This document shows positions 1 through 64,000 of a DNA stretch of 64,000 nt, in pieces (positions within the stretch are counted from its first letter, which is position 1; each line of letters starts with the position of its first letter). The stretch is from contig JABIFF010000012.1 in the NCBI GenBank assembly GCA_018650845.1, forward strand, positions 186,001 through 250,000, written 5' to 3'. This DNA comes from Chloroflexota bacterium. GTDB lineage: Bacteria > Chloroflexota > Dehalococcoidia > Lucifugimonadales > Lucifugimonadaceae. The notes beneath the pieces are model-generated. The model saw only the letters and a list, made by a program, of their open reading frames with translations. It was not told the DNA's origin and made no database searches. Made by a program: the position numbers and the translations under genes.

Positions 1-224
1 AGACCGGTTACGACAACGAGCTTCTATCGGTTATTTCTGATGCAGTAACGGTTCCGGTCATCGCCAGTGGCGGTGCCGGTGAGCTTGGTCACTTTTACGA
101 TGCGCTTACAGAAGGCAAAGCCGATGCCGTCCTTGCCGCTTCACTATTCCACTTCGGTGAACTTCGAGTTTCCGAGGTCAAATCGCACCTTGCCGAACGC
201 GGCATTCCGACCCGGGAGGTCTAA
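1..224 (+). CDS. hisF: HisF, imidazole glycerol phosphate synthase cyclase subunit (3' end only)
   Basis: The window opens inside this gene; the frame runs from base 3 to the TAA at 222-224 (73 residues). The visible C-terminus has the HisF pattern: TGYDNELL, then VIASGGAG (second phosphate-binding loop of the half-barrel) and [10 protein letters not shown] before a short tail. HisF uses ammonia supplied by HisH to convert PRFAR into imidazole glycerol phosphate plus AICAR, in the cytoplasm. The next gene starts 3 nt after the stop, so the two are very likely co-transcribed. The upstream part lies outside the window. Confidence 0.93.
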
Positions 225-227
225 CCG

Positions 228-971
228 TTGGCTGTGACTTTGAGATCGGGACAGCCTTCGCTGCCCGAGGCGATTGCGTTCGACTGTTACGACACTTTAT
301 TTCTGAATAACCATGATGGCTGGCGAAGCAGCTTTCAGGACATCATCGATGCTCAGAATGTCCCTCTCGACAGAGCAGAATTCTGGACTCGTTGGCGTAA
401 GTACGAAGTGAATTTCCGAAAGATTCGTACTGATCTTGGTCGACCGTACAACAGTCCGCCTTTCAAGTCGTATCGACAGGCGTGGACCGAGTGCTTTCAG
501 CAGGTTTTCGACGATATTGAGTTCGATGGCGATGCAAATCTAGCTGGCGACCGAGCCGCTCTGCACATGACTGATCGACCAATATTTCCTGAAACTGTCG
601 AAGCGTTGAACATGCTCAAGGGTCGAGTAAAGCTCGGAGTATTCTCTAATGCTGACGATGAGGGCGTTCGACCTCTGCTAACCAACGCAGGGCTTGAGTT
701 CGACTTTGTGGGTAGTTCGCAGTCGGCTCAGGTATACAAACCTGCTTTGGCAGCATTCGAGTATTTGTATAAGGGTCTCGACACAGAACCAAGTAAGATT
801 TGGTACGTCGGCGACAAATTGTTCGACGACGTTCTTGGTGGCTATCGCTCAGGTGCGACTACAGTTTGGATCAACCGCAATGAAGAGCCGGTTGACCGTG
901 AGCCTGAACCCGATATCGAGATCACCGATTTACGTGAGCTATCAGGCATACTCGAACATATCGGCGGGTAA
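228..971 (+). CDS. HAD-superfamily hydrolase encoded directly after hisF
   Basis: A 247-aa HAD protein with a C1-type cap. Motif I is FDCYDT (nucleophile Asp19), motif II is VFSNADD (Ser about 140), motif III is the Lys of YKPALAAFE (about 171) and motif IV is YVGDKLFDD (about 193-201). The residue two positions after the nucleophile is Tyr, as in L-2-haloacid dehalogenases (DxYGT), not the Asp of ordinary HAD phosphatases (DxDxT). It starts with TTG 3 nt after hisF and is followed by a short terminator-like hairpin. Position suggests a histidinol-phosphatase or another histidine-linked role; motif I argues against a standard phosphatase. The family call is firm, the substrate unknown. Confidence 0.85.
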   Translation: MAVTLRSGQPSLPEAIAFDCYDTLFLNNHDGWRSSFQDIIDAQNVPLDRAEFWTRWRKYEVNFRKIRTDLGRPYNSPPFKSYRQAWTECFQQVFDDIEFDGDANLAGDRAALHMTDRPIFPETVEALNMLKGRVKLGVFSNADDEGVRPLLTNAGLEFDFVGSSQSAQVYKPALAAFEYLYKGLDTEPSKIWYVGDKLFDDVLGGYRSGATTVWINRNEEPVDREPEPDIEITDLRELSGILEHIGG

Positions 972-992
972 GTGGCAGTGGCCACGTTTTTT
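972..992 (+). terminator. Probable intrinsic terminator after the HAD gene
   Basis: A GTGGC/GCCAC 5-bp stem (972-976 with 981-985) is followed by G and six T's (987-992), starting one base after the HAD stop codon. The stem is short, so it may be leaky. If active, it separates hisF-HAD from hisIE, which begins at 1121. Confidence 0.45.
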
Positions 993-1120
993 ATAGGTGG
1001 TAGTTTCAGCTTGTCTGATATTGCAAGAGCATCGTCACAGATCAATGCCTGATCCGAACCAAATAATATTTACTAAATAGCCAACACCTGACTACCTGAA
1101 ATAAATAGGAAGTTTTTAAG

Positions 1121-1747
1121 ATGATTCAGTTCGATGACCGTGGATTGCTAGCAGCAATTGTTCAAGACGCCGACTCAGGTCGGGTGTTGATGCACGCGTA
1201 CATGAACGAAGAGGCTCTCAAGCGAACGCTCGAAGGTCCAGATGCGTGGTTCTACTCTCGCAGTCGGCAAGAGCTGTGGCACAAGGGTGCGACCTCTGGG
1301 AACTTCCTCAAAGTAGTCGAGGTTCAGCAGGATTGTGATGGCGATGCGATCGTCGTGAGGGTGAACCCAGTTGGCGCTGCATGCCACACGGGTTCGGAAT
1401 CATGCTTCGACTCAGGTGTGCTCGACACTGCTCTGCTGGAAGCTGATGGATCGGCTGCAAAGCTGGGTCCCGGCGTTTTGCAGGAACTTCTCGATGTCAT
1501 TACTCAGCGAGTCGCAGAAAAGCCTGAAGGTTCGTACACCGTAGAGCTTATAAAAGAAGGCCCGGGTCGAGTCGCCCAGAAAGTCGTTGAAGAAGCTGGT
1601 GAGACCGCTATCGCCTCAGTGAGTCAGACTCACAACGATGTAGCAAACGAGATGGGCGATCTGCTCTACCACTGCATGGTGCTGCTAGCGTCGCTAGAGA
1701 TGCCTGCCGACGAAGTGTGGGAAGTTCTAGCCAAACGCCGCGGCTAA
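1121..1747 (+). CDS. hisI: HisIE, bifunctional phosphoribosyl-AMP cyclohydrolase / phosphoribosyl-ATP pyrophosphatase
   Basis: A 208-aa fusion. The N-terminal part (about 1-105) is the PRA-CH domain, with FYSRSRQELWHKG, the metal-binding DCDGDA and ACHTGSESCF. The C-terminal part (about 115-205) is the PRA-PH domain, with KVVEEAGETAIA and NEMGDLLYH. Together they perform steps 2 and 3 of histidine synthesis: PR-ATP to PR-AMP, then ring opening to ProFAR. It starts at an ATG. Its TAA overlaps the stop of the convergent DUF1385 gene in the shared bases CTAA (1744-1747). Length and motifs are normal for the fused enzyme. Confidence 0.96.
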   Translation: MIQFDDRGLLAAIVQDADSGRVLMHAYMNEEALKRTLEGPDAWFYSRSRQELWHKGATSGNFLKVVEVQQDCDGDAIVVRVNPVGAACHTGSESCFDSGVLDTALLEADGSAAKLGPGVLQELLDVITQRVAEKPEGSYTVELIKEGPGRVAQKVVEEAGETAIASVSQTHNDVANEMGDLLYHCMVLLASLEMPADEVWEVLAKRRG

Positions 1748-2763
1748 GCGCTGGGTGGTGGATCGGGCGCTATCGATTCCGAATCGTCGGTAGCCTGAAC
1801 AGATCCAGCCGTTGAGAACGGTTCAGACGACAGCTGAGAAGCGTCGTCACTAGGTTCTGCTGAACCTTCATCCATTGCGATTGCGTACTCAATCGCTGTG
1901 ATCGCTACTTCCATCATTCCCTCGTCAGGCTGACGTGTTGTCAGATCCTGAAGCAGGATGTTGGGTGCGTTGAACAGTCGTATCCAAAGGTTGCCCTGAT
2001 GAGTACCCGCGTATCGAATAAATTCGTAACTGATTCCAGCAATGATCGGAACTAGGATGATTCTAGACACCACGAGGAACCAGAACGGATCACGTGGGAA
2101 GAACATGAACATGATGATCGAAACTAGAACCACCGTCATCAGGAACGATGTTCCGCAACGAGGGTGAGCCGGTGGGAATCGGCGAACTGATTCAACAGTG
2201 AGTGGTTCTTTTGCTTCGTGAGCGTGAACAACCATGTGTTCCGCACCGTGATATCCAAATACACGTTTGATGTCGTTCATCTTTCCGATCAACCAAACGT
2301 AACCGATGAACAGTCCGAGACGAATCCCGCCTTCGACTAGGTTGGCAACGAAGTTGTTGGCACCTTGATGCTCAACCAATCGAGAAACAAACACCGGTAT
2401 CAGGAAGAAAATAACAATTCCGAGTACAAGTGAAACCGTTAGCAGCGTTGCCATTGCAACGGAAGATAACTGTTGGTCGTCGTCAGGATTTTCGTCAGCT
2501 GCTGCTTCGTTCGCTGAAATCGTGAGCGACTTCATACCTACGAGCAAAGTTTCGAGCAGAACCAAAACACCTCGAAGCAACGCGATGTTGCGAAGTGAGG
2601 AGTTGGCCCAGCTTTCGAGTGGGATGGAGCGACGGACGATAATGCCGTCGGGTCGGCGAACAGCTAGAGCAGCTCGGCTCTGGCCTCGAATCATCACGCC
2701 TTCAATGACCGCTTGGCCGCCGTAAAGAGTGGGTCGTTTAGTTGGGGCTTGTTGTGATGACAA
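1744..2763 (-). CDS. DUF1385 multipass membrane protein
   Basis: A 339-aa membrane protein. It opens with the family signature YGGQAVIEGVMIRG (about residues 14-27), then hydrophobic segments near 105-130 and 145-165, a conserved YHGAEHMVVHAHE/HPRCGTSFL block (about 170-207), two more membrane segments (about 208-245) and an acidic, Ser-rich tail of about 45 residues. The biochemical function is unknown. In many Firmicutes and Chloroflexota this family sits next to rpmE, as here (49 bp downstream of rpmE). A strong hairpin terminator lies between them, so it may be expressed by read-through or from its own promoter. It overlaps hisIE by 4 bp at the convergent stops. Confidence 0.9.
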   Translation of the reverse strand: MSSQQAPTKRPTLYGGQAVIEGVMIRGQSRAALAVRRPDGIIVRRSIPLESWANSSLRNIALLRGVLVLLETLLVGMKSLTISANEAAADENPDDDQQLSSVAMATLLTVSLVLGIVIFFLIPVFVSRLVEHQGANNFVANLVEGGIRLGLFIGYVWLIGKMNDIKRVFGYHGAEHMVVHAHEAKEPLTVESVRRFPPAHPRCGTSFLMTVVLVSIIMFMFFPRDPFWFLVVSRIILVPIIAGISYEFIRYAGTHQGNLWIRLFNAPNILLQDLTTRQPDEGMMEVAITAIEYAIAMDEGSAEPSDDASQLSSEPFSTAGSVQATDDSESIAPDPPPSA

Positions 2764-2775
2764 TGTTGGATATAA

Positions 2776-2810
2776 AAAAGGGGCGCCGAATGGCGCCCCT
2801 TTTATTTTTG
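2776..2810 (-). terminator. Strong intrinsic terminator after rpmE
   Basis: A perfect 12-bp GC-rich stem (2776-2787 with 2792-2803) closes a GAAT loop. On the minus strand it runs into six T's; on the plus strand it runs into TTTTATTTTT, so it could work in both directions. It lies between rpmE and the downstream DUF1385 gene. Confidence 0.85.
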
Positions 2811-2812
2811 CT

Positions 2813-3028
2813 CTACTTGGTGGAGCCGGGGAGGTTGTAGCGGCGCATCATACGCTCGACACGACCCTCGGTGTCCACAATTCTCTGTTCACCTGTCCAA
2901 AACGGGTGACACTGACTGCAGATTTCAGTCCGCAGGTTTTCTTCTGTTGAACCGACTTCCCAGCTGTTTCCGCATGCACAGTTAACTGTGGCGTTCTTGT
3001 GGTAAGTAGGGTGAATGTTGGCTTTCAT
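2813..3028 (-). CDS. rpmE: 50S ribosomal protein L31 (zinc-binding form)
   Basis: A 71-aa L31 beginning [10 protein letters not shown]. It keeps the zinc-site cysteines Cys17, Cys19, Cys37 and Cys40 (CAC and CSQC), so it is the Zn-containing C+ form and not the zinc-independent paralog induced in zinc starvation. The motif [18 protein letters not shown] near the end is typical. It is the third gene of the minus-strand run rplU-rpmA-rpmE and is closed by a strong terminator. Confidence 0.96.
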
Positions 3029-3042
3029 ATCTGTTTTCTCTT

Positions 3043-3306
3043 CTACGAAGCCGTTACGGGGTCGACGTTGACTCGCTTGGTGTCCTTGCGAGCGTAGTCG
3101 AACCGTACCTGACCATCGACTAATGCATAGATGGTGTGGTCTCGTCCGATACCTACGTTATCGCCAGTGTGAAACTTTGTTCCACGCTGTCGAACGATGA
3201 TCGCACCGGCGGAAACTGATTCGCCAGCAAATGCCTTAACGCCCAGGCGCTTGCCTGCACTATCTCGGCCGTTGCGGGAAGTTCCGCCACCTTTTTTATG
3301 TGCCAT
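3043..3306 (-). CDS. rpmA: 50S ribosomal protein L27
   Basis: 87 aa, starting [16 protein letters not shown], the usual mature N-terminal arm that reaches towards the peptidyl-transferase centre. It has no cleavable N-terminal extension of the Firmicutes type. The core [20 protein letters not shown] is canonical. It lies 14 bp upstream of rpmE and 38 bp downstream of rplU; rplU-rpmA is a nearly universal pair. Confidence 0.97.
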
Positions 3307-3344
3307 TTAGATGTTCCAGTCTGCTGCAAAGATGCAGGGGTGAA

Positions 3345-3668
3345 CTACTTAGTCGAAATCGACTTGATTTTTACCGACGTGAAATTCTGTCGGTGACCGC
3401 GCTTTACGCGCTGACGAGTCTTGTTCTTGTATCGCAAAGCAATGACCTTGTCGGCCTTACCGTGCTCAGAAATCTCGCCTACTACCGTTGCGCCTTCAAC
3501 CGAAGGTGCTCCGACAGAGAGTTTGCCGTCTACTGAAGTCATCAGTACACGGTCGAAAGTGAAGTCGGCTCCGACGTCACCAGGTAGCGTTTCTACAGAG
3601 ACCGTATCGCCTTCGCGAACTCGATACTGCTTCCCGCCTGTGTTAATTATTGCGTAATCTGTTGTCAT
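3345..3668 (-). CDS. rplU: 50S ribosomal protein L21
   Basis: 107 aa with the L21 signature: YAIINTGGKQYRVREGD at the N-terminus and KTRQRVKRGHRQNFTSVKI at the C-terminus, where the basic residues contact 23S rRNA. It is the first gene of rplU-rpmA-rpmE-DUF1385. The gap to the divergent gdhA (3669-3825) should hold both promoters; it contains a small 6-bp inverted repeat at 3741-3754. Confidence 0.97.
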   Translation of the reverse strand: MTTDYAIINTGGKQYRVREGDTVSVETLPGDVGADFTFDRVLMTSVDGKLSVGAPSVEGATVVGEISEHGKADKVIALRYKNKTRQRVKRGHRQNFTSVKIKSISTK

Positions 3669-3825
3669 TCGTGTTTATCCGTTCGCTGCCCAACCTAACT
3701 ATTCTAAGTACGACTGAACTGAATGGTCAATTTCAATTTTGGTGGATTTCCACCCACATTTGTACTGATATAGGCTTCCAGCACATAAGAATCGATTTCT
3801 AAGCGCATCCGACAGGAGTTCCGCT

Positions 3826-5073
3826 ATGCCCCAAGACAGCTCAATGCTCGACGGCACGATCGCCAGTATCGACGGCGCAGTTCGTAGTCTCGGACTCGAA
3901 GATGACATGCGTTCGGTGCTTGTTGAACCATGGCGGGAAATTCAAGTTGGATTGCCGGTTCGGATGGACGATGGCAATGTTCGAGTGTTCCGTGGTTACC
4001 GCTCCCAGCACAACGCTGCACGGGGTCCATATAAAGGTGGAATTCGTTACCACCCGAACGCCGATCTCGATCACACCCGTGCTCTTGGCATGCTGATGAC
4101 TTGGAAGACAGCACTTGCCGACGTACCGTTCGGCGGAGCGAAGGGCGGCGTTTCTGTTGACCCACGCGAACTTTCAACAAGCGAGCTAAACCGACTCACT
4201 CGTCGCTACACGATGAGCATGCATCACGTTCTTGGCGTGAATCGAGATATTCCAGCTCCCGATCTTGGCACTTCGGCACAGACGATGGCGTGGATCATGG
4301 ACGCTTACGGCTCGATTCATGGCCACACTCCCGGAATCGTCACTGGCAAGCCGATAGAGCTAGGCGGTTCATTGGGGCGTGCCGAAGCACCGGGCCGAGG
4401 TGCCGCTGTTGTGGGTTGTCGTGCGGTCGTCGATTCTGGTTCCACACCCGATCAAAGTACTGTTGCAGTGCAAGGTTTTGGGGCTGTTGGTGCCGCCGCT
4501 GCTCAGACCATGTTCGACAACGGTGCAAAGGTGATCGCTGTTTCTGATGTCGACGGAGCCATCATTAATACGAATGGATTGGATATTCCTGCTCTTCAGG
4601 AGATAGCCAAGAACGGTGGCAAAGTATCCGACTTCGATGATGCCGATGCTCTCGATAACGACGCATTGCTGGCGCTCGATTGCGACGTGCTTATTCCTGC
4701 GGCCATCGAAGACGTGATCACGGCACAGAATGCGACTGATGTTCGTGCGAAGATCATTGTTGAAGGTGCGAATCGTCCGGTTACTTCTGCGGCTGACGAT
4801 ATTTTGGTAGAGGGGGGAGTAACGATCGTTCCAGATATTCTCGCTAACGCTGGCGGTGTTGTTGCTTCGTACTTCGAGTGGGCACAAAACATTCAGGTGT
4901 TCAACTGGGAGCTCGAGCGGGTGAATCTTGAGCTAGATAAGAAGATGAACGAGGCTTACGACGTGACGAAGACGCAGGCGGATCGAAACGGTGGATCACT
5001 CCGCAAAGCTGCATTCGATGTGGCTGTGAGCCGAGTTTCGGAAACGATCAAAATTCGTAGCTACGTTGGGTGA
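3826..5073 (+). CDS. gdhA: Glutamate dehydrogenase (Glu/Leu/Phe/Val dehydrogenase family)
   Basis: 415 aa. The N-terminal catalytic domain shows GPYKGGIRYHP (Lys70), WKTALADVPFGGAKGG (Lys94 and catalytic Lys106) and PAPDLGT. A Rossmann domain begins near residue 220 with VQGFGAVG. The QHNAARGPYKGG block favours glutamate over leucine as substrate. The enzyme interconverts 2-oxoglutarate plus ammonia and glutamate. An AGGAG ribosome site lies about 9 nt before the ATG, and the gene ends in TGA. It is monocistronic, divergent from rplU and convergent with the glycosyltransferase gene. Confidence 0.92.
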   Translation: MPQDSSMLDGTIASIDGAVRSLGLEDDMRSVLVEPWREIQVGLPVRMDDGNVRVFRGYRSQHNAARGPYKGGIRYHPNADLDHTRALGMLMTWKTALADVPFGGAKGGVSVDPRELSTSELNRLTRRYTMSMHHVLGVNRDIPAPDLGTSAQTMAWIMDAYGSIHGHTPGIVTGKPIELGGSLGRAEAPGRGAAVVGCRAVVDSGSTPDQSTVAVQGFGAVGAAAAQTMFDNGAKVIAVSDVDGAIINTNGLDIPALQEIAKNGGKVSDFDDADALDNDALLALDCDVLIPAAIEDVITAQNATDVRAKIIVEGANRPVTSAADDILVEGGVTIVPDILANAGGVVASYFEWAQNIQVFNWELERVNLELDKKMNEAYDVTKTQADRNGGSLRKAAFDVAVSRVSETIKIRSYVG

Positions 5074-5080
5074 ATCGGAG

Positions 5081-6472
5081 CTAGTCGAACGCGAACTGGC
5101 GGATAAGGATTCCCTGTTCAACAGCGCTTAGGATCTCGGCTCGCAGATCACCATCTACGATTCGCTGATCGAGCCGAATGCGGTTCTGATTCGAACTAAG
5201 TTTGCTAGCAAGCAGCGGAAAGACCTGTGCTCTACCAGCGTAATCATCGTAGATCTGATCGCCCGAAATTTCGCACCACGGCGTTAGCTCAACAATATCG
5301 TCGCTGGCGTAACTTATATTTCTGGTAGCACCGAGCTCGCCGGTGATCGCTTTTTCGTAGCCGGTGATCATCGCTTCAAATGAGTATCGAGATGCAATGG
5401 TCTCTCGTCCCAGCTCAATTTCTTCAGCAGATGTCTCAAGCAACGCTGAAACAGCTTCTGCAGCCGCGGCAATATCGGCCTGAGGGACCAAAGATATTCC
5501 CTCAATTCCTTCGAATTGTCGCAGTGCTCCAACTCGAGTACATACTGCCGGAGTTCCGCCAGCGACAGACTCGACAGGCACTAGCCCAAACGATTCGATG
5601 AACGATCCCAGGCAAAGCGTTACGTCACCAGCCGCGTAGTACCCGGGCATATCGTCGGGGTTTAGCCAGTTGTGAAGTTCGACTAGCTCATCAGCGTGCA
5701 AATCTTTGGCGAGTTCCGATATTTGTGCCGAGGAACCGGCAGCAGCATCGAATTCAGAGTCTTCCGGATACGTCGGAATCAATAGCCGTACATTACGTTC
5801 TGGGAACAACCGTTGGATTTCTGCCGCGGCCAACATCGACTCATGAATACCTTTGGTTGGCTCAGGCCGATGTGGATACAGCAGGATCAGATCGTTATCT
5901 TCTCGCGGTGCTACTCCGTCTGGCAGTTTTGGAGTTGGAAGCGAATCGGGAACTCTGATGCCATTAGGGATAGCCACCACGGGTTCGATCGTTTCACGAC
6001 CTGAATACGCAACCGTAGTCTCGATACACCGTTTGAGATAGTCACTCGGAACAATCGTGGAAGCGGCGGGAAGCGTGAGGGTCGACAGCAATGCTTCTTC
6101 ATAGACGTAATCGTGGATCGATCTAACGATTTCCACGCCTTCAATGGCGTGACGTAAGTAAACGGCATCAGCGTGTAAATAGACTCTGTCAGCCCACTCG
6201 GCAGCAGCTGAAAGCCTGTTCGCAGTCTGTGCGAGAGCCACCGGCGAGATTTGGTGTGTCGCAGGGAATGCTCCTCGAAGCGGGAGTACGGGATGAACAA
6301 TCACACCATCGATTTCGAAATCACCCTCGTGCGCTTCCGTACCTGTGCACCAGATCTGAACGTCGTGCCCTGAACGATTTAATCCCGCTGTGACGTCAGC
6401 AAGAATCTTCTGTGACCCACCGATTATTTGGTGTGGAAATACTGGGGCGACTGAAATTGCGGCAATTCGCAC
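5081..6472 (-). CDS. GT-B fold glycosyltransferase (GT4-like)
   Basis: 463 aa. The N-terminal acceptor domain starts MRIAAISVAPVFPHQIIGGS, the usual GT4 opening with a glycine loop. The nucleotide-sugar half includes LLYPHRPEPTKGIHESML (about 205) and the donor-site segment FIESFGLVPVES (about 299-310), which has the spaced glutamates of retaining GT4 enzymes. A C-terminal extension of about 80 residues follows the GT core and matches nothing I recognise. The start lies 8 bp after the upstream flavin-reductase stop, so they form a two-gene unit. Acceptor and product are unknown. Confidence 0.85.
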   Translation of the reverse strand: MRIAAISVAPVFPHQIIGGSQKILADVTAGLNRSGHDVQIWCTGTEAHEGDFEIDGVIVHPVLPLRGAFPATHQISPVALAQTANRLSAAAEWADRVYLHADAVYLRHAIEGVEIVRSIHDYVYEEALLSTLTLPAASTIVPSDYLKRCIETTVAYSGRETIEPVVAIPNGIRVPDSLPTPKLPDGVAPREDNDLILLYPHRPEPTKGIHESMLAAAEIQRLFPERNVRLLIPTYPEDSEFDAAAGSSAQISELAKDLHADELVELHNWLNPDDMPGYYAAGDVTLCLGSFIESFGLVPVESVAGGTPAVCTRVGALRQFEGIEGISLVPQADIAAAAEAVSALLETSAEEIELGRETIASRYSFEAMITGYEKAITGELGATRNISYASDDIVELTPWCEISGDQIYDDYAGRAQVFPLLASKLSSNQNRIRLDQRIVDGDLRAEILSAVEQGILIRQFAFD

Positions 6473-6480
6473 GGTGCTAC

Positions 6481-6993
6481 CTACTCATTGCCGGTTGCGG
6501 GGTTTTGGTCTGCGAAGCCACCGAACTGACGCTGAAACCATACGAGCGGATCGCCCTGCCCGACTTCGATTTCTTCGACTTCGCCAATAAACACGGTGTG
6601 GTCACCAGCTTTATAGGAAGCAGAGACTTTGCAGTTCATTGCTGCAATAGCGTTTGCGATCACAGGCGTTTCGGATAGATGAGTTAGCGTCAACGAATCG
6701 GTTGCACCACGAGACTCAGGCGGTGTGGCAAAGTGTTTGGCAATCTCGGTTTGGCTACCGTCGAGAATGCTCATCCCAAACCGCCCCGTTGATTCGATCA
6801 GACCGTGGGTTTGGCGAGATTCGCCAATTACAACCAGCACTAGCGGCGGATCGAGAGAAACAGAAGTAACGCTGCTGGCTGTCATTCCGTGAACGGCACC
6901 ATCAGGCTCGACGGTCGTAATCACAGTCACGCCGGTCGCAAATCTCGACCATGCATCGCGGTACATCTCGCCTATTGATTCAGCCGTCTGCAA
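6481..6993 (-). CDS. Flavin reductase family protein (FMN-binding split barrel)
   Basis: 170 aa with the flavin reductase-like core: WSRFATGVTVITT (about 15-27), GMTASSVTSVSLDPPLVLV (about 36-54) and DHTVFIGEVEEIE (about 132-144). Such proteins use NAD(P)H to reduce free FMN or FAD and usually supply a two-component monooxygenase. No partner oxygenase is adjacent, so the partner is probably elsewhere in the genome. It is encoded 8 bp upstream of a glycosyltransferase, with no obvious functional link. Confidence 0.9.
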   Translation of the reverse strand: MQTAESIGEMYRDAWSRFATGVTVITTVEPDGAVHGMTASSVTSVSLDPPLVLVVIGESRQTHGLIESTGRFGMSILDGSQTEIAKHFATPPESRGATDSLTLTHLSETPVIANAIAAMNCKVSASYKAGDHTVFIGEVEEIEVGQGDPLVWFQRQFGGFADQNPATGNE

Positions 6994-7080
6994 AATTAAT
7001 GTCCCCCTACCGATCGTGGCTAACTCTGGCAGTTCCTGATCGGTGGCGGAATTATAGCCTCACTAGACCGAGTGAAGCTG

Positions 7081-8184
7081 CTATCGACGCCGCATCCACT
7101 CGATTGGTTCGGGATCGACAAATCCAGAGAGTTCTACATAGGCGTTACCTGCGATTGGTTCGCCGTTTTGTCGACCACCGACCCACGATTCCCCTTCCCA
7201 GTAGGTTGAAGCAGCAGGAAGCCCACCTCGTACTTCCTGATCGTTCACTTCTGGGGTGATGATTAAATCCATCGAGAGAGATTCGATTGCTAGTGACCAA
7301 CCTGATGGATAAGTGGCTCCCGTAGTTGGGCTCGTCCACTCACCAATGGTAGCCAGCTCAATTCCGTCTTCTACCTGAGTTAGTGCTCTTACTTCGCCTT
7401 CAGATGACATGTACGTGCCGTAGGTATCTGCAATCTTGCCATCGATTCCACGTGCTTCAGTGATCATTAAAGAACCACCGTCATCGAATTGAAGCGCAAA
7501 CCACTGCCATCCAGCGGGTTTGCCTAAAACGAAGAAATCGCCCCATTGGTGATCGAACCAGCTCGTGCCGCTGACGTTGATAGTTTCGCCGTCTATCGTC
7601 AGCTGTCCGACAGCCTCTTGCCGCGGCCAAGAATAGTAATAAGTTGCGCCAGCTTCGGTTGGCAGCCAGCCGATTTCGTTGTGGAGCATGACGGGTGTGG
7701 TGGCTTCCATATCGAGGGACAGGCCGATGTCACCATTGTCAGCTGCGAACGAATGACTTCCGTCTATTGGCAGCAATCCGTAGACCCAATCGGCGATTCC
7801 GAGCGTCATTGCCCCGCCGCCTACCTGTCGAGTCCCCGCCTCGGCTCTTGAGAGATCGTAGTGTTCGCCTGTTTCGACATCGAGGATTCCCAGTTGGGCG
7901 ACATAGTTCGGTTCGCCAAACCCGTCATCAGCTTTGAACAATACAAAGTGGAATCCAAACTGCCTGCCTGATTCAGATTCGAGGTGACCCGAGTGGTACC
8001 ACCATTCAAGTCTTGAATCGTGGGCGAGTTCGTCTTGTGGCAGCGTGATTGGCGCAGGAGTTGCGGTCGGATCTGGTGATGCCCCAGACGGAATCTCACG
8101 AGGTTCAGCAGTTTTCACGCAGGCTGCGATAGCCAGCACGACGATAAGTGATAAAAGCCCGAAATGTAATCGCTTAGTCGACAC
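7081..8184 (-). CDS. AttH/CrtC-like lipocalin-fold lipoprotein
   Basis: 367 aa. A lipoprotein signal peptide ends in LAIAAC (lipidated Cys22), so it is anchored outside the membrane. The mature part matches the hydroxyneurosporene synthase (CrtC)/AttH lipocalin-like family: HDSRLEWWYHSGHLES (about 55-70), FGFHFVLFKAD, and SWFDHQWGDF (about 210). Despite the CrtC name, members next to transporters are thought to bind or hand over hydrophobic molecules. Its start overlaps the stop of the upstream MMPL exporter by 11 bp, so they are translationally coupled and probably act on the same lipid-like cargo. Pigment biosynthesis is unlikely, as no carotenoid genes are nearby. Confidence 0.87.
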   Translation of the reverse strand: MSTKRLHFGLLSLIVVLAIAACVKTAEPREIPSGASPDPTATPAPITLPQDELAHDSRLEWWYHSGHLESESGRQFGFHFVLFKADDGFGEPNYVAQLGILDVETGEHYDLSRAEAGTRQVGGGAMTLGIADWVYGLLPIDGSHSFAADNGDIGLSLDMEATTPVMLHNEIGWLPTEAGATYYYSWPRQEAVGQLTIDGETINVSGTSWFDHQWGDFFVLGKPAGWQWFALQFDDGGSLMITEARGIDGKIADTYGTYMSSEGEVRALTQVEDGIELATIGEWTSPTTGATYPSGWSLAIESLSMDLIITPEVNDQEVRGGLPAASTYWEGESWVGGRQNGEPIAGNAYVELSGFVDPEPIEWMRRR

Positions 8185-10414
8185 GTTTCACCTCGGGGAG
8201 AATTCGGTCGAGCCAGCCCGGAAGCCACCAGTTCCACGGTCCTGCTATTCGCATGATCGCTGGTGCCACCAAAGCCCTAACTAATGTCACATCGACGAAT
8301 ACAGCAATCGCCAAACCAAGTCCGATTGCCTTCACCACAACGACGTCGGCAAGAACGAAACTACCTGCAACAACAATGAGAATCGACGCAGCGCCGGTGA
8401 TTATCAGCCCGCTCCGTTGCAGCCCCTCCGCCACACTCGCTTCGTTGTCGCCTGTTCGGTCATATGCTTCAGCCACTCGCGAAAGTAGAAAAATTTCGTA
8501 GTCCATGCTCAGACCGAAAATGATTGCGAATAGCAATATGGGCAGGGTGGCCTCGATCACGCCCATCGCCTCGAAGTTCAGTACACCACTGAAGTGTCCT
8601 TGCTGAAATACAAAGACCAGCGCACCGTAGCTGGCAAGGATCGACAAGACATTCAAAGCCACTGCTTTCAAAGGCAATATCACCGATCGGAACAGCAGCA
8701 TTAGCGACAGATAGGTGATGATGAGCACCGCAGCGACGATGTACGGGAATTTGCCGTAAAGCGTGTTGATGATGTCGGTGATTTCGCTGGCTCCACCGCT
8801 GACATGCAGTTCGCCATCAGGCGGAATCAGTGCCCGGATGTCGGCAACCAACTGGCGGGTTTCAGGCCAGAACGGATGTAGGTCGCTGTGCACCAAGAAG
8901 AGGATAGCGCCGGGACGTACTGATTCTTCAACGATCCGGGCGGCAGCTACATCGGTTATCGATTCAGGATGCGTGTACAGAAGCTCATATTGATCAGGTC
9001 CAAACGTAGGATCGAGATTCACGATGCTTGTAACAGCCGACACGCCTTCAAGGCGTTCCAACTCACGGCCAATGTCGTAAGCCCGATCAAGATTCTCGCG
9101 AGAGAACGGATTCGTGCGTTCGGACGCATCGTCTAAATCGCCACCAAGTTCGCCAAACGTATACGCCACGGGAATTATTGTTTGAAGAGCGAATCCGAAC
9201 TCTTCTCTAAGGACGTCGAAGCCTTGTCGTGATTCGAGCGAATCCGGCAAAATCGTTGCGTCAACAGTTCCGAGTCGCATCGATAGAGCCGGCACTGCTA
9301 GCAATATCAATACAGTCGATGTCGGTATCAAAACCAGCCACGGTCGCTTCATCACCCATTTCGAAAGTGGCTCCCAGAAACTGCCACGCCTGCTCCAATC
9401 AGGACCAATCCTAAATCGATTCACCCGTTCACCAAGAACTGCCAATATCGCTGGCATTAAAGTGAGGGCGGCGATTAGAGCTGCAGAAATCACGGCCACG
9501 GCACCGATACCAACCGAGCGCAGCATCATGACATCAAATGTGATCAGACTCAGCAGTCCGATTAGGCTGGTCACAGCCGAAAAGAGAATCGCTTTACCAG
9601 CGTGCGAATGCGCTCCAAGAACGGCGTCATCTACCGTTTTGCCTTTGCGCAACTCTTCTTGGAATCTCGATGTGTAGAAGAGTGAATAGTCGATTCCAAT
9701 TCCGATTCCGAGCAGGCTGACGATATTCAAAGCGAACACCGACATGTCGATACCTTGCGACATGAAAAAAACTATCGCCACGCCAACAAGCACTCCGCCG
9801 CCGCCCACGGCTGCTGGCAATATCGCTGCTACCAGAGTGCCGAACACCAGCAGCAAGGCCAGAGTCGCTATCGGGAACGCAACGGTTTCACCTCGGCGCA
9901 AATCTCGTTCACTTGCCAGTGATATATCTCGGTAAAGTGCGGGTCCACCGGTGATGATTAGATCAAGCGGGCCGGGGTCGACATGTTCAGTAACGATTTC
10001 GAGAAAGTCGAGTGATTCTTCGAGTTCGAGCTTAAGGCCAGCTGATACATGTGCGGTGTTGCTAGTCGATGAAGCTCGTTGAGGATCGTCTAGCTGAGTG
10101 ACAACGTACGATATTTCGTCGTAGTCGATTAGTCCTGCTACCGCGTTATCAACGGCACCAGAAAATCGTGGGTCGAATGGCGACCAGTCGGGATGGCTGA
10201 ATACGAAATCGACAGTGAGAGTCGTTAGTTCGAGTCGCTCTTGTAGAACTTGTCGAGCCTTCACCGACGGGAACGACTCGTTGGAAAAACCGCCGGGTTT
10301 CAAGAATTCGTCTGCGCGCGGAAAGAACGGTAGTGCAGCCAGGATCACTACTGCCCAAGTGGCAAGGACGATGTATTTTCGGCGCACGACCAGCGCACCG
10401 AGTGCCGTTAGCAT
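8174..10414 (-). CDS. MMPL/RND family transporter
   Basis: 746 aa with the MMPL layout: TM1 near residues 13-33, an extracytoplasmic loop, TM2-6 (about 180-340) with GIGIDYSLFYTSRFQEE, TM7 near 360-380, a second loop, and TM8-12 (about 565-735) with GLSMDYEIFLLSRVAEAY. The Asp-Tyr pairs in TM4 and TM10 are the proton-relay residues of the family. These proteins use the proton gradient to export lipids or other hydrophobic molecules. It overlaps the downstream AttH-like lipoprotein gene by 11 bp. The cargo is unknown. Confidence 0.92.
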   Translation of the reverse strand: MLTALGALVVRRKYIVLATWAVVILAALPFFPRADEFLKPGGFSNESFPSVKARQVLQERLELTTLTVDFVFSHPDWSPFDPRFSGAVDNAVAGLIDYDEISYVVTQLDDPQRASSTSNTAHVSAGLKLELEESLDFLEIVTEHVDPGPLDLIITGGPALYRDISLASERDLRRGETVAFPIATLALLLVFGTLVAAILPAAVGGGGVLVGVAIVFFMSQGIDMSVFALNIVSLLGIGIGIDYSLFYTSRFQEELRKGKTVDDAVLGAHSHAGKAILFSAVTSLIGLLSLITFDVMMLRSVGIGAVAVISAALIAALTLMPAILAVLGERVNRFRIGPDWSRRGSFWEPLSKWVMKRPWLVLIPTSTVLILLAVPALSMRLGTVDATILPDSLESRQGFDVLREEFGFALQTIIPVAYTFGELGGDLDDASERTNPFSRENLDRAYDIGRELERLEGVSAVTSIVNLDPTFGPDQYELLYTHPESITDVAAARIVEESVRPGAILFLVHSDLHPFWPETRQLVADIRALIPPDGELHVSGGASEITDIINTLYGKFPYIVAAVLIITYLSLMLLFRSVILPLKAVALNVLSILASYGALVFVFQQGHFSGVLNFEAMGVIEATLPILLFAIIFGLSMDYEIFLLSRVAEAYDRTGDNEASVAEGLQRSGLIITGAASILIVVAGSFVLADVVVVKAIGLGLAIAVFVDVTLVRALVAPAIMRIAGPWNWWLPGWLDRILPEVKRVD

Positions 10415-10541
10415 TTTGTAATTCTGTGCTTTTCGTTTCGAGAATTCCGTGCTTCCCGCATCGATTTACGTGAGAGATGGAAAACCAGTATTCGATTCCG
10501 TGCGGCCGAGCCGCCAATCTAAGTATTCCCTATTAACGAAA

Positions 10542-10573
10542 CCGGGCTGCTACGGAAATCCGTAGCAGCCCGG
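10542..10573 (-). terminator. Hairpin terminator after gyrA
   Basis: A perfect 14-bp stem (10542-10555 with 10560-10573) with an AAAT loop lies 29 bp beyond the gyrA stop. The T-stretch after it on the minus strand is weak (TTTCGTT), but the stem is very stable. Confidence 0.7.
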
Positions 10574-10601
10574 TCGATTCTCTAACTACTAGTAGCTGAG
10601 G

Positions 10602-13208
10602 CTAGTCTTCCGATTCCTCAGTCGACTCTTCGACTGTCTCGTCAGTTACGTCAGCCGTAACTTCGTCATCCACTTTCGCTTCGGCACCCTCTTCGCCATC
10701 GCCGTTTCCAGCTTCAAGCGCAGATGGGTCGATTTCGGCTCCAGCTTCACGACGTTCGTCGATCACTCGAATTGCCGATATCTTGTCTCCAGCGTCTGGG
10801 ACCTGAATCTTCACACCCTGAGCGATTCGACCTGTTGATCGAATTTCGCCTAGGTTGGTTCGAATCACCTGAGCCTTCTCACTTACAAGCACCAGCTTGC
10901 CCGTTGAGTCGGTTCTGACTTCTTCGCTCACGACAGCCGAGTCAGCGACCCGACCAGTCTTCGTGGTTACCTTGAGTGTGATCAATCCCTTACCGCCACG
11001 ACGCTGCTGCGTGTAGTGACGGAGGAGTGAAAGTTTGCCGTAGCCCTTCTGGCTAACAATGAGCAAGTAGCCCTCGTCATCGACAACGTTCATCGAAACG
11101 ATCTCGTCCTTGTTCTGAACAGTCATTCCCTTCATTCCACCGGCTGCACGCTGTCGTGCGCGAACTTCGGAGGATTTGAAGCGAATCGACATACCTTCTT
11201 TAGAAACGAGAATTACGTCCTGATCGTCGTCAGCAAGAACTGCGCCGATAAGTCCGTCATCGCCCTTCAAATTGAAACAGCGCAGGCCGCTTCGGTTCAT
11301 GTTTCGAAGCAGTGGCAGGTGCATTCGCTTTACCTGTCCCAGTTTCGTTGCCATCACGAGATACGTGTCTTCTAGATAGCTTGAAACCGCAACTACGGCC
11401 TGAACTTCTTCTCGTGGTTCCATGTTGAACCCGAGGTTCTGGACTGGAGTTCCACGCGAATTTCTCGATTGATCGGCAGGGAGTTCGAATACGCGTGATG
11501 CGAATACTCGACCTCTATCTGTAAAGAACAGTAGGTAGTCGTGCGTATCAGCGATCTGCAAATGCGGCGTAACGTCGTCTTCCTTGGTCATTCTCTGACC
11601 TCGGACTCCACGACCACCACGGTGCTGCTTCTTGTAAGTATCGAGTTTGACCCGTTTCACGTAACCGTTACGGCTAAGCGTGATAACAACATCTTCGTGC
11701 GGCTCGGTATCTTCACGACGCCAGTCGCCAAGTTCTTCGTTGTGAACCTCGGTGCGGCGTTCGTCGCCGTACTTTCGCTTCAGTTCGTGAGTTTCCTTGC
11801 GGACAACTCCGAGAACCTTAGTGCTGTCGCCAAGAAGTTCTTCGAGTTCTGCAACAAGAGCGAGAAGTTCGTTGTACTCGTTCTCGATCTTTTCTCGTTC
11901 AAGAGCGGCCAAACGGCGCAGCTGCATATCGAGAATGGCTTGCGCCTGAATCTCAGACAATGCGAAGGCGCTCATCAAGCTATTGCGGGCCTCTTCAACG
12001 TCGGCAGACGCTCGAATCAGTGCGATCACTTCATCAAGGTTGTCGATCGCAATTCGAAGACCTTCAAGCACGTGTAGACGAGCTTTGGCTTTCTTGAGAT
12101 CAAACTCTGCACGCCTTCGAACTACTTCAACTCGGAAATCGATGTAGTGGCGGAGTGACTGCTTGAGCGTGAGAACTCGTGGAGTTCCATCAACTAGAGC
12201 AATCATGTTCACTGAGAACGAGTTGCGAAGGTTGGTCTGCTTGTACAGATTGTTCAGAACCACAGGCACGTGAGCACCACGTCGAAGTTCCAAAACGATT
12301 CGCATACCTTTACGGTCGGATTCGTCTCGTACTTCGCTAATGCCTTCGATCTTGCGGTTCTTGATGAGATCGGCGATCTTCGCAACGAGGTTCGCCTTGT
12401 TCACCTGGAACGGAATCTCGTTGAACACGAGACGCTTGCGTTCCTGCCTTTGAATATCTTCGATCTTGTGATCGGCCTGAACCATCACACGACCACGACC
12501 AGTTACATAAGCGTTTCGGATACCTTCTTGTCCCCAGATGTGTGCACCTGTTGGGAAGTCAGGACCTGTAACGAACTGCATCAGATCGTCTACCGAAGCA
12601 TCGGGATGACTGATCATGTGAACAACAGCGTCACAGATTTCTGTCACGTTGTGCGGCGGAATGTTCGTTGCCATTCCAACAGCAATACCGGAAGCACCGT
12701 TCACCAACAATGCTGGCAAACGAGCTGGAAGTACGGTTGGCTCTTTAAGGGACTGGTCGAAGTTCTCGCCCCAGTCGACAGTGTCACGATCGATATCGCC
12801 GAGCATCATCTCGGTGATAGATGAAAGTCGACACTCCGTGTAACGCATCGCGGCCGGCGGGTCGCCGTCGACAGAGCCATAGTTACCCTGACCATCTACA
12901 AGTGGGTAACGAAGCGAGAACGCCTGTGCCATACGCACCTGAGCGTCGTAGACCGACTGGTCGCCGTGTGGGTGGTACTTACCAAGCACTTCACCAACAA
13001 GACGGGCGCTCTTCTTGTACGACGATGTTGGGCGCATGCCCTGATCGTGCATTGCGTAAAGAATGCGGCGCTGCACAGGCTTGAGTCCATCTCGAACATC
13101 CGGAAGTGCTCTGGACACGATGACACTCATCGCATAGTCCAGATAGGACGTCTTCATTTCCTCTTCAATAGTTATTGGCCTGATACTGCCGAGGTCGCTA
13201 TTGACCAT
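10602..13208 (-). CDS. gyrA: DNA gyrase subunit A
   Basis: 868 aa. The breakage-reunion domain carries the catalytic Tyr123 in MRYTECRLS. The C-terminal beta-pinwheel carries the GyrA box QRRGGKG, which separates gyrase from topoisomerase IV. The quinolone-determining loop reads [10 protein letters not shown] (80-88): Gln84 stands where E. coli has Ser83. The last 50 or so residues form an acidic tail, longer than usual. GGAG precedes the ATG by about 8 nt. With GyrB (not in the window) it introduces negative supercoils. The upstream region has a CG-rich alternating tract at 13299-13345. Confidence 0.96.
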
Positions 13209-13298
13209 ATATTTCTCCGGTTAGGGGTTGGTGTTAGCCCACTGCGCTGCAAAGTGGCGCGCAATACGAAAGTTAATGACTCAACACTACGCTTCCCC

Positions 13299-13345
13299 AT
13301 GCGTACGCGCAACGTGCGCGTGGCGCACGCGTGTACGCATACGCG
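13299..13345. promoter_or_regulatory. Alternating purine-pyrimidine, hairpin-forming tract upstream of gyrA
   Basis: About 45 bp made largely of GC, CG, GT and AC steps, 90-140 bp upstream of the gyrA ATG and just after the stop of the amidotransferase-like gene. GCGTAC (13301-13306) and GTGCGC (13314-13319) can pair with the downstream GCGCAC and GTACGC to form an interrupted hairpin. Alternating Pu-Py of this kind is prone to Z-DNA under negative supercoiling. There is no T-run, so it is not a standard terminator. Confidence 0.5.
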
Positions 13346-13366
13346 AGGGCTTCCTAAAAACGGGCT

Positions 13367-13972
13367 CTATTGCTCGCTGCGTTCAACGAGGGCGAGCAGG
13401 AGACTATCGAACCCTTTCGGGGTACGCTCGTGCAAATGAGCAGGCCATTGAACGCCGATCAACCATTCCCGACCCGGCATCTCTATGGCTTCAACCACTT
13501 GGTCCTCAGCGTACACAGAGGAGAGCAGTCCATCGGCTACTTGCGCCGGTAAAAGCCCGTGTGTGTGGGCTGATGGGACTGTGACCCATCCTGACCCAGC
13601 GATGGTGTAGCCGACCTTCCCGCCCGGTGCCATGAACAGCGGATGTTTGGTTAGGTCTTCGTCTGGGTGGCCGTGGCCTTCGACTTTTATCGGCGGCTGG
13701 CCTCCAAGTGCGATGTTGAGGGCGTGCATGCCCCAACCAATGCCAAGAACCGGGAAACTGCCTTCGATTGCCTGTGCGAGAGCCGTGGGTATTGATTCCG
13801 ACGCTTCATATGCGCCTTCACCAGCTACCAGCAGTCCACCAATATCGCATGGGAAGCTATCGGATTCGCCGAGCACGACTGCTTCGCCTTCGCCATGTTT
13901 TATGGCGTCGATGAAGGGTTGGGGGTTCTCTCCGGGGCGCACAAGTAGCGCTACACGAGCAGGATTACTCAT
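13367..13972 (-). CDS. Class I glutamine amidotransferase-like protein lacking the catalytic triad
   Basis: 201 aa with the fold and block order of the PuuD-type gamma-glutamyl hydrolase/GATase family. At the nucleophile elbow, where the family has GICxG, this protein has GIGWG in PVLGIGWGMHALNIALGG, so the catalytic Cys is Gly (about residue 77). At the C-terminal His-Glu pair, where the family has GVQWHPE, it has GVQWPAHLH, so His and Glu are lost too. The frame is intact and codon use normal, so it looks like a maintained pseudoenzyme, possibly a binding or regulatory protein. It is encoded upstream of gyrA on the same strand; its ligand is unknown. Confidence 0.8.
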   Translation of the reverse strand: MSNPARVALLVRPGENPQPFIDAIKHGEGEAVVLGESDSFPCDIGGLLVAGEGAYEASESIPTALAQAIEGSFPVLGIGWGMHALNIALGGQPPIKVEGHGHPDEDLTKHPLFMAPGGKVGYTIAGSGWVTVPSAHTHGLLPAQVADGLLSSVYAEDQVVEAIEMPGREWLIGVQWPAHLHERTPKGFDSLLLALVERSEQ

Positions 13973-14041
13973 TCTGGAATGGTCGTTAAGGTGTTCAGAT
14001 AATTGGTTGTAACGCGAAAGGTTGGTTTGGAGGTGAAGACT

Positions 14042-14638
14042 CTAGAAGGGGATGCCCCAGAGTCCCATCCATTCGGTCAGTGATTTCTCTACGGCAAGAC
14101 CGTGCTTGCGTAGATCCTGTCCAAGTCGAGCTTCTGTGGGTCGATCTCGATCGCCTTCGCTCTCGCCTGTTGGCACAAACGGATAGAACGCTTTGCGGTC
14201 ATATCGGTAAATCCAGTAAGTGCGGAGTCCAGATCGATATGTGTTGTCTTCAACGGTTCCGGTGAAGTAGAGCTCGAACACTGCTGCGAGCAGATTGTCG
14301 GCGCCGTCGTTCATCCCAATAGCGTTGCCTACGGTGTAGACGCTCGATACGAGATCGCCAAAGTTTCCGTCTTCGAGCACAATCCATCGCATTCCGCGAT
14401 CATCGTCTTCGATTTCGAAGGCTGTTTTAGTCGCACCTTCGCCGAGGTATAAAACTTCGTTCAGTTCGTTCTTAATATCACTTTGGAACGCATTGTCTGC
14501 GTTGTTTTTGTAGATGACACCGGCACGACGTGAAGGTGTAATTTCACCGAGCGACTGGAGCTTTGCTTCAGTCTTGATAACGGTCGACATTGTCGACCAA
14601 TCGTCTTTAGGTTTCTTGCTTGCGCTGAACAATCCCAT
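14042..14638 (-). CDS. PspA-associated protein PspAB-like
   Basis: 198 aa, starting MGLFSASKKPKDDW. No enzymatic motif is visible. The overall pattern resembles the PspAB family: an N-terminal Gly-Leu-Phe start, a central LGEGATKTAFEIEDDDRGMRW region, then a DLVSSVYTVGNAI segment and a Tyr/Trp-rich C-terminal half. These proteins are typically encoded beside htpX and pspA in Actinobacteria and archaea. Here the stop of htpX is only 2 bp upstream, which supports the call. No pspA is seen in the window. A role in envelope-stress response is inferred from context only. Confidence 0.72.
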   Translation of the reverse strand: MGLFSASKKPKDDWSTMSTVIKTEAKLQSLGEITPSRRAGVIYKNNADNAFQSDIKNELNEVLYLGEGATKTAFEIEDDDRGMRWIVLEDGNFGDLVSSVYTVGNAIGMNDGADNLLAAVFELYFTGTVEDNTYRSGLRTYWIYRYDRKAFYPFVPTGESEGDRDRPTEARLGQDLRKHGLAVEKSLTEWMGLWGIPF

Positions 14639-14640
14639 AC

Positions 14641-15561
14641 CTATCGCAACCCGTAGCGCATGCGCTGTTCAAGTTCACGAAGTCTTTTAACCCGTTCTTG
14701 CAACGGTGGGTGAGTCGAAAACAAGTTCATGGAACCTTCGCCTTTCAGAGCTGCTGGAATGATCAAGAATGCGCTTGCTGTCTGCAGCTTACGCAGGTCC
14801 TTGTCAGGAATGTTTGCGACTGTGCCACTGATCTTCTCAAGGGCATCAGCCAAAGCACCCGGATCTCCGGATATTTCAGCCCCAGTATGGTCGGCACCGT
14901 ACTCACGGTATCTAGTCAAAGCGAGTACGAGTAGCTGACCAATGAAATATACGATCATGGTGACGAGGTAGACCATCATCACTCCACCACCGTTGTTGTT
15001 GCGTCGACCGCCCATGCCACCAAAGAGCATGTTCCAGAACAGCATCGTCATAAGGAAGCTGGTTACAGTGACTAGGAAGTTGGCGATTGCCAGCACCCGC
15101 ATATCGCGGTTCGCAACGTGGGCGAGTTCGTGACCGATCACGGCCTGTAACTCTCGCTCGTTTAGTCGCTGCTGAATCCCGGTTGTGACTGCTACTAGAG
15201 CATTCTTCGGGTTTCTACCTGTGGCGAATGCGTTCGGAATCGGAGTGTCAATTACTGCGACCTTAGGCATTGGCATTTCGTACCGATCAGCGAGCAGTTT
15301 CACCATTTTGTGTAATGCGGGTTGCTGTTCGGCAGTTACCGTCTTTGCGCCGGTCGACATCAAAATTAGCTTGTCGGACATGTAGTACTGCACCACAACC
15401 ATGATGCCGACAATTCCGCCGACGAACATTAGCTGCATTCCGGCTGCCATCAGAAACAGTGCGAAAACCGCGTATAGAAAGCCGAGCATGAACATAGTGA
15501 AGTACATGCGCGTTGCTAAACCGCGATCTTTATGGAATTTCCGGGTGGTAGTTGAAGTCAA
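14641..15561 (-). CDS. htpX: Zinc metalloprotease HtpX
   Basis: About 306 aa from my preferred TTG start at 15561 (mature start LTSTTTRKFHKDRG). An AAGAGA ribosome site (15575-15570) precedes it by 8 nt. The frame stays open to an ATG at 15675, but that would put a perfect 22-bp palindrome and poor-quality sequence inside the protein. Two N-terminal membrane segments are followed by GHELAHVANRD (HExxH zinc site), two more hydrophobic segments and REYGADHTGAE carrying the third zinc ligand. HtpX is an inner-membrane protease that clears misfolded membrane proteins. It is followed after 2 bp by the PspAB-like gene. Confidence 0.92.
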   Translation of the reverse strand: MTSTTTRKFHKDRGLATRMYFTMFMLGFLYAVFALFLMAAGMQLMFVGGIVGIMVVVQYYMSDKLILMSTGAKTVTAEQQPALHKMVKLLADRYEMPMPKVAVIDTPIPNAFATGRNPKNALVAVTTGIQQRLNERELQAVIGHELAHVANRDMRVLAIANFLVTVTSFLMTMLFWNMLFGGMGGRRNNNGGGVMMVYLVTMIVYFIGQLLVLALTRYREYGADHTGAEISGDPGALADALEKISGTVANIPDKDLRKLQTASAFLIIPAALKGEGSMNLFSTHPPLQERVKRLRELEQRMRYGLR

Positions 15562-15576
15562 TATCGTTATCTCTTG

Positions 15577-15598
15577 GTGCATTGATCGATCAATGCAC
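15577..15598. promoter_or_regulatory. Perfect 22-bp palindrome immediately upstream of htpX
   Basis: Bases 15577-15598 equal their own reverse complement over all 22 positions; the centre is TGATCGATCA and the outer ends are GTGCAT/ATGCAC. It ends 1 nt before the presumed htpX ribosome site. It could be a repressor operator, or in RNA a hairpin beside the ribosome site. It does not match CIRCE. Confidence 0.65.
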
Positions 15599-15712
15599 GG
15601 CCACAGCCAAACTTGCACGTAGAATCTTACCGTAGTAGCGGCGCAGGCGATAAAAGATTTACGCTGAATACGCACTTATATGAATTAGTCGTACCGAGCA
15701 CCAATATCACCG

Positions 15713-16699
15713 ATGTTGCCAGTGTTACGGATTTGGAGCCGAATCAGATTGACCGAAACCTCAACACGTAGTCCTTTCACCGCAGTGACTGATACCGAAC
15801 TTGAACACATAGAAAATTCGGTAATCCGAGCAGCGAGCGAAGCTGGCGACTTTGTGGCAAGTCGATTCGGTGGAGTTCTAGAAATATCGAATAAGGGTGA
15901 CAAGCCTGGCAAGGACCTCGTCACAGACGTCGATAAAGCCAGTCAGCGACTAATCGCCAAGATCATGGAAGAAACTTGCCCTGATCACATGTTGCTGGGC
16001 GAAGAAGACCCGCCAGACGAGGAACCGGAAGCTGCCGATTGGCTCTGGATTGTCGATCCGATCGACGGCACAACGAATTTCGTGAACTCTTCGCCAATTC
16101 ACGCCGTTTCGGTTGCTGCGTTGTTTCGGGGAGAGCCAGTGGCTGCCGCCATCTGGATTCCATGGCCGAACAAAGAAGGTCACTTATTAATGCACGCCCG
16201 AAAGGGTCACGGCACTTGGGTTGGCGATTCTCAGGTACATGTTCATAAGTCGAGCGATACGGGTGAACCGATCACTGGGGTGCTTTCCGCTCGTCCCGGT
16301 TGGATTCGCCGAATGTTCAACGTGCAAGAGCCACTAAACGGCCATTTTGGTGAAATTAGGGTTGGCGGCAGTGCTTGCTACGAACAGTTCATGGTGGCCA
16401 ACGGAACCATGCAGTACGCCTTAACCGGTTTTGCGATGGCGTGGGATTTTGCCGCAGCAATACTTCTTGTCAAAGAAGCAGGCGGAAAAGTGATGGCGAT
16501 TGGACCTAACCGAGAATTCGTGGAATTTAACGGATGGACCAATAACTACGCCAACGATTCGGCGACGTATGGTCGAATTCGCAAATGGGGCGGACTACTT
16601 CTCTCAGGTTCGCCAGCAACGGTCGATTTCGTTGCCAAAAACCTGCGACCTAAACGACGTGGATTGCTCGGCAAACTCAGCTCGCTCGTGGGTTCATAG
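15713..16699 (+). CDS. Inositol monophosphatase family protein
   Basis: 328 aa from the first ATG; GTG at 15785 would give 304 aa beginning VTDTELEHIENS and is equally plausible, since family members start near that point. Metal-binding motifs are GEEDPP (about 101) and WIVDPIDGTTNF (about 112-123); the second family motif is WDFAAAILLVKEAGG (about 243-257). The fold includes IMPase, SuhB, CysQ (PAP phosphatase) and fructose-1,6-bisphosphatase-like enzymes, which motifs alone cannot separate. It needs Mg2+ and is cytoplasmic. It is monocistronic and divergent from htpX. A 9-bp stem (16687-16695 with 16713-16721) spans its stop. Confidence 0.9.
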   Translation: MLPVLRIWSRIRLTETSTRSPFTAVTDTELEHIENSVIRAASEAGDFVASRFGGVLEISNKGDKPGKDLVTDVDKASQRLIAKIMEETCPDHMLLGEEDPPDEEPEAADWLWIVDPIDGTTNFVNSSPIHAVSVAALFRGEPVAAAIWIPWPNKEGHLLMHARKGHGTWVGDSQVHVHKSSDTGEPITGVLSARPGWIRRMFNVQEPLNGHFGEIRVGGSACYEQFMVANGTMQYALTGFAMAWDFAAAILLVKEAGGKVMAIGPNREFVEFNGWTNNYANDSATYGRIRKWGGLLLSGSPATVDFVAKNLRPKRRGLLGKLSSLVGS

Positions 16700-16810
16700 G
16701 CTTTTAGTTCACGAACCCACGGCTACTGATTGAAGCGTGATCCAAGCGTCCACAACGCTCACCAGCTATACGCCAATGAGGCTGCGAAGAGCGCCCAGCC
16801 AGCCGGACTC

Positions 16811-17095
16811 TCAGCCTTCGACGGTTACCTGCGGATAGAACGCTACGTGATCTTTGATATTGCTGGCGGCATCGGACGGTGTCGGGTAGTACCACGCCAC
16901 GTCTCGGGCCTCCTGCCCATCCACATCAACTGAGTAGTAGCTCGCTGTGCCCTTCCATGGACACCTCGTGTTCAGCCCGCTGTCGTTAAAGAACTCACGC
17001 TTAAGCGACTGCGGCGGAAAATATACGTTCCCTTCAACCACCTCGTAATCTTCTGTTTCGGCAACTACTGTTCCGTTGAAGATTGCTTTCACCAT
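16811..17095 (-). CDS. DUF427 domain protein
   Basis: 94 aa; the whole protein is one DUF427 domain. It starts MVKAIFNGTVVAETEDYEVVEG, then has the conserved NVYFPPQSL, the RCPWKGTASYYSV core and AWYYPTPSDAASNIKDHVAFYP. These small beta-rich proteins are widespread in Actinobacteria, cyanobacteria and Proteobacteria; no enzymatic function is established. It stands alone between the inositol-phosphatase-family gene and egtB. Confidence 0.9.
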   Translation of the reverse strand: MVKAIFNGTVVAETEDYEVVEGNVYFPPQSLKREFFNDSGLNTRCPWKGTASYYSVDVDGQEARDVAWYYPTPSDAASNIKDHVAFYPQVTVEG

Positions 17096-17557
17096 CGATT
17101 TTCCACTCCAGGATTCTTATTTCGAACTGACTGACCATCGGTGGCCATTCAGTTTTTGTATTCGTGCTAAAGAATCAGATGCCATGCGACGTAGATTAGA
17201 TGCGGGCAATTTTGGTTCACACCACCAGCACCTTTCTGAGATTGTATGCATCTGAGTATTCAGACTGCTCGCGAGCGAAGGTAGCGACGAGCGTTGAACG
17301 AATAGCTGAAATATGAATATTGGACCGTCGCCAAACGTGTTTCACAACTTGCTGGTGACAATGCCCATACGCAACATTCACAATTATTAGTAATATCACT
17401 GCTTGAAAATATTGCTCACATGCGGAGTCGGCGTACCTAGTGATGAAAATCAGTTGGGGTTAGGCTCCGATAAAGGCTGCTCATAGCCTGCGAACTCGAA
17501 GGGCTGATGTTCGAAATATGAGTGGAAATTCTCAAGGAAATACGGAGACACGAACCA
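17096..17557. other. Intergenic region ahead of egtB
   Basis: About 460 bp between the divergent DUF427 and egtB genes. I see no convincing gene, RNA element or long repeat. It must hold the promoters of both genes, but no clear -35/-10 pair could be assigned. Confidence 0.5.
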
Positions 17558-18895
17558 ATGACCATTGCAGATAGCCCAAACAAAGTAATCAGTTCCGATC
17601 CAAAAACGCCCGAGGCCTTGATCGAGTACTACAAGAGCGTGCGCGCTTTCTCGGAACGAATGTGCGAGCCGATGGTCAACGAGGACTACGTCATCCAGTC
17701 AATGCCTGACGTTAGCCCCACAAAGTGGCACCTAGCCCACACAACCTGGTTCTTCGAGACGTTCGTGCTCGGAAACAACTACCCGAACTACGAGCCGCTC
17801 AACAAGCAGTACAACTATCTTTTTAACTCGTACTACAACGCTGTAGGCGAACAGTTCTGTCGACCTCGGCGTGGCCAGATTTCTCGACCAACTGTGGCTG
17901 AGGTTTACGAGTACCGACACTACGTTGACGAGAAAATGATCGATCTAATTGGTCGACTCGGCCGTGACGGTGGTCTCGAATCTCTTCGTGACACCATCAT
18001 TCTCGGTGCCAACCACGAACAGCAGCATCAAGAGCTGATGGCGACCGACATCAAGCATGTTCTATCAATGAACCCGCTGCGCCCTACCCTTTACGATCGA
18101 CCTGCCGATCCAGACCCGGTTGGAGTTCCAAAGCTTGAATGGCTTCGATACGAAGAGAGTGTGTACGACATCGGCTGGGATGCCACTCGTTTCTCATTCG
18201 ACAATGAGGGTCCTGAGCACAAGGAATATTTGAACGCGTTCGAAATCGGATCTCGCCTTGTAACCAACGGCGAATTTTTGGAATTCATGAACGATGGCGG
18301 CTATCAGCGTCCCGACGTATGGCTTTCGCTCGGCTGGGCCGAGGTTCAGGCAGGCAACTTGAAAGAGTATGACTGGGAGAAATTTGATCACCCGCTCTAC
18401 TGGTTCAAAGAAAACGACGAGTGGTGGCAGTACACACTGGCTGGCCCTCGACCTGTTCACCCTGACGAGCCGGTTTTACACGTTAGCTTCTTCGAGGCCG
18501 ATGCGTACGCTCGCTGGGCGGGTGCTCGATTGGCAACGGAAGCCGAGTGGGAAGTCGCTTCTGCCGACGCAGATATCGAAGGTGGGACATATTCCGACAG
18601 CATGCGATTCCACCCACGCCCGCTCGCACTAGATGCTCCTAAGGGTCGATTACATCAGATGTTTGGCGATGTTTGGGAGTGGACAAATAGCGCTTACAGC
18701 CCTTACCCGGGGTTCACCGTAGCCGAGGGTGCGATTGGTGAGTACAACGGTAAGTTCATGGCTAACCAGATCGTGCTTCGCGGAGGATCGGCAGCAACTC
18801 CGCAGAATCACATTCGACCTACCTATCGGAACTTCTTCTACGCACAGAACAAGTGGCAATTTATGGGCTTCCGCTTGGCAAGAGACGCCAAGTAG
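17558..18895 (+). CDS. egtB: Ergothioneine biosynthesis sulfoxide synthase EgtB
   Basis: About 445 aa from the ATG at 17558, which has GGAG 10 nt upstream; a GTG at 17522 in the same frame has no such site. The N-terminal DinB-like domain has PTKWHLAHTTWFFETF (about 54-69) and NHEQQHQELM with the HxxxHxE iron ligands. The C-terminal formylglycine-generating-enzyme-type domain ends VLRGGSAAT and FMGFRLAR. EgtB joins trimethylhistidine to a thiol donor (gamma-Glu-Cys or Cys) with O2 to give a sulfoxide. egtD follows after 47 bp. egtA, egtC and egtE are not nearby, suggesting the Cys-using variant or unlinked genes. Confidence 0.94.
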   Translation: MTIADSPNKVISSDPKTPEALIEYYKSVRAFSERMCEPMVNEDYVIQSMPDVSPTKWHLAHTTWFFETFVLGNNYPNYEPLNKQYNYLFNSYYNAVGEQFCRPRRGQISRPTVAEVYEYRHYVDEKMIDLIGRLGRDGGLESLRDTIILGANHEQQHQELMATDIKHVLSMNPLRPTLYDRPADPDPVGVPKLEWLRYEESVYDIGWDATRFSFDNEGPEHKEYLNAFEIGSRLVTNGEFLEFMNDGGYQRPDVWLSLGWAEVQAGNLKEYDWEKFDHPLYWFKENDEWWQYTLAGPRPVHPDEPVLHVSFFEADAYARWAGARLATEAEWEVASADADIEGGTYSDSMRFHPRPLALDAPKGRLHQMFGDVWEWTNSAYSPYPGFTVAEGAIGEYNGKFMANQIVLRGGSAATPQNHIRPTYRNFFYAQNKWQFMGFRLARDAK

Positions 18896-18942
18896 TACGC
18901 TTGTTCGCCGCCAACCAATTGATTTTTAGGGACATTCAATAA

Positions 18943-19905
18943 ATGACGATCGCCACGACCACGCCCGCTACCGAAGCAGCTCTTCACACGATGCTGGAAG
19001 ACGTTGTGGCGGGACTCTCGCAGGATCAGAAGACGCTTCCGAGCAAATACTTTTACGACGAGCGTGGTTCTAAGTTATTCGATGATATTTGCGAGCTTGA
19101 TGAGTATTACGTTACGCGTACTGAAAGTGCGTTGATGCAGGCTGAAGTCGGTGATATTGCTTCGGTGATTGGTCCGAACGCATTGATAGTCGAGTACGGC
19201 AGCGGCAGTTCGCTGAAAACTCGGCTGCTGCTCAAGAATTTGATTCGACCTGCAGGCTATGTGCCGATCGATATTTCTGGCGATTATCTTTCGCAAGTTG
19301 GGCATTCGCTTCAGGCTGAGTTCCCTCACATCGAAGTAATGCCGGTAGTAGCTGATTTCACGAAGTCGTTCGACGTTCCCACGCCTTCGAAGGCTGAAGC
19401 ACGGCGGGTGATCTACTTTCCGGGTTCGACTATAGGCAATTTCCAGCGAGATGACGCCAAAGATTTGCTCGCTGGCATGGCGGTAAACGCTGGTGACGAT
19501 GGTGGCGTGTTGATCGGTGTTGATCTCGATAAGAACCGTGATGTTTTGCGAGCTGCTTATAACGATTCAAAAGGCGTCACAGCTGAGTTCAACCTGAACG
19601 TATTGAAGCGGATCAACAGTGAGCTTGGCGGAGAGTTCATTCTCGATAATTTCCGGCACGAAGCTGTGTTCAATGAAGGTCGTTCATGCATCGAAATGCA
19701 TTTGATTTCGACTCAGTCTCAGTCGGTGAATGTTTGCAAATACTCGTTTGATTTTGCCGAGGGTGAAACGGTTCTTACGGAGTATTCGCACAAATACACC
19801 ATCGGTGCTTTTGGTCAGATGGCGAACGAGGTCGGCTTAGACGTGAAAAACGTTTGGACTGACGAGAACAACATGTTCGCCGTGATGTATTTGGAACGGG
19901 CTTAG
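18943..19905 (+). CDS. egtD: L-histidine N-alpha-methyltransferase EgtD
   Basis: 320 aa, full length. The SAM-binding start is VEYGSGSSLKTRLLL (about 83-97); the family motif YFPGSTIGNF (about 160-169) follows, and the C-terminal domain has FNLNVLKRINSELGG and the SCIEMHL segment that lines the histidine pocket. It trimethylates histidine to hercynine, the substrate of EgtB encoded just upstream. The two make a minimal ergothioneine operon. No terminator is seen; the next 300 bp are a dispersed inverted-repeat element. Confidence 0.95.
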   Translation: MTIATTTPATEAALHTMLEDVVAGLSQDQKTLPSKYFYDERGSKLFDDICELDEYYVTRTESALMQAEVGDIASVIGPNALIVEYGSGSSLKTRLLLKNLIRPAGYVPIDISGDYLSQVGHSLQAEFPHIEVMPVVADFTKSFDVPTPSKAEARRVIYFPGSTIGNFQRDDAKDLLAGMAVNAGDDGGVLIGVDLDKNRDVLRAAYNDSKGVTAEFNLNVLKRINSELGGEFILDNFRHEAVFNEGRSCIEMHLISTQSQSVNVCKYSFDFAEGETVLTEYSHKYTIGAFGQMANEVGLDVKNVWTDENNMFAVMYLERA

Positions 19906-19928
19906 GGTCGCCTGCTTAGTCGGCATCT

Positions 19929-20222
19929 CGCGTCCCGAGCGGCAGTCGAGGGATCTGGGGTTGGGTGGTGAAAATCCCCTTAGATGCCGACTACACCCAA
20001 CGCTCATACGCGCACTCCATGGGTCAGATCATCGCCACGCACGCACATTCACACCCACGCTCACATACGTCATCCTGAACTCGATTCAGGATATCGAGCG
20101 AGCACGAAGTAGCTCTACTCAGAAATCTCTATGCGTCGTCACGACGAATACTCGCTACTCAGTCAGAACGTGCCCCGCCTAACCCCACTGCACCAGATCC
20201 CTCGGCTGCCGCTTGGGACGCG
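19929..20222. repeat. Dispersed inverted-repeat element, copy A
   Basis: Two 30-bp arms (19929-19958 and 20193-20222) are inverted copies with two mismatches, each carrying the core GAGGGATCTGG. They enclose about 234 bp without a gene, including a smaller 8-bp inverted repeat ATCCTGAA/TTCAGGAT (20072-20092) of the type seen dispersed in many bacterial genomes. Related arms occur near 27806 and 62784. No transposase is encoded, so it resembles a MITE-like or REP-type non-autonomous element. It sits between the converging egtD and YcaQ-like genes. Confidence 0.8.
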
Positions 20223-20229
20223 GAAATAG

Positions 20230-21456
20230 CTATCGCTTCAACGCTGTTCGTAGTGCAGAGACAAGATTCCCCTTGCGTCCGGCTACTACTCGTTTAAGTC
20301 CGAGCCAGTCGGCCATCAAGCGCAGCTCGTCGGTGAGATTCGCCGCTACGTATTCGTGGTCTTGCCCCTCTTCCGCGAATGCACCTTTTACCCGCAGCAC
20401 ACCCTTGGCTCGATCTGCTTTGAGATCGACACGCGCCACCAGTTCCTCGCCGAGCACGAATGGGTAGACGTAGTAGCCGTACTGTCGTTTTGGTTCAGGA
20501 ACATAGATTTCGATTCGATAGAAGAAGTCGAAGATTCTTTCTATGCGATCACGGTTCCACACCAGCGGATCGAACGGTGTGAGCAACGCTCTAGCCTGAG
20601 TCGGTTCTGCTGATTCAAGCTCTAACGGTGCGAACGCAGGATCATCCCAGCCTTCGACAGAAACACTTTGAATTTCACCGGCTTCTACAAGCTCGGCCAA
20701 TCGTGCGCGAGCCTGGGCATTTTTCAGATGGTAGTAGTCGGCAAAGTCTTCCGCAGTGCCTACCCCGTGCGCCTTCACTGCAAGCTTCATCATCTCGCGA
20801 TGAGCCTCTTCGGTTGATGGGCTTGCACCGTTCAAGTGCTCAGCAGGAATCACCCGCTCTGTGAGGTCATAGTAGCGAGTGAAATTGCGACGATCGGCAA
20901 CCGATATCGCCCCCACAGCGAAGTGCCATTCCATCGCTATCTTGCCCGGCGTGTAGCCCCACCACGGACCATTTCGTTTGCCAGCACCATCGAGTTCAGA
21001 GGCCGTAATCTCGCCTCGTTTTCGTACTTGTTCGAGAGTGTTTTCGAGAAATCCTGGGTGTTCGGTAACCATCTTAGACACGCGGTGGTTTGGCTTCTCT
21101 TTGACCAACCTGACAATCCGGTCCGCCCGATCACCGGTGCCCATCCGCTGCCGAAACAAGCGATGGTCTTCCACCGGTACGAAACACGCAGCGTGAGCCC
21201 ATGTCTCGAACACAGCTTTCTCTTTGTAGACGAGCCGGTCGAGCAGGTCTTGCTCGTAATTGCCCAGCCGAGAAAACAACGGCATGTAGTGCGATCGCAC
21301 GCACACGTTTACTGAATCGATCTGTAGCAGCCCCATCGCTCGAATAGACTGCTGAACATCGCCGATAGAAATCGGCTTTGTGGGTCGCTCTCCAGCCAAG
21401 CCCTGAGCGCGGATGGCTATTCGTTTAGCTTCTTGTTTCGATAGAGATATTGGCAT
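20230..21456 (-). CDS. YcaQ/AlkX-type DNA glycosylase (winged-helix, DUF1006)
   Basis: 408 aa. It matches the winged-helix crosslink-repair DNA glycosylase family. The catalytic QxD motif is LLQIDSVN (Gln45-Ile46-Asp47), the QID form of E. coli YcaQ. SHYMPLFSRLG follows, then ETWAHAACFVP (about 93), WWGYTPGKIAMEWHFAVG (about 164-181) and DPLVWNRDRIERIFDFFYRIE (about 304). Family members unhook interstrand crosslinks and remove bulky alkylpurines. It starts with an ATG near a weak ribosome site and is followed at 20222 by an inverted-repeat arm. Confidence 0.9.
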   Translation of the reverse strand: MPISLSKQEAKRIAIRAQGLAGERPTKPISIGDVQQSIRAMGLLQIDSVNVCVRSHYMPLFSRLGNYEQDLLDRLVYKEKAVFETWAHAACFVPVEDHRLFRQRMGTGDRADRIVRLVKEKPNHRVSKMVTEHPGFLENTLEQVRKRGEITASELDGAGKRNGPWWGYTPGKIAMEWHFAVGAISVADRRNFTRYYDLTERVIPAEHLNGASPSTEEAHREMMKLAVKAHGVGTAEDFADYYHLKNAQARARLAELVEAGEIQSVSVEGWDDPAFAPLELESAEPTQARALLTPFDPLVWNRDRIERIFDFFYRIEIYVPEPKRQYGYYVYPFVLGEELVARVDLKADRAKGVLRVKGAFAEEGQDHEYVAANLTDELRLMADWLGLKRVVAGRKGNLVSALRTALKR

Positions 21457-21480
21457 GTGTGTTCGAATGAATTTCCAAAC

Positions 21481-22341
21481 CTAGACCATAGGCCAAGGCA
21501 CGTTGATATCGGGGTCGAGCACAGGATAATGCCCAAGCTCCATCATCTGCTTGCCGCGTGTCACCAAGTCGTCGATTTCAGGAACAGATAGAAGTTTTAC
21601 AAGCTCTGTTTTCAATTCCGAATTAGATTCGATTTCAGCGACGAGCGCCTCTATATCGGCCAACAAATCTGATGGGTATTCAGTTCCATTGAATTCGAAC
21701 ATCACCGTTCTTCGGCGTGCCATCTGATTGAACGTCAGGCCGTGATCGATGGCCCACAGCCTGCCTGCATCATCGAGAATGCACGATCCACCCTTGCGAT
21801 CGGCGTTGTGAACCAGAGCATCGAACATCGCCATATCCCGAAAATCATCAAGCCGTTCATCTCTCAATGAGAAGAAATTATCTGGCTCTTCTTCTTCCTC
21901 GGGAGTCGGGGCGGCGTCGATGAACAACTGCACACTGCCCTCGCCGTGCGGACCCATCCGAATCACTGTTGGCGGAATACGAGGCCAACCCAGCGCATGC
22001 GAAACCAGATATGCCGTTCGCTCCCGATAGTGCAGAGTGCCACCCGGAAAATCACGTAAAGGACGTTCGCCAGCTTGCGGCTTGTATATGCCAAATATAG
22101 AGGCCGATTCGTCGACCACATAAGTGTCGTCTTCAGCCAGATCTGCGTCGTATTTTTCGGGGTCGGTTAGTCGAACGACAAATACGTAATTCGAACCGCC
22201 GGGGTGAAGTCCCATACCTGTAATCGGCCAGTTCGTCAGTCGCTCAAGCGTTGTCGCTTCATCAACGGAACCAGCGATGTTCTCGCCTTGCGAATCGTTA
22301 ATCGAATCACCGGCCGTTTCGCCAGATTCGGCGCGGCTCAC
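21481..22341 (-). CDS. SCO1664 family protein (PI3/4-kinase-like fold)
   Basis: 286 aa. It matches the SCO1664 family: GMGLHPGGSNYVFVV (about 42-56), FGIYKPQAGERPLRDFP (about 88-104), then HNADRKGGSCILDDAGRLW and AIDHGLTFN (about 178-206). The HNADRK and IDHG blocks resemble the catalytic and metal-binding loops of PI3/4-kinase-type proteins, so ATP use is plausible but unproven. An Asp/Glu-rich 30-residue N-terminus precedes the domain. Its start overlaps the stop of the DUF3090 gene by 4 bp (22338-22341). In Actinobacteria the same pair accompanies a phosphomutase-like gene and often mshC; neither is adjacent here. Confidence 0.9.
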   Translation of the reverse strand: MSRAESGETAGDSINDSQGENIAGSVDEATTLERLTNWPITGMGLHPGGSNYVFVVRLTDPEKYDADLAEDDTYVVDESASIFGIYKPQAGERPLRDFPGGTLHYRERTAYLVSHALGWPRIPPTVIRMGPHGEGSVQLFIDAAPTPEEEEEPDNFFSLRDERLDDFRDMAMFDALVHNADRKGGSCILDDAGRLWAIDHGLTFNQMARRRTVMFEFNGTEYPSDLLADIEALVAEIESNSELKTELVKLLSVPEIDDLVTRGKQMMELGHYPVLDPDINVPWPMV

Positions 22342-22886
22342 GAGTGTTCATTGCCCATCGGATTTTCTGTTGGGTTGTAGCCGTTTACTTTCACACAGAA
22401 GTGATTCTCGCCACGATTCAATGGCGCTTCGCACAACGGACACGGCTTTCGCCCTGCGGCGACAACTGTCACCGACCGTTTGGAAATCTCTTCTGCTTGA
22501 AACCGCTGAAAACTAAATGTGATTTCAGCCAGAGGAGCTTCACCCGATTCTTCTCGAGGGATATCGCTAGCGATCAAAGTGAAGACATCAGAGGCGGGAT
22601 CGTGCTGAAGCGACATATCGCCGGTTTTGAATTCAACGTGAATCGGAACTGGCGAATCGATTGCAGGCGCAGTGAACGGTGCCGGGTCTGGTGGTGTTTC
22701 TCGGGTAGCGAGGAACTGCCTAAGCGAAATTCCAACCTGATACAGCTGTTCTTTTTCCATCCACACGATGGTCTCACCACGAGAGCTACGCGCTGTGATG
22801 TTGAACGTGCGTTGTCCGGGTTCACCTATCGATTCACAGTGAATGTACTCGACTAGTCCCAGATCGTTGCGGTCGAACTCGCTCAA
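22338..22886 (-). CDS. DUF3090 family protein
   Basis: 182 aa matching DUF3090: GEPGQRTFNITARS (about 21-34), WMEKEQLYQVGISLRQFLA (about 42-60), LAEITFSFQRFQAEE (about 117), and a C-terminal zinc-ribbon-like block CPLCEAPLNRGENHFC (about 151-166). The role is unknown; its constant partner is the SCO1664 family, encoded directly downstream with a 4-bp overlap, so the two products probably act together. The start ATG is 208 bp from the T-box leader on the other strand. Confidence 0.92.
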   Translation of the reverse strand: MSEFDRNDLGLVEYIHCESIGEPGQRTFNITARSSRGETIVWMEKEQLYQVGISLRQFLATRETPPDPAPFTAPAIDSPVPIHVEFKTGDMSLQHDPASDVFTLIASDIPREESGEAPLAEITFSFQRFQAEEISKRSVTVVAAGRKPCPLCEAPLNRGENHFCVKVNGYNPTENPMGNEHS

Positions 22887-23009
22887 ATGGCACTCCAGGC
22901 ACTGATTCGTGCCGAACAGCTAAAGCTAAGTAATGAAGAATATTGGCACATTTTAGGCATGACCCACTCACATCGCTAATCGGTTCGCCAATCGCTTCGC
23001 AAGTAACGT

Positions 23010-23032
23010 CACCAATCTTTGTGAGATTGGTG
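23010..23032. promoter_or_regulatory. 8-bp inverted repeat in the DUF3090-cimA divergent region
   Basis: CACCAATC (23010-23017) pairs perfectly with GATTGGTG (23025-23032) around a 7-nt spacer. It lies about 125 bp upstream of the DUF3090 ATG and about 85 bp before the cimA T-box leader, so it could be an operator for either gene. Function is not established. Confidence 0.35.
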
Positions 23033-23094
23033 GCTGTTAGTTTAGGTGCCATAGGTGATAGCATTGATGCTTAAGGCGTTACAAAACTACGGTT

Positions 23095-23385
23095 TTGTGC
23101 GACGGAGACGAGTAAGTCGGAACTATACGGTTTGAGCGAGCCCGATACGGTGAGAGCGGGCACCTGCATTCCGACAGAAAATCACTCCTGAGTCGTTGTC
23201 CGAAAGTTACCAACATCATTGTTGGTAGCGAATAGGCACAATCGGTTTCGTGTTCCGTTATCAGGCACGAGGGCATAATTACTGTGCTCGACTGAGTGGT
23301 TAGTGCAGCTAAATTAGTGCACTGGCAACGAGGGTGGTACCGCGAGTCTTTCGACCCGTCCCTTACTGGGATGGGTTTTTTTGTG
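23095..23385 (+). ncRNA. T-box leader upstream of cimA (probable Ile specifier AUC)
   Basis: The T-box sequence AGGGTGGTACCGCG is at 23331-23344. It is followed by a terminator stem (23354-23376) and a run of T's (23375-23382). Stem I lies near 23104-23188: helix GTCGGAA/TTCCGAC (23116-23122 with 23169-23175), AGTA at 23111-23114 on the 5' side, and AGAAA-ATC-A on the 3' side. This puts the specifier at 23181-23183 as AUC (Ile). Uncharged tRNA-Ile would stabilise the antiterminator and switch on cimA. The UGGU bulge fits a tRNA ending ACCA. Confidence 0.92.
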
Positions 23386-23448
23386 CCTGATTTTTAGCCG
23401 GCACAGCGACCGTTCCCGAACAATAAAAAACAGGAGTTCGAGCGCGCC

Positions 23449-25071
23449 ATGACAAATAAAGTTGAGCTTTACGACACGACCCTTCGTGACGGAACACAAC
23501 AGGAAGGTATTTCACTTTCTGTTGAGGACAAGCTCGCTATTACGGAGCGTCTCGATCAACTCGGAATCGATGTGATCGAAGGCGGCTACGCTGGCGCAAA
23601 CCCTAAAGATGACGAATATTTCCAGCGGGTTCAATCGCTCGATCTGAAGCATGCCCAAATCGCTGCTTTTGGAAACACTCGGCGTGCAAACGTCGATGCC
23701 GCCCAAGACCCCACGCTGAAGGCACTTCTCGACACCAACGCTCCAGTAGTTACGCTCGTAGGAAAATCATCTGAGTATCAGGTGAAGGACGTGCTACAGA
23801 CTTCGCTCGAAGAAAACTTGGCGATGATCGCCGATTCTGTGAAATATCTTAAGGAGCAAGGACGTCGAGTTTTCTTCGACGCCGAACACTTCTTTGATGG
23901 CTACAAAATGAACGCCGAATATGCAACGCAGGCGTTACGAGTGGCGATGGAATCAGGAGCAGAACGTCTTATTCTCTGCGACACAAACGGCGGCACTCTT
24001 CCGAGCGAGGTCGCTTCGATTGTCACGCAGATGAAAGAAGATCTTGGCGATGATGCCGTGATCGGTATCCACTCGCACAACGACACCGATACGGCAGTCG
24101 CTTCCGCCATCGCAGCTGTCGAAGCCGGTGCCTACCAAGTGCAGGGCTGCATCAACGGATACGGCGAGCGCACCGGTAACGCCAACATGGTTAGCGTGAT
24201 TGGCAACCTAAAACTGAAGATGGGCGTAGACGCTGTTTCGGACGACCAGCTTGCTTCGCTAACTGAAGTCTCAAATTTTGTATCTGAACGAGTGAATCGG
24301 TCACCCGACCAGTTCCAGCCGTTTGTTGGCTCAAGTGCGTTCTCGCACAAGGGCGGGCTTCACGCAGCGGCAACACAGAAATCGGCGCAGGCGTATCAGC
24401 ACATCGAGCCTTCCTTGGTTGGAAACTCAAACGATGTGGTTATTTCTGAGCTCTCTGGACGCGGCAACATTGTTCACCGGATCAAGGAAATGGGTCTCAC
24501 CGCCGATCTCGACGATGCCGACGCACGCCGAATTGTTCAGTATGTGAAAGATCAGGAATCGAAGGGCTTCTCATACGAGGGTGCCAACGCTTCATTCGAT
24601 CTAGTTCTGCGCCGAAATCTTCCAAACTACGAAGCGCCGTACGAGTTAGTCGACTTCATGGTGGTTATCGAAAACCGTCGTCGCTCTTCGTTCGGCACTG
24701 GCTGGCGAAAAGATGGCGCAGAGCACCCAATGCTTTCAGAGGCAACGGTAAAGGTGCGTGTTGGCGACGAAATTTTGCACACCGCTGCTGAAGGTGATGG
24801 TCCGGTTGGCGCACTCGACGGTGCCCTACGAAAGGGCTTGATCGACGCATACCCGGAGCTTTCAGCTATTCGTCTTACCGATTACAAAGTTCGGGTGGTG
24901 AACGAAGGTGTTGGTACCGGCGCTGCTGTTCGAGTAGTAATCGAATCGGCCGACGACAAAAACGTTTGGTACACAGTTGGCGCTTCGACGAATATTCTCG
25001 AAGCTAGCTGGCTAGCACTCACCGATAGTTTTGAGTGGTGGCTGTTCCAAAACGGCGTCGCTGGCAAGTAG
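23449..25071 (+). CDS. cimA: (R)-citramalate synthase (LeuA-like)
   Basis: 540 aa of the CimA branch of the isopropylmalate-synthase superfamily. The catalytic start is YDTTLRDGTQQEGISLSVEDK (Arg-Asp pair), with metal-ligand HSHNDTDTAV (about 204-213) and CINGYGERTGNANM (about 232-245). A C-terminal allosteric domain begins near 410. It condenses pyruvate with acetyl-CoA to citramalate, giving 2-oxobutyrate for isoleucine without threonine deaminase. The upstream T-box with an apparent isoleucine specifier fits this better than a leucine role; a separate true leuA is at 38437-40005. The operon appears single-gene. Confidence 0.9.
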   Translation: MTNKVELYDTTLRDGTQQEGISLSVEDKLAITERLDQLGIDVIEGGYAGANPKDDEYFQRVQSLDLKHAQIAAFGNTRRANVDAAQDPTLKALLDTNAPVVTLVGKSSEYQVKDVLQTSLEENLAMIADSVKYLKEQGRRVFFDAEHFFDGYKMNAEYATQALRVAMESGAERLILCDTNGGTLPSEVASIVTQMKEDLGDDAVIGIHSHNDTDTAVASAIAAVEAGAYQVQGCINGYGERTGNANMVSVIGNLKLKMGVDAVSDDQLASLTEVSNFVSERVNRSPDQFQPFVGSSAFSHKGGLHAAATQKSAQAYQHIEPSLVGNSNDVVISELSGRGNIVHRIKEMGLTADLDDADARRIVQYVKDQESKGFSYEGANASFDLVLRRNLPNYEAPYELVDFMVVIENRRRSSFGTGWRKDGAEHPMLSEATVKVRVGDEILHTAAEGDGPVGALDGALRKGLIDAYPELSAIRLTDYKVRVVNEGVGTGAAVRVVIESADDKNVWYTVGASTNILEASWLALTDSFEWWLFQNGVAGK

Positions 25072-25079
25072 ACGCTAGC

Positions 25080-25562
25080 TCAGTCGGAAGCCCGGTACGG
25101 CTCGCCGTCGGTCTGGATCACGAGTTCGGAAACTTCCTCGTGCCCGTTTATCTTGAACGCCCGAACTACCGGTCGAGTTTTTTCGACCAACGATACGATC
25201 ACGTGGCGAGTCGAAATACTCGCCACTGCTACCGCGTTCTTGATGTCGGTTTTTGACGGATAGCCCTGCGTGAACGTGTGCGAATGATAAATCGCAACAA
25301 ACTCACGATCTGTCTTTTTCGCCTTCTCTTGAGCCTCGATCAACTCGCCCGGCTGCATCGTGTATCGACTAATCGGCTTCGTGTTGACGTTCGACATTCG
25401 GTGCATTTCGTCGGCTTCATCACCCGTTCCAAGCAGCAGCCCACAACTCTCGTTGGGGTCGTCTTGAAGGGCGTGTGTAATGAGTTCGGCCAGTAATCGG
25501 CGCGGTATCTTAATCGACAAAAGTCTCGGCTCGTAGAAAGTTGAACGTAAGCAGATAATCAA
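25080..25562 (-). CDS. JAMM/MPN+ (M67) metalloprotease, Mec-like
   Basis: 160 aa from the ATG; a TTG at 25520 giving a start closer to other family members (SIKIPRRLL) is also possible. The JAMM site is complete: Glu38 in NESCGLLLG, then HSHTFTQGYPSKTD with His93, His95, Ser103 and Asp106. Bacterial stand-alone members such as Mec cleave a sulfur-carrier protein-cysteine adduct in cysteine synthesis. No cysO or cysM is next to it, so the exact substrate is unknown. It is convergent with cimA (8 bp between stops) and divergent from the following hydratase gene. Confidence 0.87.
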   Translation of the reverse strand: MIICLRSTFYEPRLLSIKIPRRLLAELITHALQDDPNESCGLLLGTGDEADEMHRMSNVNTKPISRYTMQPGELIEAQEKAKKTDREFVAIYHSHTFTQGYPSKTDIKNAVAVASISTRHVIVSLVEKTRPVVRAFKINGHEEVSELVIQTDGEPYRASD

Positions 25563-25696
25563 CTCTGCCCGCCAGCATGTAAATAAACGGCTGCGCGATT
25601 ATACGTTCAGTCATAGAATCAATTGTCGGATTCGATCAACGTATTCGAATAAAGACGACGCACGACAAAGCTCAAGAAATCGAACGCAGCACTTTG

Positions 25697-26497
25697 ATGA
25701 ACCAAGAAGAACTCAAGCAATCGGCCGGAATCCTCGCTCTAATCCGAGTCAGGAATCAAGTAATTGACGGACTCCCCGACGAATACCGCCCTGCCGATGA
25801 AGCCGAGGCGTACCAGGTGCAAGAGCAGCTCCACGAGCTTCTCGATGAAGCCGGATACGGAAAAAGAGTCGGCTACAAGATTGGCTGCACGACTTCGGTG
25901 ATGCAAAAATTTCTTGGCATAGATAATCCTTGCGCCGGCGGAATTTATAACACCGCTACCAACTACATCGCCGTAACGGCACAGCTCGACAATTTCTCGC
26001 ACCCCGGTGTCGAATGCGAAATCGCTGCGTTCATTGGCAGCGATATGGTTCCAGCTAGCGATGGCTCACCGTTCACTCGAGAATCGGTTACTCCCTCTGT
26101 TCAGGCACTGTTCGGAGCTATCGAAATCGTGGACGACCGATGGACCGACTACAAGAAGGTCGACACCCCAACGCTCATCGCCGATGATTTCTTCGCTTCC
26201 GGTATCGTGCTCAGCCAGCCGAAACCAGCCAACGAAGCTCCTGATCTTGCCACCGCTCGTGGTCGTATGACCATCAACGGAACCGAAGTCGGTGAAGGTA
26301 CAACCGGCGACATTCTGGGGCACCCGTACGAAGCACTCGCATGGCTTGCGAATTCACTTGCCGAGCGAGGCAAGCACCTACGTGCAGGCGAAATTGTGAT
26401 GCTCGGTAGCGTTGTCGAAACCCAGTGGGTGCAACGTGGCGATGAAGTAGCAGTCGACATCGATGGTGTCGGCGGTGCGCTTGTAAAGTTCGTTTAG
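25697..26497 (+). CDS. 2-keto-4-pentenoate hydratase / fumarylacetoacetase-fold family enzyme
   Basis: 266 aa from the ATG at 25697 (a TTG lies one codon earlier). It matches the MhpD/HpcG-type hydratases: YKIGCTTSVMQKFLGI (about 61-76), HPGVECEIAAFIG (about 99-111), GAIEIVDDRW (about 137-146) and HPYEALAWLANSLA (about 208-221). The family binds Mg2+ or Mn2+ and acts on 2-oxo acids, hydrating 2-oxopent-4-enoates or decarboxylating relatives. It lies 118 bp upstream of an enolase-superfamily gene on the same strand, suggesting a shared sugar-acid or aromatic-acid breakdown route. The substrate is unknown. Confidence 0.87.
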   Translation: MNQEELKQSAGILALIRVRNQVIDGLPDEYRPADEAEAYQVQEQLHELLDEAGYGKRVGYKIGCTTSVMQKFLGIDNPCAGGIYNTATNYIAVTAQLDNFSHPGVECEIAAFIGSDMVPASDGSPFTRESVTPSVQALFGAIEIVDDRWTDYKKVDTPTLIADDFFASGIVLSQPKPANEAPDLATARGRMTINGTEVGEGTTGDILGHPYEALAWLANSLAERGKHLRAGEIVMLGSVVETQWVQRGDEVAVDIDGVGGALVKFV

Positions 26498-26615
26498 GCG
26501 CTTCTCCCCAGCTTTCAACACCGCTTGAACCCTGCGTTATCTCTGGTGGGTATATGATGCCGCTGCGCTAAATATTGCGCTGAGCACATGAGCCACCAGT
26601 TCAAGGACAGGCACT

Positions 26616-27770
26616 TTGAAGATCACCGATGTTGAAGTCATTAAATGGCATCCGGGAGCAGGAAAGAATTTCATCTACGTCAAGCTCTCGACCGATGCTG
26701 GAATAGTCGGCTGGGGCGAGGCTTATTCTCAGTCCGACCGTGATACGCAGATCGAAGCTCATGTTGATCAGCTCAAACGCTATTTGATCGATCGCGATCC
26801 GTTCCATATTCGTCACTTCATGCACGTTGTCCACGAAGATTTCGCCACAAAGCGATCGGCGATGGATCTACATTGTGCGGTCAGCGGTATAGAAATCGCC
26901 ATGTGGGACATCGTTGGTAAAGCTACCGAGCAGCCGATCTACAACTTGATTGGCGGGCCTGTTCGACCTCACATTCGTGTTTATGCAAACGGGTGGGCAC
27001 GTGGTTCAGGTGACGACGTTGCACAAACAGCGGCGACTCTTGTAGAGGAACGTGGATTCAACGCCCTGAAGTTCGACCCGTTCCCGGGTCCTTGGCGTGA
27101 GTACGTGAATCGTGACGAACTACAGCAAGCAGCCGACACCGTAGGCAAGGTGCGAGAAGCTGTAGGACCCGACGTTGAATTGCTTGTCGAAGTTCACCGT
27201 CGACTCGCCCCTATGAACGCAATTCGAGTGGCAAAGGAAATGGAACAGTACAACCCGTACTGGTTCGAAGAGCCCTGCCCGCCCGACAATATCGATGCGA
27301 TCAAAGAGGTGAAAGAAAACACCACTATTCCGGTCGTAACCGGCGAATCGCACTACACTCGTAACGATTTCCGAGAGATTTTCGATAAGCGTGCAGTCGA
27401 CATTATTAACCCGGATATTTGTAATACCGGTGGAATTCTGGAAATTTCGCAAATCGCTGCAATGGCGCAGCCGCACTACATCGGAGTTTCGCCACATGGT
27501 TACAACTCGACATCGGTAGGCCTGGCGGCTGGTGTACACGCATCAGCGAACATGCCGAACTTCTTGATCTACGAATATTTTGTAAACGTTGAAGATGTTT
27601 GCCGAAGCTTCACTTCGGGATACCTTGATCCGCACAACAGCTACATCGAGCTGCCAACTGCTCCGGGTCTGGGTATCGAAATCGACGAAGAGAAACTTGC
27701 GCAGCATCCGTACAAGCCGTTCCCGGCTCGCAATATTCGAACGGTAGAGGACGAGCGAAAGTGGCACTAG
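26616..27770 (+). CDS. Enolase-superfamily dehydratase (mandelate racemase/muconate lactonizing, GalD-like)
   Basis: 384 aa from a TTG start with AAGGAC about 8 nt upstream. The N-terminal capping domain is followed by the barrel. Metal ligands would be Glu in LLVEVHRR (about 190), Glu in FEEPCPPDN (about 217) and Glu in TGESHYTR (about 242); a catalytic His is in VSPHGYNS (about 292). The first ligand is Glu, not the usual Asp. The VEVHRR and FEEPCPPDNIDA pattern is closest to galactonate/gluconate-type acid-sugar dehydratases. The substrate is unproven. It may share a unit with the hydratase gene upstream. Confidence 0.88.
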   Translation: MKITDVEVIKWHPGAGKNFIYVKLSTDAGIVGWGEAYSQSDRDTQIEAHVDQLKRYLIDRDPFHIRHFMHVVHEDFATKRSAMDLHCAVSGIEIAMWDIVGKATEQPIYNLIGGPVRPHIRVYANGWARGSGDDVAQTAATLVEERGFNALKFDPFPGPWREYVNRDELQQAADTVGKVREAVGPDVELLVEVHRRLAPMNAIRVAKEMEQYNPYWFEEPCPPDNIDAIKEVKENTTIPVVTGESHYTRNDFREIFDKRAVDIINPDICNTGGILEISQIAAMAQPHYIGVSPHGYNSTSVGLAAGVHASANMPNFLIYEYFVNVEDVCRSFTSGYLDPHNSYIELPTAPGLGIEIDEEKLAQHPYKPFPARNIRTVEDERKWH

Positions 27771-27805
27771 GCGGTTAGTTAGCTGATCTTTTGACCAACA
27801 GCCAA

Positions 27806-27946
27806 CATCAGACTTCCCGAGCGGAGTCTGCGAAGTCGAGGGATCTGGGGCTGGTGTAGCGAGAGTGCCTGCGTGCGGAATTTGATCCTCGGTCGAGTAT
27901 AAACGCGACGCCCCACCAGATCCCTCCTTCGTCGGGGAGTCAGATG
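27806..27946. repeat. Dispersed inverted-repeat element, copy B
   Basis: The left arm (about 27806-27850) and the inverted right arm (about 27911-27946) share the outer CATC/GATG ends, a CCCGA block and the core AGGGATCTGG, with some mismatches. About 60 bp lie between them. It is the shortest of the three copies in the window and lies just after the enolase-superfamily gene. Confidence 0.7.
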
Positions 27947-28027
27947 TGGGCGATCGCCATGGACAGAGGTATCGACTACATTCTTAACAACAGCGCACCA
28001 TGTTCGAGAAAAATAGATTAAAAACAA

Positions 28028-28056
28028 AAACCCTCGATCATTTTGATCGAGGGTTT
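28028..28056. terminator. Bidirectional intrinsic terminator
   Basis: A perfect 13-bp stem (28028-28040 with 28044-28056) with a 3-nt loop. On the minus strand it is followed by TTTTGTTTT and would end transcription of the 54-aa gene; on the plus strand it is followed by CGTTTTAG and could end transcription from the enolase-superfamily gene. Confidence 0.85.
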
Positions 28057-28129
28057 CGTTTTAGATGTGCACCGACAGGCGGCCCCACCAGATGCTCACG
28101 CTCTCTCGCTAGGAGGAACAGCGGGGGCG

Positions 28130-28294
28130 TTAGCTAACTCGGTAGCCGCGGCGAGTCTTGTTCGCTGCGTAGTGGCTGTGTCGTGCGACCTGGTCGCCAA
28201 GCAAGTTGGCCTGGTTCAGCTCTTTGGCCGACACTAGCTTAGTGTCGAACGCATGGCCGAGGCGCTGGAATGCGAGTCGAATCACGTTACTCAA
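28130..28294 (-). CDS. Possible 54-aa basic protein
   Basis: A short frame from TTG (28294-28292) to TAA, with AGAGAG 6 nt upstream of the start. The product begins LSNVIRLAFQRLGHAFDT, continues KELNQANLLGDQVARHSHY and ends TRRGYRVS. It is basic and without a membrane segment. Codon choice is like that of real genes here, and a strong terminator follows about 75 bp downstream on the same strand. I do not recognise the family. It looks like a stand-alone small gene, but length alone cannot prove it. Confidence 0.5.
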   Translation of the reverse strand: MSNVIRLAFQRLGHAFDTKLVSAKELNQANLLGDQVARHSHYAANKTRRGYRVS

Positions 28295-28320
28295 TGTTTT
28301 CTCTCTTCGTATCAACTACT

Positions 28321-28675
28321 AAACGGAATCCGTACCGTTTAGTGTCCTACCAGTGGACTTCGTTATTACCCATCCGATGGACTAGGATCAATGATATCAC
28401 CGCATTCAAGGAAAATATAACGATATCCGTCAAGTAAACACTCACTAACATCACTTATTGAACGTTTATTTTAGCAAACACCTGAAAACGTTACGATATC
28501 CGTCAATAAAAAAGCTTTTTATTATCCGATATCTAACAGCAGCGACGAATCCTGTGAATTCACTGGGTATTTTCGCCACTCTTTTTTGTAATCGCGCGAA
28601 TACTTCCGAGACAACATGCCTCGAACAGATGCTTCGATCTGATTTCAGGGTTACGACGCTTGCTTGAAGCCGAAC
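28321..28675. other. AT-rich gene-free region with a 14-bp direct repeat
   Basis: About 355 bp with no gene, visibly more AT-rich than its surroundings. ACGATATCCGTCAA occurs twice (28420-28433 and 28493-28506), 73 bp apart, and a TAAACGG/CCGTTTA inverted repeat spans 28319-28341. It lies downstream of the penicillin-acylase-family gene and upstream of the 54-aa frame, so it may hold that gene's promoter and binding sites. Confidence 0.5.
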
Positions 28676-31021
28676 CTACTCGGGCTGTAACTGCTGAGTC
28701 GTTTCAGCGTCGTTGGCGATTTCTGACCAATCCCACAACTGTGGAATGGTTTCAATCTTCGCCCACATATTCTGCTGATCAGAGAAGTGCGGACTTGCCG
28801 GGTGGCCCGATGACCCGAGCGGAACGATCCATCGACCGTTGCTCCAGTTTGACGGATCGTGGATGTATCGATTGATCGGACCTGTCTTGATAGCGAACTC
28901 AGCAGGTGTCGAGCTACCGCTGGCAAACGGCACGTCGCCATCTCCAGAAGCTTCGACTTTCGGTGGATTTATCTGGGCTGCAGCACTCGGAAACGCTCCC
29001 GATAGAGGATGAACGTGTCCGGTTTTGTGTAGCTCACCCCAACGCCACTTAGCTGAATCGTCGCCGAGACGATTTACTAAATAATCGACTCCGGCCCTAA
29101 ATGCGTTTTCGACTAGCTTGCTGGTATCGAAACCGTAGGGTGCGTCTCCTAATGTTCCGTCGCCAAGTCGGCGAATGAAATCAGGTTTGAGCTGTCGCCG
29201 AAGCTGATCTTCAGCTCCAGCATCTACAGCTTCGCCTGTCACACCACCGGCAAGCGATCCGAACGCAGCGATAGCAAGCTGCTTGTTGAGTTCACGAGAA
29301 GATGCGCCGTATACAGCGGCGGCTGAAGAGTCTTCTTTTAGATCCTGATCCCAGCCACTAAGAAGTCCGGCTGCTGTGGCATAGATACCATCAAGTCCGG
29401 CTAGTTCACCAATGGCACTGCTCAGTGCTTGAGCAGGAATCGAAACCGTATCAGCGTGAATTGACGACATATCGGCAACGGTCGCCTTCTTGCCTGCCAG
29501 ATCGTCTATACGCCCACGAATTCGACGGGCTCTGTAGTCGGTTCCGTAAAGATGGGTTAGGTAGTGTTCGTAATCTTCACCAACAACACGCTGGTTGCAA
29601 GTTACGACCCAGCCACATTCGGGATTCTTTGACCGGGGCAGCTCAGCATTCGGAATGAAGCCGTTCCACTCGTGTTCTCCGGTCCAACCAGGAATAGGTC
29701 CCCAGCCGTTCTCTTGTCCACGTGAAGGAACGCGACCTTTGAACAGATATCCAAAGTTTCCGTGCACATCGGCGTACGGATAGTTGTTCACTCGATCGGT
29801 CCAAGTATCGAACGCTTTTTCGAGTTCATCAGCCGTCGTAGATTTCATCGCGCCGTATGCGGCATCGACCCATTTAGTTCCGCTGCGAGAGGCGGGATCG
29901 GAAATCGCAATGCCCCACCCTGAATCGACACTGCCTGAAATAATCGGACCGTGGTGGGTTTCGACAATCTCTACATCTTCAGATTCACCGCCGCGTACAG
30001 AAATTGTTTCGACGCTGCGAACGGCTTCAAGCCAGTTTTCTTTGAAGAGATATTCGACCTTGCTGCCTGAACGTCGGAGCTGTTCAACAAAGAGGTCTTG
30101 TGTGTCGGCTCCACCGTGAGTCATGCCCCAACCAACGAAATCGTTGTGGGCAAAGTGCATCGCCATTGGCACACCGGGGATCGAGTGCCCGAGTGTCTGG
30201 AATTCGGGAGTCTTTAGATGTACCTGATAGTAAACGTTTGGAACTTCGAGTCCGCGGTGTGAATCACCAGCAACGAGGGGCAATCCTGATTCAGTGCGAT
30301 CACCAGAAATCGCCCAACCGTTCGACCCACCATCGGTTTCACGAAGCATCTCGGTTGCGTTCACAACACTGGTGAGTTCTTCGATGGCGTTTAGAGCAGC
30401 ACCAGAGTATTCAGCCCCCGGAGGAACCGTCATCAGAGCGCCTGGCTGACTGCCCGGAGAAATTGCTGCTGTGCGTTCAGGTCCGATCTCGGCTGCCAGC
30501 TTTGCGAGCCATAACTTCGCCTGAAACGATCCTTCGGCAGTGTTACGCACTTTGTAGACGAGGATGCAGTGCCAGTCTTCCCATTTTTCCGGCTTCGTTC
30601 CAGTAAGCGTGTACTCAACAGGCAGCGGTGCGCTCGATTCGATATATGCGTTCACCCCGGCGGTGTAAGCCGTGATCATCGCTTTGGCTTCTGGGCTGCA
30701 CACGTCTAGATCTCGCTTCGAAACGATCTTCAGCGCACGCCGACGCATTAGCCGATCTTGTGCCAATCCCAAGTCGCCAAGCTGCTCGGATGCTCGACCG
30801 AGACAACGTAATCGGTCGTAGTCCATCTGCCAAAGACGATCTTGGGCGGTTGCGAAACCCTGTGCGAAAAACAGATCGGCTTCGTTATCGGCCGTGATGT
30901 GCGGGATGCCCCATTTGTCACGGTGGATGGTCGCGCCGCTGACGATCCCCGCCAATTTCTGATCCGACGTCATATCGGGAATAGCGTTTTGAAGATCGGT
31001 GTCAGTTATCTGGTTCGTCAT
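28676..31021 (-). CDS. Penicillin acylase family Ntn-hydrolase
   Basis: 781 aa from ATG 31021, which has GAGAA 5 nt upstream. The frame is open for another 104 codons, but these overlap the divergent gene and read like antisense. The Ntn-hydrolase site is GGSNGWAISG: Ser233 would become the new N-terminal nucleophile after self-cleavage, with Asn234 and Trp236 conserved. VAGDSHRGLEVPNVYYQ and YADVHGNFGYLFKGR are family hallmarks. The family cleaves amides such as penicillin G, cephalosporins or acyl-homoserine lactones. There is no signal peptide, unlike typical exported members. The natural substrate is unknown. Confidence 0.9.
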   Translation of the reverse strand: MTNQITDTDLQNAIPDMTSDQKLAGIVSGATIHRDKWGIPHITADNEADLFFAQGFATAQDRLWQMDYDRLRCLGRASEQLGDLGLAQDRLMRRRALKIVSKRDLDVCSPEAKAMITAYTAGVNAYIESSAPLPVEYTLTGTKPEKWEDWHCILVYKVRNTAEGSFQAKLWLAKLAAEIGPERTAAISPGSQPGALMTVPPGAEYSGAALNAIEELTSVVNATEMLRETDGGSNGWAISGDRTESGLPLVAGDSHRGLEVPNVYYQVHLKTPEFQTLGHSIPGVPMAMHFAHNDFVGWGMTHGGADTQDLFVEQLRRSGSKVEYLFKENWLEAVRSVETISVRGGESEDVEIVETHHGPIISGSVDSGWGIAISDPASRSGTKWVDAAYGAMKSTTADELEKAFDTWTDRVNNYPYADVHGNFGYLFKGRVPSRGQENGWGPIPGWTGEHEWNGFIPNAELPRSKNPECGWVVTCNQRVVGEDYEHYLTHLYGTDYRARRIRGRIDDLAGKKATVADMSSIHADTVSIPAQALSSAIGELAGLDGIYATAAGLLSGWDQDLKEDSSAAAVYGASSRELNKQLAIAAFGSLAGGVTGEAVDAGAEDQLRRQLKPDFIRRLGDGTLGDAPYGFDTSKLVENAFRAGVDYLVNRLGDDSAKWRWGELHKTGHVHPLSGAFPSAAAQINPPKVEASGDGDVPFASGSSTPAEFAIKTGPINRYIHDPSNWSNGRWIVPLGSSGHPASPHFSDQQNMWAKIETIPQLWDWSEIANDAETTQQLQPE

Positions 31022-31229
31022 ATTTTCTCGAAAGATTGTTTCTTGAATTGCGGGTTCAGCATCCGGCGGGTGCGTGACTTGGCGTATTTTGTCCCAACGT
31101 TGCGCAGTGTCAAGGATGGCGAACGGTGTAAACGAGGTTGACCCGAGGTAAAACAAGCAGATAATCGTCCTGCGCCTCGATATTTCGATTTCAAGCGAGA
31201 TCGCACAAAGAAAAAATAGGAAATGTACG

Positions 31230-32426
31230 TTGAAGATAACTAGCGCCCGATCGTGGGTAGTCAAAACGCCATGGGACAACAATCCCGGAACCGACGAAGT
31301 ACGCGAAGGAACGAACCGAACGTTCGTATTCATTCAGGTCGATACCGATGAAGGAATTACCGGATGGGGAGAGATCACAACTTATCCCGGCCCTGTTGCT
31401 AACGGAGCAATCTCCGCATTCGTCAATCAAATCGGCAAATGGCTAGTTGGCGAAAACCCGGAAGATATAGAACGCATCTGGGCGAAGATTTTTAGAGGCA
31501 TGACGTATGTCGGCACTCGCGGTGCTACCACTGCTGCAATTAGCGGTATCGATATCGCTCTATGGGACATTCGAGGCAAGGCGCTAAACCAGCCGGTGTA
31601 CAAACTTCTTGGTGGAGCCGTACGCGACAAGATCGCTCTCTATTGCCACCCACCAGAGCCGAAATCTCCTGAGCACATTACCGAATCGGTAAAAGAGATC
31701 GTGGCGTCGGGTCACCGTGCGTTCAAGATGGACCCGATGATGCACAACCTTCACGTCGGAAACGCCAGTTTCCTTGATGGTGAAATTAGTATCGAAGCCG
31801 AGAACGCTGCGATGGATGTCGTTGCTGCTGCTCGTGAGGCAGCCGGGCCAGACATCGAGATATTGATCGACGCTCACGGTATGTATAACGTTCCAACGGC
31901 GATCCGGCTCGCCAATCAGATGGCCGAGTGGGACATCTTCTGGTTCGAAGAGCCAGTACCTGCCGAAAGCTGGAAGGCGCTAAAGCAGGTGAAAGAGCAG
32001 ATCACCCCGCTGATATCGGTCGGTGAGCGTCTGCACACTCGCTGGGAATTCGTTCCGATTTTCGAAAACGGTCTTGCCGACTACATCATGCCAGACGTGA
32101 CTTGGACCGGTGGAATAACCGAGCTAAAGAAGATCGCAACCATGGCTGAGGCGTACTACGTGCCAATTTCACCCCACGACGCTTCGGGTCCGATCAACGT
32201 GATGTCGGGTGCGCAGGTGATGATGACCGTTCCGAACTTCTACAAGCTCGAAACGAGTCGATATGACCTGAGTGGCTACAACGTGATGGTCGATCACCCG
32301 CTGGATATTCGTGAAGGCGATCTCTACGTTACAGATCGACCGGGAATCGGTGTGAATCTCGATCCCGAATGGCTTGCCGCTCACGAAGTCGACATCGACA
32401 GCGAGTTCGCTGGCAAGGATTCCTAG
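31230..32426 (+). CDS. Enolase-superfamily enzyme (mandelate racemase/muconate lactonizing family)
   Basis: 398 aa from TTG 31230, with AGGAAA about 10 nt upstream. The N-terminal cap contains GITGWGEITTYPG. The barrel has Asp and His in LIDAHGMYN (about 212-220), WFEEPVPAESW (about 238), GERLHTRWEF (about 264) and a catalytic His in ISPHDASGP (about 313). This DxH/EEP/GE/HD set is that of acid-sugar dehydratases. It is divergent from the acylase gene and 115 bp upstream of the DUF3179 gene. It is the second of three such paralogs here; they are only distantly alike. Confidence 0.88.
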   Translation: MKITSARSWVVKTPWDNNPGTDEVREGTNRTFVFIQVDTDEGITGWGEITTYPGPVANGAISAFVNQIGKWLVGENPEDIERIWAKIFRGMTYVGTRGATTAAISGIDIALWDIRGKALNQPVYKLLGGAVRDKIALYCHPPEPKSPEHITESVKEIVASGHRAFKMDPMMHNLHVGNASFLDGEISIEAENAAMDVVAAAREAAGPDIEILIDAHGMYNVPTAIRLANQMAEWDIFWFEEPVPAESWKALKQVKEQITPLISVGERLHTRWEFVPIFENGLADYIMPDVTWTGGITELKKIATMAEAYYVPISPHDASGPINVMSGAQVMMTVPNFYKLETSRYDLSGYNVMVDHPLDIREGDLYVTDRPGIGVNLDPEWLAAHEVDIDSEFAGKDS

Positions 32427-32541
32427 TTCCTCCAGAGCGTTAAATAATCGACCGCAGCAACTTTGCGAGTGTTCCGTGCATCTGACTTGCATGGGTGTTC
32501 TTCTTAGAATTGGCAGAACAGAAGCAAGGTGGCTGCGGTCG

Positions 32542-33690
32542 ATGCTGTTAAGACGGGTGATATTGCTGGCGATTGGCTTGTCGATACTGACGGTCGTCGC
32601 CTGTTCGCAGAACAACGAATTGCCGATCAACGCGCCCGCTACTGATTCCACATCAAGCAAAATTCAGGCACCAGAGTTCGATGTCGATAGTTTCGTTGAG
32701 CTAAAGCCAAATCCAGAGATTCGTGAGCTTGATCCTGAAATAGATCTGGGCTTCTACGAACGCGAGCGCATCCCACGCGACGCAATCGAACCGATCTACA
32801 CGCCAAAGTTCGTAACTCCCAACGAGGTGACCCTCCAGCCAGACGAAATCGTAATGGGGCTAATCATCAACGGCGATGCAAGAGCCTACCCAACCGGCTT
32901 ACTTCGGGTGAGAGAAATGGTGAACGACGACGTAGGTGGCACGCCCGTTCTCGTTAGCTGGTGACCAATTTGCTACACCGGCCTCGTGCATGACCGGCGA
33001 ATCGATGGCGTTGAACATACTTTTGGCAACGAGGGTGCGCTGTTCAAGAGCGCAATGACCTGGTGGGACTGGGAGACTAAGAGCATCTGGTCGCAACCGT
33101 GGGGGGCAGCCATAGAAGGCGAACTCACCGGCACTCGACTCACACTTCTGCCGTACGAACTAGTTCCGTGGAGATCGTGGGTGGAACGACAACCCAACAC
33201 GAAAGTCCTTATCGATGAACGGGCGAGTCTGGTCTACAACGGACGATTCCCGATCGATCGATTCGTGATCGGCGTGTCGTTCGGTGAAGCAGCGAAGGGA
33301 TTTTACTTTGCATCGTCTGCGAATCAGGGAATCGTGAACGAAACGGTTGGCGAGTTTCCTGTGGCGCTCTTCGCCGATGCAGAAACCCGGGTGGTTCACG
33401 TGTTCATAAGTTCGCCTCGGGCGGGATTAAGTGGAGCACAAGATTTGCCTGAAGTTCTGACATTTCACGCTGTTGAGGCAGCGATCGAATTAGAAGATTC
33501 GACCGTCCAAGACATCGAGACAGGCTCGACGTGGGACATTGAAGCTGGAGTTGCCACTGACGGATCGCTGAAAGGCGCTCTGCTGCAACGAGCACCGTTC
33601 ATATCGTCTTACTACTGGGCTTGGGAAGACTTTAATCCCCACACTGAGTTCTGGCCAAACAATGAAGGCCGTTTTGACGAGCTTGAGTAG
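32542..33690 (+). CDS. DUF3179 lipoprotein with one in-frame TGA (candidate selenocysteine)
   Basis: 383 codons from ATG 32542 (AAGGTGG about 10 nt upstream) to TAG 33688-33690. A lipoprotein signal ends in LTVVAC (Cys21). The DUF3179 domain follows: DDVGGTPVLVSW, then TGA at 32962-32964 (codon 141), then PICYTGLVHDRRIDG and SIWSQPWG. Relatives have Cys at codon 141, in a CPxC motif. The frame is otherwise clean for 241 codons beyond. From 13 nt after the TGA, bases 32978-32997 can form CCGG..TC-GTGCAT-GA-CCGG, in a position like a bacterial SECIS. Either Sec is inserted (UPIC), or this is a recent nonsense mutation; no sel genes are in the window. Confidence 0.72.
32978..32997 (+). promoter_or_regulatory. 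Possible bacterial SECIS-like hairpin
   Basis: CCGG (32978-32981) pairs with CCGG (32994-32997), and TC (32984-32985) pairs with GA (32992-32993) above a 2-nt bulge, leaving a GTGCAT loop that starts with G-U. The stem starts 13 nt after the TGA and the loop starts 21 nt after it, similar spacing to the E. coli fdhF element. The stem is short, so this is suggestive only. Confidence 0.35.
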
Positions 33691-33712
33691 CCGTGGGATT
33701 TCACGTGTTAAA

Positions 33713-33754
33713 GAAAACGACCGCAGTGCTGTAATTGGCACTGCGGTCGTTTTC
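33713..33754. terminator. Bidirectional terminator between DUF3179 and leuB
   Basis: A perfect 17-bp stem (33713-33729 with 33738-33754) with an 8-nt loop. Both ends carry AAAA/TTTT tracts, so it can serve both the plus-strand DUF3179 gene and the minus-strand leuB at the end of the leu cluster. Confidence 0.9.
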
Positions 33755-33784
33755 AGTTAGATCTCAAAGGTCAGTCGAGCGAGC

Positions 33785-34894
33785 TTATCCAGCTACCAAG
33801 CCAGCGATCATGTCGCCGACCTGACCGGTTGTTAGCGGTCGCTCGCCACCGGTTGCGATGTCGTGCGTGCGGTAGCCCTCTGAAAGAACAGAGTCGATAG
33901 CATTCTCGACAATCTCAGCTTCAGCATTTAGGCCGAGCGAGAGTCGAAGCAGCATTGCTGCGCTAAGGATCGATGCCATTGGGTTGGCAAGCGACTTACC
34001 TGCGATGTCAGGTGCAGAACCATGAATAGGTTCGTACAGAGCTGGCTTACCGCCACGTCGACGTCGGCCATTCTTAGGCGGAAGCGAAGATAGCGATGCA
34101 GAAGGAAGCATACCGAGCGATCCACCGATCACAGCAGCTTCGTCAGAAATGATGTCGCCAAAGGTGTTCTCGGCAACGATGACGTCGAATGAAGATGGGT
34201 TGGTGATGATCTGCATCGCTGCGTTATCGGCAAGCATGTGGATCAATTCAACGTCGGGGTACTCAATACCGACTTCAGTGGCGATCTCGCGCCAGAGTCG
34301 TGAAGACTCCATAACGTTCATCTTGTCGAGTGAGTGAACACGCTTCTTGCGGTCTTTAGCCAGTTCAAATGCCATTCGAACTACTCGCTCGATCTCTTTT
34401 TCAGAGTAAGCAAGAGTGTCGACGGCTCGGCGTCCTCGGGAGTTCTCCCAACGGCGCTTTGGCTTACCGAAGTAAAGACCACCTGTGAGTTCTCGAACGA
34501 TGATGAAATCAACATCAACGAGAAGTTCGGGTCGAAGTGGCGAAGCGTCGATTAGCTGTTCGTAGACCTTTGCTGGTCGCAGGTTTGCGAACAGTCCCAA
34601 TCCTTTACGAAGAGCGAGAATACCGTCTTCAGGTCGAACCTTAGCGAGCGGGTCGTCCCACTTCGGTCCACCGACTGCGCCGAAAAGCACAGCGTCAGAA
34701 CCAAGAACAATGTTCATGGTGTCTGCGGGAAGCGCACTGCCCGTAGCGTCGATGGCTGCACCACCAACAGGGCCAGTCACGTAAGTGAAATCATGACCAA
34801 ACCGACGCCCAATAGCGTCAAGTACTTTTACTGATTCGGCGGTGACTTCTGGGCCAATGCCATCTCCACCAAGAACTGCGATCCGTGCGTCCAT
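33785..34894 (-). CDS. leuB: 3-isopropylmalate dehydrogenase
   Basis: 369 aa. Typical landmarks are ARIAVLGGDGIGPEVTAESV at the start, GAVGGPKWD (about 73-81), RPAKVY, RELTGGLYFGKP (about 135), DKMNVMESSRLWR (about 192), DNAAMQIITNP and FGDIISDEAAVIGGSLGMLPSASL (about 245-268). It oxidises and decarboxylates 3-isopropylmalate to 4-methyl-2-oxopentanoate with NAD+ in leucine synthesis. It is the last gene of the ilv-leu cluster, 127 bp after leuD, and ends at a strong terminator. Length and active site are normal. Confidence 0.96.
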   Translation of the reverse strand: MDARIAVLGGDGIGPEVTAESVKVLDAIGRRFGHDFTYVTGPVGGAAIDATGSALPADTMNIVLGSDAVLFGAVGGPKWDDPLAKVRPEDGILALRKGLGLFANLRPAKVYEQLIDASPLRPELLVDVDFIIVRELTGGLYFGKPKRRWENSRGRRAVDTLAYSEKEIERVVRMAFELAKDRKKRVHSLDKMNVMESSRLWREIATEVGIEYPDVELIHMLADNAAMQIITNPSSFDVIVAENTFGDIISDEAAVIGGSLGMLPSASLSSLPPKNGRRRRGGKPALYEPIHGSAPDIAGKSLANPMASILSAAMLLRLSLGLNAEAEIVENAIDSVLSEGYRTHDIATGGERPLTTGQVGDMIAGLVAG

Positions 34895-35021
34895 CTAAAA
34901 GGCTCTGCTTTCGGTATTCGAAACTGGGTCTTCTCTAAAAAAACAACCTGTGCAGTCTAACAGCGCGTAGCCATACTCACCACCGCAATTTGCAATGAGT
35001 GATGAAAACGCCCTGATAGGA

Positions 35022-35618
35022 CTACCAGCGGGCGGTGCGCTTTTCCTCGAATGAGTCGATTGCTTCGCCGAGTGACATTGTGATTCCAACGTCATCCAAT
35101 CCTTCAAGAAGCGAGTTCTTTCGGAAGGGGTCGACATCGAACTTTGCGCTAAGGCCTTGATCGTCGGTAACCGTCTGTGTGTCGAGATCGACAGTTACTT
35201 TGTAGCCAGAACCTCGAAGTGCACGCGCCATGATGGTGTCGACTTCCGATTCGCTGAGAATCACTGGAAGCAAACCGTTCTGCATGCAGTTGTTACGGAA
35301 GATATCGGCAAAGCTTGTTGCGATGATTGCCTTGTAGCCCATTTCCATCAAAGCCCACGGAGCGTGCTCACGTGATGATCCTGAGCCGAAGTTTCGGCCA
35401 CCAACCAGAATGTTGGCAGTGCTGTAACGATCTTCGTTCAAGATGAAGTCGGGATTTGGAACGCCGTCTTCAAGGTATCGCCAGTCGAAGAATGCGAACT
35501 CGCCAAAGCCGGTTCGCTCAATTCGCTTGAGGAACTGTTTCGGGATGATTTGGTCGGTGTCGACGTTAGCTCTGTCGAGCGGTGCGACGATACTTGTGAG
35601 CTTCGTGAACTTTTCCAA
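35022..35618 (-). CDS. leuD: 3-isopropylmalate dehydratase small subunit
   Basis: 198 aa with the swivel-domain hallmarks of LeuD: PLDRANVDTDQIIPKQFLK (about 13-31), FFDWRYLEDG, ILVGGRNFGSGSSREHAPW (about 70-88, binding the substrate carboxylate) and ATSFADIFRNNCMQNGLLP (about 100). It forms isopropylmalate isomerase with LeuC. It is unusual that leuC and leuD are separated by a gene for a DUF4328 membrane protein. The 71-bp gap to that gene shows no clear promoter. Confidence 0.96.
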   Translation of the reverse strand: MEKFTKLTSIVAPLDRANVDTDQIIPKQFLKRIERTGFGEFAFFDWRYLEDGVPNPDFILNEDRYSTANILVGGRNFGSGSSREHAPWALMEMGYKAIIATSFADIFRNNCMQNGLLPVILSESEVDTIMARALRGSGYKVTVDLDTQTVTDDQGLSAKFDVDPFRKNSLLEGLDDVGITMSLGEAIDSFEEKRTARW

Positions 35619-35690
35619 TTGCGTTACCTTCTGACTGACTAGCTAGTTTGCTACTGGCTGACTTAGTACTGGAATTACTAAGATAAAAAT

Positions 35691-36806
35691 CTATTTGCTC
35701 GAGCTGTTCCGCTTGGAACGAGCTCGCCTGTTTTCTAATTCTTTCCGTCTGATGCCTTCCTTCAGAGCCTCTTCTAGAGGATCGACCGGAAGTGGCGGAG
35801 TTACTGTGATCATGCCGACTTTGGCGTGTCGAGCTTCCTGACGTTTGTGTAGTTCGTTTACAACAAGTATTGCTGCGACACCGAGAACGGCCAACAAAAT
35901 ATCGGCAATGATTAGACGTTGGTGAGCAACTATTACATCATCAATCGTCTCTCGAACCGAGTACCAAAACCAACCAATGGTTCGAGGGTTGAAGAAGAAC
36001 ACTGCGACGAATATCACTGCCCATACATGAACGATAGCCGGGACTTTGCCCTTCTCTTTCCATGCGGTTTCATCGCTAGTGGTTACGTCAGGATCGCTTC
36101 CACGGAAGAGTTCTTTGAACACCTGCCATGGCTTCACCAAATTGAACACTGGAATGAAGAACCACAAAACGGCCTTTTCAGCAGTGAATCCCTGCTCGGC
36201 GTTTTTCATCGCTAATACGTTTCGGCTGGCACGATGTGCGAACGAACCGAAAGCAAACATATTCATTAGCAACACGGCCATCAGCAATACGAACAGTATC
36301 GCTCCGGTGTCTTTCACCGATGTGTACTTATCTTGAACGTCCATCAAACGACTACATTCGGGCGTAAGCGAGATGATGTCGACTTCGGTTGTACAGTTGA
36401 TGCCTTCTGCTTCGGCGAATGCGATGATCTCTGCGATGTCGCGAAGACTCGATTGCTGAGTCGGTGGAACGCTAATCATTCCCTGATCTCGCAGATCACT
36501 CAAATAGCTCACCGTTGATCGGTCTTGCCATGCAAGCACGAGTGCTACTACAACCCACATCATCAAAGCGATAATTACCCATTTAACTTGGGTTCTGTTC
36601 GATTCGAATGAATACGGTTCGTAGCGCTTGACCTTCGCTCGATCCATTTCAGATCGACCGGTGATCCGGCGCATCATTCCGCCGCCACCGGCTATTGAAC
36701 CCTCTTGGGAATCTCGGGTTCGACGACCTTTTTTAGACGAGTCTTCACCGCCAATTCGCCTGTCTTTCGGCGGTCGGGGGTCGAAGTTCGATCCGGATCC
36801 GGTCAT
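35691..36806 (-). CDS. DUF4328 membrane protein inside the leu cluster
   Basis: 371 aa. The N-terminal 65 residues are charged and Gly-rich, likely cytoplasmic. Membrane segments lie near 75-95, 165-190, 255-278 and 300-322. The centre matches DUF4328: FGSFAHRASRNVLAM (about 187-201), then EKAVLWFFIPVFNLVKPWQVFKELFRG. The C-terminus ends in a basic stretch. The function of the family is unknown. It sits between leuC (49 bp upstream) and leuD (72 bp downstream) on the same strand, so it is probably co-transcribed with leucine genes, an unusual insertion. Confidence 0.82.
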   Translation of the reverse strand: MTGSGSNFDPRPPKDRRIGGEDSSKKGRRTRDSQEGSIAGGGGMMRRITGRSEMDRAKVKRYEPYSFESNRTQVKWVIIALMMWVVVALVLAWQDRSTVSYLSDLRDQGMISVPPTQQSSLRDIAEIIAFAEAEGINCTTEVDIISLTPECSRLMDVQDKYTSVKDTGAILFVLLMAVLLMNMFAFGSFAHRASRNVLAMKNAEQGFTAEKAVLWFFIPVFNLVKPWQVFKELFRGSDPDVTTSDETAWKEKGKVPAIVHVWAVIFVAVFFFNPRTIGWFWYSVRETIDDVIVAHQRLIIADILLAVLGVAAILVVNELHKRQEARHAKVGMITVTPPLPVDPLEEALKEGIRRKELENRRARSKRNSSSK

Positions 36807-36855
36807 CTAATTACACTCACTGACTCTTGGTTGGCTGCCTAGTCGGAAAACCGAA

Positions 36856-38265
36856 CTAGTCGGTCTCCCAGTCTCTAACGTCTACGAAGTGACCTTCGAT
36901 AGCAGCTGCTGCTGCCATTTCAGGGCTTACAAGGTGTGTACGACCGCCCTTGCCCTGTCGGCCTTCAAAGTTTCGGTTAGATGTTGAAGCACATCGTTCG
37001 CCCGGAACAAGAATGTCGGGGTTCATTCCCAAACACATCGAGCAACCAGACTCACGCCACTCGAATCCAGCATCCTTGAAGATGGTGTCGAGTCCTTCTT
37101 TTTCAGCAAGCATCTTGGTGAGTGTTGAACCCGGCATGATCTGCGCTCGAACGCTCGAAGCGACAGTGCGCCCCTTCACGATCAATGAAGCAGAACGAAG
37201 GTCTTCGATTCGTGCGTTTGTGCAAGATCCGATGAACACTCGGTCGATTTCAATATCTTCAATCGAAGTTCCGCCTGTGAGCCCCATGTACTCAAGTGCG
37301 TGCTCTGCTGAAGAAACATCAGCAGGGTCTTCAAAATCATCCGGAGAAGGAACACGATCGGTGATTTTTGCCACCTGACCCGGGTTCGTGCCCCAGCTTA
37401 CGTGCGGCTCGAGAGTATCGCAGTCGATCTCAAGCAGCTCGTCGTATTCAGCATCTTCGTCGCTGGCAAGCTCACGCCATTCAGCTACGGCTGCGTCGAA
37501 GTCGTCACCCTTAGGAACGAACTTGCGACCCTTCATCCAGTCGAACGTTGTGTCGTCTGGAGCGATCAGGCCGGCTCGTGCGCCACCTTCGATAGTCATA
37601 TTGCAGACGGTCATTCGTCCTGCCATGTCGAGCTTCTTGATGGCATCGCCTGTGTACTCAACAACGTAGCCAGTCCAGCCAGCCGTTCCGACTTTACCGA
37701 TGGCAGCGAGGATCATGTCCTTGGCGGTTACGCCCTGCTTGAGCTCGCCGTTGAAGCGAACCTCCATGGTCTTAGGTTTTGCCTGTCGGAGGGTCTGAGT
37801 TGCGAGCACGTGCTCTACTTCAGATGTTCCAATACCGAACGCCAGCGAACCGAACGCGCCGTGCGTCGACGTGTGTGAGTCGCCACAGACGATGGTCATT
37901 CCTGGCTGGGTGTAACCCTGTTCCGGGCCGATAACGTGAACGATTCCCTGCGCTGCAGAATCGATGTCATAGAGCACAACACCGGTGTCTTTGCAGTTCT
38001 GGCGAAGAGTGTCGACCTGCACACGTGCGATCGGATCTTTTATGTCTTCGTTACGTGTGTCATCGGTCGGCAGATTGTGATCGACCGTTGAGATCGTGAG
38101 ATCGGGGCGACGAACCTTGCGGTTCGTGATTCGCAGGGCTTCGAAAGCCTGCGGGGAGGTGACTTCGTGCACCAGGTGAAGGTCGATGTAAATAAGAGCT
38201 GGCTGGCCTTCAGGCTCGGCAACTATGTGCTGTTCCCAGATCTTCTCGAACATGGTCTTTGCCAT
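36856..38265 (-). CDS. leuC: 3-isopropylmalate dehydratase large subunit
   Basis: 469 aa from ATG 38265, which is preceded by GGGAG at a good distance; an in-frame start 19 codons upstream is less likely. Aconitase-family landmarks: [20 protein letters not shown] (about 24-43), [14 protein letters not shown] (about 126-139), [12 protein letters not shown] with the first cluster Cys (about 347), and [12 protein letters not shown] with the other two (about 410-415). It binds a [4Fe-4S] cluster and isomerises 2- to 3-isopropylmalate with LeuD. A terminator-like hairpin (38378-38405) separates it from leuA. Confidence 0.95.
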
Positions 38266-38377
38266 GTGCACGTAACTCCCAGATTCTTTATTTTTTGTGA
38301 GCCGAACGCTCACAACTTTCATTTTCGATCAATATCGCTCTATCTCAGAGAAATGAACAGAAATAGTAGCGTAAAAA

Positions 38378-38405
38378 CGGCACCCCGAATAATTTCGAGG
38401 TGCCG
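38378..38405 (-). terminator. Terminator-like hairpin between leuA and leuC
   Basis: CGGCACC and CGAA arms (38378-38389) pair with TTCG and GGTGCCG (38394-38405) around one mismatch. On the minus strand it is followed by TTTTTA. It would reduce read-through from leuA into leuC-leuD-leuB, so the second half of the cluster may have its own promoter within 38266-38377. Confidence 0.65.
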
Positions 38406-38436
38406 CTTCCTTATGTTTCACTTTGCGAGCTGCGAT

Positions 38437-40005
38437 CTACACCGCGCCCGTTGAAGCAGATTTATCCTGCACACCAATCGTGATCAATCGGTTTATTGCG
38501 TTTACGTACGCCTTAGCCGATGCCACAACGATGTCGGAATCTGATCCACGCCCTGAATAAACCGATCCGTCTTTGGCAACCCTTATGGTCACTTCACCAA
38601 GCGAGTCGATTCCTTCAGTGACCGCCGATACAGCGAACTCAGTGAGTTCGATATCGAGATCAACGACCGAGTCGATAGCCTTACAGACTGCATCGACAGG
38701 ACCAGTGCCCTTCGATTCGACTGTTCGGGTTTCGCCATCAGGACAATCCAACGTGATCTTCGCCTCAGGCTCGGTGTCATTGCCGCAAACGACGTGGACT
38801 GAATCTACTTTGTAGATACGGTCGGTGTCGACGTAGCGGTGCTGCTCCGACATGAGTGCTTCAAGATCGACGTCGGTAACTTCACGTTTGTTGTCGGCGA
38901 GATCCTTGAACGTAACGAATACGTTTGCGAGCTCTTCATCCGACAAGTCATACCCAAGTTCATGTAAGCGTGATCGTAGACCAGCCCTACCCGACAGCTT
39001 GCCAAGCACGATTGCCTGCCCACGCCATCCGACAGTGTCTGGTTCCATGATTTCGAAAGTAGTTCGTTCCTTCAGGTAAGCATCTTGGTGAATACCAGAC
39101 GAGTGCCTGAAAGCGTTCTGACCGACGATAGCTTTGTTCGCTTGAACAGGAATTCCAAATATCGAACTAACCATTCGGCTGGAGTTGCCGATTTCAGTCG
39201 AATTGATGTTGGTATCAACCTTGTAGTGATCGGGACGAGTTTCAATCGCCATGATCACTTCTTCGAGAGCGGCGTTACCGGCACGCTCACCGAGTCCGTT
39301 GATACAGCCTTCAACCTGCCGGGCACCGTTTTCGATGGCAGCAAGTGAGTTGGCAGACGACATTCCAAGATCGTTGTGACAGTGAACACTAATCACAGCT
39401 TCATCGATGTTTGGAACGTTATCTTTGATGCCCTTGATCAACGCACCGAACTCTTGGGGAGTTGAATACCCAACAGTGTCTGGAATATTGACCGTAGTCG
39501 CACCGGCTTTGATCACCGCTTCGACCATCGCATAGAGATACTCAGGCTCGGTACGCGAGGCGTCCATCGGCGAAAACTCAACGTCATCGACGTAAGTCTT
39601 CGCATGGGCGACTGCGTTCACGGCCATATCCATGATGGCTTCACGGTCTTTCCGCATCTGGTGCATCAGGTGGATATCGGAGGCAGAGAGGAACGTATGA
39701 ATACGTGCGTTCTCAACACCTTCGAGCGCCTTACCTGCTGCATCGATATCGGCTTTCACCGCACGCGCCAGAGAAGTAATCACAGGACCTTTCACCTCTT
39801 GGGCGATTCGGCGTACTGCCTCAAAATCACCGGGGGAACTACCTGCGAAACCTGCTTCAATCACATCAACGCCTAGCTTATTTAGCTGGTGAGCGAGACG
39901 AAGCTTCTCTTCAACTGTTAGACCCGCACCGGCAGATTGTTCGCCGTCACGTAGGGTCGTGTCGAAAATAATTACTTTTTCTTGTGTATCGCTCTTTTGC
40001 GCCAT
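38437..40005 (-). CDS. leuA: 2-isopropylmalate synthase
   Basis: 522 aa, the full two-domain enzyme. The barrel opens with IIFDTTLRDGEQSAGAGLTV (catalytic Arg-Asp), has ISVHCHNDLGMSSANSLAAI (about 204-223, metal His residues) and CINGLGERAGNAALEEV (about 231). The C-terminal LeuA dimer/regulatory domain begins near 395 and includes a GTGPVDAVCKAID segment, where leucine feedback would act. It condenses 2-oxoisovalerate with acetyl-CoA. It follows ilvC after about 110 bp containing a hairpin. Confidence 0.96.
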   Translation of the reverse strand: MAQKSDTQEKVIIFDTTLRDGEQSAGAGLTVEEKLRLAHQLNKLGVDVIEAGFAGSSPGDFEAVRRIAQEVKGPVITSLARAVKADIDAAGKALEGVENARIHTFLSASDIHLMHQMRKDREAIMDMAVNAVAHAKTYVDDVEFSPMDASRTEPEYLYAMVEAVIKAGATTVNIPDTVGYSTPQEFGALIKGIKDNVPNIDEAVISVHCHNDLGMSSANSLAAIENGARQVEGCINGLGERAGNAALEEVIMAIETRPDHYKVDTNINSTEIGNSSRMVSSIFGIPVQANKAIVGQNAFRHSSGIHQDAYLKERTTFEIMEPDTVGWRGQAIVLGKLSGRAGLRSRLHELGYDLSDEELANVFVTFKDLADNKREVTDVDLEALMSEQHRYVDTDRIYKVDSVHVVCGNDTEPEAKITLDCPDGETRTVESKGTGPVDAVCKAIDSVVDLDIELTEFAVSAVTEGIDSLGEVTIRVAKDGSVYSGRGSDSDIVVASAKAYVNAINRLITIGVQDKSASTGAV

Positions 40006-40056
40006 GTGATTTCCTCCAGCGCTCGACCTAATTGACGGGCTACACCCGCCGGGTTT

Positions 40057-40089
40057 GAATGCCGGCCCTTATCGAGAAGACCGGCATTC
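40057..40089 (-). terminator. Hairpin between ilvC and leuA
   Basis: GAATGCCGG (40057-40065) pairs perfectly with CCGGCATTC (40081-40089) around a 15-nt loop. No T-run follows on the minus strand (CAAACCC), so it may only pause transcription or stabilise the ilvC transcript end. Confidence 0.4.
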
Positions 40090-40114
40090 CCTTCAAAAAG
40101 AAGTGACTACAAAT

Positions 40115-41122
<1,008 letters not shown>

Positions 41123-41187
41123 TCAGCCTTAGGGCTCGTGATTTTGTGTTCTGCTAGCAGTCCTAGCAGCATGCTTTAGAAGCGTTC

Positions 41188-41787
41188 TTAGACGCTTCCA
41201 GATTCACCAGTAGTAATTGGAAGTACATATGTCGGGTTACTTGCATCGGCCTGATAAAGACCATCGTCTTCGCCTTCAACAAGCGTGCCTCTGAGTGTCG
41301 CCACTCGACCAGTTCGAATCACTTCCAGTAATCCAAACTTCTTCATCAACTCGATCAACGTGTCGATCTTCTGTCGGCCGCCGGAAATTTCCAGTGTCAG
41401 ACTTTCGACTCCGATGTCGATAACGTTTGCGCGGTAGACATTAGTCAGTTCCAGCACTTCACCACGTGATGCAGCAGGTGCCGCAACCTTGATGAGCGCC
41501 AGTTCTCGCCAAACGATGTTTTGTTCAGTTATATCGCGAACTTCCACAACATCGATCAAACGATCAAGCTGTGCAGCCACGTGTCGTACAACTTCGTCAG
41601 GTCCTTCGACCACAAAAGTCATTCGAGAGAAACCAGGTCGTTCTGATCGCCCAACAGCCAAGCTGGCAATGTTGAACCCGCGTCGTCGGAAAAGACCAGA
41701 TATGCGAGCGAGTACGCCCGGCTTATCTTGAACCAGTGCCGAGATTGTTCGTTGGAATGTTCCGTTGGCTTGGTTATTGGGTGCCAT
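41188..41787 (-). CDS. ilvN: Acetolactate synthase small (regulatory) subunit
   Basis: 199 aa. The N-terminal ACT domain includes RTISALVQDKPGVLARISGLFRRR (about 9-32) and the FNIASLAVG valine-site region, followed by the C-terminal ALS_ss_C domain with GGRQKIDTLIELMKKFGLLEVIRTG. It activates IlvB and makes it sensitive to branched-chain amino acids. Its ATG overlaps the ilvB stop codon by one base (TAATG), so the subunits are translationally coupled. Confidence 0.95.
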   Translation of the reverse strand: MAPNNQANGTFQRTISALVQDKPGVLARISGLFRRRGFNIASLAVGRSERPGFSRMTFVVEGPDEVVRHVAAQLDRLIDVVEVRDITEQNIVWRELALIKVAAPAASRGEVLELTNVYRANVIDIGVESLTLEISGGRQKIDTLIELMKKFGLLEVIRTGRVATLRGTLVEGEDDGLYQADASNPTYVLPITTGESGSV

Positions 41788-43469
41788 TAGTTCGGGTCCT
41801 CGATCAGTTCCTGAACGCTTTGACCAGCAGGAATCATTGGGTAAAGATCATCTACTTTTTCGATAACGAAATCGACGATAACCGGGCCATCGTGGGCGTT
41901 AGCCTCAGCGATAGCCGATTCAAGATCGTCTTGATTCGTTACTCGAATGCCCTTCATTCCATAAGCTTCTGCAAGCTTTACGAAATCCGGGTTGGCGGTG
42001 TAGGTCTCAGCCTGATAATCGCCGTCGTAGAAGAATCCCTGCCACTGGGTAATCATGCCCAAGTGGTTGTTATTCAAAATTGCGTACTTCACTGGCAGAT
42101 TGTTCTCAACAGCTGTCGCCAGCTCCATGAGAGTCATCTGGAAGCCACCGTCACCACAGATCGACCAGACCAGCTTGTCTGGGTTTCCAACCTGCGCACC
42201 GATAGCCGATGGAACTTCATAGCCCATCGTTCCAGCTCCACCCGAAGAAAGCCATGAATTGGCGTTCTTGAACTGGTAGTGCTGAGCAGCCCACATTTGG
42301 TGCTGACCAACTCCAGTAGTAATAATCGCTTCACCCTGAGTTACGTCAGAGAGAGCCTTCACAACATGCTGCCCCATAAGACGGTCGGTCTCTGGAATTC
42401 GCAGTGAAGGGTGCTCTGCTTTGAGATGCTCGATGTGCTGCAGCCATTCGACGTGAGTGTTCTGATTCACTTTAGGAATCAACTGGCCGAATACGTCTTT
42501 GATGTTGCCGACTACAGGAGCTTCAACTTGGATGCTCTTGTTGATTTCAGCAGGATCGATGTCGACGTGGATCTTCTTAGATCCGGTCGAGAATCGCTTG
42601 GAATCGCCAACAATACGATCGTCGAATCGACTACCAAAGTTGATAATCAAATCGGCTTCATCAACCGCCAGCGAGGCGTACGCCATGCCGTGCATTCCTG
42701 GGAAGCCAGTGCTCAGCACATGGTCTTCAGGGAACGATGAAATTCCGAGCAGCGTTGTAACAACAGGAATCTGTGCCTTCTCGGCAAGTTCCTTGAGTTC
42801 GTCGAATGATCGTGAGAGAACAACACCGTGACCAGCGAGGATCACTGGGCGTTCAGCTTCGTTGATCAGCTTTGCTGCTGCTTCAACTTGCGATTCTTCA
42901 GCCTTACCCGGAACGCTGTAGCCGGGGAGGTCAATTGGCGCATCGGCATCGTATTCACCCATCTCGGTGAAAACGTCTTTAGGAATATCGATCAGCACAG
43001 GACCGGGTCGACCGGTTCGTGCGATGTGGAACGCCTCGTGAATGGTCGCACCGAGATCGTCGGCTCGCATTACGAGGTAGTTGTGCTTGGTAACGGGAAG
43101 CGTTGCACCAGTGATATCGGTCTCTTGGAACGCATCGGTTCCGATCGCAGCGCGACCAACCTGACCAGTGATTGCAACCATTGGAACTGAATCCATCATG
43201 GCCGTAGCCAATCCGGTCACAAGGTTTGTCGCACCGGGGCCTGATGTTGCAAAAGCTACACCAACGTTGCCGGTTGAACGTGCGTATCCGTCGGCAGAGT
43301 GGGCTGCGCCTTGCTCGTGTCGAGAAAGAATGTGGCGCAGATCGGGATACTGCGAGAGAACTCCGTAGAGCGGAAGAATAGCGCCACCTGGAATGCCAAA
43401 GACCACGTTGACGCCCTCATTGAGGAGCGCTTCGCAGACTATTTGACTACCACTGAGGTGCTTGGACAT
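41787..43469 (-). CDS. ilvB: Acetolactate synthase large (catalytic) subunit
   Basis: 560 aa, a complete ThDP enzyme. Landmarks: [15 protein letters not shown] (about 19-33), catalytic Glu in [17 protein letters not shown] (about 44-60), FAD-domain [11 protein letters not shown] (about 281) and the ThDP/Mg2+ motif [19 protein letters not shown] (about 441-459). It makes acetolactate or acetohydroxybutyrate. It is the first gene of ilvB-ilvN-ilvC-leuA-leuC-leuD-leuB and is preceded by a T-box leader. ilvD is not in the cluster. Confidence 0.97.
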
Positions 43470-43556
43470 ATCTATTTCCTGGCTCGATTGCCGAATTTAC
43501 TCGGCAATTCCTTCCTACCACTACTAGTAACTATCGATTCACAACTTTCGGCGGGC

Positions 43557-43822
43557 AAAAAAAAATCCCGCCCCTTCACAAAGGACGAGACTTGCATCCC
43601 GCGGTACCACCTTCGATTGCCTTGCTTTCAACTTGTGATGAAAACAAGACCACTCAAGGAACCGTAACGTGGCCAATCCCGTTTGATCCTAGTCCCGTTT
43701 ACCGGAATTCAGACCAACCGCTCCAGGGTGAGTTCTCGAATTAGTACGCACCGGATTCACACCAACACCGGCTCTCTCTTGCGTACTGCGTTCGGTACTA
43801 CTCCCGTTCACAGCGTTTCACA
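43557..43822 (-). ncRNA. T-box leader of the ilvB-leu cluster (probable Leu specifier CUC)
   Basis: Reading on the minus strand. The T-box motif AGGTGGTACCGCG is at 43612-43600, followed by a terminator stem (43590-43566) and nine T's (43565-43557). Stem I spans about 43805-43726: GGG (43805-43803) pairs with CCC (43728-43726), then AGTA, then CGAA/UUCG (43794-43791 with 43740-43737). A distal AGAGAGCCGG...TTGGTGTGAA hairpin follows. The 3' side of the specifier loop reads AGAA-CTC-A, giving CUC (Leu) at 43732-43730. This has the same layout as the cimA leader but a different codon. UGGU fits a tRNA ending ACCA. Confidence 0.92.
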
Positions 43823-43829
43823 CACGACA

Positions 43830-43859
43830 ATTATAAGTGTTCAGACTGTCGAGAAGCAA
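43830..43859 (-). promoter_or_regulatory. Promoter for the ilvB T-box transcript
   Basis: On the minus strand, TTGCTT (43859-43854) is followed after 18 nt by a consensus TATAAT (43835-43830). Transcription would start near 43822, just before the T-box stem I. This is the clearest sigma-70-type promoter I could find in the window. Confidence 0.6.
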
Positions 43860-43996
43860 TCATCTGAACTTAGAACGACATAATCAAAACCAACTATTTT
43901 CGATTTAGGCTGCCAATTCCTCCCCGTGGGTCGGCCACTGGCATACACTTCTCCGGTTCTCGAAAACTATTCGACGCAAAATCTCACGCGGAAATA

Positions 43997-44914
43997 TTGT
44001 CTACACTCGCCAACGTCCAGTTACGTAATTTCAAGTGGTCCGATCTCGATTCGCTTCAGCAACTGCTGAACGAAGCTGGTCGCCACGGTCACAGAGACTG
44101 GCCAAGCAACTCGAACGATCTTCGAGCCGAACTTGAATTCCCTCGAGTTAAACCCAAACGGAACATCGTTTTAGCAATGAGCGGTGATTCGGCAATCGGG
44201 TACGCCATCGTCGAGCCAGAATCGAACATTGGCCGCTCAGTTATCGGAATTGGTAGCAGCCTAGTTGGGCTTGCAACACGAAATCAGCTGCTCGAATGGG
44301 CAATGACGAGAGCCAAAAATGAAGCTCCAGTTGCACACCTATCGACTCGTGACAATGAATCTGAACTCGAAAAACTCGTCGAGCAGTTCGGTTGGAAGAA
44401 AGTTCGCAAGTACTTAAAACTTGTCGTCACTTCGGATTTGAAGGCAGCGCCAGCAGTCATTCCCGAAGGGTTTTCGGTTAGGACAATGCTGGGACTCGAT
44501 GAAGTGCCTGAACTGACTTATCTGCAGAACGCTGCCTTTGACGAGCACTTTGGGTATTCGCCAAACACCGAGGACGAAATTCGAGCACGACTTATATCAG
44601 CCGATTCAAATATCGACGATGTGGTGATGATTCACGATTCGTACGAGCAGCTGGTCGCTTACTGCTGGACTCAGGTTCATGACAGATCGGGTTCTAGAGT
44701 AGGGCGAATAGGCATGACGGGCGTTTTACCAACGGCGAGAAAACAGGGGCTAGGCAGAGCAATCGCTGAAGTCGGTTTCAACCACCTGCTTACAAGAAAC
44801 GTTGAATCGGCTGAATTGGACGTCGATTCTGTGAATACACCTGCAATCAAGGTTTACTCGTCTATGGGATTCGAACGAAGCAGTGAAGTTAACTGGTGGG
44901 AACGCTCGCTCTAA
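43997..44914 (+). CDS. Tandem GNAT acetyltransferase (MshD-like layout)
   Basis: 305 aa from TTG 43997, with two GNAT domains. The first (about 1-140) is degenerate. The second (about 155-305) has the acetyl-CoA loop in GMTGVLPTARKQGLGRAIAEVG (about 239-260) and the C-terminal VDSVNTPAIKVYSSMGFERS. This two-domain order is that of mycothiol synthase MshD, though many other GNAT proteins share it. The substrate is unknown. It faces the convergent MshA-like glycosyltransferase gene, 43 bp away. The ribosome site is weak. Confidence 0.8.
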   Translation: MSTLANVQLRNFKWSDLDSLQQLLNEAGRHGHRDWPSNSNDLRAELEFPRVKPKRNIVLAMSGDSAIGYAIVEPESNIGRSVIGIGSSLVGLATRNQLLEWAMTRAKNEAPVAHLSTRDNESELEKLVEQFGWKKVRKYLKLVVTSDLKAAPAVIPEGFSVRTMLGLDEVPELTYLQNAAFDEHFGYSPNTEDEIRARLISADSNIDDVVMIHDSYEQLVAYCWTQVHDRSGSRVGRIGMTGVLPTARKQGLGRAIAEVGFNHLLTRNVESAELDVDSVNTPAIKVYSSMGFERSSEVNWWERSL

Positions 44915-44957
44915 CGATATTTAGCGTCAGCTGATCATCGTTAGCGAACCGGCGAAC

Positions 44958-46184
44958 CTATCCGCCAGCAGCAGGAACTGCCGTGATCGACGGCGTAGGA
45001 ATTAGATCGCGGTACGTTGCAAGCAGTGCGTCTGTAGATCGTTCCCAGCTCAGCGTTTCAGCGTGCTCACGAGCAGCAGCACCCATGCGAGATCGCATCA
45101 GGTCGTCGCCAAGAAGTTCACAAAGACGTTCTGCCATCACATCGCTCTGTTTCGCTGGGACTAAAAATCCCGTTGAACCACTTTGAACGATCGTCGGCAG
45201 GCCGCCAACTTCGGAAGCGACGACTGGCCGCCCACACGCCGACGCTTCGAGTGCGGCGAGTCCAAAACTCTCGTAGTGAGAAGGTAGAACGCATACGTCC
45301 GCAGCGTTGTAGTGAACCGGAAGTTCGTCTTGGCTAACCGACCCAATGAATCGAACTGATTCGGTGAGTTTCATTCGGCTGGCGAGTTCTTGAAGACGCG
45401 CCTTCTCTTGAGAGTTTTCATCTCCGCCAACAACATTCAATGTAATCGAATGAGTGTTTTCGAGACTTGCAACGGCTCGGAATAGAACGTCCAGCCCCTT
45501 CAAAGGCTCAAGTCGTCCTACAAATAAAATATTCTTCTCTTCGCCGTAGCCGAGATAATCGCGAGATTGTTGTTTCGACATAGGTCGGAATCTCGAGAGA
45601 TCGACACCCGGTGGAATTACGCTGACGTTGGACGAATCGACACCGCAGTATTCAACTACGGCTTCTTTTTCATGCTCAGTCCAGACAATTACCGATTGAG
45701 CACTACAAGCGATTTCAAGCTCTGAGGAATCACGCTGTTCAACTTCTGATTCTTCCGGACGACCACGGCGTTTCATTTCAGCCATGGTGTGGAAGCTGGT
45801 TGTGTGCGGGACACCCCATTCCGATGCAAGTCGCATACCTACGAGACCCGAGAGCCAGTAGTGCGTGCTTACGAGGTCATATTGAAGTCGATTCTCAATC
45901 ACGAATCGACGCATCTGTGATGCAAACTGCGGTAGAAGTTCGTATACGCCTGTCTTGTCGAGAGATGGCGGCCCGGCCGGCAGGTGAATGAGTCGTGCAC
46001 CGGGAGCCAACATAACAACCTGAGGATCAAGCGGGTCATGGTGGCGTGTAAATACGTCGACCTGAACTCCCCGAGCGGCAAGTCGTTTTGCCATCTCAAG
46101 GATGTATATGTTCATGCCGCCGGAGTCTTTATTACCCGCTTGGCGGGTAGGACATCCGTGGACTGTAATTACTGCTACGTGCAT
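44958..46184 (-). CDS. MshA-like GT4 glycosyltransferase
   Basis: 408 aa. The N-terminal half resembles D-inositol-3-phosphate glycosyltransferase (MshA): VITVHGCPTRQAGNKDSGGMN (the GGMN acceptor loop), VDVFTRHHD, STHYWLSGLVG (about 105-115) and FHTMAEMKRRG (about 130). The C-terminal half has LFVGRLEPLKGLDVL (about 222-236) and the donor-site block PSHYESFGLAALEASACGRPVV. MshA attaches GlcNAc to inositol phosphate in mycothiol synthesis, but related enzymes make other glycosides such as sucrose phosphate. The 46198-47205 gene lies 13 bp upstream, so the pair forms an operon. The exact product is unproven. Confidence 0.83.
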   Translation of the reverse strand: MHVAVITVHGCPTRQAGNKDSGGMNIYILEMAKRLAARGVQVDVFTRHHDPLDPQVVMLAPGARLIHLPAGPPSLDKTGVYELLPQFASQMRRFVIENRLQYDLVSTHYWLSGLVGMRLASEWGVPHTTSFHTMAEMKRRGRPEESEVEQRDSSELEIACSAQSVIVWTEHEKEAVVEYCGVDSSNVSVIPPGVDLSRFRPMSKQQSRDYLGYGEEKNILFVGRLEPLKGLDVLFRAVASLENTHSITLNVVGGDENSQEKARLQELASRMKLTESVRFIGSVSQDELPVHYNAADVCVLPSHYESFGLAALEASACGRPVVASEVGGLPTIVQSGSTGFLVPAKQSDVMAERLCELLGDDLMRSRMGAAAREHAETLSWERSTDALLATYRDLIPTPSITAVPAAGG

Positions 46185-46197
46185 GGTTGAGAACGGG

Positions 46198-47205
46198 CTA
46201 CTTTGCCTGAGACCGGCGAGTGGCCGTTAGTGCGAATACCTGACGGTCGATGCCGCCAAGATGATATTTATAAGATTCGTTTCCGCGCATGAAATCGAAC
46301 ACACGGTGCCCGGCTTCAATCGATGATTTGATCGCTAAAGCGTGGTTTAGCAAGCCAACCGATAGTTTCGACTGGGCGGGATTGTACCCGCTGTTATACA
46401 GATAGCGCACATTTCCAGAGACGAATGACAGCGATGTGGCTTCTCGTTCGCCATCTACTTCAAGGAAGCAAAGCCGTGTCGATCCTTGTCGTGCGAGCTC
46501 AACGGCAGCCTTACAAAAGAACTGCTCGCGATCAGCTGTCATAAACTCGTTTTTATCGGGAGTGCTCATCCGATGCAGCCGCATGAAATCGGCCATAGCC
46601 TCTTCAACTTCAACAGGATCAGAAAGCTCTATCTGGCGCACTTCTCCGGCCGCTTCAAGGCGCCTTAGCTTGCGACGCAGCTCATGCCGATCTTTCTTTC
46701 GAAGGCTCGATACATACTCATCCCAAGTAGATGGCAGGTCGAGTCGAGGAGCAACATCTTCTTGTTCGAGTTCCACGTTCCAGCCCGCTTGTTCAGCGGC
46801 CTCACGGAACTGAGTAATCGTCGGAGAATTTCCGGGCAGTGACTGCAGAAGAATTTTATCGATCTCGGTCATTTCATCAATGTGAGAAACGATCGACTGT
46901 ATGCAGTTTGGGGTTAGTCGATCTCGAGTTAGGAAATCGTGATAGTCGACTAGGTCAGTGCTTCCGAGAAAACTAATCTCAGAGCCATCGATCATTAGAG
47001 GGGCGATCATGTTCACATCGCCAGATTCAGACCGAACAACCAAAAGCTTTAGCTCTGAATCGCCATGGAATTCCGACCACCAGGTCTTTTGCCATGCTTG
47101 CGAATCGAAGAACGTTGGTTCGTTGCACCCTTCTATCAGGCGTTGCCAGTGATCTGCGAGACTTTCGAAAGTCCCTTGCTCGATCCCGGCGCTACAACAA
47201 GTCAA
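46198..47205 (-). CDS. CelD/FemAB-like acyltransferase (GNAT fold)
   Basis: 335 aa of the BcsL/CelD-type acetyltransferase family. The N-terminal half has a PTFFDSQAWQKTWW segment. The C-terminal half has LRKKDRHELRRKLRRLEAAG (about 165-184), CFLEVDGEREATSLSFVSGNVRYLYNSGYNP split over two strands (about 245-276), then SVGLLNHALAIKSSIEAGHRVFDF and GNESYKYHLGG (about 308-318). Members modify polysaccharides or peptidoglycan precursors or act in exopolysaccharide loci. It is encoded just upstream of the MshA-like glycosyltransferase, so the two probably act on the same glycoconjugate. Confidence 0.8.
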   Translation of the reverse strand: MTCCSAGIEQGTFESLADHWQRLIEGCNEPTFFDSQAWQKTWWSEFHGDSELKLLVVRSESGDVNMIAPLMIDGSEISFLGSTDLVDYHDFLTRDRLTPNCIQSIVSHIDEMTEIDKILLQSLPGNSPTITQFREAAEQAGWNVELEQEDVAPRLDLPSTWDEYVSSLRKKDRHELRRKLRRLEAAGEVRQIELSDPVEVEEAMADFMRLHRMSTPDKNEFMTADREQFFCKAAVELARQGSTRLCFLEVDGEREATSLSFVSGNVRYLYNSGYNPAQSKLSVGLLNHALAIKSSIEAGHRVFDFMRGNESYKYHLGGIDRQVFALTATRRSQAK

Positions 47206-47261
47206 TTTAGCGGCTGTTCCTTTAGCAAATAGTTTCGAATCGTTCTTCGGTCGGCAGCGAA

Positions 47262-48326
47262 TTACTTACCGCTATTAAGAAGATTCATCACAGAATCGAT
47301 GTCAGGCTCAACATATTCGAGTTCGACGAGAGCTCGTTTTTCTGCTGTGCTCGGATCCTTCAATCCATTCCCAGTAAGGATGCAAACAACCGTCTTACCG
47401 GTAAGATCGACACCCAATTCGGGTAGCTTAATCAACCCAGCGACAGAAGCGGAAGAGGCAGGCTCGCAGAAAATGCCCTCTTCTCGGGATAATCGCAAGT
47501 AAGCATCGACAATTTCGTTATCGTCGACCATGTCGATCATGCCTTCGGACTCATCTCGGGCAGCTTCGGCCTTCTCCCAGCTAGCAGGATTACCGATTCT
47601 GATCGCGGTTGCGATGGTTTCCGGCTTCAGCACCGGCTCACCTCGAACGATTGGCGCTGCACCGGCCGCTTGAAAGCCCATCATTTTTGGAGTGGTTTCC
47701 GAACGGCCCAACGCCTGATATTCGTTGAAACCTTTCCAGTAGGCAGTAATATTTCCGGCATTTCCAACCGGGATGCACAGCATGTCGGGAGCTTCACCGA
47801 GTTCATCGACAATTTCGAATGCGCCAGTTTTCTGACCTTCGATCCGGTATGGGTTTACCGAGTTCACCAACTCGATATCCATAACTTCAACGATGCTGCG
47901 GACAGCGTTTAGTGCATCATCGAAACTGCCGTTCACAGCGAGAATACGAGCTCCGTACGCCATTGCCTGAGCAAGCTTGCCAAGCGCAATTTCGCCGGCC
48001 GGAACCAGTACGAGGGTTTCGAGTTGGTATCGTGCGCCATAAGCTGCTGCCGCCGCACTGGTGTTCCCAGTTGAGGCACAGATAATCCGCTTCTTGCCAG
48101 CTTCGAGAGCCTTAGCGACTGCCATAACCATGCCGCGATCTTTGAACGATCCGGTTGGGTTACAGCCTTCGAGTTTGAAATAAAGATCTTTGCATCCGAG
48201 CGAATCGCCGATGCTTTGGGATCGTACAAGCGGGGTGCTTCCTTCGCCGAGTGAAACCGATGGAGTGGCATCAGTGACAGGTAGAAATTCGCGATACCTA
48301 TCTATTAATCCAGACTTCATCGTCAA
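47262..48326 (-). CDS. thrC: Threonine synthase
   Basis: 354 aa; an ATG two codons in (48320) may be the true start. Fold-type II PLP enzyme: LGEGSTPLVRS (about 27-37), GCNPTGSFKDRGM with the PLP lysine (about 60), and the phosphate-binding ASTGNTSAAAAAYGA (about 84-98). C-terminal GLIKLPELGVDLTGKTVVCILTGNGLKD is typical of the short bacterial class. It converts O-phosphohomoserine to threonine. It follows hom on the same strand, with 61 bp between. Confidence 0.95.
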   Translation of the reverse strand: MTMKSGLIDRYREFLPVTDATPSVSLGEGSTPLVRSQSIGDSLGCKDLYFKLEGCNPTGSFKDRGMVMAVAKALEAGKKRIICASTGNTSAAAAAYGARYQLETLVLVPAGEIALGKLAQAMAYGARILAVNGSFDDALNAVRSIVEVMDIELVNSVNPYRIEGQKTGAFEIVDELGEAPDMLCIPVGNAGNITAYWKGFNEYQALGRSETTPKMMGFQAAGAAPIVRGEPVLKPETIATAIRIGNPASWEKAEAARDESEGMIDMVDDNEIVDAYLRLSREEGIFCEPASSASVAGLIKLPELGVDLTGKTVVCILTGNGLKDPSTAEKRALVELEYVEPDIDSVMNLLNSGK

Positions 48327-48387
48327 CGGGAAGTACGCTCCTGATCAAGCTGAGCACTTGCTCAACTACTAAACAACTAACCGAGCG

Positions 48388-49704
48388 TTACGCCCGATCA
48401 CCATAGGTTTCTACACGCAGCAAGCTATCGAGCTCGAGAACCGTATCAAGCTCTTTGATCGCACTTACAGCACTCTGCATGTTAGCTTCTCGTGCCGGGT
48501 GAGTCATTATCACCAGATCTGCGTGACCATTCTCGATATCGGTATCTTTTTGCAGTACCGAATTGATGCTAATGTCCGCGTCGCCCAGAACTCTTGCAAC
48601 ATTTGCGAGCACACCGGGACGATCTGAAGCCGTCATTCGAATGTAGTACTGGCAGACGTGATCGTCCATTGAGGCAATAGAAAATGGTTCGGGCACGGAA
48701 GATGCTGAGCCGTTTGCTGGAACACCGCTGGCGATCCTAAGAACATCGCCCATTACTGCGCTTCCAGTTGGGTTCGGTCCTGCTCCGGGACCCTGGAACC
48801 AAAGCGGTCCAACAAGATCGCCCTCGACTTCAACCGCATTCAAAACACCGTTTACTGAAGCCATCGGCACATCGAGCGGAATTAGCGCAGGGTGAACTCG
48901 TGTAAGCAGGCCTGATTCCGCATTTGCTTGAGCAACAGCAAGCAGCTTGATTGTGTAACCAAGTTCACTTGCATAGCGGAAATCTTTGGCGTGAACCTCA
49001 CGTATGCCCTCTCGATGAATTACATCGACGGGAACTTCTGTGTGGTACGCCAATCGAGCAAGTACAGATATTTTGTACAAAGCGTCGAATCCGTCGACAT
49101 CAGCCGTAGGGTCGGACTCGGCATATCCAAGCGACTGCGCTTCTGAAAGCACATCGTTGAAATCAGCACCTTCGTGCGCCATTTTCGTCAGGATGAAATT
49201 CGTTGTGCCGTTGATGATTCCACGAAGGCTCTGAATTCTGTTCGCAGTCAGATCATTCATAAGTGGTCCGATGATCGGAATGCCACCTGCAACGCTTGCT
49301 TCATAGAAAAGATGAACGTTGTTTTCAGCTGCAGTAGCGAGCAGTTCGCTGCCACGTTTGGCCATTACTTCCTTGTTGGCAGTAACGACATGCTGGCCAG
49401 CTTTGAGCGCGCTGGTGATGTAATCGAATGCGGGATCAACGCCGCCCATGAGTTCGACGACGATGTCGACATCGGGGTTTGCAATTACGCTATCGAGATT
49501 TGTAGAAATGGCCGATGTATCAAGATCGACGTCGCGCTTGCGAGAAGCATCTCGCACGACGGCTGCCACTACGTTGAGAGGAATACTTGGGTCTTCAGCC
49601 CGGTGGCGTTCGATAACGGCTTTTGCCACCGCAGTACCGACGACTCCGAGCCCTAACAGGCCGACACCCATACCGTTTTCGTTCGACCGTGCAGATGAAC
49701 TCAT
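48388..49704 (-). CDS. hom: Homoserine dehydrogenase
   Basis: 438 aa. The NAD(P)-binding start is VGLLGLGVVGTAVAKAV (about 14-30). The catalytic domain has ELMGGVDPAFDYITSALKAGQHVVTANKE (split strands near 84-112), GGIPIIGPL (about 140), GIINGTTNFILTKM (about 162) and the Lys/Asp active-site region ESDPTADVDGFDALYKISVLAR (about 195). A C-terminal ACT domain (about 350-430) is where threonine feedback would act. It reduces aspartate semialdehyde to homoserine. It starts 2 bp after the PPIase stop and is followed by thrC. Confidence 0.96.
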   Translation of the reverse strand: MSSSARSNENGMGVGLLGLGVVGTAVAKAVIERHRAEDPSIPLNVVAAVVRDASRKRDVDLDTSAISTNLDSVIANPDVDIVVELMGGVDPAFDYITSALKAGQHVVTANKEVMAKRGSELLATAAENNVHLFYEASVAGGIPIIGPLMNDLTANRIQSLRGIINGTTNFILTKMAHEGADFNDVLSEAQSLGYAESDPTADVDGFDALYKISVLARLAYHTEVPVDVIHREGIREVHAKDFRYASELGYTIKLLAVAQANAESGLLTRVHPALIPLDVPMASVNGVLNAVEVEGDLVGPLWFQGPGAGPNPTGSAVMGDVLRIASGVPANGSASSVPEPFSIASMDDHVCQYYIRMTASDRPGVLANVARVLGDADISINSVLQKDTDIENGHADLVIMTHPAREANMQSAVSAIKELDTVLELDSLLRVETYGDRA

Positions 49705-49706
49705 CG

Positions 49707-50936
49707 TTATGGTCCGACCGAAGGCAGGTTTCCGGCACCAAATGGAACCGGCGTTGGTGTTGGGATTAGTGCTGAAAGTCGTACCTGAGCATTCACCCAG
49801 TCGAAGATGGCACTATCGAGAACCATGTGAAGATCAAAGGCCTTGCGTTCTTCGTTGAAGAAGATAGTCATGCCACGAGTAGTGAGTGCTTCGAAATTTT
49901 CCTCGTCCACTTCACGAGCGTCTTGGACTTCCGCAACGACTAGGTAGCTCCACCAGTTGTTCTCTTCGTCGAAACGAGGAGTGCTTGGTGTGCGGACTGG
50001 TAGAAGGCGGTTGCCGTCTCCATCCAATCCAAACATCAAAGCGTCGAATTCTGGTGATATGCCAAACGGCGCCCATCCACGATCACCGAAGTCACGCCTG
50101 ACATTCGGATCTTCAGAATGGTTGAGCGCAACTGTATCGATAGGCGTTCCAGCGGCAAGATCACGTTCGATTGCCAAACGGCCTTCGAAATCGCCATTCA
50201 ATTTAACAATTTCGTACAGGTGTACCTGAGCTTGAACACGCGGAATGGTGTCGGCAACTACAGTTCGTAGTCGCTCTTTAAACATGCTCTTTCGGATGAA
50301 ATCCCGGAATACTTCTTCATCTATACCGATGCGATGGATGAACTGGCGGCGAGCCTCTTCAACGTTGTCTTTGTATTCCTTTGATTCTCGTTCGGCGACT
50401 GTTACAGCCACGAAACCAAGAATCGAATCCAAACGTTCATCAACTTCTTCAGCAGAGACCGTGATTCCGTTTCGGGGAGCGAGTTGGAACGCCAGTTCGT
50501 TTTCTTGCAGAGTCTGCAAAGCATCGAACAACGAGTTGCCGATCTCGAACGGAACACCCAAGTTTTCGCTCATTCGCTGGTTGAAGCGAATGAAGTTGAC
50601 TACGTCACCGCGGGAGTACTCAGTGTCTTCTACCCGTAGAGCTAGCTCACGTGGAGGGAACACATAGTTCTGGAAGTAGGCGTAAACCGGAATAGCCAGC
50701 AGGCCGATGAGAACAACCAAAGCGACGATAATGAACGGCCGCGTTTTGACTTGGAACGTGCGTTTGTCAGCCACCATCTGGCGACGGGTTTTAGCCCCGC
50801 GCACAGTGATACTGCGCTGACCAGCCTGGTAATCGGGAATCGGTGTTCCGACCTCCGAAGGCTGACCCTGCTCAGGTGTCTCAGCGTTCTCTTGGTTACG
50901 GTCTTCGGTTGAGTCTGTGGTGTCTTCTGTGGACAT
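49707..50936 (-). CDS. Membrane-anchored SurA/PrsA-like peptidyl-prolyl isomerase
   Basis: 409 aa. A Gln/Glu-rich cytoplasmic N-terminus of about 65 residues is followed by one membrane segment (68-88, TRPFIIVALVVLIGLLAIPV). The extracytoplasmic part has a SurA-N-like helical region (about 95-230) and a parvulin-type rotamase remnant: ARDLAAGTPIDTVALNHSEDP (about 260) and DFGDRGWAPFGI (about 287-298). Such chaperones assist folding of exported proteins. It lies between rpsR and hom on the same strand, with a 2-bp gap to hom. The family call is likely; rotamase activity is not certain. Confidence 0.78.
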   Translation of the reverse strand: MSTEDTTDSTEDRNQENAETPEQGQPSEVGTPIPDYQAGQRSITVRGAKTRRQMVADKRTFQVKTRPFIIVALVVLIGLLAIPVYAYFQNYVFPPRELALRVEDTEYSRGDVVNFIRFNQRMSENLGVPFEIGNSLFDALQTLQENELAFQLAPRNGITVSAEEVDERLDSILGFVAVTVAERESKEYKDNVEEARRQFIHRIGIDEEVFRDFIRKSMFKERLRTVVADTIPRVQAQVHLYEIVKLNGDFEGRLAIERDLAAGTPIDTVALNHSEDPNVRRDFGDRGWAPFGISPEFDALMFGLDGDGNRLLPVRTPSTPRFDEENNWWSYLVVAEVQDAREVDEENFEALTTRGMTIFFNEERKAFDLHMVLDSAIFDWVNAQVRLSALIPTPTPVPFGAGNLPSVGP

Positions 50937-51021
50937 TTTCGGCGCTTGCTAATGCTGCGGCCGGAGTCACATAAATAGCGAGCACCGGCCTTACTAACGT
51001 AGAACTGTCAGCTAGAAGAGA

Positions 51022-51570
51022 CTACTTGTCTTCTTCGTCGGAGCTTTCAGCTTCGACTTCTTCTGCCCCGTCTTCTTCGGGAGCGTCAGATGCCTCATCA
51101 GTTGAAACGTCTTCGGCAGGTGCCTCGGTTTCCTCTGATTCAGTTTCTTCTTCTGCAACTTCGGATTCTTCAGCAGCGGCTTCGGCTACTGGAGCATCTT
51201 CAGTCACTTCTGCAGTTTCAGCTGCTTCAGTCGACTCAGTTGCTTCGTCGTTAGTTGTTTCTTCATCTTCGTCAGAAATCTTGCTGGTCGATACTGTTCC
51301 AGTAACCCTGAGGTGATCTGGAGCGTAAGGAAGCAATGCAAGGTGACGAGCACGCTTGATAGCGGTGGTTAGGTTTCGCTGGCACTTGGCGCAGTTACCC
51401 TGTTTTTTACCGGCTTCAATGCGACCGCGGTCGGTGATGAAACGTCGGATGCTTGAAACATCTTTGTAATCAACAGTGCTTTCCTTGCAGAAGCACTGAC
51501 GACGTCGTCGGCCTCCGCGTCGGAATGGTGGGCGGCTTCCACCGGCTTGTGGTGTTCGGGGGGTTGTCAT
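51022..51570 (-). CDS. rpsR: 30S ribosomal protein S18 with a long acidic C-terminal extension
   Basis: 182 aa, about twice the usual 70-90. Residues 1-92 are a normal S18: basic Arg-rich start, Cys26-Phe-Cys28 and Cys60-Ala-Lys-Cys63 as a zinc site (C+ type), FITDRGRI (about 44) and AIKRARHLALLPY (70-82). Residues 98-182 are almost only Glu, Asp, Ala, Ser, Thr and Val, with Lys only at the very end. Codon use does not change at the junction, and no frameshift is seen. S18 pairs with S6 on the 30S platform; rpsF and ssb lie directly upstream in the normal order. Confidence 0.92.
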   Translation of the reverse strand: MTTPRTPQAGGSRPPFRRGGRRRRQCFCKESTVDYKDVSSIRRFITDRGRIEAGKKQGNCAKCQRNLTTAIKRARHLALLPYAPDHLRVTGTVSTSKISDEDEETTNDEATESTEAAETAEVTEDAPVAEAAAEESEVAEEETESEETEAPAEDVSTDEASDAPEEDGAEEVEAESSDEEDK

Positions 51571-51637
51571 TTTTTACCTCGCGGAAAGGACAGTGGAGCG
51601 ACCTAGCAACATGCCAGATTCATTCCAAAGGAAACTG

Positions 51638-52114
51638 CTACCAGGGCAGTTCCTCCACGTCTTCAGATGGGTTATTTGCAGCAGGAGCCTGTTGACCCGA
51701 TGGGGCTTGTTGGCCCTGAGGAGCCGAAGCACCTGCTGAATAAGATTGGGCTTCCGGCGGCGCGCCGGCTCCCGTTGATTCACCGCCAGGAGAGTCAAGG
51801 AATACAACCTTGAACGCTCGTACTTCTAGCGATGTGCGGGCTTCACCGGAATTGCTTGTGTACTGACGAGTCGATAATCGACCATCAACAAACACTCGGC
51901 GTCCCTTTGCCAGATACTGATTTACAGACTCTGCCTGTCGTTCCCAAGCCGTAACTCGGAACCATTCGGTATCGTCTGTCCACTCGCCATTCTGATCTCG
52001 CCGGCTGTTGTTCACAGCAAGGCTAAAACTTGTGACGGGCGTACCGCTGGGCGTGTAACGCATTTCAGGATCGTTACCTGCCCGACCTATTAGGAGTATC
52101 TGATTAAGACTCAA
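51638..52114 (-). CDS. ssb: Single-stranded DNA-binding protein
   Basis: 158 aa. The OB-fold (1-105) has LNQILLIGRAGNDPEMRYTPSG and VEWFRVTAW-type strand WTDDTEWFRVTAWERQAE. A Gln/Ala/Gly-rich linker (about 110-148) leads to the acidic tip EDVEELPW, which corresponds to the partner-binding DDDIPF tail of E. coli SSB but ends in Trp. It is encoded between rpsF and rpsR, the standard bacterial order. Confidence 0.96.
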   Translation of the reverse strand: MSLNQILLIGRAGNDPEMRYTPSGTPVTSFSLAVNNSRRDQNGEWTDDTEWFRVTAWERQAESVNQYLAKGRRVFVDGRLSTRQYTSNSGEARTSLEVRAFKVVFLDSPGGESTGAGAPPEAQSYSAGASAPQGQQAPSGQQAPAANNPSEDVEELPW

Positions 52115-52156
52115 TTGATATTCATCCGTGAATAATGCCTAGCTAAAAGCCAGACT

Positions 52157-52474
52157 TTACTCGGCTGCTTCTTCTACGACAACTGGCTTGATCTCATCGC
52201 GAACGAGGAGATGACGAATGATCGACTGATCAGCGCCAATTGCGTGCTCTAACTCAGGAGCCTTTGCACCATCGATTTCGAAGTTCGCCTGAAGGTAGTA
52301 GCCCTCAGTGTTCTTCTGGATCGGGTATGCCAGAGTGCGCTTGCCCCAGACATCTGTGCCTGAAACTTCGCCACCTGCATCGCTTACAAGCGATGTAATT
52401 TTATCTACGGATCCGGTAGCCTGCTCTTCGTCAGTCTCGCTACCGAGAATCCAAACCAATTCGTACTTTCTCAA
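52157..52474 (-). CDS. rpsF: 30S ribosomal protein S6
   Basis: 105 aa from TTG 52474, with GGTGAA 4-5 nt upstream. This start gives LRKYELVWILGSETDEE, exactly where S6 proteins begin (MRKYELV). The frame is open for 72 more codons upstream, but these overlap glyA and have no S6 homology. Conserved VSDAGGEVSGTDVWGKRTLAYPI (split strands, about 31-53) and EGYYLQANFEI follow; the acidic tail is EEAAE. It is first in rpsF-ssb-rpsR. The 130-bp leader between glyA and rpsF could hold an S6:S18 autoregulatory site, but I could not identify one. Confidence 0.9.
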   Translation of the reverse strand: MRKYELVWILGSETDEEQATGSVDKITSLVSDAGGEVSGTDVWGKRTLAYPIQKNTEGYYLQANFEIDGAKAPELEHAIGADQSIIRHLLVRDEIKPVVVEEAAE

Positions 52475-52607
52475 CGATTCACCGTGTTCTTCTAAATTTG
52501 CGCGAAACCGATTCAGTCTATCACGCAATTGCCGTCCGTCAGCCCCTATTTTCACAGTTGCCGACGCTAGTTCCAAGTCAGTTGTCTCATAACCACGAAT
52601 AAGTGGG

Positions 52608-53852
52608 CTAGGAGTCGAGACCCGGCACCGGGAATTTTGCCGCAAATTTTGCGACTTCAGTACCCAATTTTGCCAGTGCCGACTCATCATCGTGCGCCTT
52701 TACGGCCTCGAGAATGTACCCAGCAACGTTCTCCATATCGCCGACTTTCATCTCACGTGAAGTCAGTGCCGGCGTGCCGATTCGAATACCGGATGTAACC
52801 ATCGGTGATTCTGGATCGAATGGAATAGTGTTCTTGTTTACAACCAACCCAGCGGAAATAAGCGCAGCTTCGGCGTCTTTACCCGTGAGACCTATCGAAC
52901 GTGTGTCGACAAGCATCATGTGGTTCTCCGTGCCACCCGCAACGATTCGCAAGCCACCGGCGGCGAGCCCGCTCGCCAACGCTTTCGAGTTCTGAACTAC
53001 CTGGTGTGCGTAGTTTTTGAACTCAGGCTGCATCGCCTCTTTGTATGCGACAGCTTTTCCAGCAATAGCGTGCTCCATCGGACCACCCTGCATGTTTGGG
53101 AACACTGCCGAGTTGTACTTTCGACGGAATTTCTTCTTAGTGAGCGCCATTGCTCCACGTGGACCACGAAGGGTTTTGTGAGTGGTGCTAGTTACGATAT
53201 CTGCGTACTCGACTGGAGACTCATGCGCCCCACCAGCGATCAGGCCAGCAATGTGCGCCATGTCGACTAGTAAGTAGGCTCCAACAGCATCGGCAATCTC
53301 GCGGAAGCGCTTGAAATCGATTGCCATTGGGTAAGCGGTGTAGCCAGCAATGATGATCTTGGGTTTGAACTCTTCCGCCTGTTGCTGAACCGTGTCGTAG
53401 TTGAGCGCTTCGGTGTCGGGATCAACGCCATAGTGACCAAACTCGTAAAGCTTGCCCGAGAAGTTGACTGGCGATCCGTGGGTCAGGTGACCACCGTGAT
53501 CTAGCGACATTGCCATAATGCGATCACCGGGATCTACAAGCGTGAAGAATGCAGCCATGTTTGCTTGCGAACCTGAATGCGGTTGCACGTTGGCATGCTC
53601 GGCACCAAAAAGTTCTTTGGCACGGTCGATGGCAAGCTGCTCACTTATGTCGACGTTTTCACAGCCGGCGTAGTAGCGACGCCCCGGGTAACCCTCGGCG
53701 TACTTATTGGTCAGAACCGATCCACCAGTTTCAAGCACTGCTGCACTGGTGTAGTTCTCTGACGCGATCATCACCAGTTGATCTCGCTGACGTCGCTGTT
53801 CGTTCTCTATTACTTTTGCGATTTCAGGATCAAAAGTGGCAATTGCCGACAT
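52608..53852 (-). CDS. glyA: Serine hydroxymethyltransferase
   Basis: 414 aa from ATG 53852, preceded by GGAG at 6 nt; an in-frame start 8 codons earlier is weaker. SHMT landmarks: IASENYTSAAVLE (about 28-40), NKYAEGYPGRRYYAGCENVD (about 46-65), and the PLP lysine in TSTTHKTLRGPRGAM (about 222-236). It converts serine plus tetrahydrofolate to glycine plus 5,10-methylene-THF. It is encoded upstream of rpsF on the same strand, 133 bp away. Confidence 0.96.
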   Translation of the reverse strand: MSAIATFDPEIAKVIENEQRRQRDQLVMIASENYTSAAVLETGGSVLTNKYAEGYPGRRYYAGCENVDISEQLAIDRAKELFGAEHANVQPHSGSQANMAAFFTLVDPGDRIMAMSLDHGGHLTHGSPVNFSGKLYEFGHYGVDPDTEALNYDTVQQQAEEFKPKIIIAGYTAYPMAIDFKRFREIADAVGAYLLVDMAHIAGLIAGGAHESPVEYADIVTSTTHKTLRGPRGAMALTKKKFRRKYNSAVFPNMQGGPMEHAIAGKAVAYKEAMQPEFKNYAHQVVQNSKALASGLAAGGLRIVAGGTENHMMLVDTRSIGLTGKDAEAALISAGLVVNKNTIPFDPESPMVTSGIRIGTPALTSREMKVGDMENVAGYILEAVKAHDDESALAKLGTEVAKFAAKFPVPGLDS

Positions 53853-54149
53853 GGGATCTCCGATACAACGTTGCATACGCCGAGACGCAGCAACACTGTG
53901 GGTAACTATCGATAAATAAATGAATCAAAGGGCTCGAATCAAGCCCAAATGCATGCACAGCTTAAAAGTTTATAGCCGAGAGCAAATATTCGCCGCATTT
54001 CCGTTAACAAAGACTCAACTTTGCCTAATGTTCGAACGAATTCCTACCGATGCCGGCTACGACGCTAGTTATGATGTGTTGCCTAAAGCATCGTGCATTA
54101 CTTGTTTTATGGCTTATTGCCCTACTTATTGCCCTGACAGGGAGAATTC

Positions 54150-54902
54150 ATGACATACCCATTTTCGACACCACATGAGGTGACGAAATACGAAATCTTC
54201 GATGAAGTGCCAAAACGAGCGATGGTAATTTTCGCTCATCCTGATGACGCGGAAATCGGAGCCGGGGCAACAGCCGCACATTGGGCAGCCAAAGGCACTG
54301 AGATCACATACGTGCAGTGCACCACCGGCAGTAGCGGTAGCAACGATGTTGAGATGACTTCCGAGCGAATCGTTGGCATTCGCGCCGCCGAACAACGAGC
54401 CGCCGCAGACGCGATTGGCGTCGGCGATATCGTCGTTCTCGATCACCCAGACGGAGAACTTGAAGCCGACCGAGTATTTTTAGGCGAGGTTGTTCACGCT
54501 ATTCGTAAGTACCGACCAGAAGTGGTGTTTACTCACGACCAGCACCGCATCAACGGATTCCAGCACCGTGATCATCGACACGTCGGGATCACCGTGCAAG
54601 ATGCGGTCTATCCGTATGCCCGTGACCACCTACACTTTCCTGAACAGTTGGTAGACGGCGTGGAGCCTTATAAGGTGAAGCACTTGATGTTTTGGGGAAC
54701 TGACAGCCCGGACGTACTGGTTGATGTATCCGATGCAGTCGATACAAAAATCAATGCTCTTGCCAAGCACGAAAGCCAACTTCCCGGACTCTCGTTCGGA
54801 TCGGACATGGATCTTCGTATGCGAGCACGCCACACCGAGGCAGCCACTGGCTACGGCTTCGAGTACGGTGAAACCTTTCGACGATTAACAGCCCGTACCT
54901 AA
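54150..54902 (+). CDS. PIG-L family (LmbE-type) deacetylase
   Basis: 250 aa with a GGGAG ribosome site before the ATG. The metal site is FAHPDDAEIGAGATAAHWA (AHPDD, about 30-34), with a later His in DQHRINGFQHRDHRHVG (about 131-147). Members such as MshB and Mca remove N-acetyl groups from GlcNAc-inositol or cleave mycothiol conjugates; others act on antibiotic or glycolipid sugars. The HRDH arrangement supports a zinc-dependent enzyme. It is followed after 33 bp by a PHP-domain gene, probably in one operon. The substrate is unknown. Confidence 0.9.
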   Translation: MTYPFSTPHEVTKYEIFDEVPKRAMVIFAHPDDAEIGAGATAAHWAAKGTEITYVQCTTGSSGSNDVEMTSERIVGIRAAEQRAAADAIGVGDIVVLDHPDGELEADRVFLGEVVHAIRKYRPEVVFTHDQHRINGFQHRDHRHVGITVQDAVYPYARDHLHFPEQLVDGVEPYKVKHLMFWGTDSPDVLVDVSDAVDTKINALAKHESQLPGLSFGSDMDLRMRARHTEAATGYGFEYGETFRRLTART

Positions 54903-54935
54903 AGCTAAAACGCACAACTGAAAGCCTGTAAATAG

Positions 54936-55826
54936 TTGCCTCGAGTCGACATTCACGCTCACATACTGCCCGGTTTGGACGATGGTCCGACAACGGTTGA
55001 AGAAAGCCTAGCGATGGCTCGCATGGCTGCGCGTGATGGCACTGACGTAATCGTTGCGACTCCACATCATCGTGACATGGAGCTTGAGCATCAGTCAGGC
55101 AGGATCGTTAGAGAACTTGCCGACACGATTAATGCCGCTCTGCGTAGCGATTCGGCACGTCGCAACGCACCACGTGTAAGAATTTTCACGGGCATGATGT
55201 ACCGACTCGACGATTCACTACCTGATCTCGTCGACTCTGAGAGTGCGGTGACTCTGAACAGAACTCGGTTCCTGCTAGTTGAAGCACCGTATAACCGACT
55301 CCCCACCTACGCAGAGGAAGTACTGAGTCGATTGCTTACCCAGCGACTCGTGCCGGTTCTTGCGCACCCTGAACGAAATATCGAGTTCCAAAGAGATCCG
55401 AAGCGACTAAAAATTCTCGTCGATGATGGAGTTATCGTCCAAATCGCAGCGGGAAGCATCACGGGTCTGAACGGAACGAATGCTAGACGAGCAGCAGAAC
55501 AGTTCATCAGGCGGGGAATCGTTCACGTCGTGGCATCTGAGATGCACAGCGAACGAGCTCCTCGGTCGCCGATTATGAGCGAAGCGTTCGAAATAGTTTC
55601 AGAACTTATTGGCGATCAGGAAGCGATCGATCTGTTCGAAACTAATCCTGACATGATCCTAGAAGGTCGCTCTCCACAACTACGAGAACGTGCAGCAGGC
55701 CCCCGGTTCCGTCGAAGCTGGATGCGTATGCCACGAATCCAGATCAACAATCCGTTCCCCGAACGGACCACTCGAAAGTGGCAACGGAGATACAGGCGCG
55801 CTAAGCGGCTGACAGGCCGCGTATAA
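54936..55826 (+). CDS. PHP-domain CpsB/CapC-type phosphatase
   Basis: 296 aa from TTG 54936. The PHP metal motifs are DIHAHILPGLDDGP (about 5-18), ATPHHRDMELEH (about 41-52), FLLVEAPYN, VPVLAHPERN (about 139-148) and VVASEMHS (about 196-203), where the last motif has Glu in place of the usual Asp. CpsB/YwqE-type Mn2+-dependent tyrosine phosphatases regulate capsule or exopolysaccharide kinases. The C-terminal 60 residues are basic and outside the domain. No Wzc-like kinase is nearby. Its stop region overlaps the convergent PAP2-like gene by 26 bp. Confidence 0.86.
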   Translation: MPRVDIHAHILPGLDDGPTTVEESLAMARMAARDGTDVIVATPHHRDMELEHQSGRIVRELADTINAALRSDSARRNAPRVRIFTGMMYRLDDSLPDLVDSESAVTLNRTRFLLVEAPYNRLPTYAEEVLSRLLTQRLVPVLAHPERNIEFQRDPKRLKILVDDGVIVQIAAGSITGLNGTNARRAAEQFIRRGIVHVVASEMHSERAPRSPIMSEAFEIVSELIGDQEAIDLFETNPDMILEGRSPQLRERAAGPRFRRSWMRMPRIQINNPFPERTTRKWQRRYRRAKRLTGRV

Positions 55827-56388
55827 GCCGCACGAAACTTGTGATCATCGGTTCAAGGAATCGCCTGAAGTAAGTCGTGAATCCGTAAATGGCTATGCCG
55901 ACTACTGCTCCGCCCACAATGTCGCTCGGATAGAAAACTCCGGCATAAAGCCGTGAGAACCCGAACAGGCTTGCGGCTGCAAACATCCACCATCCGAATT
56001 TCCTGTTGATCGTCCACGCTGCAGTTGCGGCTGCAAAGCCAACAGCAACAGGGTTTGCCGGAAATGAAGGATCGGTTGGCGGATAGAAAAGCAGGTTTAG
56101 CTGATCGCCATGCTCGACGAAGGGGCGGGGTCGCTCAAGCGTGATGTTGAACAACCACACCACGACGTTGGAGATTGAAAGTGCGCTGATGCCCACCAGC
56201 ATTGTTAACTGGTACATCACTCGCTGTGCTGGCGTTTTTCCTGAGAACCACAATCCAAACATTCCGAGTGAGAACACGAGTGGCATCAGATAATCGCTGG
56301 CGACTATGCGCATTAGGTCATCGAATATTTTAATGTTGCCTGACAGGCCGTTTAGCCAAATGACGATGCTCGTATCGAGAGAGTTCAC
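55801..56388 (-). CDS. PAP2-superfamily membrane protein lacking catalytic residues
   Basis: 195 aa with about five membrane segments in the bacterial PAP2/undecaprenyl-PP phosphatase layout. All three signature motifs are altered. Motif 1, normally KxxxxRP, reads NITLERPRP (Lys to Asn). Motif 2, normally PSGH, reads PANP, in SFPANPVAVGFAAA. Motif 3, normally SRxYxGVHYPSD, reads SRLYAGVFYPSD (His to Phe). Both catalytic His residues are gone, so it should not be an active phosphatase; it may bind lipid or serve as a scaffold. Its start overlaps the stop of the upstream membrane-protein gene by 4 bp. Confidence 0.82.
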   Translation of the reverse strand: MNSLDTSIVIWLNGLSGNIKIFDDLMRIVASDYLMPLVFSLGMFGLWFSGKTPAQRVMYQLTMLVGISALSISNVVVWLFNITLERPRPFVEHGDQLNLLFYPPTDPSFPANPVAVGFAAATAAWTINRKFGWWMFAAASLFGFSRLYAGVFYPSDIVGGAVVGIAIYGFTTYFRRFLEPMITSFVRLIRGLSAA

Positions 56389-57020
56389 TTAGATGAATCT
56401 CCTCGACGCGACAACATTCTCACCACGCTCCACCGATCAGCTTTGCCGAGTTCGTCACGCCATAATCCACCGATGTCGTTTCTGAAATTACGCAGTGAAC
56501 TCGGTAAATTCGCAAAGTATGAACGGTTCTTAAGACCTTCCAAACCGCCGACATTAGGGTCGGTTACATCAACGTCCGAAGATTTATCAGCGACGTTCAA
56601 AATCTTCACGCTAACCGTGCCGACTATTGCCGAAACAGCAAGAGCGAGAGTTGCAGCCAGTGAGAACCAGCCTGTCTGCTTAACGCCGTCGAGGCCGCCA
56701 TGGATATCGTTGACGTTTCTCGCTCCAGCAAGCTCGTCCCAGCTAGCCTTGCCCCAATCACGAGACAGTGAATCAGCCTCGACACTTCCTGCCGCCCAAG
56801 GACCATCGACCCACAGTGGCTGAAGGAAGAATACGGCGATGGCTGTGAGGATGAGTGCGATGCCCAACAGCCGCGTCATTGCGGCATGAGGTGTTAGCCA
56901 AAGGCCACGAGTGCCTGCGTTCGAAACGGCGATTTGCAGGGTTCCGAGGCTCGCAAGAAAAGCGAATAGAAAGTAGTGACCCGCAAACAAATCCCGCACC
57001 ACCATAGGGTCGGTATTCAC
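56385..57020 (-). CDS. Unrecognised membrane protein coupled to the PAP2-like gene
   Basis: 211 aa. Hydrophobic segments at about 11-31, 48-68 and 118-139 predict three membrane spans, followed by a soluble C-terminus of about 70 residues with SYFANLPSSLRNFRNDIGGLW. I recognise no known domain. Its stop overlaps the start of the PAP2-like gene (ATGA, 56385-56388), so the products are probably made in a fixed ratio and may interact. The gene is downstream of ilvE on the same strand, with 57 bp between. Confidence 0.7.
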   Translation of the reverse strand: MNTDPMVVRDLFAGHYFLFAFLASLGTLQIAVSNAGTRGLWLTPHAAMTRLLGIALILTAIAVFFLQPLWVDGPWAAGSVEADSLSRDWGKASWDELAGARNVNDIHGGLDGVKQTGWFSLAATLALAVSAIVGTVSVKILNVADKSSDVDVTDPNVGGLEGLKNRSYFANLPSSLRNFRNDIGGLWRDELGKADRWSVVRMLSRRGDSSK

Positions 57021-57077
57021 CTAGCTTGTCCTTACTTAGCTGAAGCCTCTAGAAACGTCTGTGTCAGTACGAGCTGA

Positions 57078-58016
57078 CTATCCGGCAGAAGGAGGAGTGA
57101 CCATCGTGCACCAGTCAAGGTACCTCTCGTTGTCGCCTACGACAGTCGAGAAGTACGAATCCTGAAGCTTCTTAGTGATAGGTCCTGTTTCACCTGTACC
57201 GATGTTTCGATTATCCAACTCCCCAACGGAAGTTAGGTGAGCCGCAGTACCGGTTAGGAACACTTCATCGGCGAGATATAGCTCGGAACGGTGAATGTGT
57301 CGCTGAACAACTTCAAGCCCAAGCTCGTCCTTCGCCAGCTGAATAACAGAATCACGTGTGATACCCAGAAGGCAGTTGTCAGTCTCGGATGGAGTGTTGA
57401 TAACGCCGTCACGAATCATGAACAGGTTTTCGCCCGATCCCTCAGAAACCGATCCGTCTTGGTTCAGCAAAATAGCTTCGTCGAATCCGGCTGCCAATGC
57501 TTCTGTCTTGGCAAGAATGCTTGTGGTGTACAGACCCGAAATCTTTACGCCAGTTGGCATTGAAGAGTCCATAGGTCGGCGCCACGATGATGTCTGGCAC
57601 TTCAGCGGTCGACTGTTATCGATGTAGTTTCCGAACGGCTGGATAACCAGCATGAACTCATCGGCAACGGTGTTCAGGTTCAGGTTGGCAACAAGTTGCT
57701 CGCCCTTGAACGCAAGCGGACGGATGTAAACATCTTCGGCGAATCCGTTTTTCTCAAGAAGATCGGTGGTGATCTTGCAAAGATCTTCCACTGAGTACCC
57801 GATATCGATTCGCAGAATCTGGCAACCGCGAAGAAGTCGCTCGTAGTGCTCTTCCAGTCGGAAGATGGCTACCTTGCCAAGTCGTTCGTTCCAGTTGCCT
57901 CGGATGCCTTCAAAGACAGCCGTACCGTAGTGGAGAGCATGAGTCTTGACGCCCACTGTAGCGTCCTCTTCGGGAACTTGCTTCCCACCGAGGAATGCCC
58001 AGATCTGTTGCGTCAT
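57078..58016 (-). CDS. ilvE: Branched-chain amino acid aminotransferase
   Basis: 312 aa from ATG 58016, with AGGAGA about 6 nt upstream; an in-frame start 11 codons earlier lies in the structured leader. Fold-type IV PLP enzyme: HALHYGTAVFEGIRGNW (about 26-42), YIRPLAFKGEQ, the PLP Lys in GLYTTSILAKTEALAAGFDEA (split near 185-205), SEGSGENLFMIRDG (about 214-227) and VFLTGTAAHLTSV (about 260). It transaminates the 2-oxo acids of Leu, Ile and Val, completing the ilv/leu pathways encoded elsewhere in the window. Confidence 0.95.
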   Translation of the reverse strand: MTQQIWAFLGGKQVPEEDATVGVKTHALHYGTAVFEGIRGNWNERLGKVAIFRLEEHYERLLRGCQILRIDIGYSVEDLCKITTDLLEKNGFAEDVYIRPLAFKGEQLVANLNLNTVADEFMLVIQPFGNYIDNSRPLKCQTSSWRRPMDSSMPTGVKISGLYTTSILAKTEALAAGFDEAILLNQDGSVSEGSGENLFMIRDGVINTPSETDNCLLGITRDSVIQLAKDELGLEVVQRHIHRSELYLADEVFLTGTAAHLTSVGELDNRNIGTGETGPITKKLQDSYFSTVVGDNERYLDWCTMVTPPSAG

Positions 58017-58037
58017 GATTTCGTCTCCTAATATGCA

Positions 58038-58095
58038 ACACGCCCGCAACCACTGCGGCCGATATTTCGGCGTTCTGCAGATAGCGCGGGCGTGT
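58038..58095 (-). promoter_or_regulatory. Structured leader upstream of ilvE
   Basis: A perfect 10-bp outer stem (58038-58047 with 58086-58095) encloses an inner hairpin GCCGA/TCGGC (58058-58062 with 58067-58071). It ends 22 nt before the ilvE ATG, beside the ribosome site. It is not a T-box (no GGTGGTACCGCG). No T-run follows, so it is not a simple terminator. A translational or tRNA-independent control element is possible. Confidence 0.5.
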
Positions 58096-58237
58096 CAACT
58101 CAAATAAGTAGCTGCACTCAAATAGCGACTGATTAACTCAGCCAGCCGCCAATTATACGAACGATAGGGCAAGCAACAAGACCTATTTGTGCATTAGCGC
58201 ACAAATAAACCATCCGACCTGCCCTATTCTTCGCTAA

Positions 58238-59392
58238 TTAGTGTGTCGAAACCGTTCGCTCGGCGATGTAATCAAAATTGATATCTTCACCAAGACCCGG
58301 TCGTGACGGCATGTGGATATATCCGTCTTCATCCATCGGGTCGACGATACTGTTCAAGTGGTTCGGCACTTCATCGTGGTCAATGAACGGGTGCAGTAGT
58401 CCACGCTCGTACCAAGTGGTGTTCATGATTCCACCGATAACAGCAAGGTTTCCTGCGCCACCACCATGCACTTCACAATCCATGTTGAACGATTCTGCAA
58501 GATGAGCAGACTTCATGCTCGGCCCGATACCACCAACGTCGGCGACTCCAACTCGGAGAATGTCGCAAGCCTTGCTGGCAACCCATTCCGCTCGGGTGTG
58601 GTGCTTACCGTAAGCGTACTCAGGGCCGATTACTGGAATATCCAGCTGATCGGCGAGCCATCGGTATGACTCAGTTGAGTGCTCGTCCATTGGCTCTTCG
58701 TACCAGTGGTAGCCAAGATCTTGAATTCCCTTACCGAGCTTCAAGGCGTCCATTCGGGAATACCAGTGGTTAGCATCGAGCATCAGTGGGAAATCTGGGC
58801 CAACGGCCTCACGAACAGCTGCACATGCCTTGATGTCCATCTCGACACTCGGTGCCCACGTTACTGGCGGCATCCACGTGTGAAGCTTGATCGCCTTGTA
58901 GCCTCGCTTCACCATCCACTCAGCGAAGTTTCCGTAGTCCTCAGGAGTAGCGAGTCCGCCCTCCATCTCGTCACCACACATGGTCGAACCGTAAGCAAGA
59001 ACCTTGTCTCGGTAGCCACCAAGCATCTTCCAAACGGGAGTGTCGGTTGCACGACCTGCGAGGTCCCAAAGCGCCATTTCGGCGACAGCCATTGATCGAT
59101 CTGTTAGGTTCGCGCCTGATCCACGTTGCCATTTGGCGAGGTTGATCCATAGCTTTTCACGATCTCGTGGATCTTCGCCCATGAAAACCTTTTTCACGAA
59201 GTTTTCGATGATGTAGGGGCGGAGACCTTCCGGCGAACCGAACGAATATCCCTTGTTACCTTCGTCGTCGGTAATAGTCAGCAACGCTTCCGTTGTGTCA
59301 TGTTCAGGGCCAGGGTGAGTATGCCCATCGGTGTCATTGACCTTCTTTGAGGTCGAATTGAACGTAGTTACTTCGATTTTCTCGATCTTCAT
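58238..59392 (-). CDS. Enolase-superfamily enzyme (mandelate racemase subgroup)
   Basis: 384 aa. The KxK motif AIKLHTW (about 161-167) marks the mandelate-racemase subgroup, as the second Lys is the base of that group. Further barrel motifs are LMLDANHWYS (about 193-202), HWYEEPMDEHS (about 216-226), IGPEYAYGKHHTRAEW (about 241-256) and CEVHGGGAGNLAV (about 292-304). The ligand set Asp/Glu/Glu is complete. Reaction and substrate are unknown. It is monocistronic, upstream of the ilvE leader on the same strand, and is the third enolase-superfamily gene in the window. Confidence 0.88.
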   Translation of the reverse strand: MKIEKIEVTTFNSTSKKVNDTDGHTHPGPEHDTTEALLTITDDEGNKGYSFGSPEGLRPYIIENFVKKVFMGEDPRDREKLWINLAKWQRGSGANLTDRSMAVAEMALWDLAGRATDTPVWKMLGGYRDKVLAYGSTMCGDEMEGGLATPEDYGNFAEWMVKRGYKAIKLHTWMPPVTWAPSVEMDIKACAAVREAVGPDFPLMLDANHWYSRMDALKLGKGIQDLGYHWYEEPMDEHSTESYRWLADQLDIPVIGPEYAYGKHHTRAEWVASKACDILRVGVADVGGIGPSMKSAHLAESFNMDCEVHGGGAGNLAVIGGIMNTTWYERGLLHPFIDHDEVPNHLNSIVDPMDEDGYIHMPSRPGLGEDINFDYIAERTVSTH

Positions 59393-59646
59393 ACTGCGGT
59401 GCGACTTTCTGATTTATTCGTGATTAGCTCGTTGTGTGTCGATTACCTCACCCCAAGCTTAAACGGGCGGCTTCGACTGCGGCTTTTGAGGATTGGGAGC
59501 ATTCTAGGCTGATGTACGAATAAGTGGTTCGATATTTGCGGGCAAAGCCGAATATTCACCGACAAATACCTCGTCATTTCTGGTTATGTGCCATACTCAC
59601 GCCTCATTACACCAGTGCATTTCAATGCTTTGCGGAGTGTTAGTGA

Positions 59647-60324
59647 GTGACAGAACCTTTAAGCGATCAGCAAGCGAATAGCTCAGAACCTACTGCTGGC
59701 AAAACTGCACCACGGTCGAACTACATCGTTCAGGGTGCTGCCCTTTTAGGCATCATCGCAATCACCGTTGTCGTCACTCTCTGGATGAGTCGTGATGGTG
59801 AAGCATCGGGCGTAGAAATACTTATTCCACCACCTGCGCCAGTGACATTTCAGGTTGCGGGTGAGGTTGTTAGACCGGGAGTTTATTCACTCGATGGCGA
59901 ACCACGAATAAACGATGCTGTTGACGCTGCTGGCGGTTTTACTCCCGACGCCAATATCGATTTGATCAATCTAGCGCTGCCGGTTCGTGATGGCGGCAAA
60001 GTTGTGATCCCCTCGACGGTACAGATACCCGGTTCGGTTACTGGGGCAGGATCGACTTCTGACGATGTACAACAGGCTTCTTCTGGCGACTCGGCAGCCT
60101 CAGACTCGGGATCTGCTCCAGCTGAAATCAACGGAATGATCGATCTGAATACAGCCACGAAACAGCAGCTCCTCGGCCTCCCCGGCGTTGGAGATGTGCG
60201 AGCCGACTCGATCATCGAGTGGCGTGCGAACAATCTGATTAACTCGACCAGTGATTTACTGGCGATCAGCGGCATCGGACCTTCTACGGTCGATTCAATT
60301 CGTGATCACGTAGTCCAACCTTGA
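59647..60324 (+). CDS. comEA: ComEA-like DNA-binding competence protein
   Basis: 225 aa from GTG 59647. One membrane anchor (about 28-47) is followed by an SLBB domain (about 66-115, FQVAGEVVRPGVYSL), a Ser/Ala-rich linker (about 120-155) and a C-terminal helix-hairpin-helix pair (about 160-225) with NTATKQQLLGLPGVGDVRAD and ISGIGPSTVDSI. This is the full ComEA layout: an extracytoplasmic receptor that binds double-stranded DNA. comEC begins in the last codon (TTGA overlap), so the two form a natural-transformation operon. Confidence 0.92.
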   Translation: MTEPLSDQQANSSEPTAGKTAPRSNYIVQGAALLGIIAITVVVTLWMSRDGEASGVEILIPPPAPVTFQVAGEVVRPGVYSLDGEPRINDAVDAAGGFTPDANIDLINLALPVRDGGKVVIPSTVQIPGSVTGAGSTSDDVQQASSGDSAASDSGSAPAEINGMIDLNTATKQQLLGLPGVGDVRADSIIEWRANNLINSTSDLLAISGIGPSTVDSIRDHVVQP

Positions 60325-62756
60325 AGCTACTAAGGGCAACGATTGCGTTCACCTTTGGCATTGCTGCTGAACAAGCGTTATCGGCAACGCCAACTGCTCT
60401 GGAAATCGTTGTGGCTCTAGTTGCCGTTTTCGGAATCGTTGCAACGGCAATCTACGCCCGCCGACATTTCACGTTGGCAATACTTCTACTTTTCGCTGTG
60501 GTCGGCTTGTCACGGGCGGTACTGGTCAATGATCAAGCTCCCCACATCGCTTGGGGAGAGGTTCCACGCAACGAAGCACGGGTTGAGCTCGAAGGGTTGC
60601 TCCTCTCCGAGCCAACGCCTTCAAACGGTCGAACTAGACTGCGATTGCAGGTCATGGCACCAGATTCGTCGGCTGCGGGTTACAGCATCGATGTTTATAC
60701 CGAGCGCCTTCACGATCTCACCGACTCAAGCCGACGCTCAAACGACTTCAGATATGGAGATGCCTACCGAGTGTCGGGTCGATTCGTTCTCACCACGGGT
60801 CGACAGGACATAGCAGGACTAATTTCCACTTCGAGTGTCGAGTTGGTTGGCTCAACAAACGGTAGTGCTGTTCGTTCGCGAATTGCGGAACTACGCTCTG
60901 ATATCTCGTATTCCATCACCGATGCTCTCGACTCTTCCACAGGGGGACTCGCTGCGGCTCTACTTGTTGGCGATAGAACAAAACTCTCCGAGGAAACTAT
61001 CGACAATTTCCGGGCTTCAGGACTTTCGCATGTGCTGGCGATCTCGGGTCTTCACATCGCGATGATTGGTGGAATCATCATGGCGATATCAGTGTGGATT
61101 CTTGGTCGCCAAAGGCAGCTTTATTTACTCGCACCGGGATTGGGAGTGTGGGTCTACGCCGTGCTCGCAGGTCTCACGCCATCGGTAACCAGAGCGGCGA
61201 TCATGTTCAGCGTGTATTTGCTGGCACGGCTGCTGGGTCGACAGCGCAGTGTTCTACCTCCGCTGGCTCTGGCCGGTGCGATTATGCTGGCGATTAATCC
61301 GCCAATTCTGCAGTCGATATCGTTCCAGCTAAGTTTTGCAGCGGTGTTGGGGATAGCGCTTTTGAGCGCTCGAATTGCAGGTCGGGCAAGCGATTCCATC
61401 CAAACTTCAACTCGCCTGCCTACATTTATCAAACGACCGATTACCGGCATCGTTTATGGCATGTCGGTTTCGTTGGCTGCCACCATTGCTACAGCCCCGC
61501 TCGTGGCGTTTCACTTCGGTCAAATTCCGATCTGGGGCATTCCGAGCACCTTGTTAATTGTGCCTGTCTTGCCTCTGTTCATCGCTGGGTCGCTGCTTGT
61601 TGCGATTGTCGGAGCGGTCGCCGAGCAGACAATTCCAGTTGCTGGAATCCTGTCGCATGGAATCGGCAACTACATTTCTTTCGTTGCCAATCTTTTCGCC
61701 GGACTCCCGATCGGGCCAGTGAACGCCGTGGGATGGTCGATTCCCTTGATATTTGGCTGGTACGCAGCAGTGCTGATAGCGATCAACCGTCGGGCATTTA
61801 GCGATTCGACTTCAAGCATGGGGGAGATCATTCGTTCGTTCCGTGTAGCCGGCCGCAGTGCCGGAACGAGTAGTGGTCAAACCCATGCGCTAGATTCCCG
61901 ACGCTATACATATTCCGTGGTGGCGATCTGGGCTGTTGCCGCGATTTCGCTAGCCGGATTCGTGGTTAGTTCGCCAACTTCGAGCGAACTAACGGTGACG
62001 TTTTTCGAAACGAATCGTGGCGATATGATCTTGGTCGAAACACCATCTGGTGTGCGGATGCTGGTCGATGGAGGCGACGATCCCGATCTCACCGTTCGCA
62101 ATATCGAGTCCGTTTTACCACCCCTTGACCGTCGTATTGATCTTGTTCTGTCGACTCATCCTGACGCCGATCATCTTGGTGGTTTGCAGCATGTCGTTGA
62201 ACGTTTCGAAGTTCAGACGATCATCGATTCAGGAGTGCCGCACAATTCGAATATCTACGAAAGCTGGGCGCAGCTAATTCGTACCGAACCAGATGTAGTT
62301 GTCACCGATGTTGGAATGGTGATTGCGCTCGACGCTGAGGTGGTTCTCAGCATTCTCCAGACCCAGTGCGTGGTCGTCGAGTGCTCGAACTTCAACGATG
62401 AAGGCGTGGTTGCCAGACTCGAATATGGAGAGATTTCTTTGCTGCTGACAGGCGATGTAACTTCGGGTGGAGAATTCGATCTGATTCAGACAGGTCAGTT
62501 GATCAAATCTACGGTGCTAAAAGTAGGACATCACGGCAGTCGAACGTCCACAACTCAAGCATTCTTGGATGCGGTTGATCCAGCATTGGCGATCGTCACA
62601 ACAGGAATAAAGAATCAGTTCGGGCATCCGCACGAAGATGTGATCGAACGACTGAACGAGCAGCTTTCACCAGAGAACGTCTACGTCACTAGAGACAACG
62701 GCACGCTCACCGTCACAACCGACGGCGAGCGAGTTTGGGTATCGGCTGAACGCTAG
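60321..62756 (+). CDS. comEC: ComEC/Rec2 DNA-uptake channel with metallo-beta-lactamase-like domain
   Basis: 811 aa from TTG 60321, overlapping comEA by 4 bp. The order is canonical: an N-terminal DUF4131 region (about 1-190), the Competence membrane domain (about 215-480) with GLSHVLAISGLHIAMIGG (about 233-250) and GLTPSVTRAAIMFS, and a C-terminal MBL-fold domain (about 555-800) with LSTHPDADHLGG (about 610-621) and KVGHHGSRTS (about 734-743). It forms the inner-membrane channel for single-stranded DNA. All domains are intact, so DNA uptake may be functional; no pilus genes are in the window. Confidence 0.95.
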   Translation: MKLLRATIAFTFGIAAEQALSATPTALEIVVALVAVFGIVATAIYARRHFTLAILLLFAVVGLSRAVLVNDQAPHIAWGEVPRNEARVELEGLLLSEPTPSNGRTRLRLQVMAPDSSAAGYSIDVYTERLHDLTDSSRRSNDFRYGDAYRVSGRFVLTTGRQDIAGLISTSSVELVGSTNGSAVRSRIAELRSDISYSITDALDSSTGGLAAALLVGDRTKLSEETIDNFRASGLSHVLAISGLHIAMIGGIIMAISVWILGRQRQLYLLAPGLGVWVYAVLAGLTPSVTRAAIMFSVYLLARLLGRQRSVLPPLALAGAIMLAINPPILQSISFQLSFAAVLGIALLSARIAGRASDSIQTSTRLPTFIKRPITGIVYGMSVSLAATIATAPLVAFHFGQIPIWGIPSTLLIVPVLPLFIAGSLLVAIVGAVAEQTIPVAGILSHGIGNYISFVANLFAGLPIGPVNAVGWSIPLIFGWYAAVLIAINRRAFSDSTSSMGEIIRSFRVAGRSAGTSSGQTHALDSRRYTYSVVAIWAVAAISLAGFVVSSPTSSELTVTFFETNRGDMILVETPSGVRMLVDGGDDPDLTVRNIESVLPPLDRRIDLVLSTHPDADHLGGLQHVVERFEVQTIIDSGVPHNSNIYESWAQLIRTEPDVVVTDVGMVIALDAEVVLSILQTQCVVVECSNFNDEGVVARLEYGEISLLLTGDVTSGGEFDLIQTGQLIKSTVLKVGHHGSRTSTTQAFLDAVDPALAIVTTGIKNQFGHPHEDVIERLNEQLSPENVYVTRDNGTLTVTTDGERVWVSAER

Positions 62757-62783
62757 CAGTAATAGTCAACTGGAAAGAATTCA

Positions 62784-62980
62784 ACTTCCCGAGCGGAGTC
62801 AGCGGAGTCGAGGGATCTGGTGGAGGGTCGCGCAAACGCGCCAATCTCCACCCCAAGCACCCTTCATCCACCGAAGCTCCCTCCGCAGGAGTCGGGATGT
62901 CCTGAGCTTCGGCAGATTTATCTCTGATCGGCGATATCACCCTCACCCCAACCCTCTCCCACTGGGAGAGGGGGTAGAAC
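62784..62980. repeat. Dispersed inverted-repeat element, copy C, next to a second repeat type
   Basis: The left arm (62784-62823) carries the same CCCGAGCGGAGTC and GAGGGATCTGG blocks as copies A and B. The right side (about 62870-62899) is a decayed inverted match. Beyond it (about 62940-62975) is CCCTCTCCCACTGGGAGAGG with flanking CCCTCACCCCAAC, a common type of dispersed bacterial repeat that could also act as a hairpin. It lies between the convergent comEC and 2-hydroxyacid dehydrogenase genes. Confidence 0.65.
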
Positions 62981-62993
62981 CTAGAGCGTCGCG

Positions 62994-64000
62994 CTAGCTC
63001 CACGCCTCAGTAACGGGGTCGGGTATTCCGTCCCAGCGGCTGGCGCCTAGTGCTCGCATTACAGCGATTCGCTTAACTACTTCGGGATTGCCGAGCCCGT
63101 GAAGCGCCTTGCCAGTGAGAATGTTCACGGCGTTCTCGCCCCAGCGAGTTGCACCAGCGATTCCGCTGATGTCAGAGGTACCAGCAACGTGCGGACTAAT
63201 CGTTAGGTTGTCGAGCTTCAGCAGCGGACTTTCAGCGTCGAGAGGTTCGATCTGCGTAACGTCGATCCCAGCGGCGTAGATAACTCCTGTTTCAAGAGCC
63301 TCCTGCAGTCCGCCTTCATCCACGATCGGACCTCGTGCGCAGTTGATGAATACCGATGTTGGCTTCATCTTCCTGAACGCGTCGATGTTGAATATTTCGT
63401 TGGTCTCGACAGTGGCCGGAGAGTGCACCGTTAGGTAGTCAGATTCAGCGAGCAGCGTGTCGAAATCGACCATTTGCACACCGACCAAATCGGCAGCAGT
63501 CTGAGGCACATACGGATCGTAAGCGATGATCTTTTCAGGCCCAAACCCACGTACGCGATTCGCAAATCCCTTGCCGATGCTGCCGAGTCCGAAGATACCA
63601 ACGGTGTTGCCAGCGATTCGTCGAAGCTTGGCTCGCAAAGGATCAAGTTCCTGAGGGCGATCCGACCAAGCGCCAGCCTTAAGCGCAGTGTTCTGTTCGA
63701 CGATTTGACGGGTGATCGAAAGCAGCATCGCCATCGCGTGATCGGCGACTTCCGAAGTGTTGATACCGGGAGTATTTGTTGCGCAGATGCCAAGCTCTGT
63801 GGCGGCATCGAGATCGATCGAATCGACTCCGACTCCGGAACGTCCGACCATCTTCAAATTAGGAAGTGCTTCCATCACTTTACGAGTGGTATGCGGAACG
63901 GTTCCAACCAGCAGTACATCGGCATCTTTGGCGGCCGTAATCACTTCGTTTTCGGTTCGTGCGGGAACCCATTCAACTTCGATTCCGGCGTTCTTGATCA
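62994..64000 (-). CDS. D-2-hydroxyacid dehydrogenase (SerA-like; 5' end beyond the window)
   Basis: At least 334 residues; the frame continues past base 64000 without a start. Landmarks: GRSGVGVDSIDLDAA (about 52-66), NAD loop TVGIFGLGSIGKGFANRV (about 131-148), INCARGPIVDEGGL with the substrate Arg (about 227-240), a Glu in the DVTQIEPLD block (about 252-260) and ISPHVAG with the catalytic His (about 275). It resembles phosphoglycerate dehydrogenases but lacks the C-terminal ACT or ASB domain, so it could act on another 2-hydroxyacid. A GTG at 63944 is an internal codon, not the start. Confidence 0.88.
   Translation of the reverse strand, partial: IKNAGIEVEWVPARTENEVITAAKDADVLLVGTVPHTTRKVMEALPNLKMVGRSGVGVDSIDLDAATELGICATNTPGINTSEVADHAMAMLLSITRQIVEQNTALKAGAWSDRPQELDPLRAKLRRIAGNTVGIFGLGSIGKGFANRVRGFGPEKIIAYDPYVPQTAADLVGVQMVDFDTLLAESDYLTVHSPATVETNEIFNIDAFRKMKPTSVFINCARGPIVDEGGLQEALETGVIYAAGIDVTQIEPLDAESPLLKLDNLTISPHVAGTSDISGIAGATRWGENAVNILTGKALHGLGNPEVVKRIAVMRALGASRWDGIPDPVTEAWS

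Follow-up and report, generated by a model that had tools for sequence, protein, structure and literature searches.

A DUF3179 gene with an in-frame TGA in a Dehalococcoidia genome probably encodes an additional member of a known selenoprotein family

A single reading frame at positions 32542-33690 (+) of the window, the 64-kb stretch of DNA analysed here, is interrupted by one TGA codon, and the locus raises the question of whether this TGA ends a truncated protein or is decoded as selenocysteine (Sec). The frame comprises 382 residues, with the TGA taken as Sec, and a TAG stop; the sole internal TGA is codon 141 (32962-32964, +; VLVSW-TGA-PICYTG) and takes the place of the first Cys of a CPxC motif. 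The whole protein matches PF11376 (DUF3179) with an E value of 2.7e-58 and 198 bits against a curated cut-off of 27, and the same family is matched separately by the 140 residues 5' of the TGA (E 4.9e-14) and the 241 residues 3' of it (E 5.8e-35). The original prediction of one DUF3179 frame interrupted only by this TGA, at the first Cys of the motif (SW-U-PICYTG), was thus confirmed. Comparison of the protein with NCBIfam gave a sub-threshold match only (E 0.012). The gene is lipoprotein-like, with a Cys at residue 21 in a stretch judged by eye to resemble a lipobox, and the conserved columns of the alignments point to Cys144 (32971-32973, +) as the candidate partner of Sec in a UPxC motif. 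A scan of the window for frames joined across a TGA, with 60 or more codons to either side of it, gave 24, the DUF3179 frame among them, and 20 of these overlap an opposite-strand ORF; the DUF3179 frame was judged to be the only convincing one, and the family search was run on it alone. As for the gene neighbourhood, four of five orthologue stretches (G086, G204, G148 and G180) have a leuB-like gene next to the orthologue, which was not seen in G236, and in three (G086, G204 and G148) a penicillin amidase gene is nearby; these neighbours suggest no function for the DUF3179 gene.

The window belongs to a genome (G000) of 2.48 Mb in 24 contigs that is 87% complete, and the search for sel genes and tRNA-Sec that had been proposed as a check found all of them there. 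In profile searches selB scored above its cut-off, selA reached 516 bits and selD 368 bits. The same 98-base sequence of the tRNA-Sec (anticodon TCA) is found twice, where contig C3 ends and where C17 begins, and we interpret this as a single gene in an overlap between the two contigs. The product of selD (L020) is probably another selenoprotein, as the gene has its own in-frame TGA, in the motif CAGUAGK. The same genome holds four DUF3179 genes (six matches), three with TGA and one with TGC at the same aligned codon: the TGA genes are the window gene (SWUPICYTG), a gene on C21 (TWUPLCFTG) that lies approximately 4 kb from selD, and a gene on C8 (TYUILCHSG), and the TGC gene is on C13 (TFCPLCNTG), approximately 6 kb from selB.

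Relatives were drawn from a DUF3179 search that covered 247 genomes of the order and found matches in 163, from a search with the window protein that covered 76 genomes of the family and found matches in 48, and from a profile search of named genomes, in which 80 of the loci listed were kept. Ten loci repeating the region of another locus were excluded beforehand, and 12 further duplicates were dropped, leaving 158 distinct domains with a site residue, a set picked by similarity to the query and not a random sample. The site was found by an HMM-based search; an earlier regex pattern had located it in only 20 of the 80 named loci. At the site codon the 158 domains have TGA in 75, TGC in 53 and TGT in 30 cases, the 75 including a 25-residue piece of a decayed copy (G156), the remaining stops of that copy falling beyond the piece aligned. 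Across the aligned stretches, with the last 8 codons excluded, TAA and TAG are absent and TGA occurs elsewhere three times. On a tree of 157 rows, from which the G156 piece was omitted and in which the site residue was masked where the context string was found, parsimony requires at least 10 switches between Sec and Cys, or at least 8 when poorly supported branches are disregarded, compared with about 52 when the labels are shuffled. Genes of the Sec form were found in Chloroflexota, in Poribacteria, in an Anammoxibacter MAG (Planctomycetota), in a Marinimicrobia genome and in one Actinomycetes MAG, and all archaeal DUF3179 rows have Cys; viral contigs gave no match to the site pattern. Close named relatives of the window gene are named as Dehalococcoidia or SAR202 cluster. 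Among the 28 window-type genes, 23 have TGA and 5 have TGC or TGT, and identity to the window protein ranges from 45 to 72% among the window-type Sec rows of the alignment. Among the matches listed in the order search, at least 53 rows contain one TGA, at least two contain one TAG (both in G205) and at least one contains one TAA (G065); the rows with an internal TAG or TAA and not TGA are G205:C48:7198-8133, G205:C53:104792-105658 and G065:C131:10525-11463.

The distribution of TGA copies was also compared with that of the Sec machinery. A TGA copy is listed in 35 of the 76 family genomes (counted by eye among the matches listed, with the decayed G156 copy left out), and selA or selB is over its cut-off in 34 of these 35, the exception being G212, where selA is present only as a fragment at the end of a contig. 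The other 41 genomes comprise 24 with selA or selB and 17 with neither over cut-off, and all 17 of the latter are 1.5 Mb or smaller. Common descent and differences in genome size confound the association between TGA copy and sel genes (Fisher p 7e-5).

The closest relative found is the orthologue of G086 (L068), with 76% identity to the window protein. Between the two, dN is 0.031 and dS 1.521 before the TGA, and dN is 0.137 and dS 1.152 over 229 codons past the hairpin, indicating purifying selection both upstream and downstream of the UGA; versus most other relatives, synonymous changes are saturated. The two signs that had been proposed as a check, alternation of TGA with TGC/TGT in relatives and purifying selection 3' of the TGA, were therefore both found. 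Not every orthologue is intact: that of G156 is decayed, with five TGA, two TAG and one TAA, that of G158 is frame-broken, and L068 has a second in-frame TGA at codon -8 from the Sec codon, where relatives have Gly, which may reflect either two Sec residues or a mutation or error. These three cases suggest that some relatives can do without the gene. The original prediction had named as its contrary case broken relatives together with a lack of other TGA-bearing homologues; the broken relatives exist (G158 and G156), and so do many TGA homologues.

In bacteria, a selenoprotein gene is recognised by a bSECIS hairpin just downstream of the UGA. The small hairpin proposed 13 nt past the TGA is present at 32978-32997 (+), with a stem formed by 32978-32983 opposite 32992-32997 and a loop at 32984-32991. 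Its pair 32982/32993 is a C.A mismatch because the window copy has C at 32982, the same pair being U-A in 25 of 27 rows of the window subfamily, and against synonymous-codon shuffles it is not unusually stable (z -0.71). Taken alone, this single copy is weak, and it is at the level of the family that a bSECIS is found. With the codon use of the window subfamily applied to all rows, hairpin stability against such shuffles has a mean z of -2.0 for the Sec genes (n = 74) and of -0.22 for the Cys genes (n = 83), and z is below -1.64 in 72% of the Sec genes versus 11% of the Cys genes (Mann-Whitney p 5e-18, among rows that are related by descent). The Cys-type proteins (e.g., those of Nitrosopumilus and Rokuibacteriota and the SAR202 paralogues) have the same domain, with CPxC at the same place; their codon is TGC or TGT, and their hairpin stability stays near the shuffled mean, unlike that of the Sec genes. 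The hairpin thus marks mainly Sec genes.

Conservation of the hairpin takes different forms in the two subfamilies. In 23 window-type Sec genes, codons +5 to +11 past the TGA hardly vary at synonymous sites: their mean codon entropy is 0.22 versus 1.46 (sd 0.45) for 69 other conserved columns, and when seven columns were drawn at random 100,000 times, no draw had an entropy as low; Val +8 is encoded by GTG in 23/23 Sec genes of this subfamily and by GTC or GTT in 5/5 Cys genes. The 6-bp stem of the window subfamily (28 genes, 27 distinct) is 96.9% paired; with so little variation in the stem, the 27 distinct rows show invariance and no covariation. In the sister subfamily (45 Sec genes, 40 distinct; L004, whose hairpin is in another register, was omitted from the stem set), a 7-bp stem is 98.9% paired and five of its seven pairs are changed on both sides, against a mean of 3.2 in shuffles (13/500 as high). 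The covariation score of this stem is 0.524, compared with 0.142 in shuffles and at most 0.121 in slid versions; further pair types in it are no more numerous than in shuffles (106/500 as high). A search of Rfam with the hairpin returned nothing above the gathering threshold, the only match being STnc40 (E 1.7).

The best explanation, to which we assign a probability of roughly 0.95, is that the gene encodes a DUF3179 protein in which UGA-141 is decoded as Sec via SelB, tRNA-Sec and the downstream hairpin, forming a UxxC pair with Cys144. The product would be a DUF3179 protein, probably exported and lipid-anchored, of SAR202-like Chloroflexota within Dehalococcoidia; SelB and tRNA-Sec would insert Sec at the UGA, guided by the hairpin that begins 13 nt downstream, and Sec and Cys144 would be redox partners in domain 1 of the duplication, the motif being absent from domain 2. 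The use of Sec put forward in the original prediction is strongly supported by the machinery, the paralogues, the TGA/TGY alternation, the purifying selection and the hairpin covariation of the sister subfamily. At the level of sequence, the machinery, codon alternation, hairpin, purifying selection and duplication are supported; the protein may further be exported, its UxxC pair having a redox role outside the cytoplasm, and its putative substrate may favour reaction with a selenol over that with a thiol.

It is very unlikely that the gene is otherwise of the Cys type and owes its TGA to a sequencing error or to a nonsense change from TGC/TGT that arose recently. The locus is represented by assembly sequence only, the window hairpin has one mismatch, and the decayed G156, the frame-broken G158 and the second TGA of G086 are in keeping with such an event; however, TGA stands at the site in 23 of the 28 window-type genes, across Sec rows 45 to 72% identical, two further DUF3179 genes of G000 share the TGA at that codon, and the sequence past the TGA is under purifying selection. 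Because the TGA is common to orthologues and two paralogues, error and fresh mutation were rejected. Recoding of the UGA as another amino acid without selenium (e.g., Trp or plain Cys) is less probable still. In its favour is only that the evidence is at the DNA level; against it, G000 encodes the complete Sec machinery, the hairpin is chiefly a mark of TGA genes, TGA alternates with Cys codons only, and TGA also serves as an ordinary stop, for example, at the end of the C21 DUF3179 gene (L002). Genome-wide stop reassignment was likewise rejected because that C21 gene, past its own Sec codon, ends in TGA and because few TGA codons occur at other places in the domain. At a Sec codon, termination and Sec insertion compete, and this competition, together with the weakened appearance of the window hairpin, could be taken to favour regulated termination, in which the UGA and hairpin mainly set the amount of full-length protein and the 140-residue product also has a role; the short product would span only positions 1-64 of the 292 in the PF11376 profile, and we give this reading scarcely any weight.

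The window gene is judged with high confidence to encode a selenoprotein, an additional member of the known DUF3179 family and not a new family. The claim of a new selenoprotein family fails because DUF3179 (pfam11376) is already tabled as a selenoprotein family with the motif UxxC/T in two reviews (PMC9312934, PMC13188914), each giving one accession in its DUF3179 table row. Compared with these table rows, the window gene belongs to the same Pfam family and likewise has Sec in UxxC; the present case differs in that G000 has three Sec paralogues and one Cys paralogue, in that the group is Chloroflexota, and in that the SECIS-like hairpin covaries in part of the family. The main texts of both reviews contain 0 occurrences of 'Chloroflexi' or 'Chloroflex', and a literature search of titles and the starts of abstracts gave no account of Sec-DUF3179 in SAR202 or Poribacteria. 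Standard-code ORF calling splits such a gene into two fragments, so Sec-DUF3179 is easily missed in Chloroflexota, Poribacteria and similar environmental genomes. Of the two reviews, PMC9312934 cites a 2007 study by Zhang and Gladyshev on an Olavius symbiont.

DUF3179 is a tandem duplication: the profiles of residues 77-228 and 236-375 align with a probability of 99.9 and an E value of 2.5e-36. Repeat 1 (32770-33225, +; from profile comparison and the model) bears UPxC, and repeat 2 (33247-33666, +; from profile comparison) is without CPxC, the CPxC/UPxC motif occurring in the first repeat only. The predicted full model, with Cys for Sec, has a mean pLDDT of 82 and a pTM of 0.80, and repeat 1 alone reaches 96 and 0.91. 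In Foldseek, the top match of the whole model is the Rieske ferredoxin 3gce (E 0.033, not significant), followed by dioxygenases, and the half model ranks 3c0d, 3d89 and 4aiv first (best E 0.46, not significant); 3d89 is also a Rieske ferredoxin, and 3c0d and 4aiv are nitrite reductase small subunits, which we take to be Rieske-like. The likeness to Rieske-fold domains consists of these top structural ranks and of the repeat 2 profile, which aligns with a Rieske profile in hhalign over 89 columns with a probability of 31% and a score of 25.6, compared with at most 14.0 in 60 shuffles and 9.1 when reversed. On the other side, no Foldseek E value is significant, none of 56 repeat-1 halves matches the Pfam Rieske model, and no conserved C-x-H / C-x-x-H [2Fe-2S] ligand set was seen by eye among the listed conserved columns of both alignments. 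A Rieske relationship of repeat 1 at the sequence level was rejected, as its similarity to the Rieske profile lies within that of its shuffles. A search for solved relatives by sequence gave none for alignment A2 and one match at E 1, a lectin, for alignment A5. The models thus hint weakly at a cluster-less Rieske-like fold, which is a lead and not a result. The fuller proposal, that DUF3179 is a duplicated cluster-less Rieske-type fold in which a Sec-Cys pair replaces the iron-sulfur site and which SAR202-like Chloroflexota export, is tentative and somewhat more likely to be wrong than right; if true, DUF3179 would be a selenol redox module on a Rieske scaffold. SAR202-like Chloroflexota are abundant in the deep ocean. 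The conserved UxxC and the duplicated fold provide a first handle on a little-studied family of unassigned function.

Predicted folds of two uncharacterised giant-virus proteins also match the DUF3179 repeat, namely, BFVD A0A1V0SD44 of Indivirus (E 4e-5, TM 0.68) and BFVD A0A1V0SF28 of Hokovirus (E 0.06, TM 0.54). Rieske-domain matches are very numerous in single genomes of the same order (59 in G003, 55 in G006 and 37 in G007).

The family offers a good natural test of when Sec pays over Cys because it combines several copies per genome with repeated switches between the two. Tandem TGC/TGT genes stand beside a TGA gene at L098 (G242:C141), L079/L099 (G234:C105) and L109 (G222:C25), and these copies are natural pairs for a Sec versus Cys comparison. 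In the Anammoxibacter MAG, one gene (L142) retains the Sec codon, and the second Cys of its motif is replaced by Ala (UPLA).
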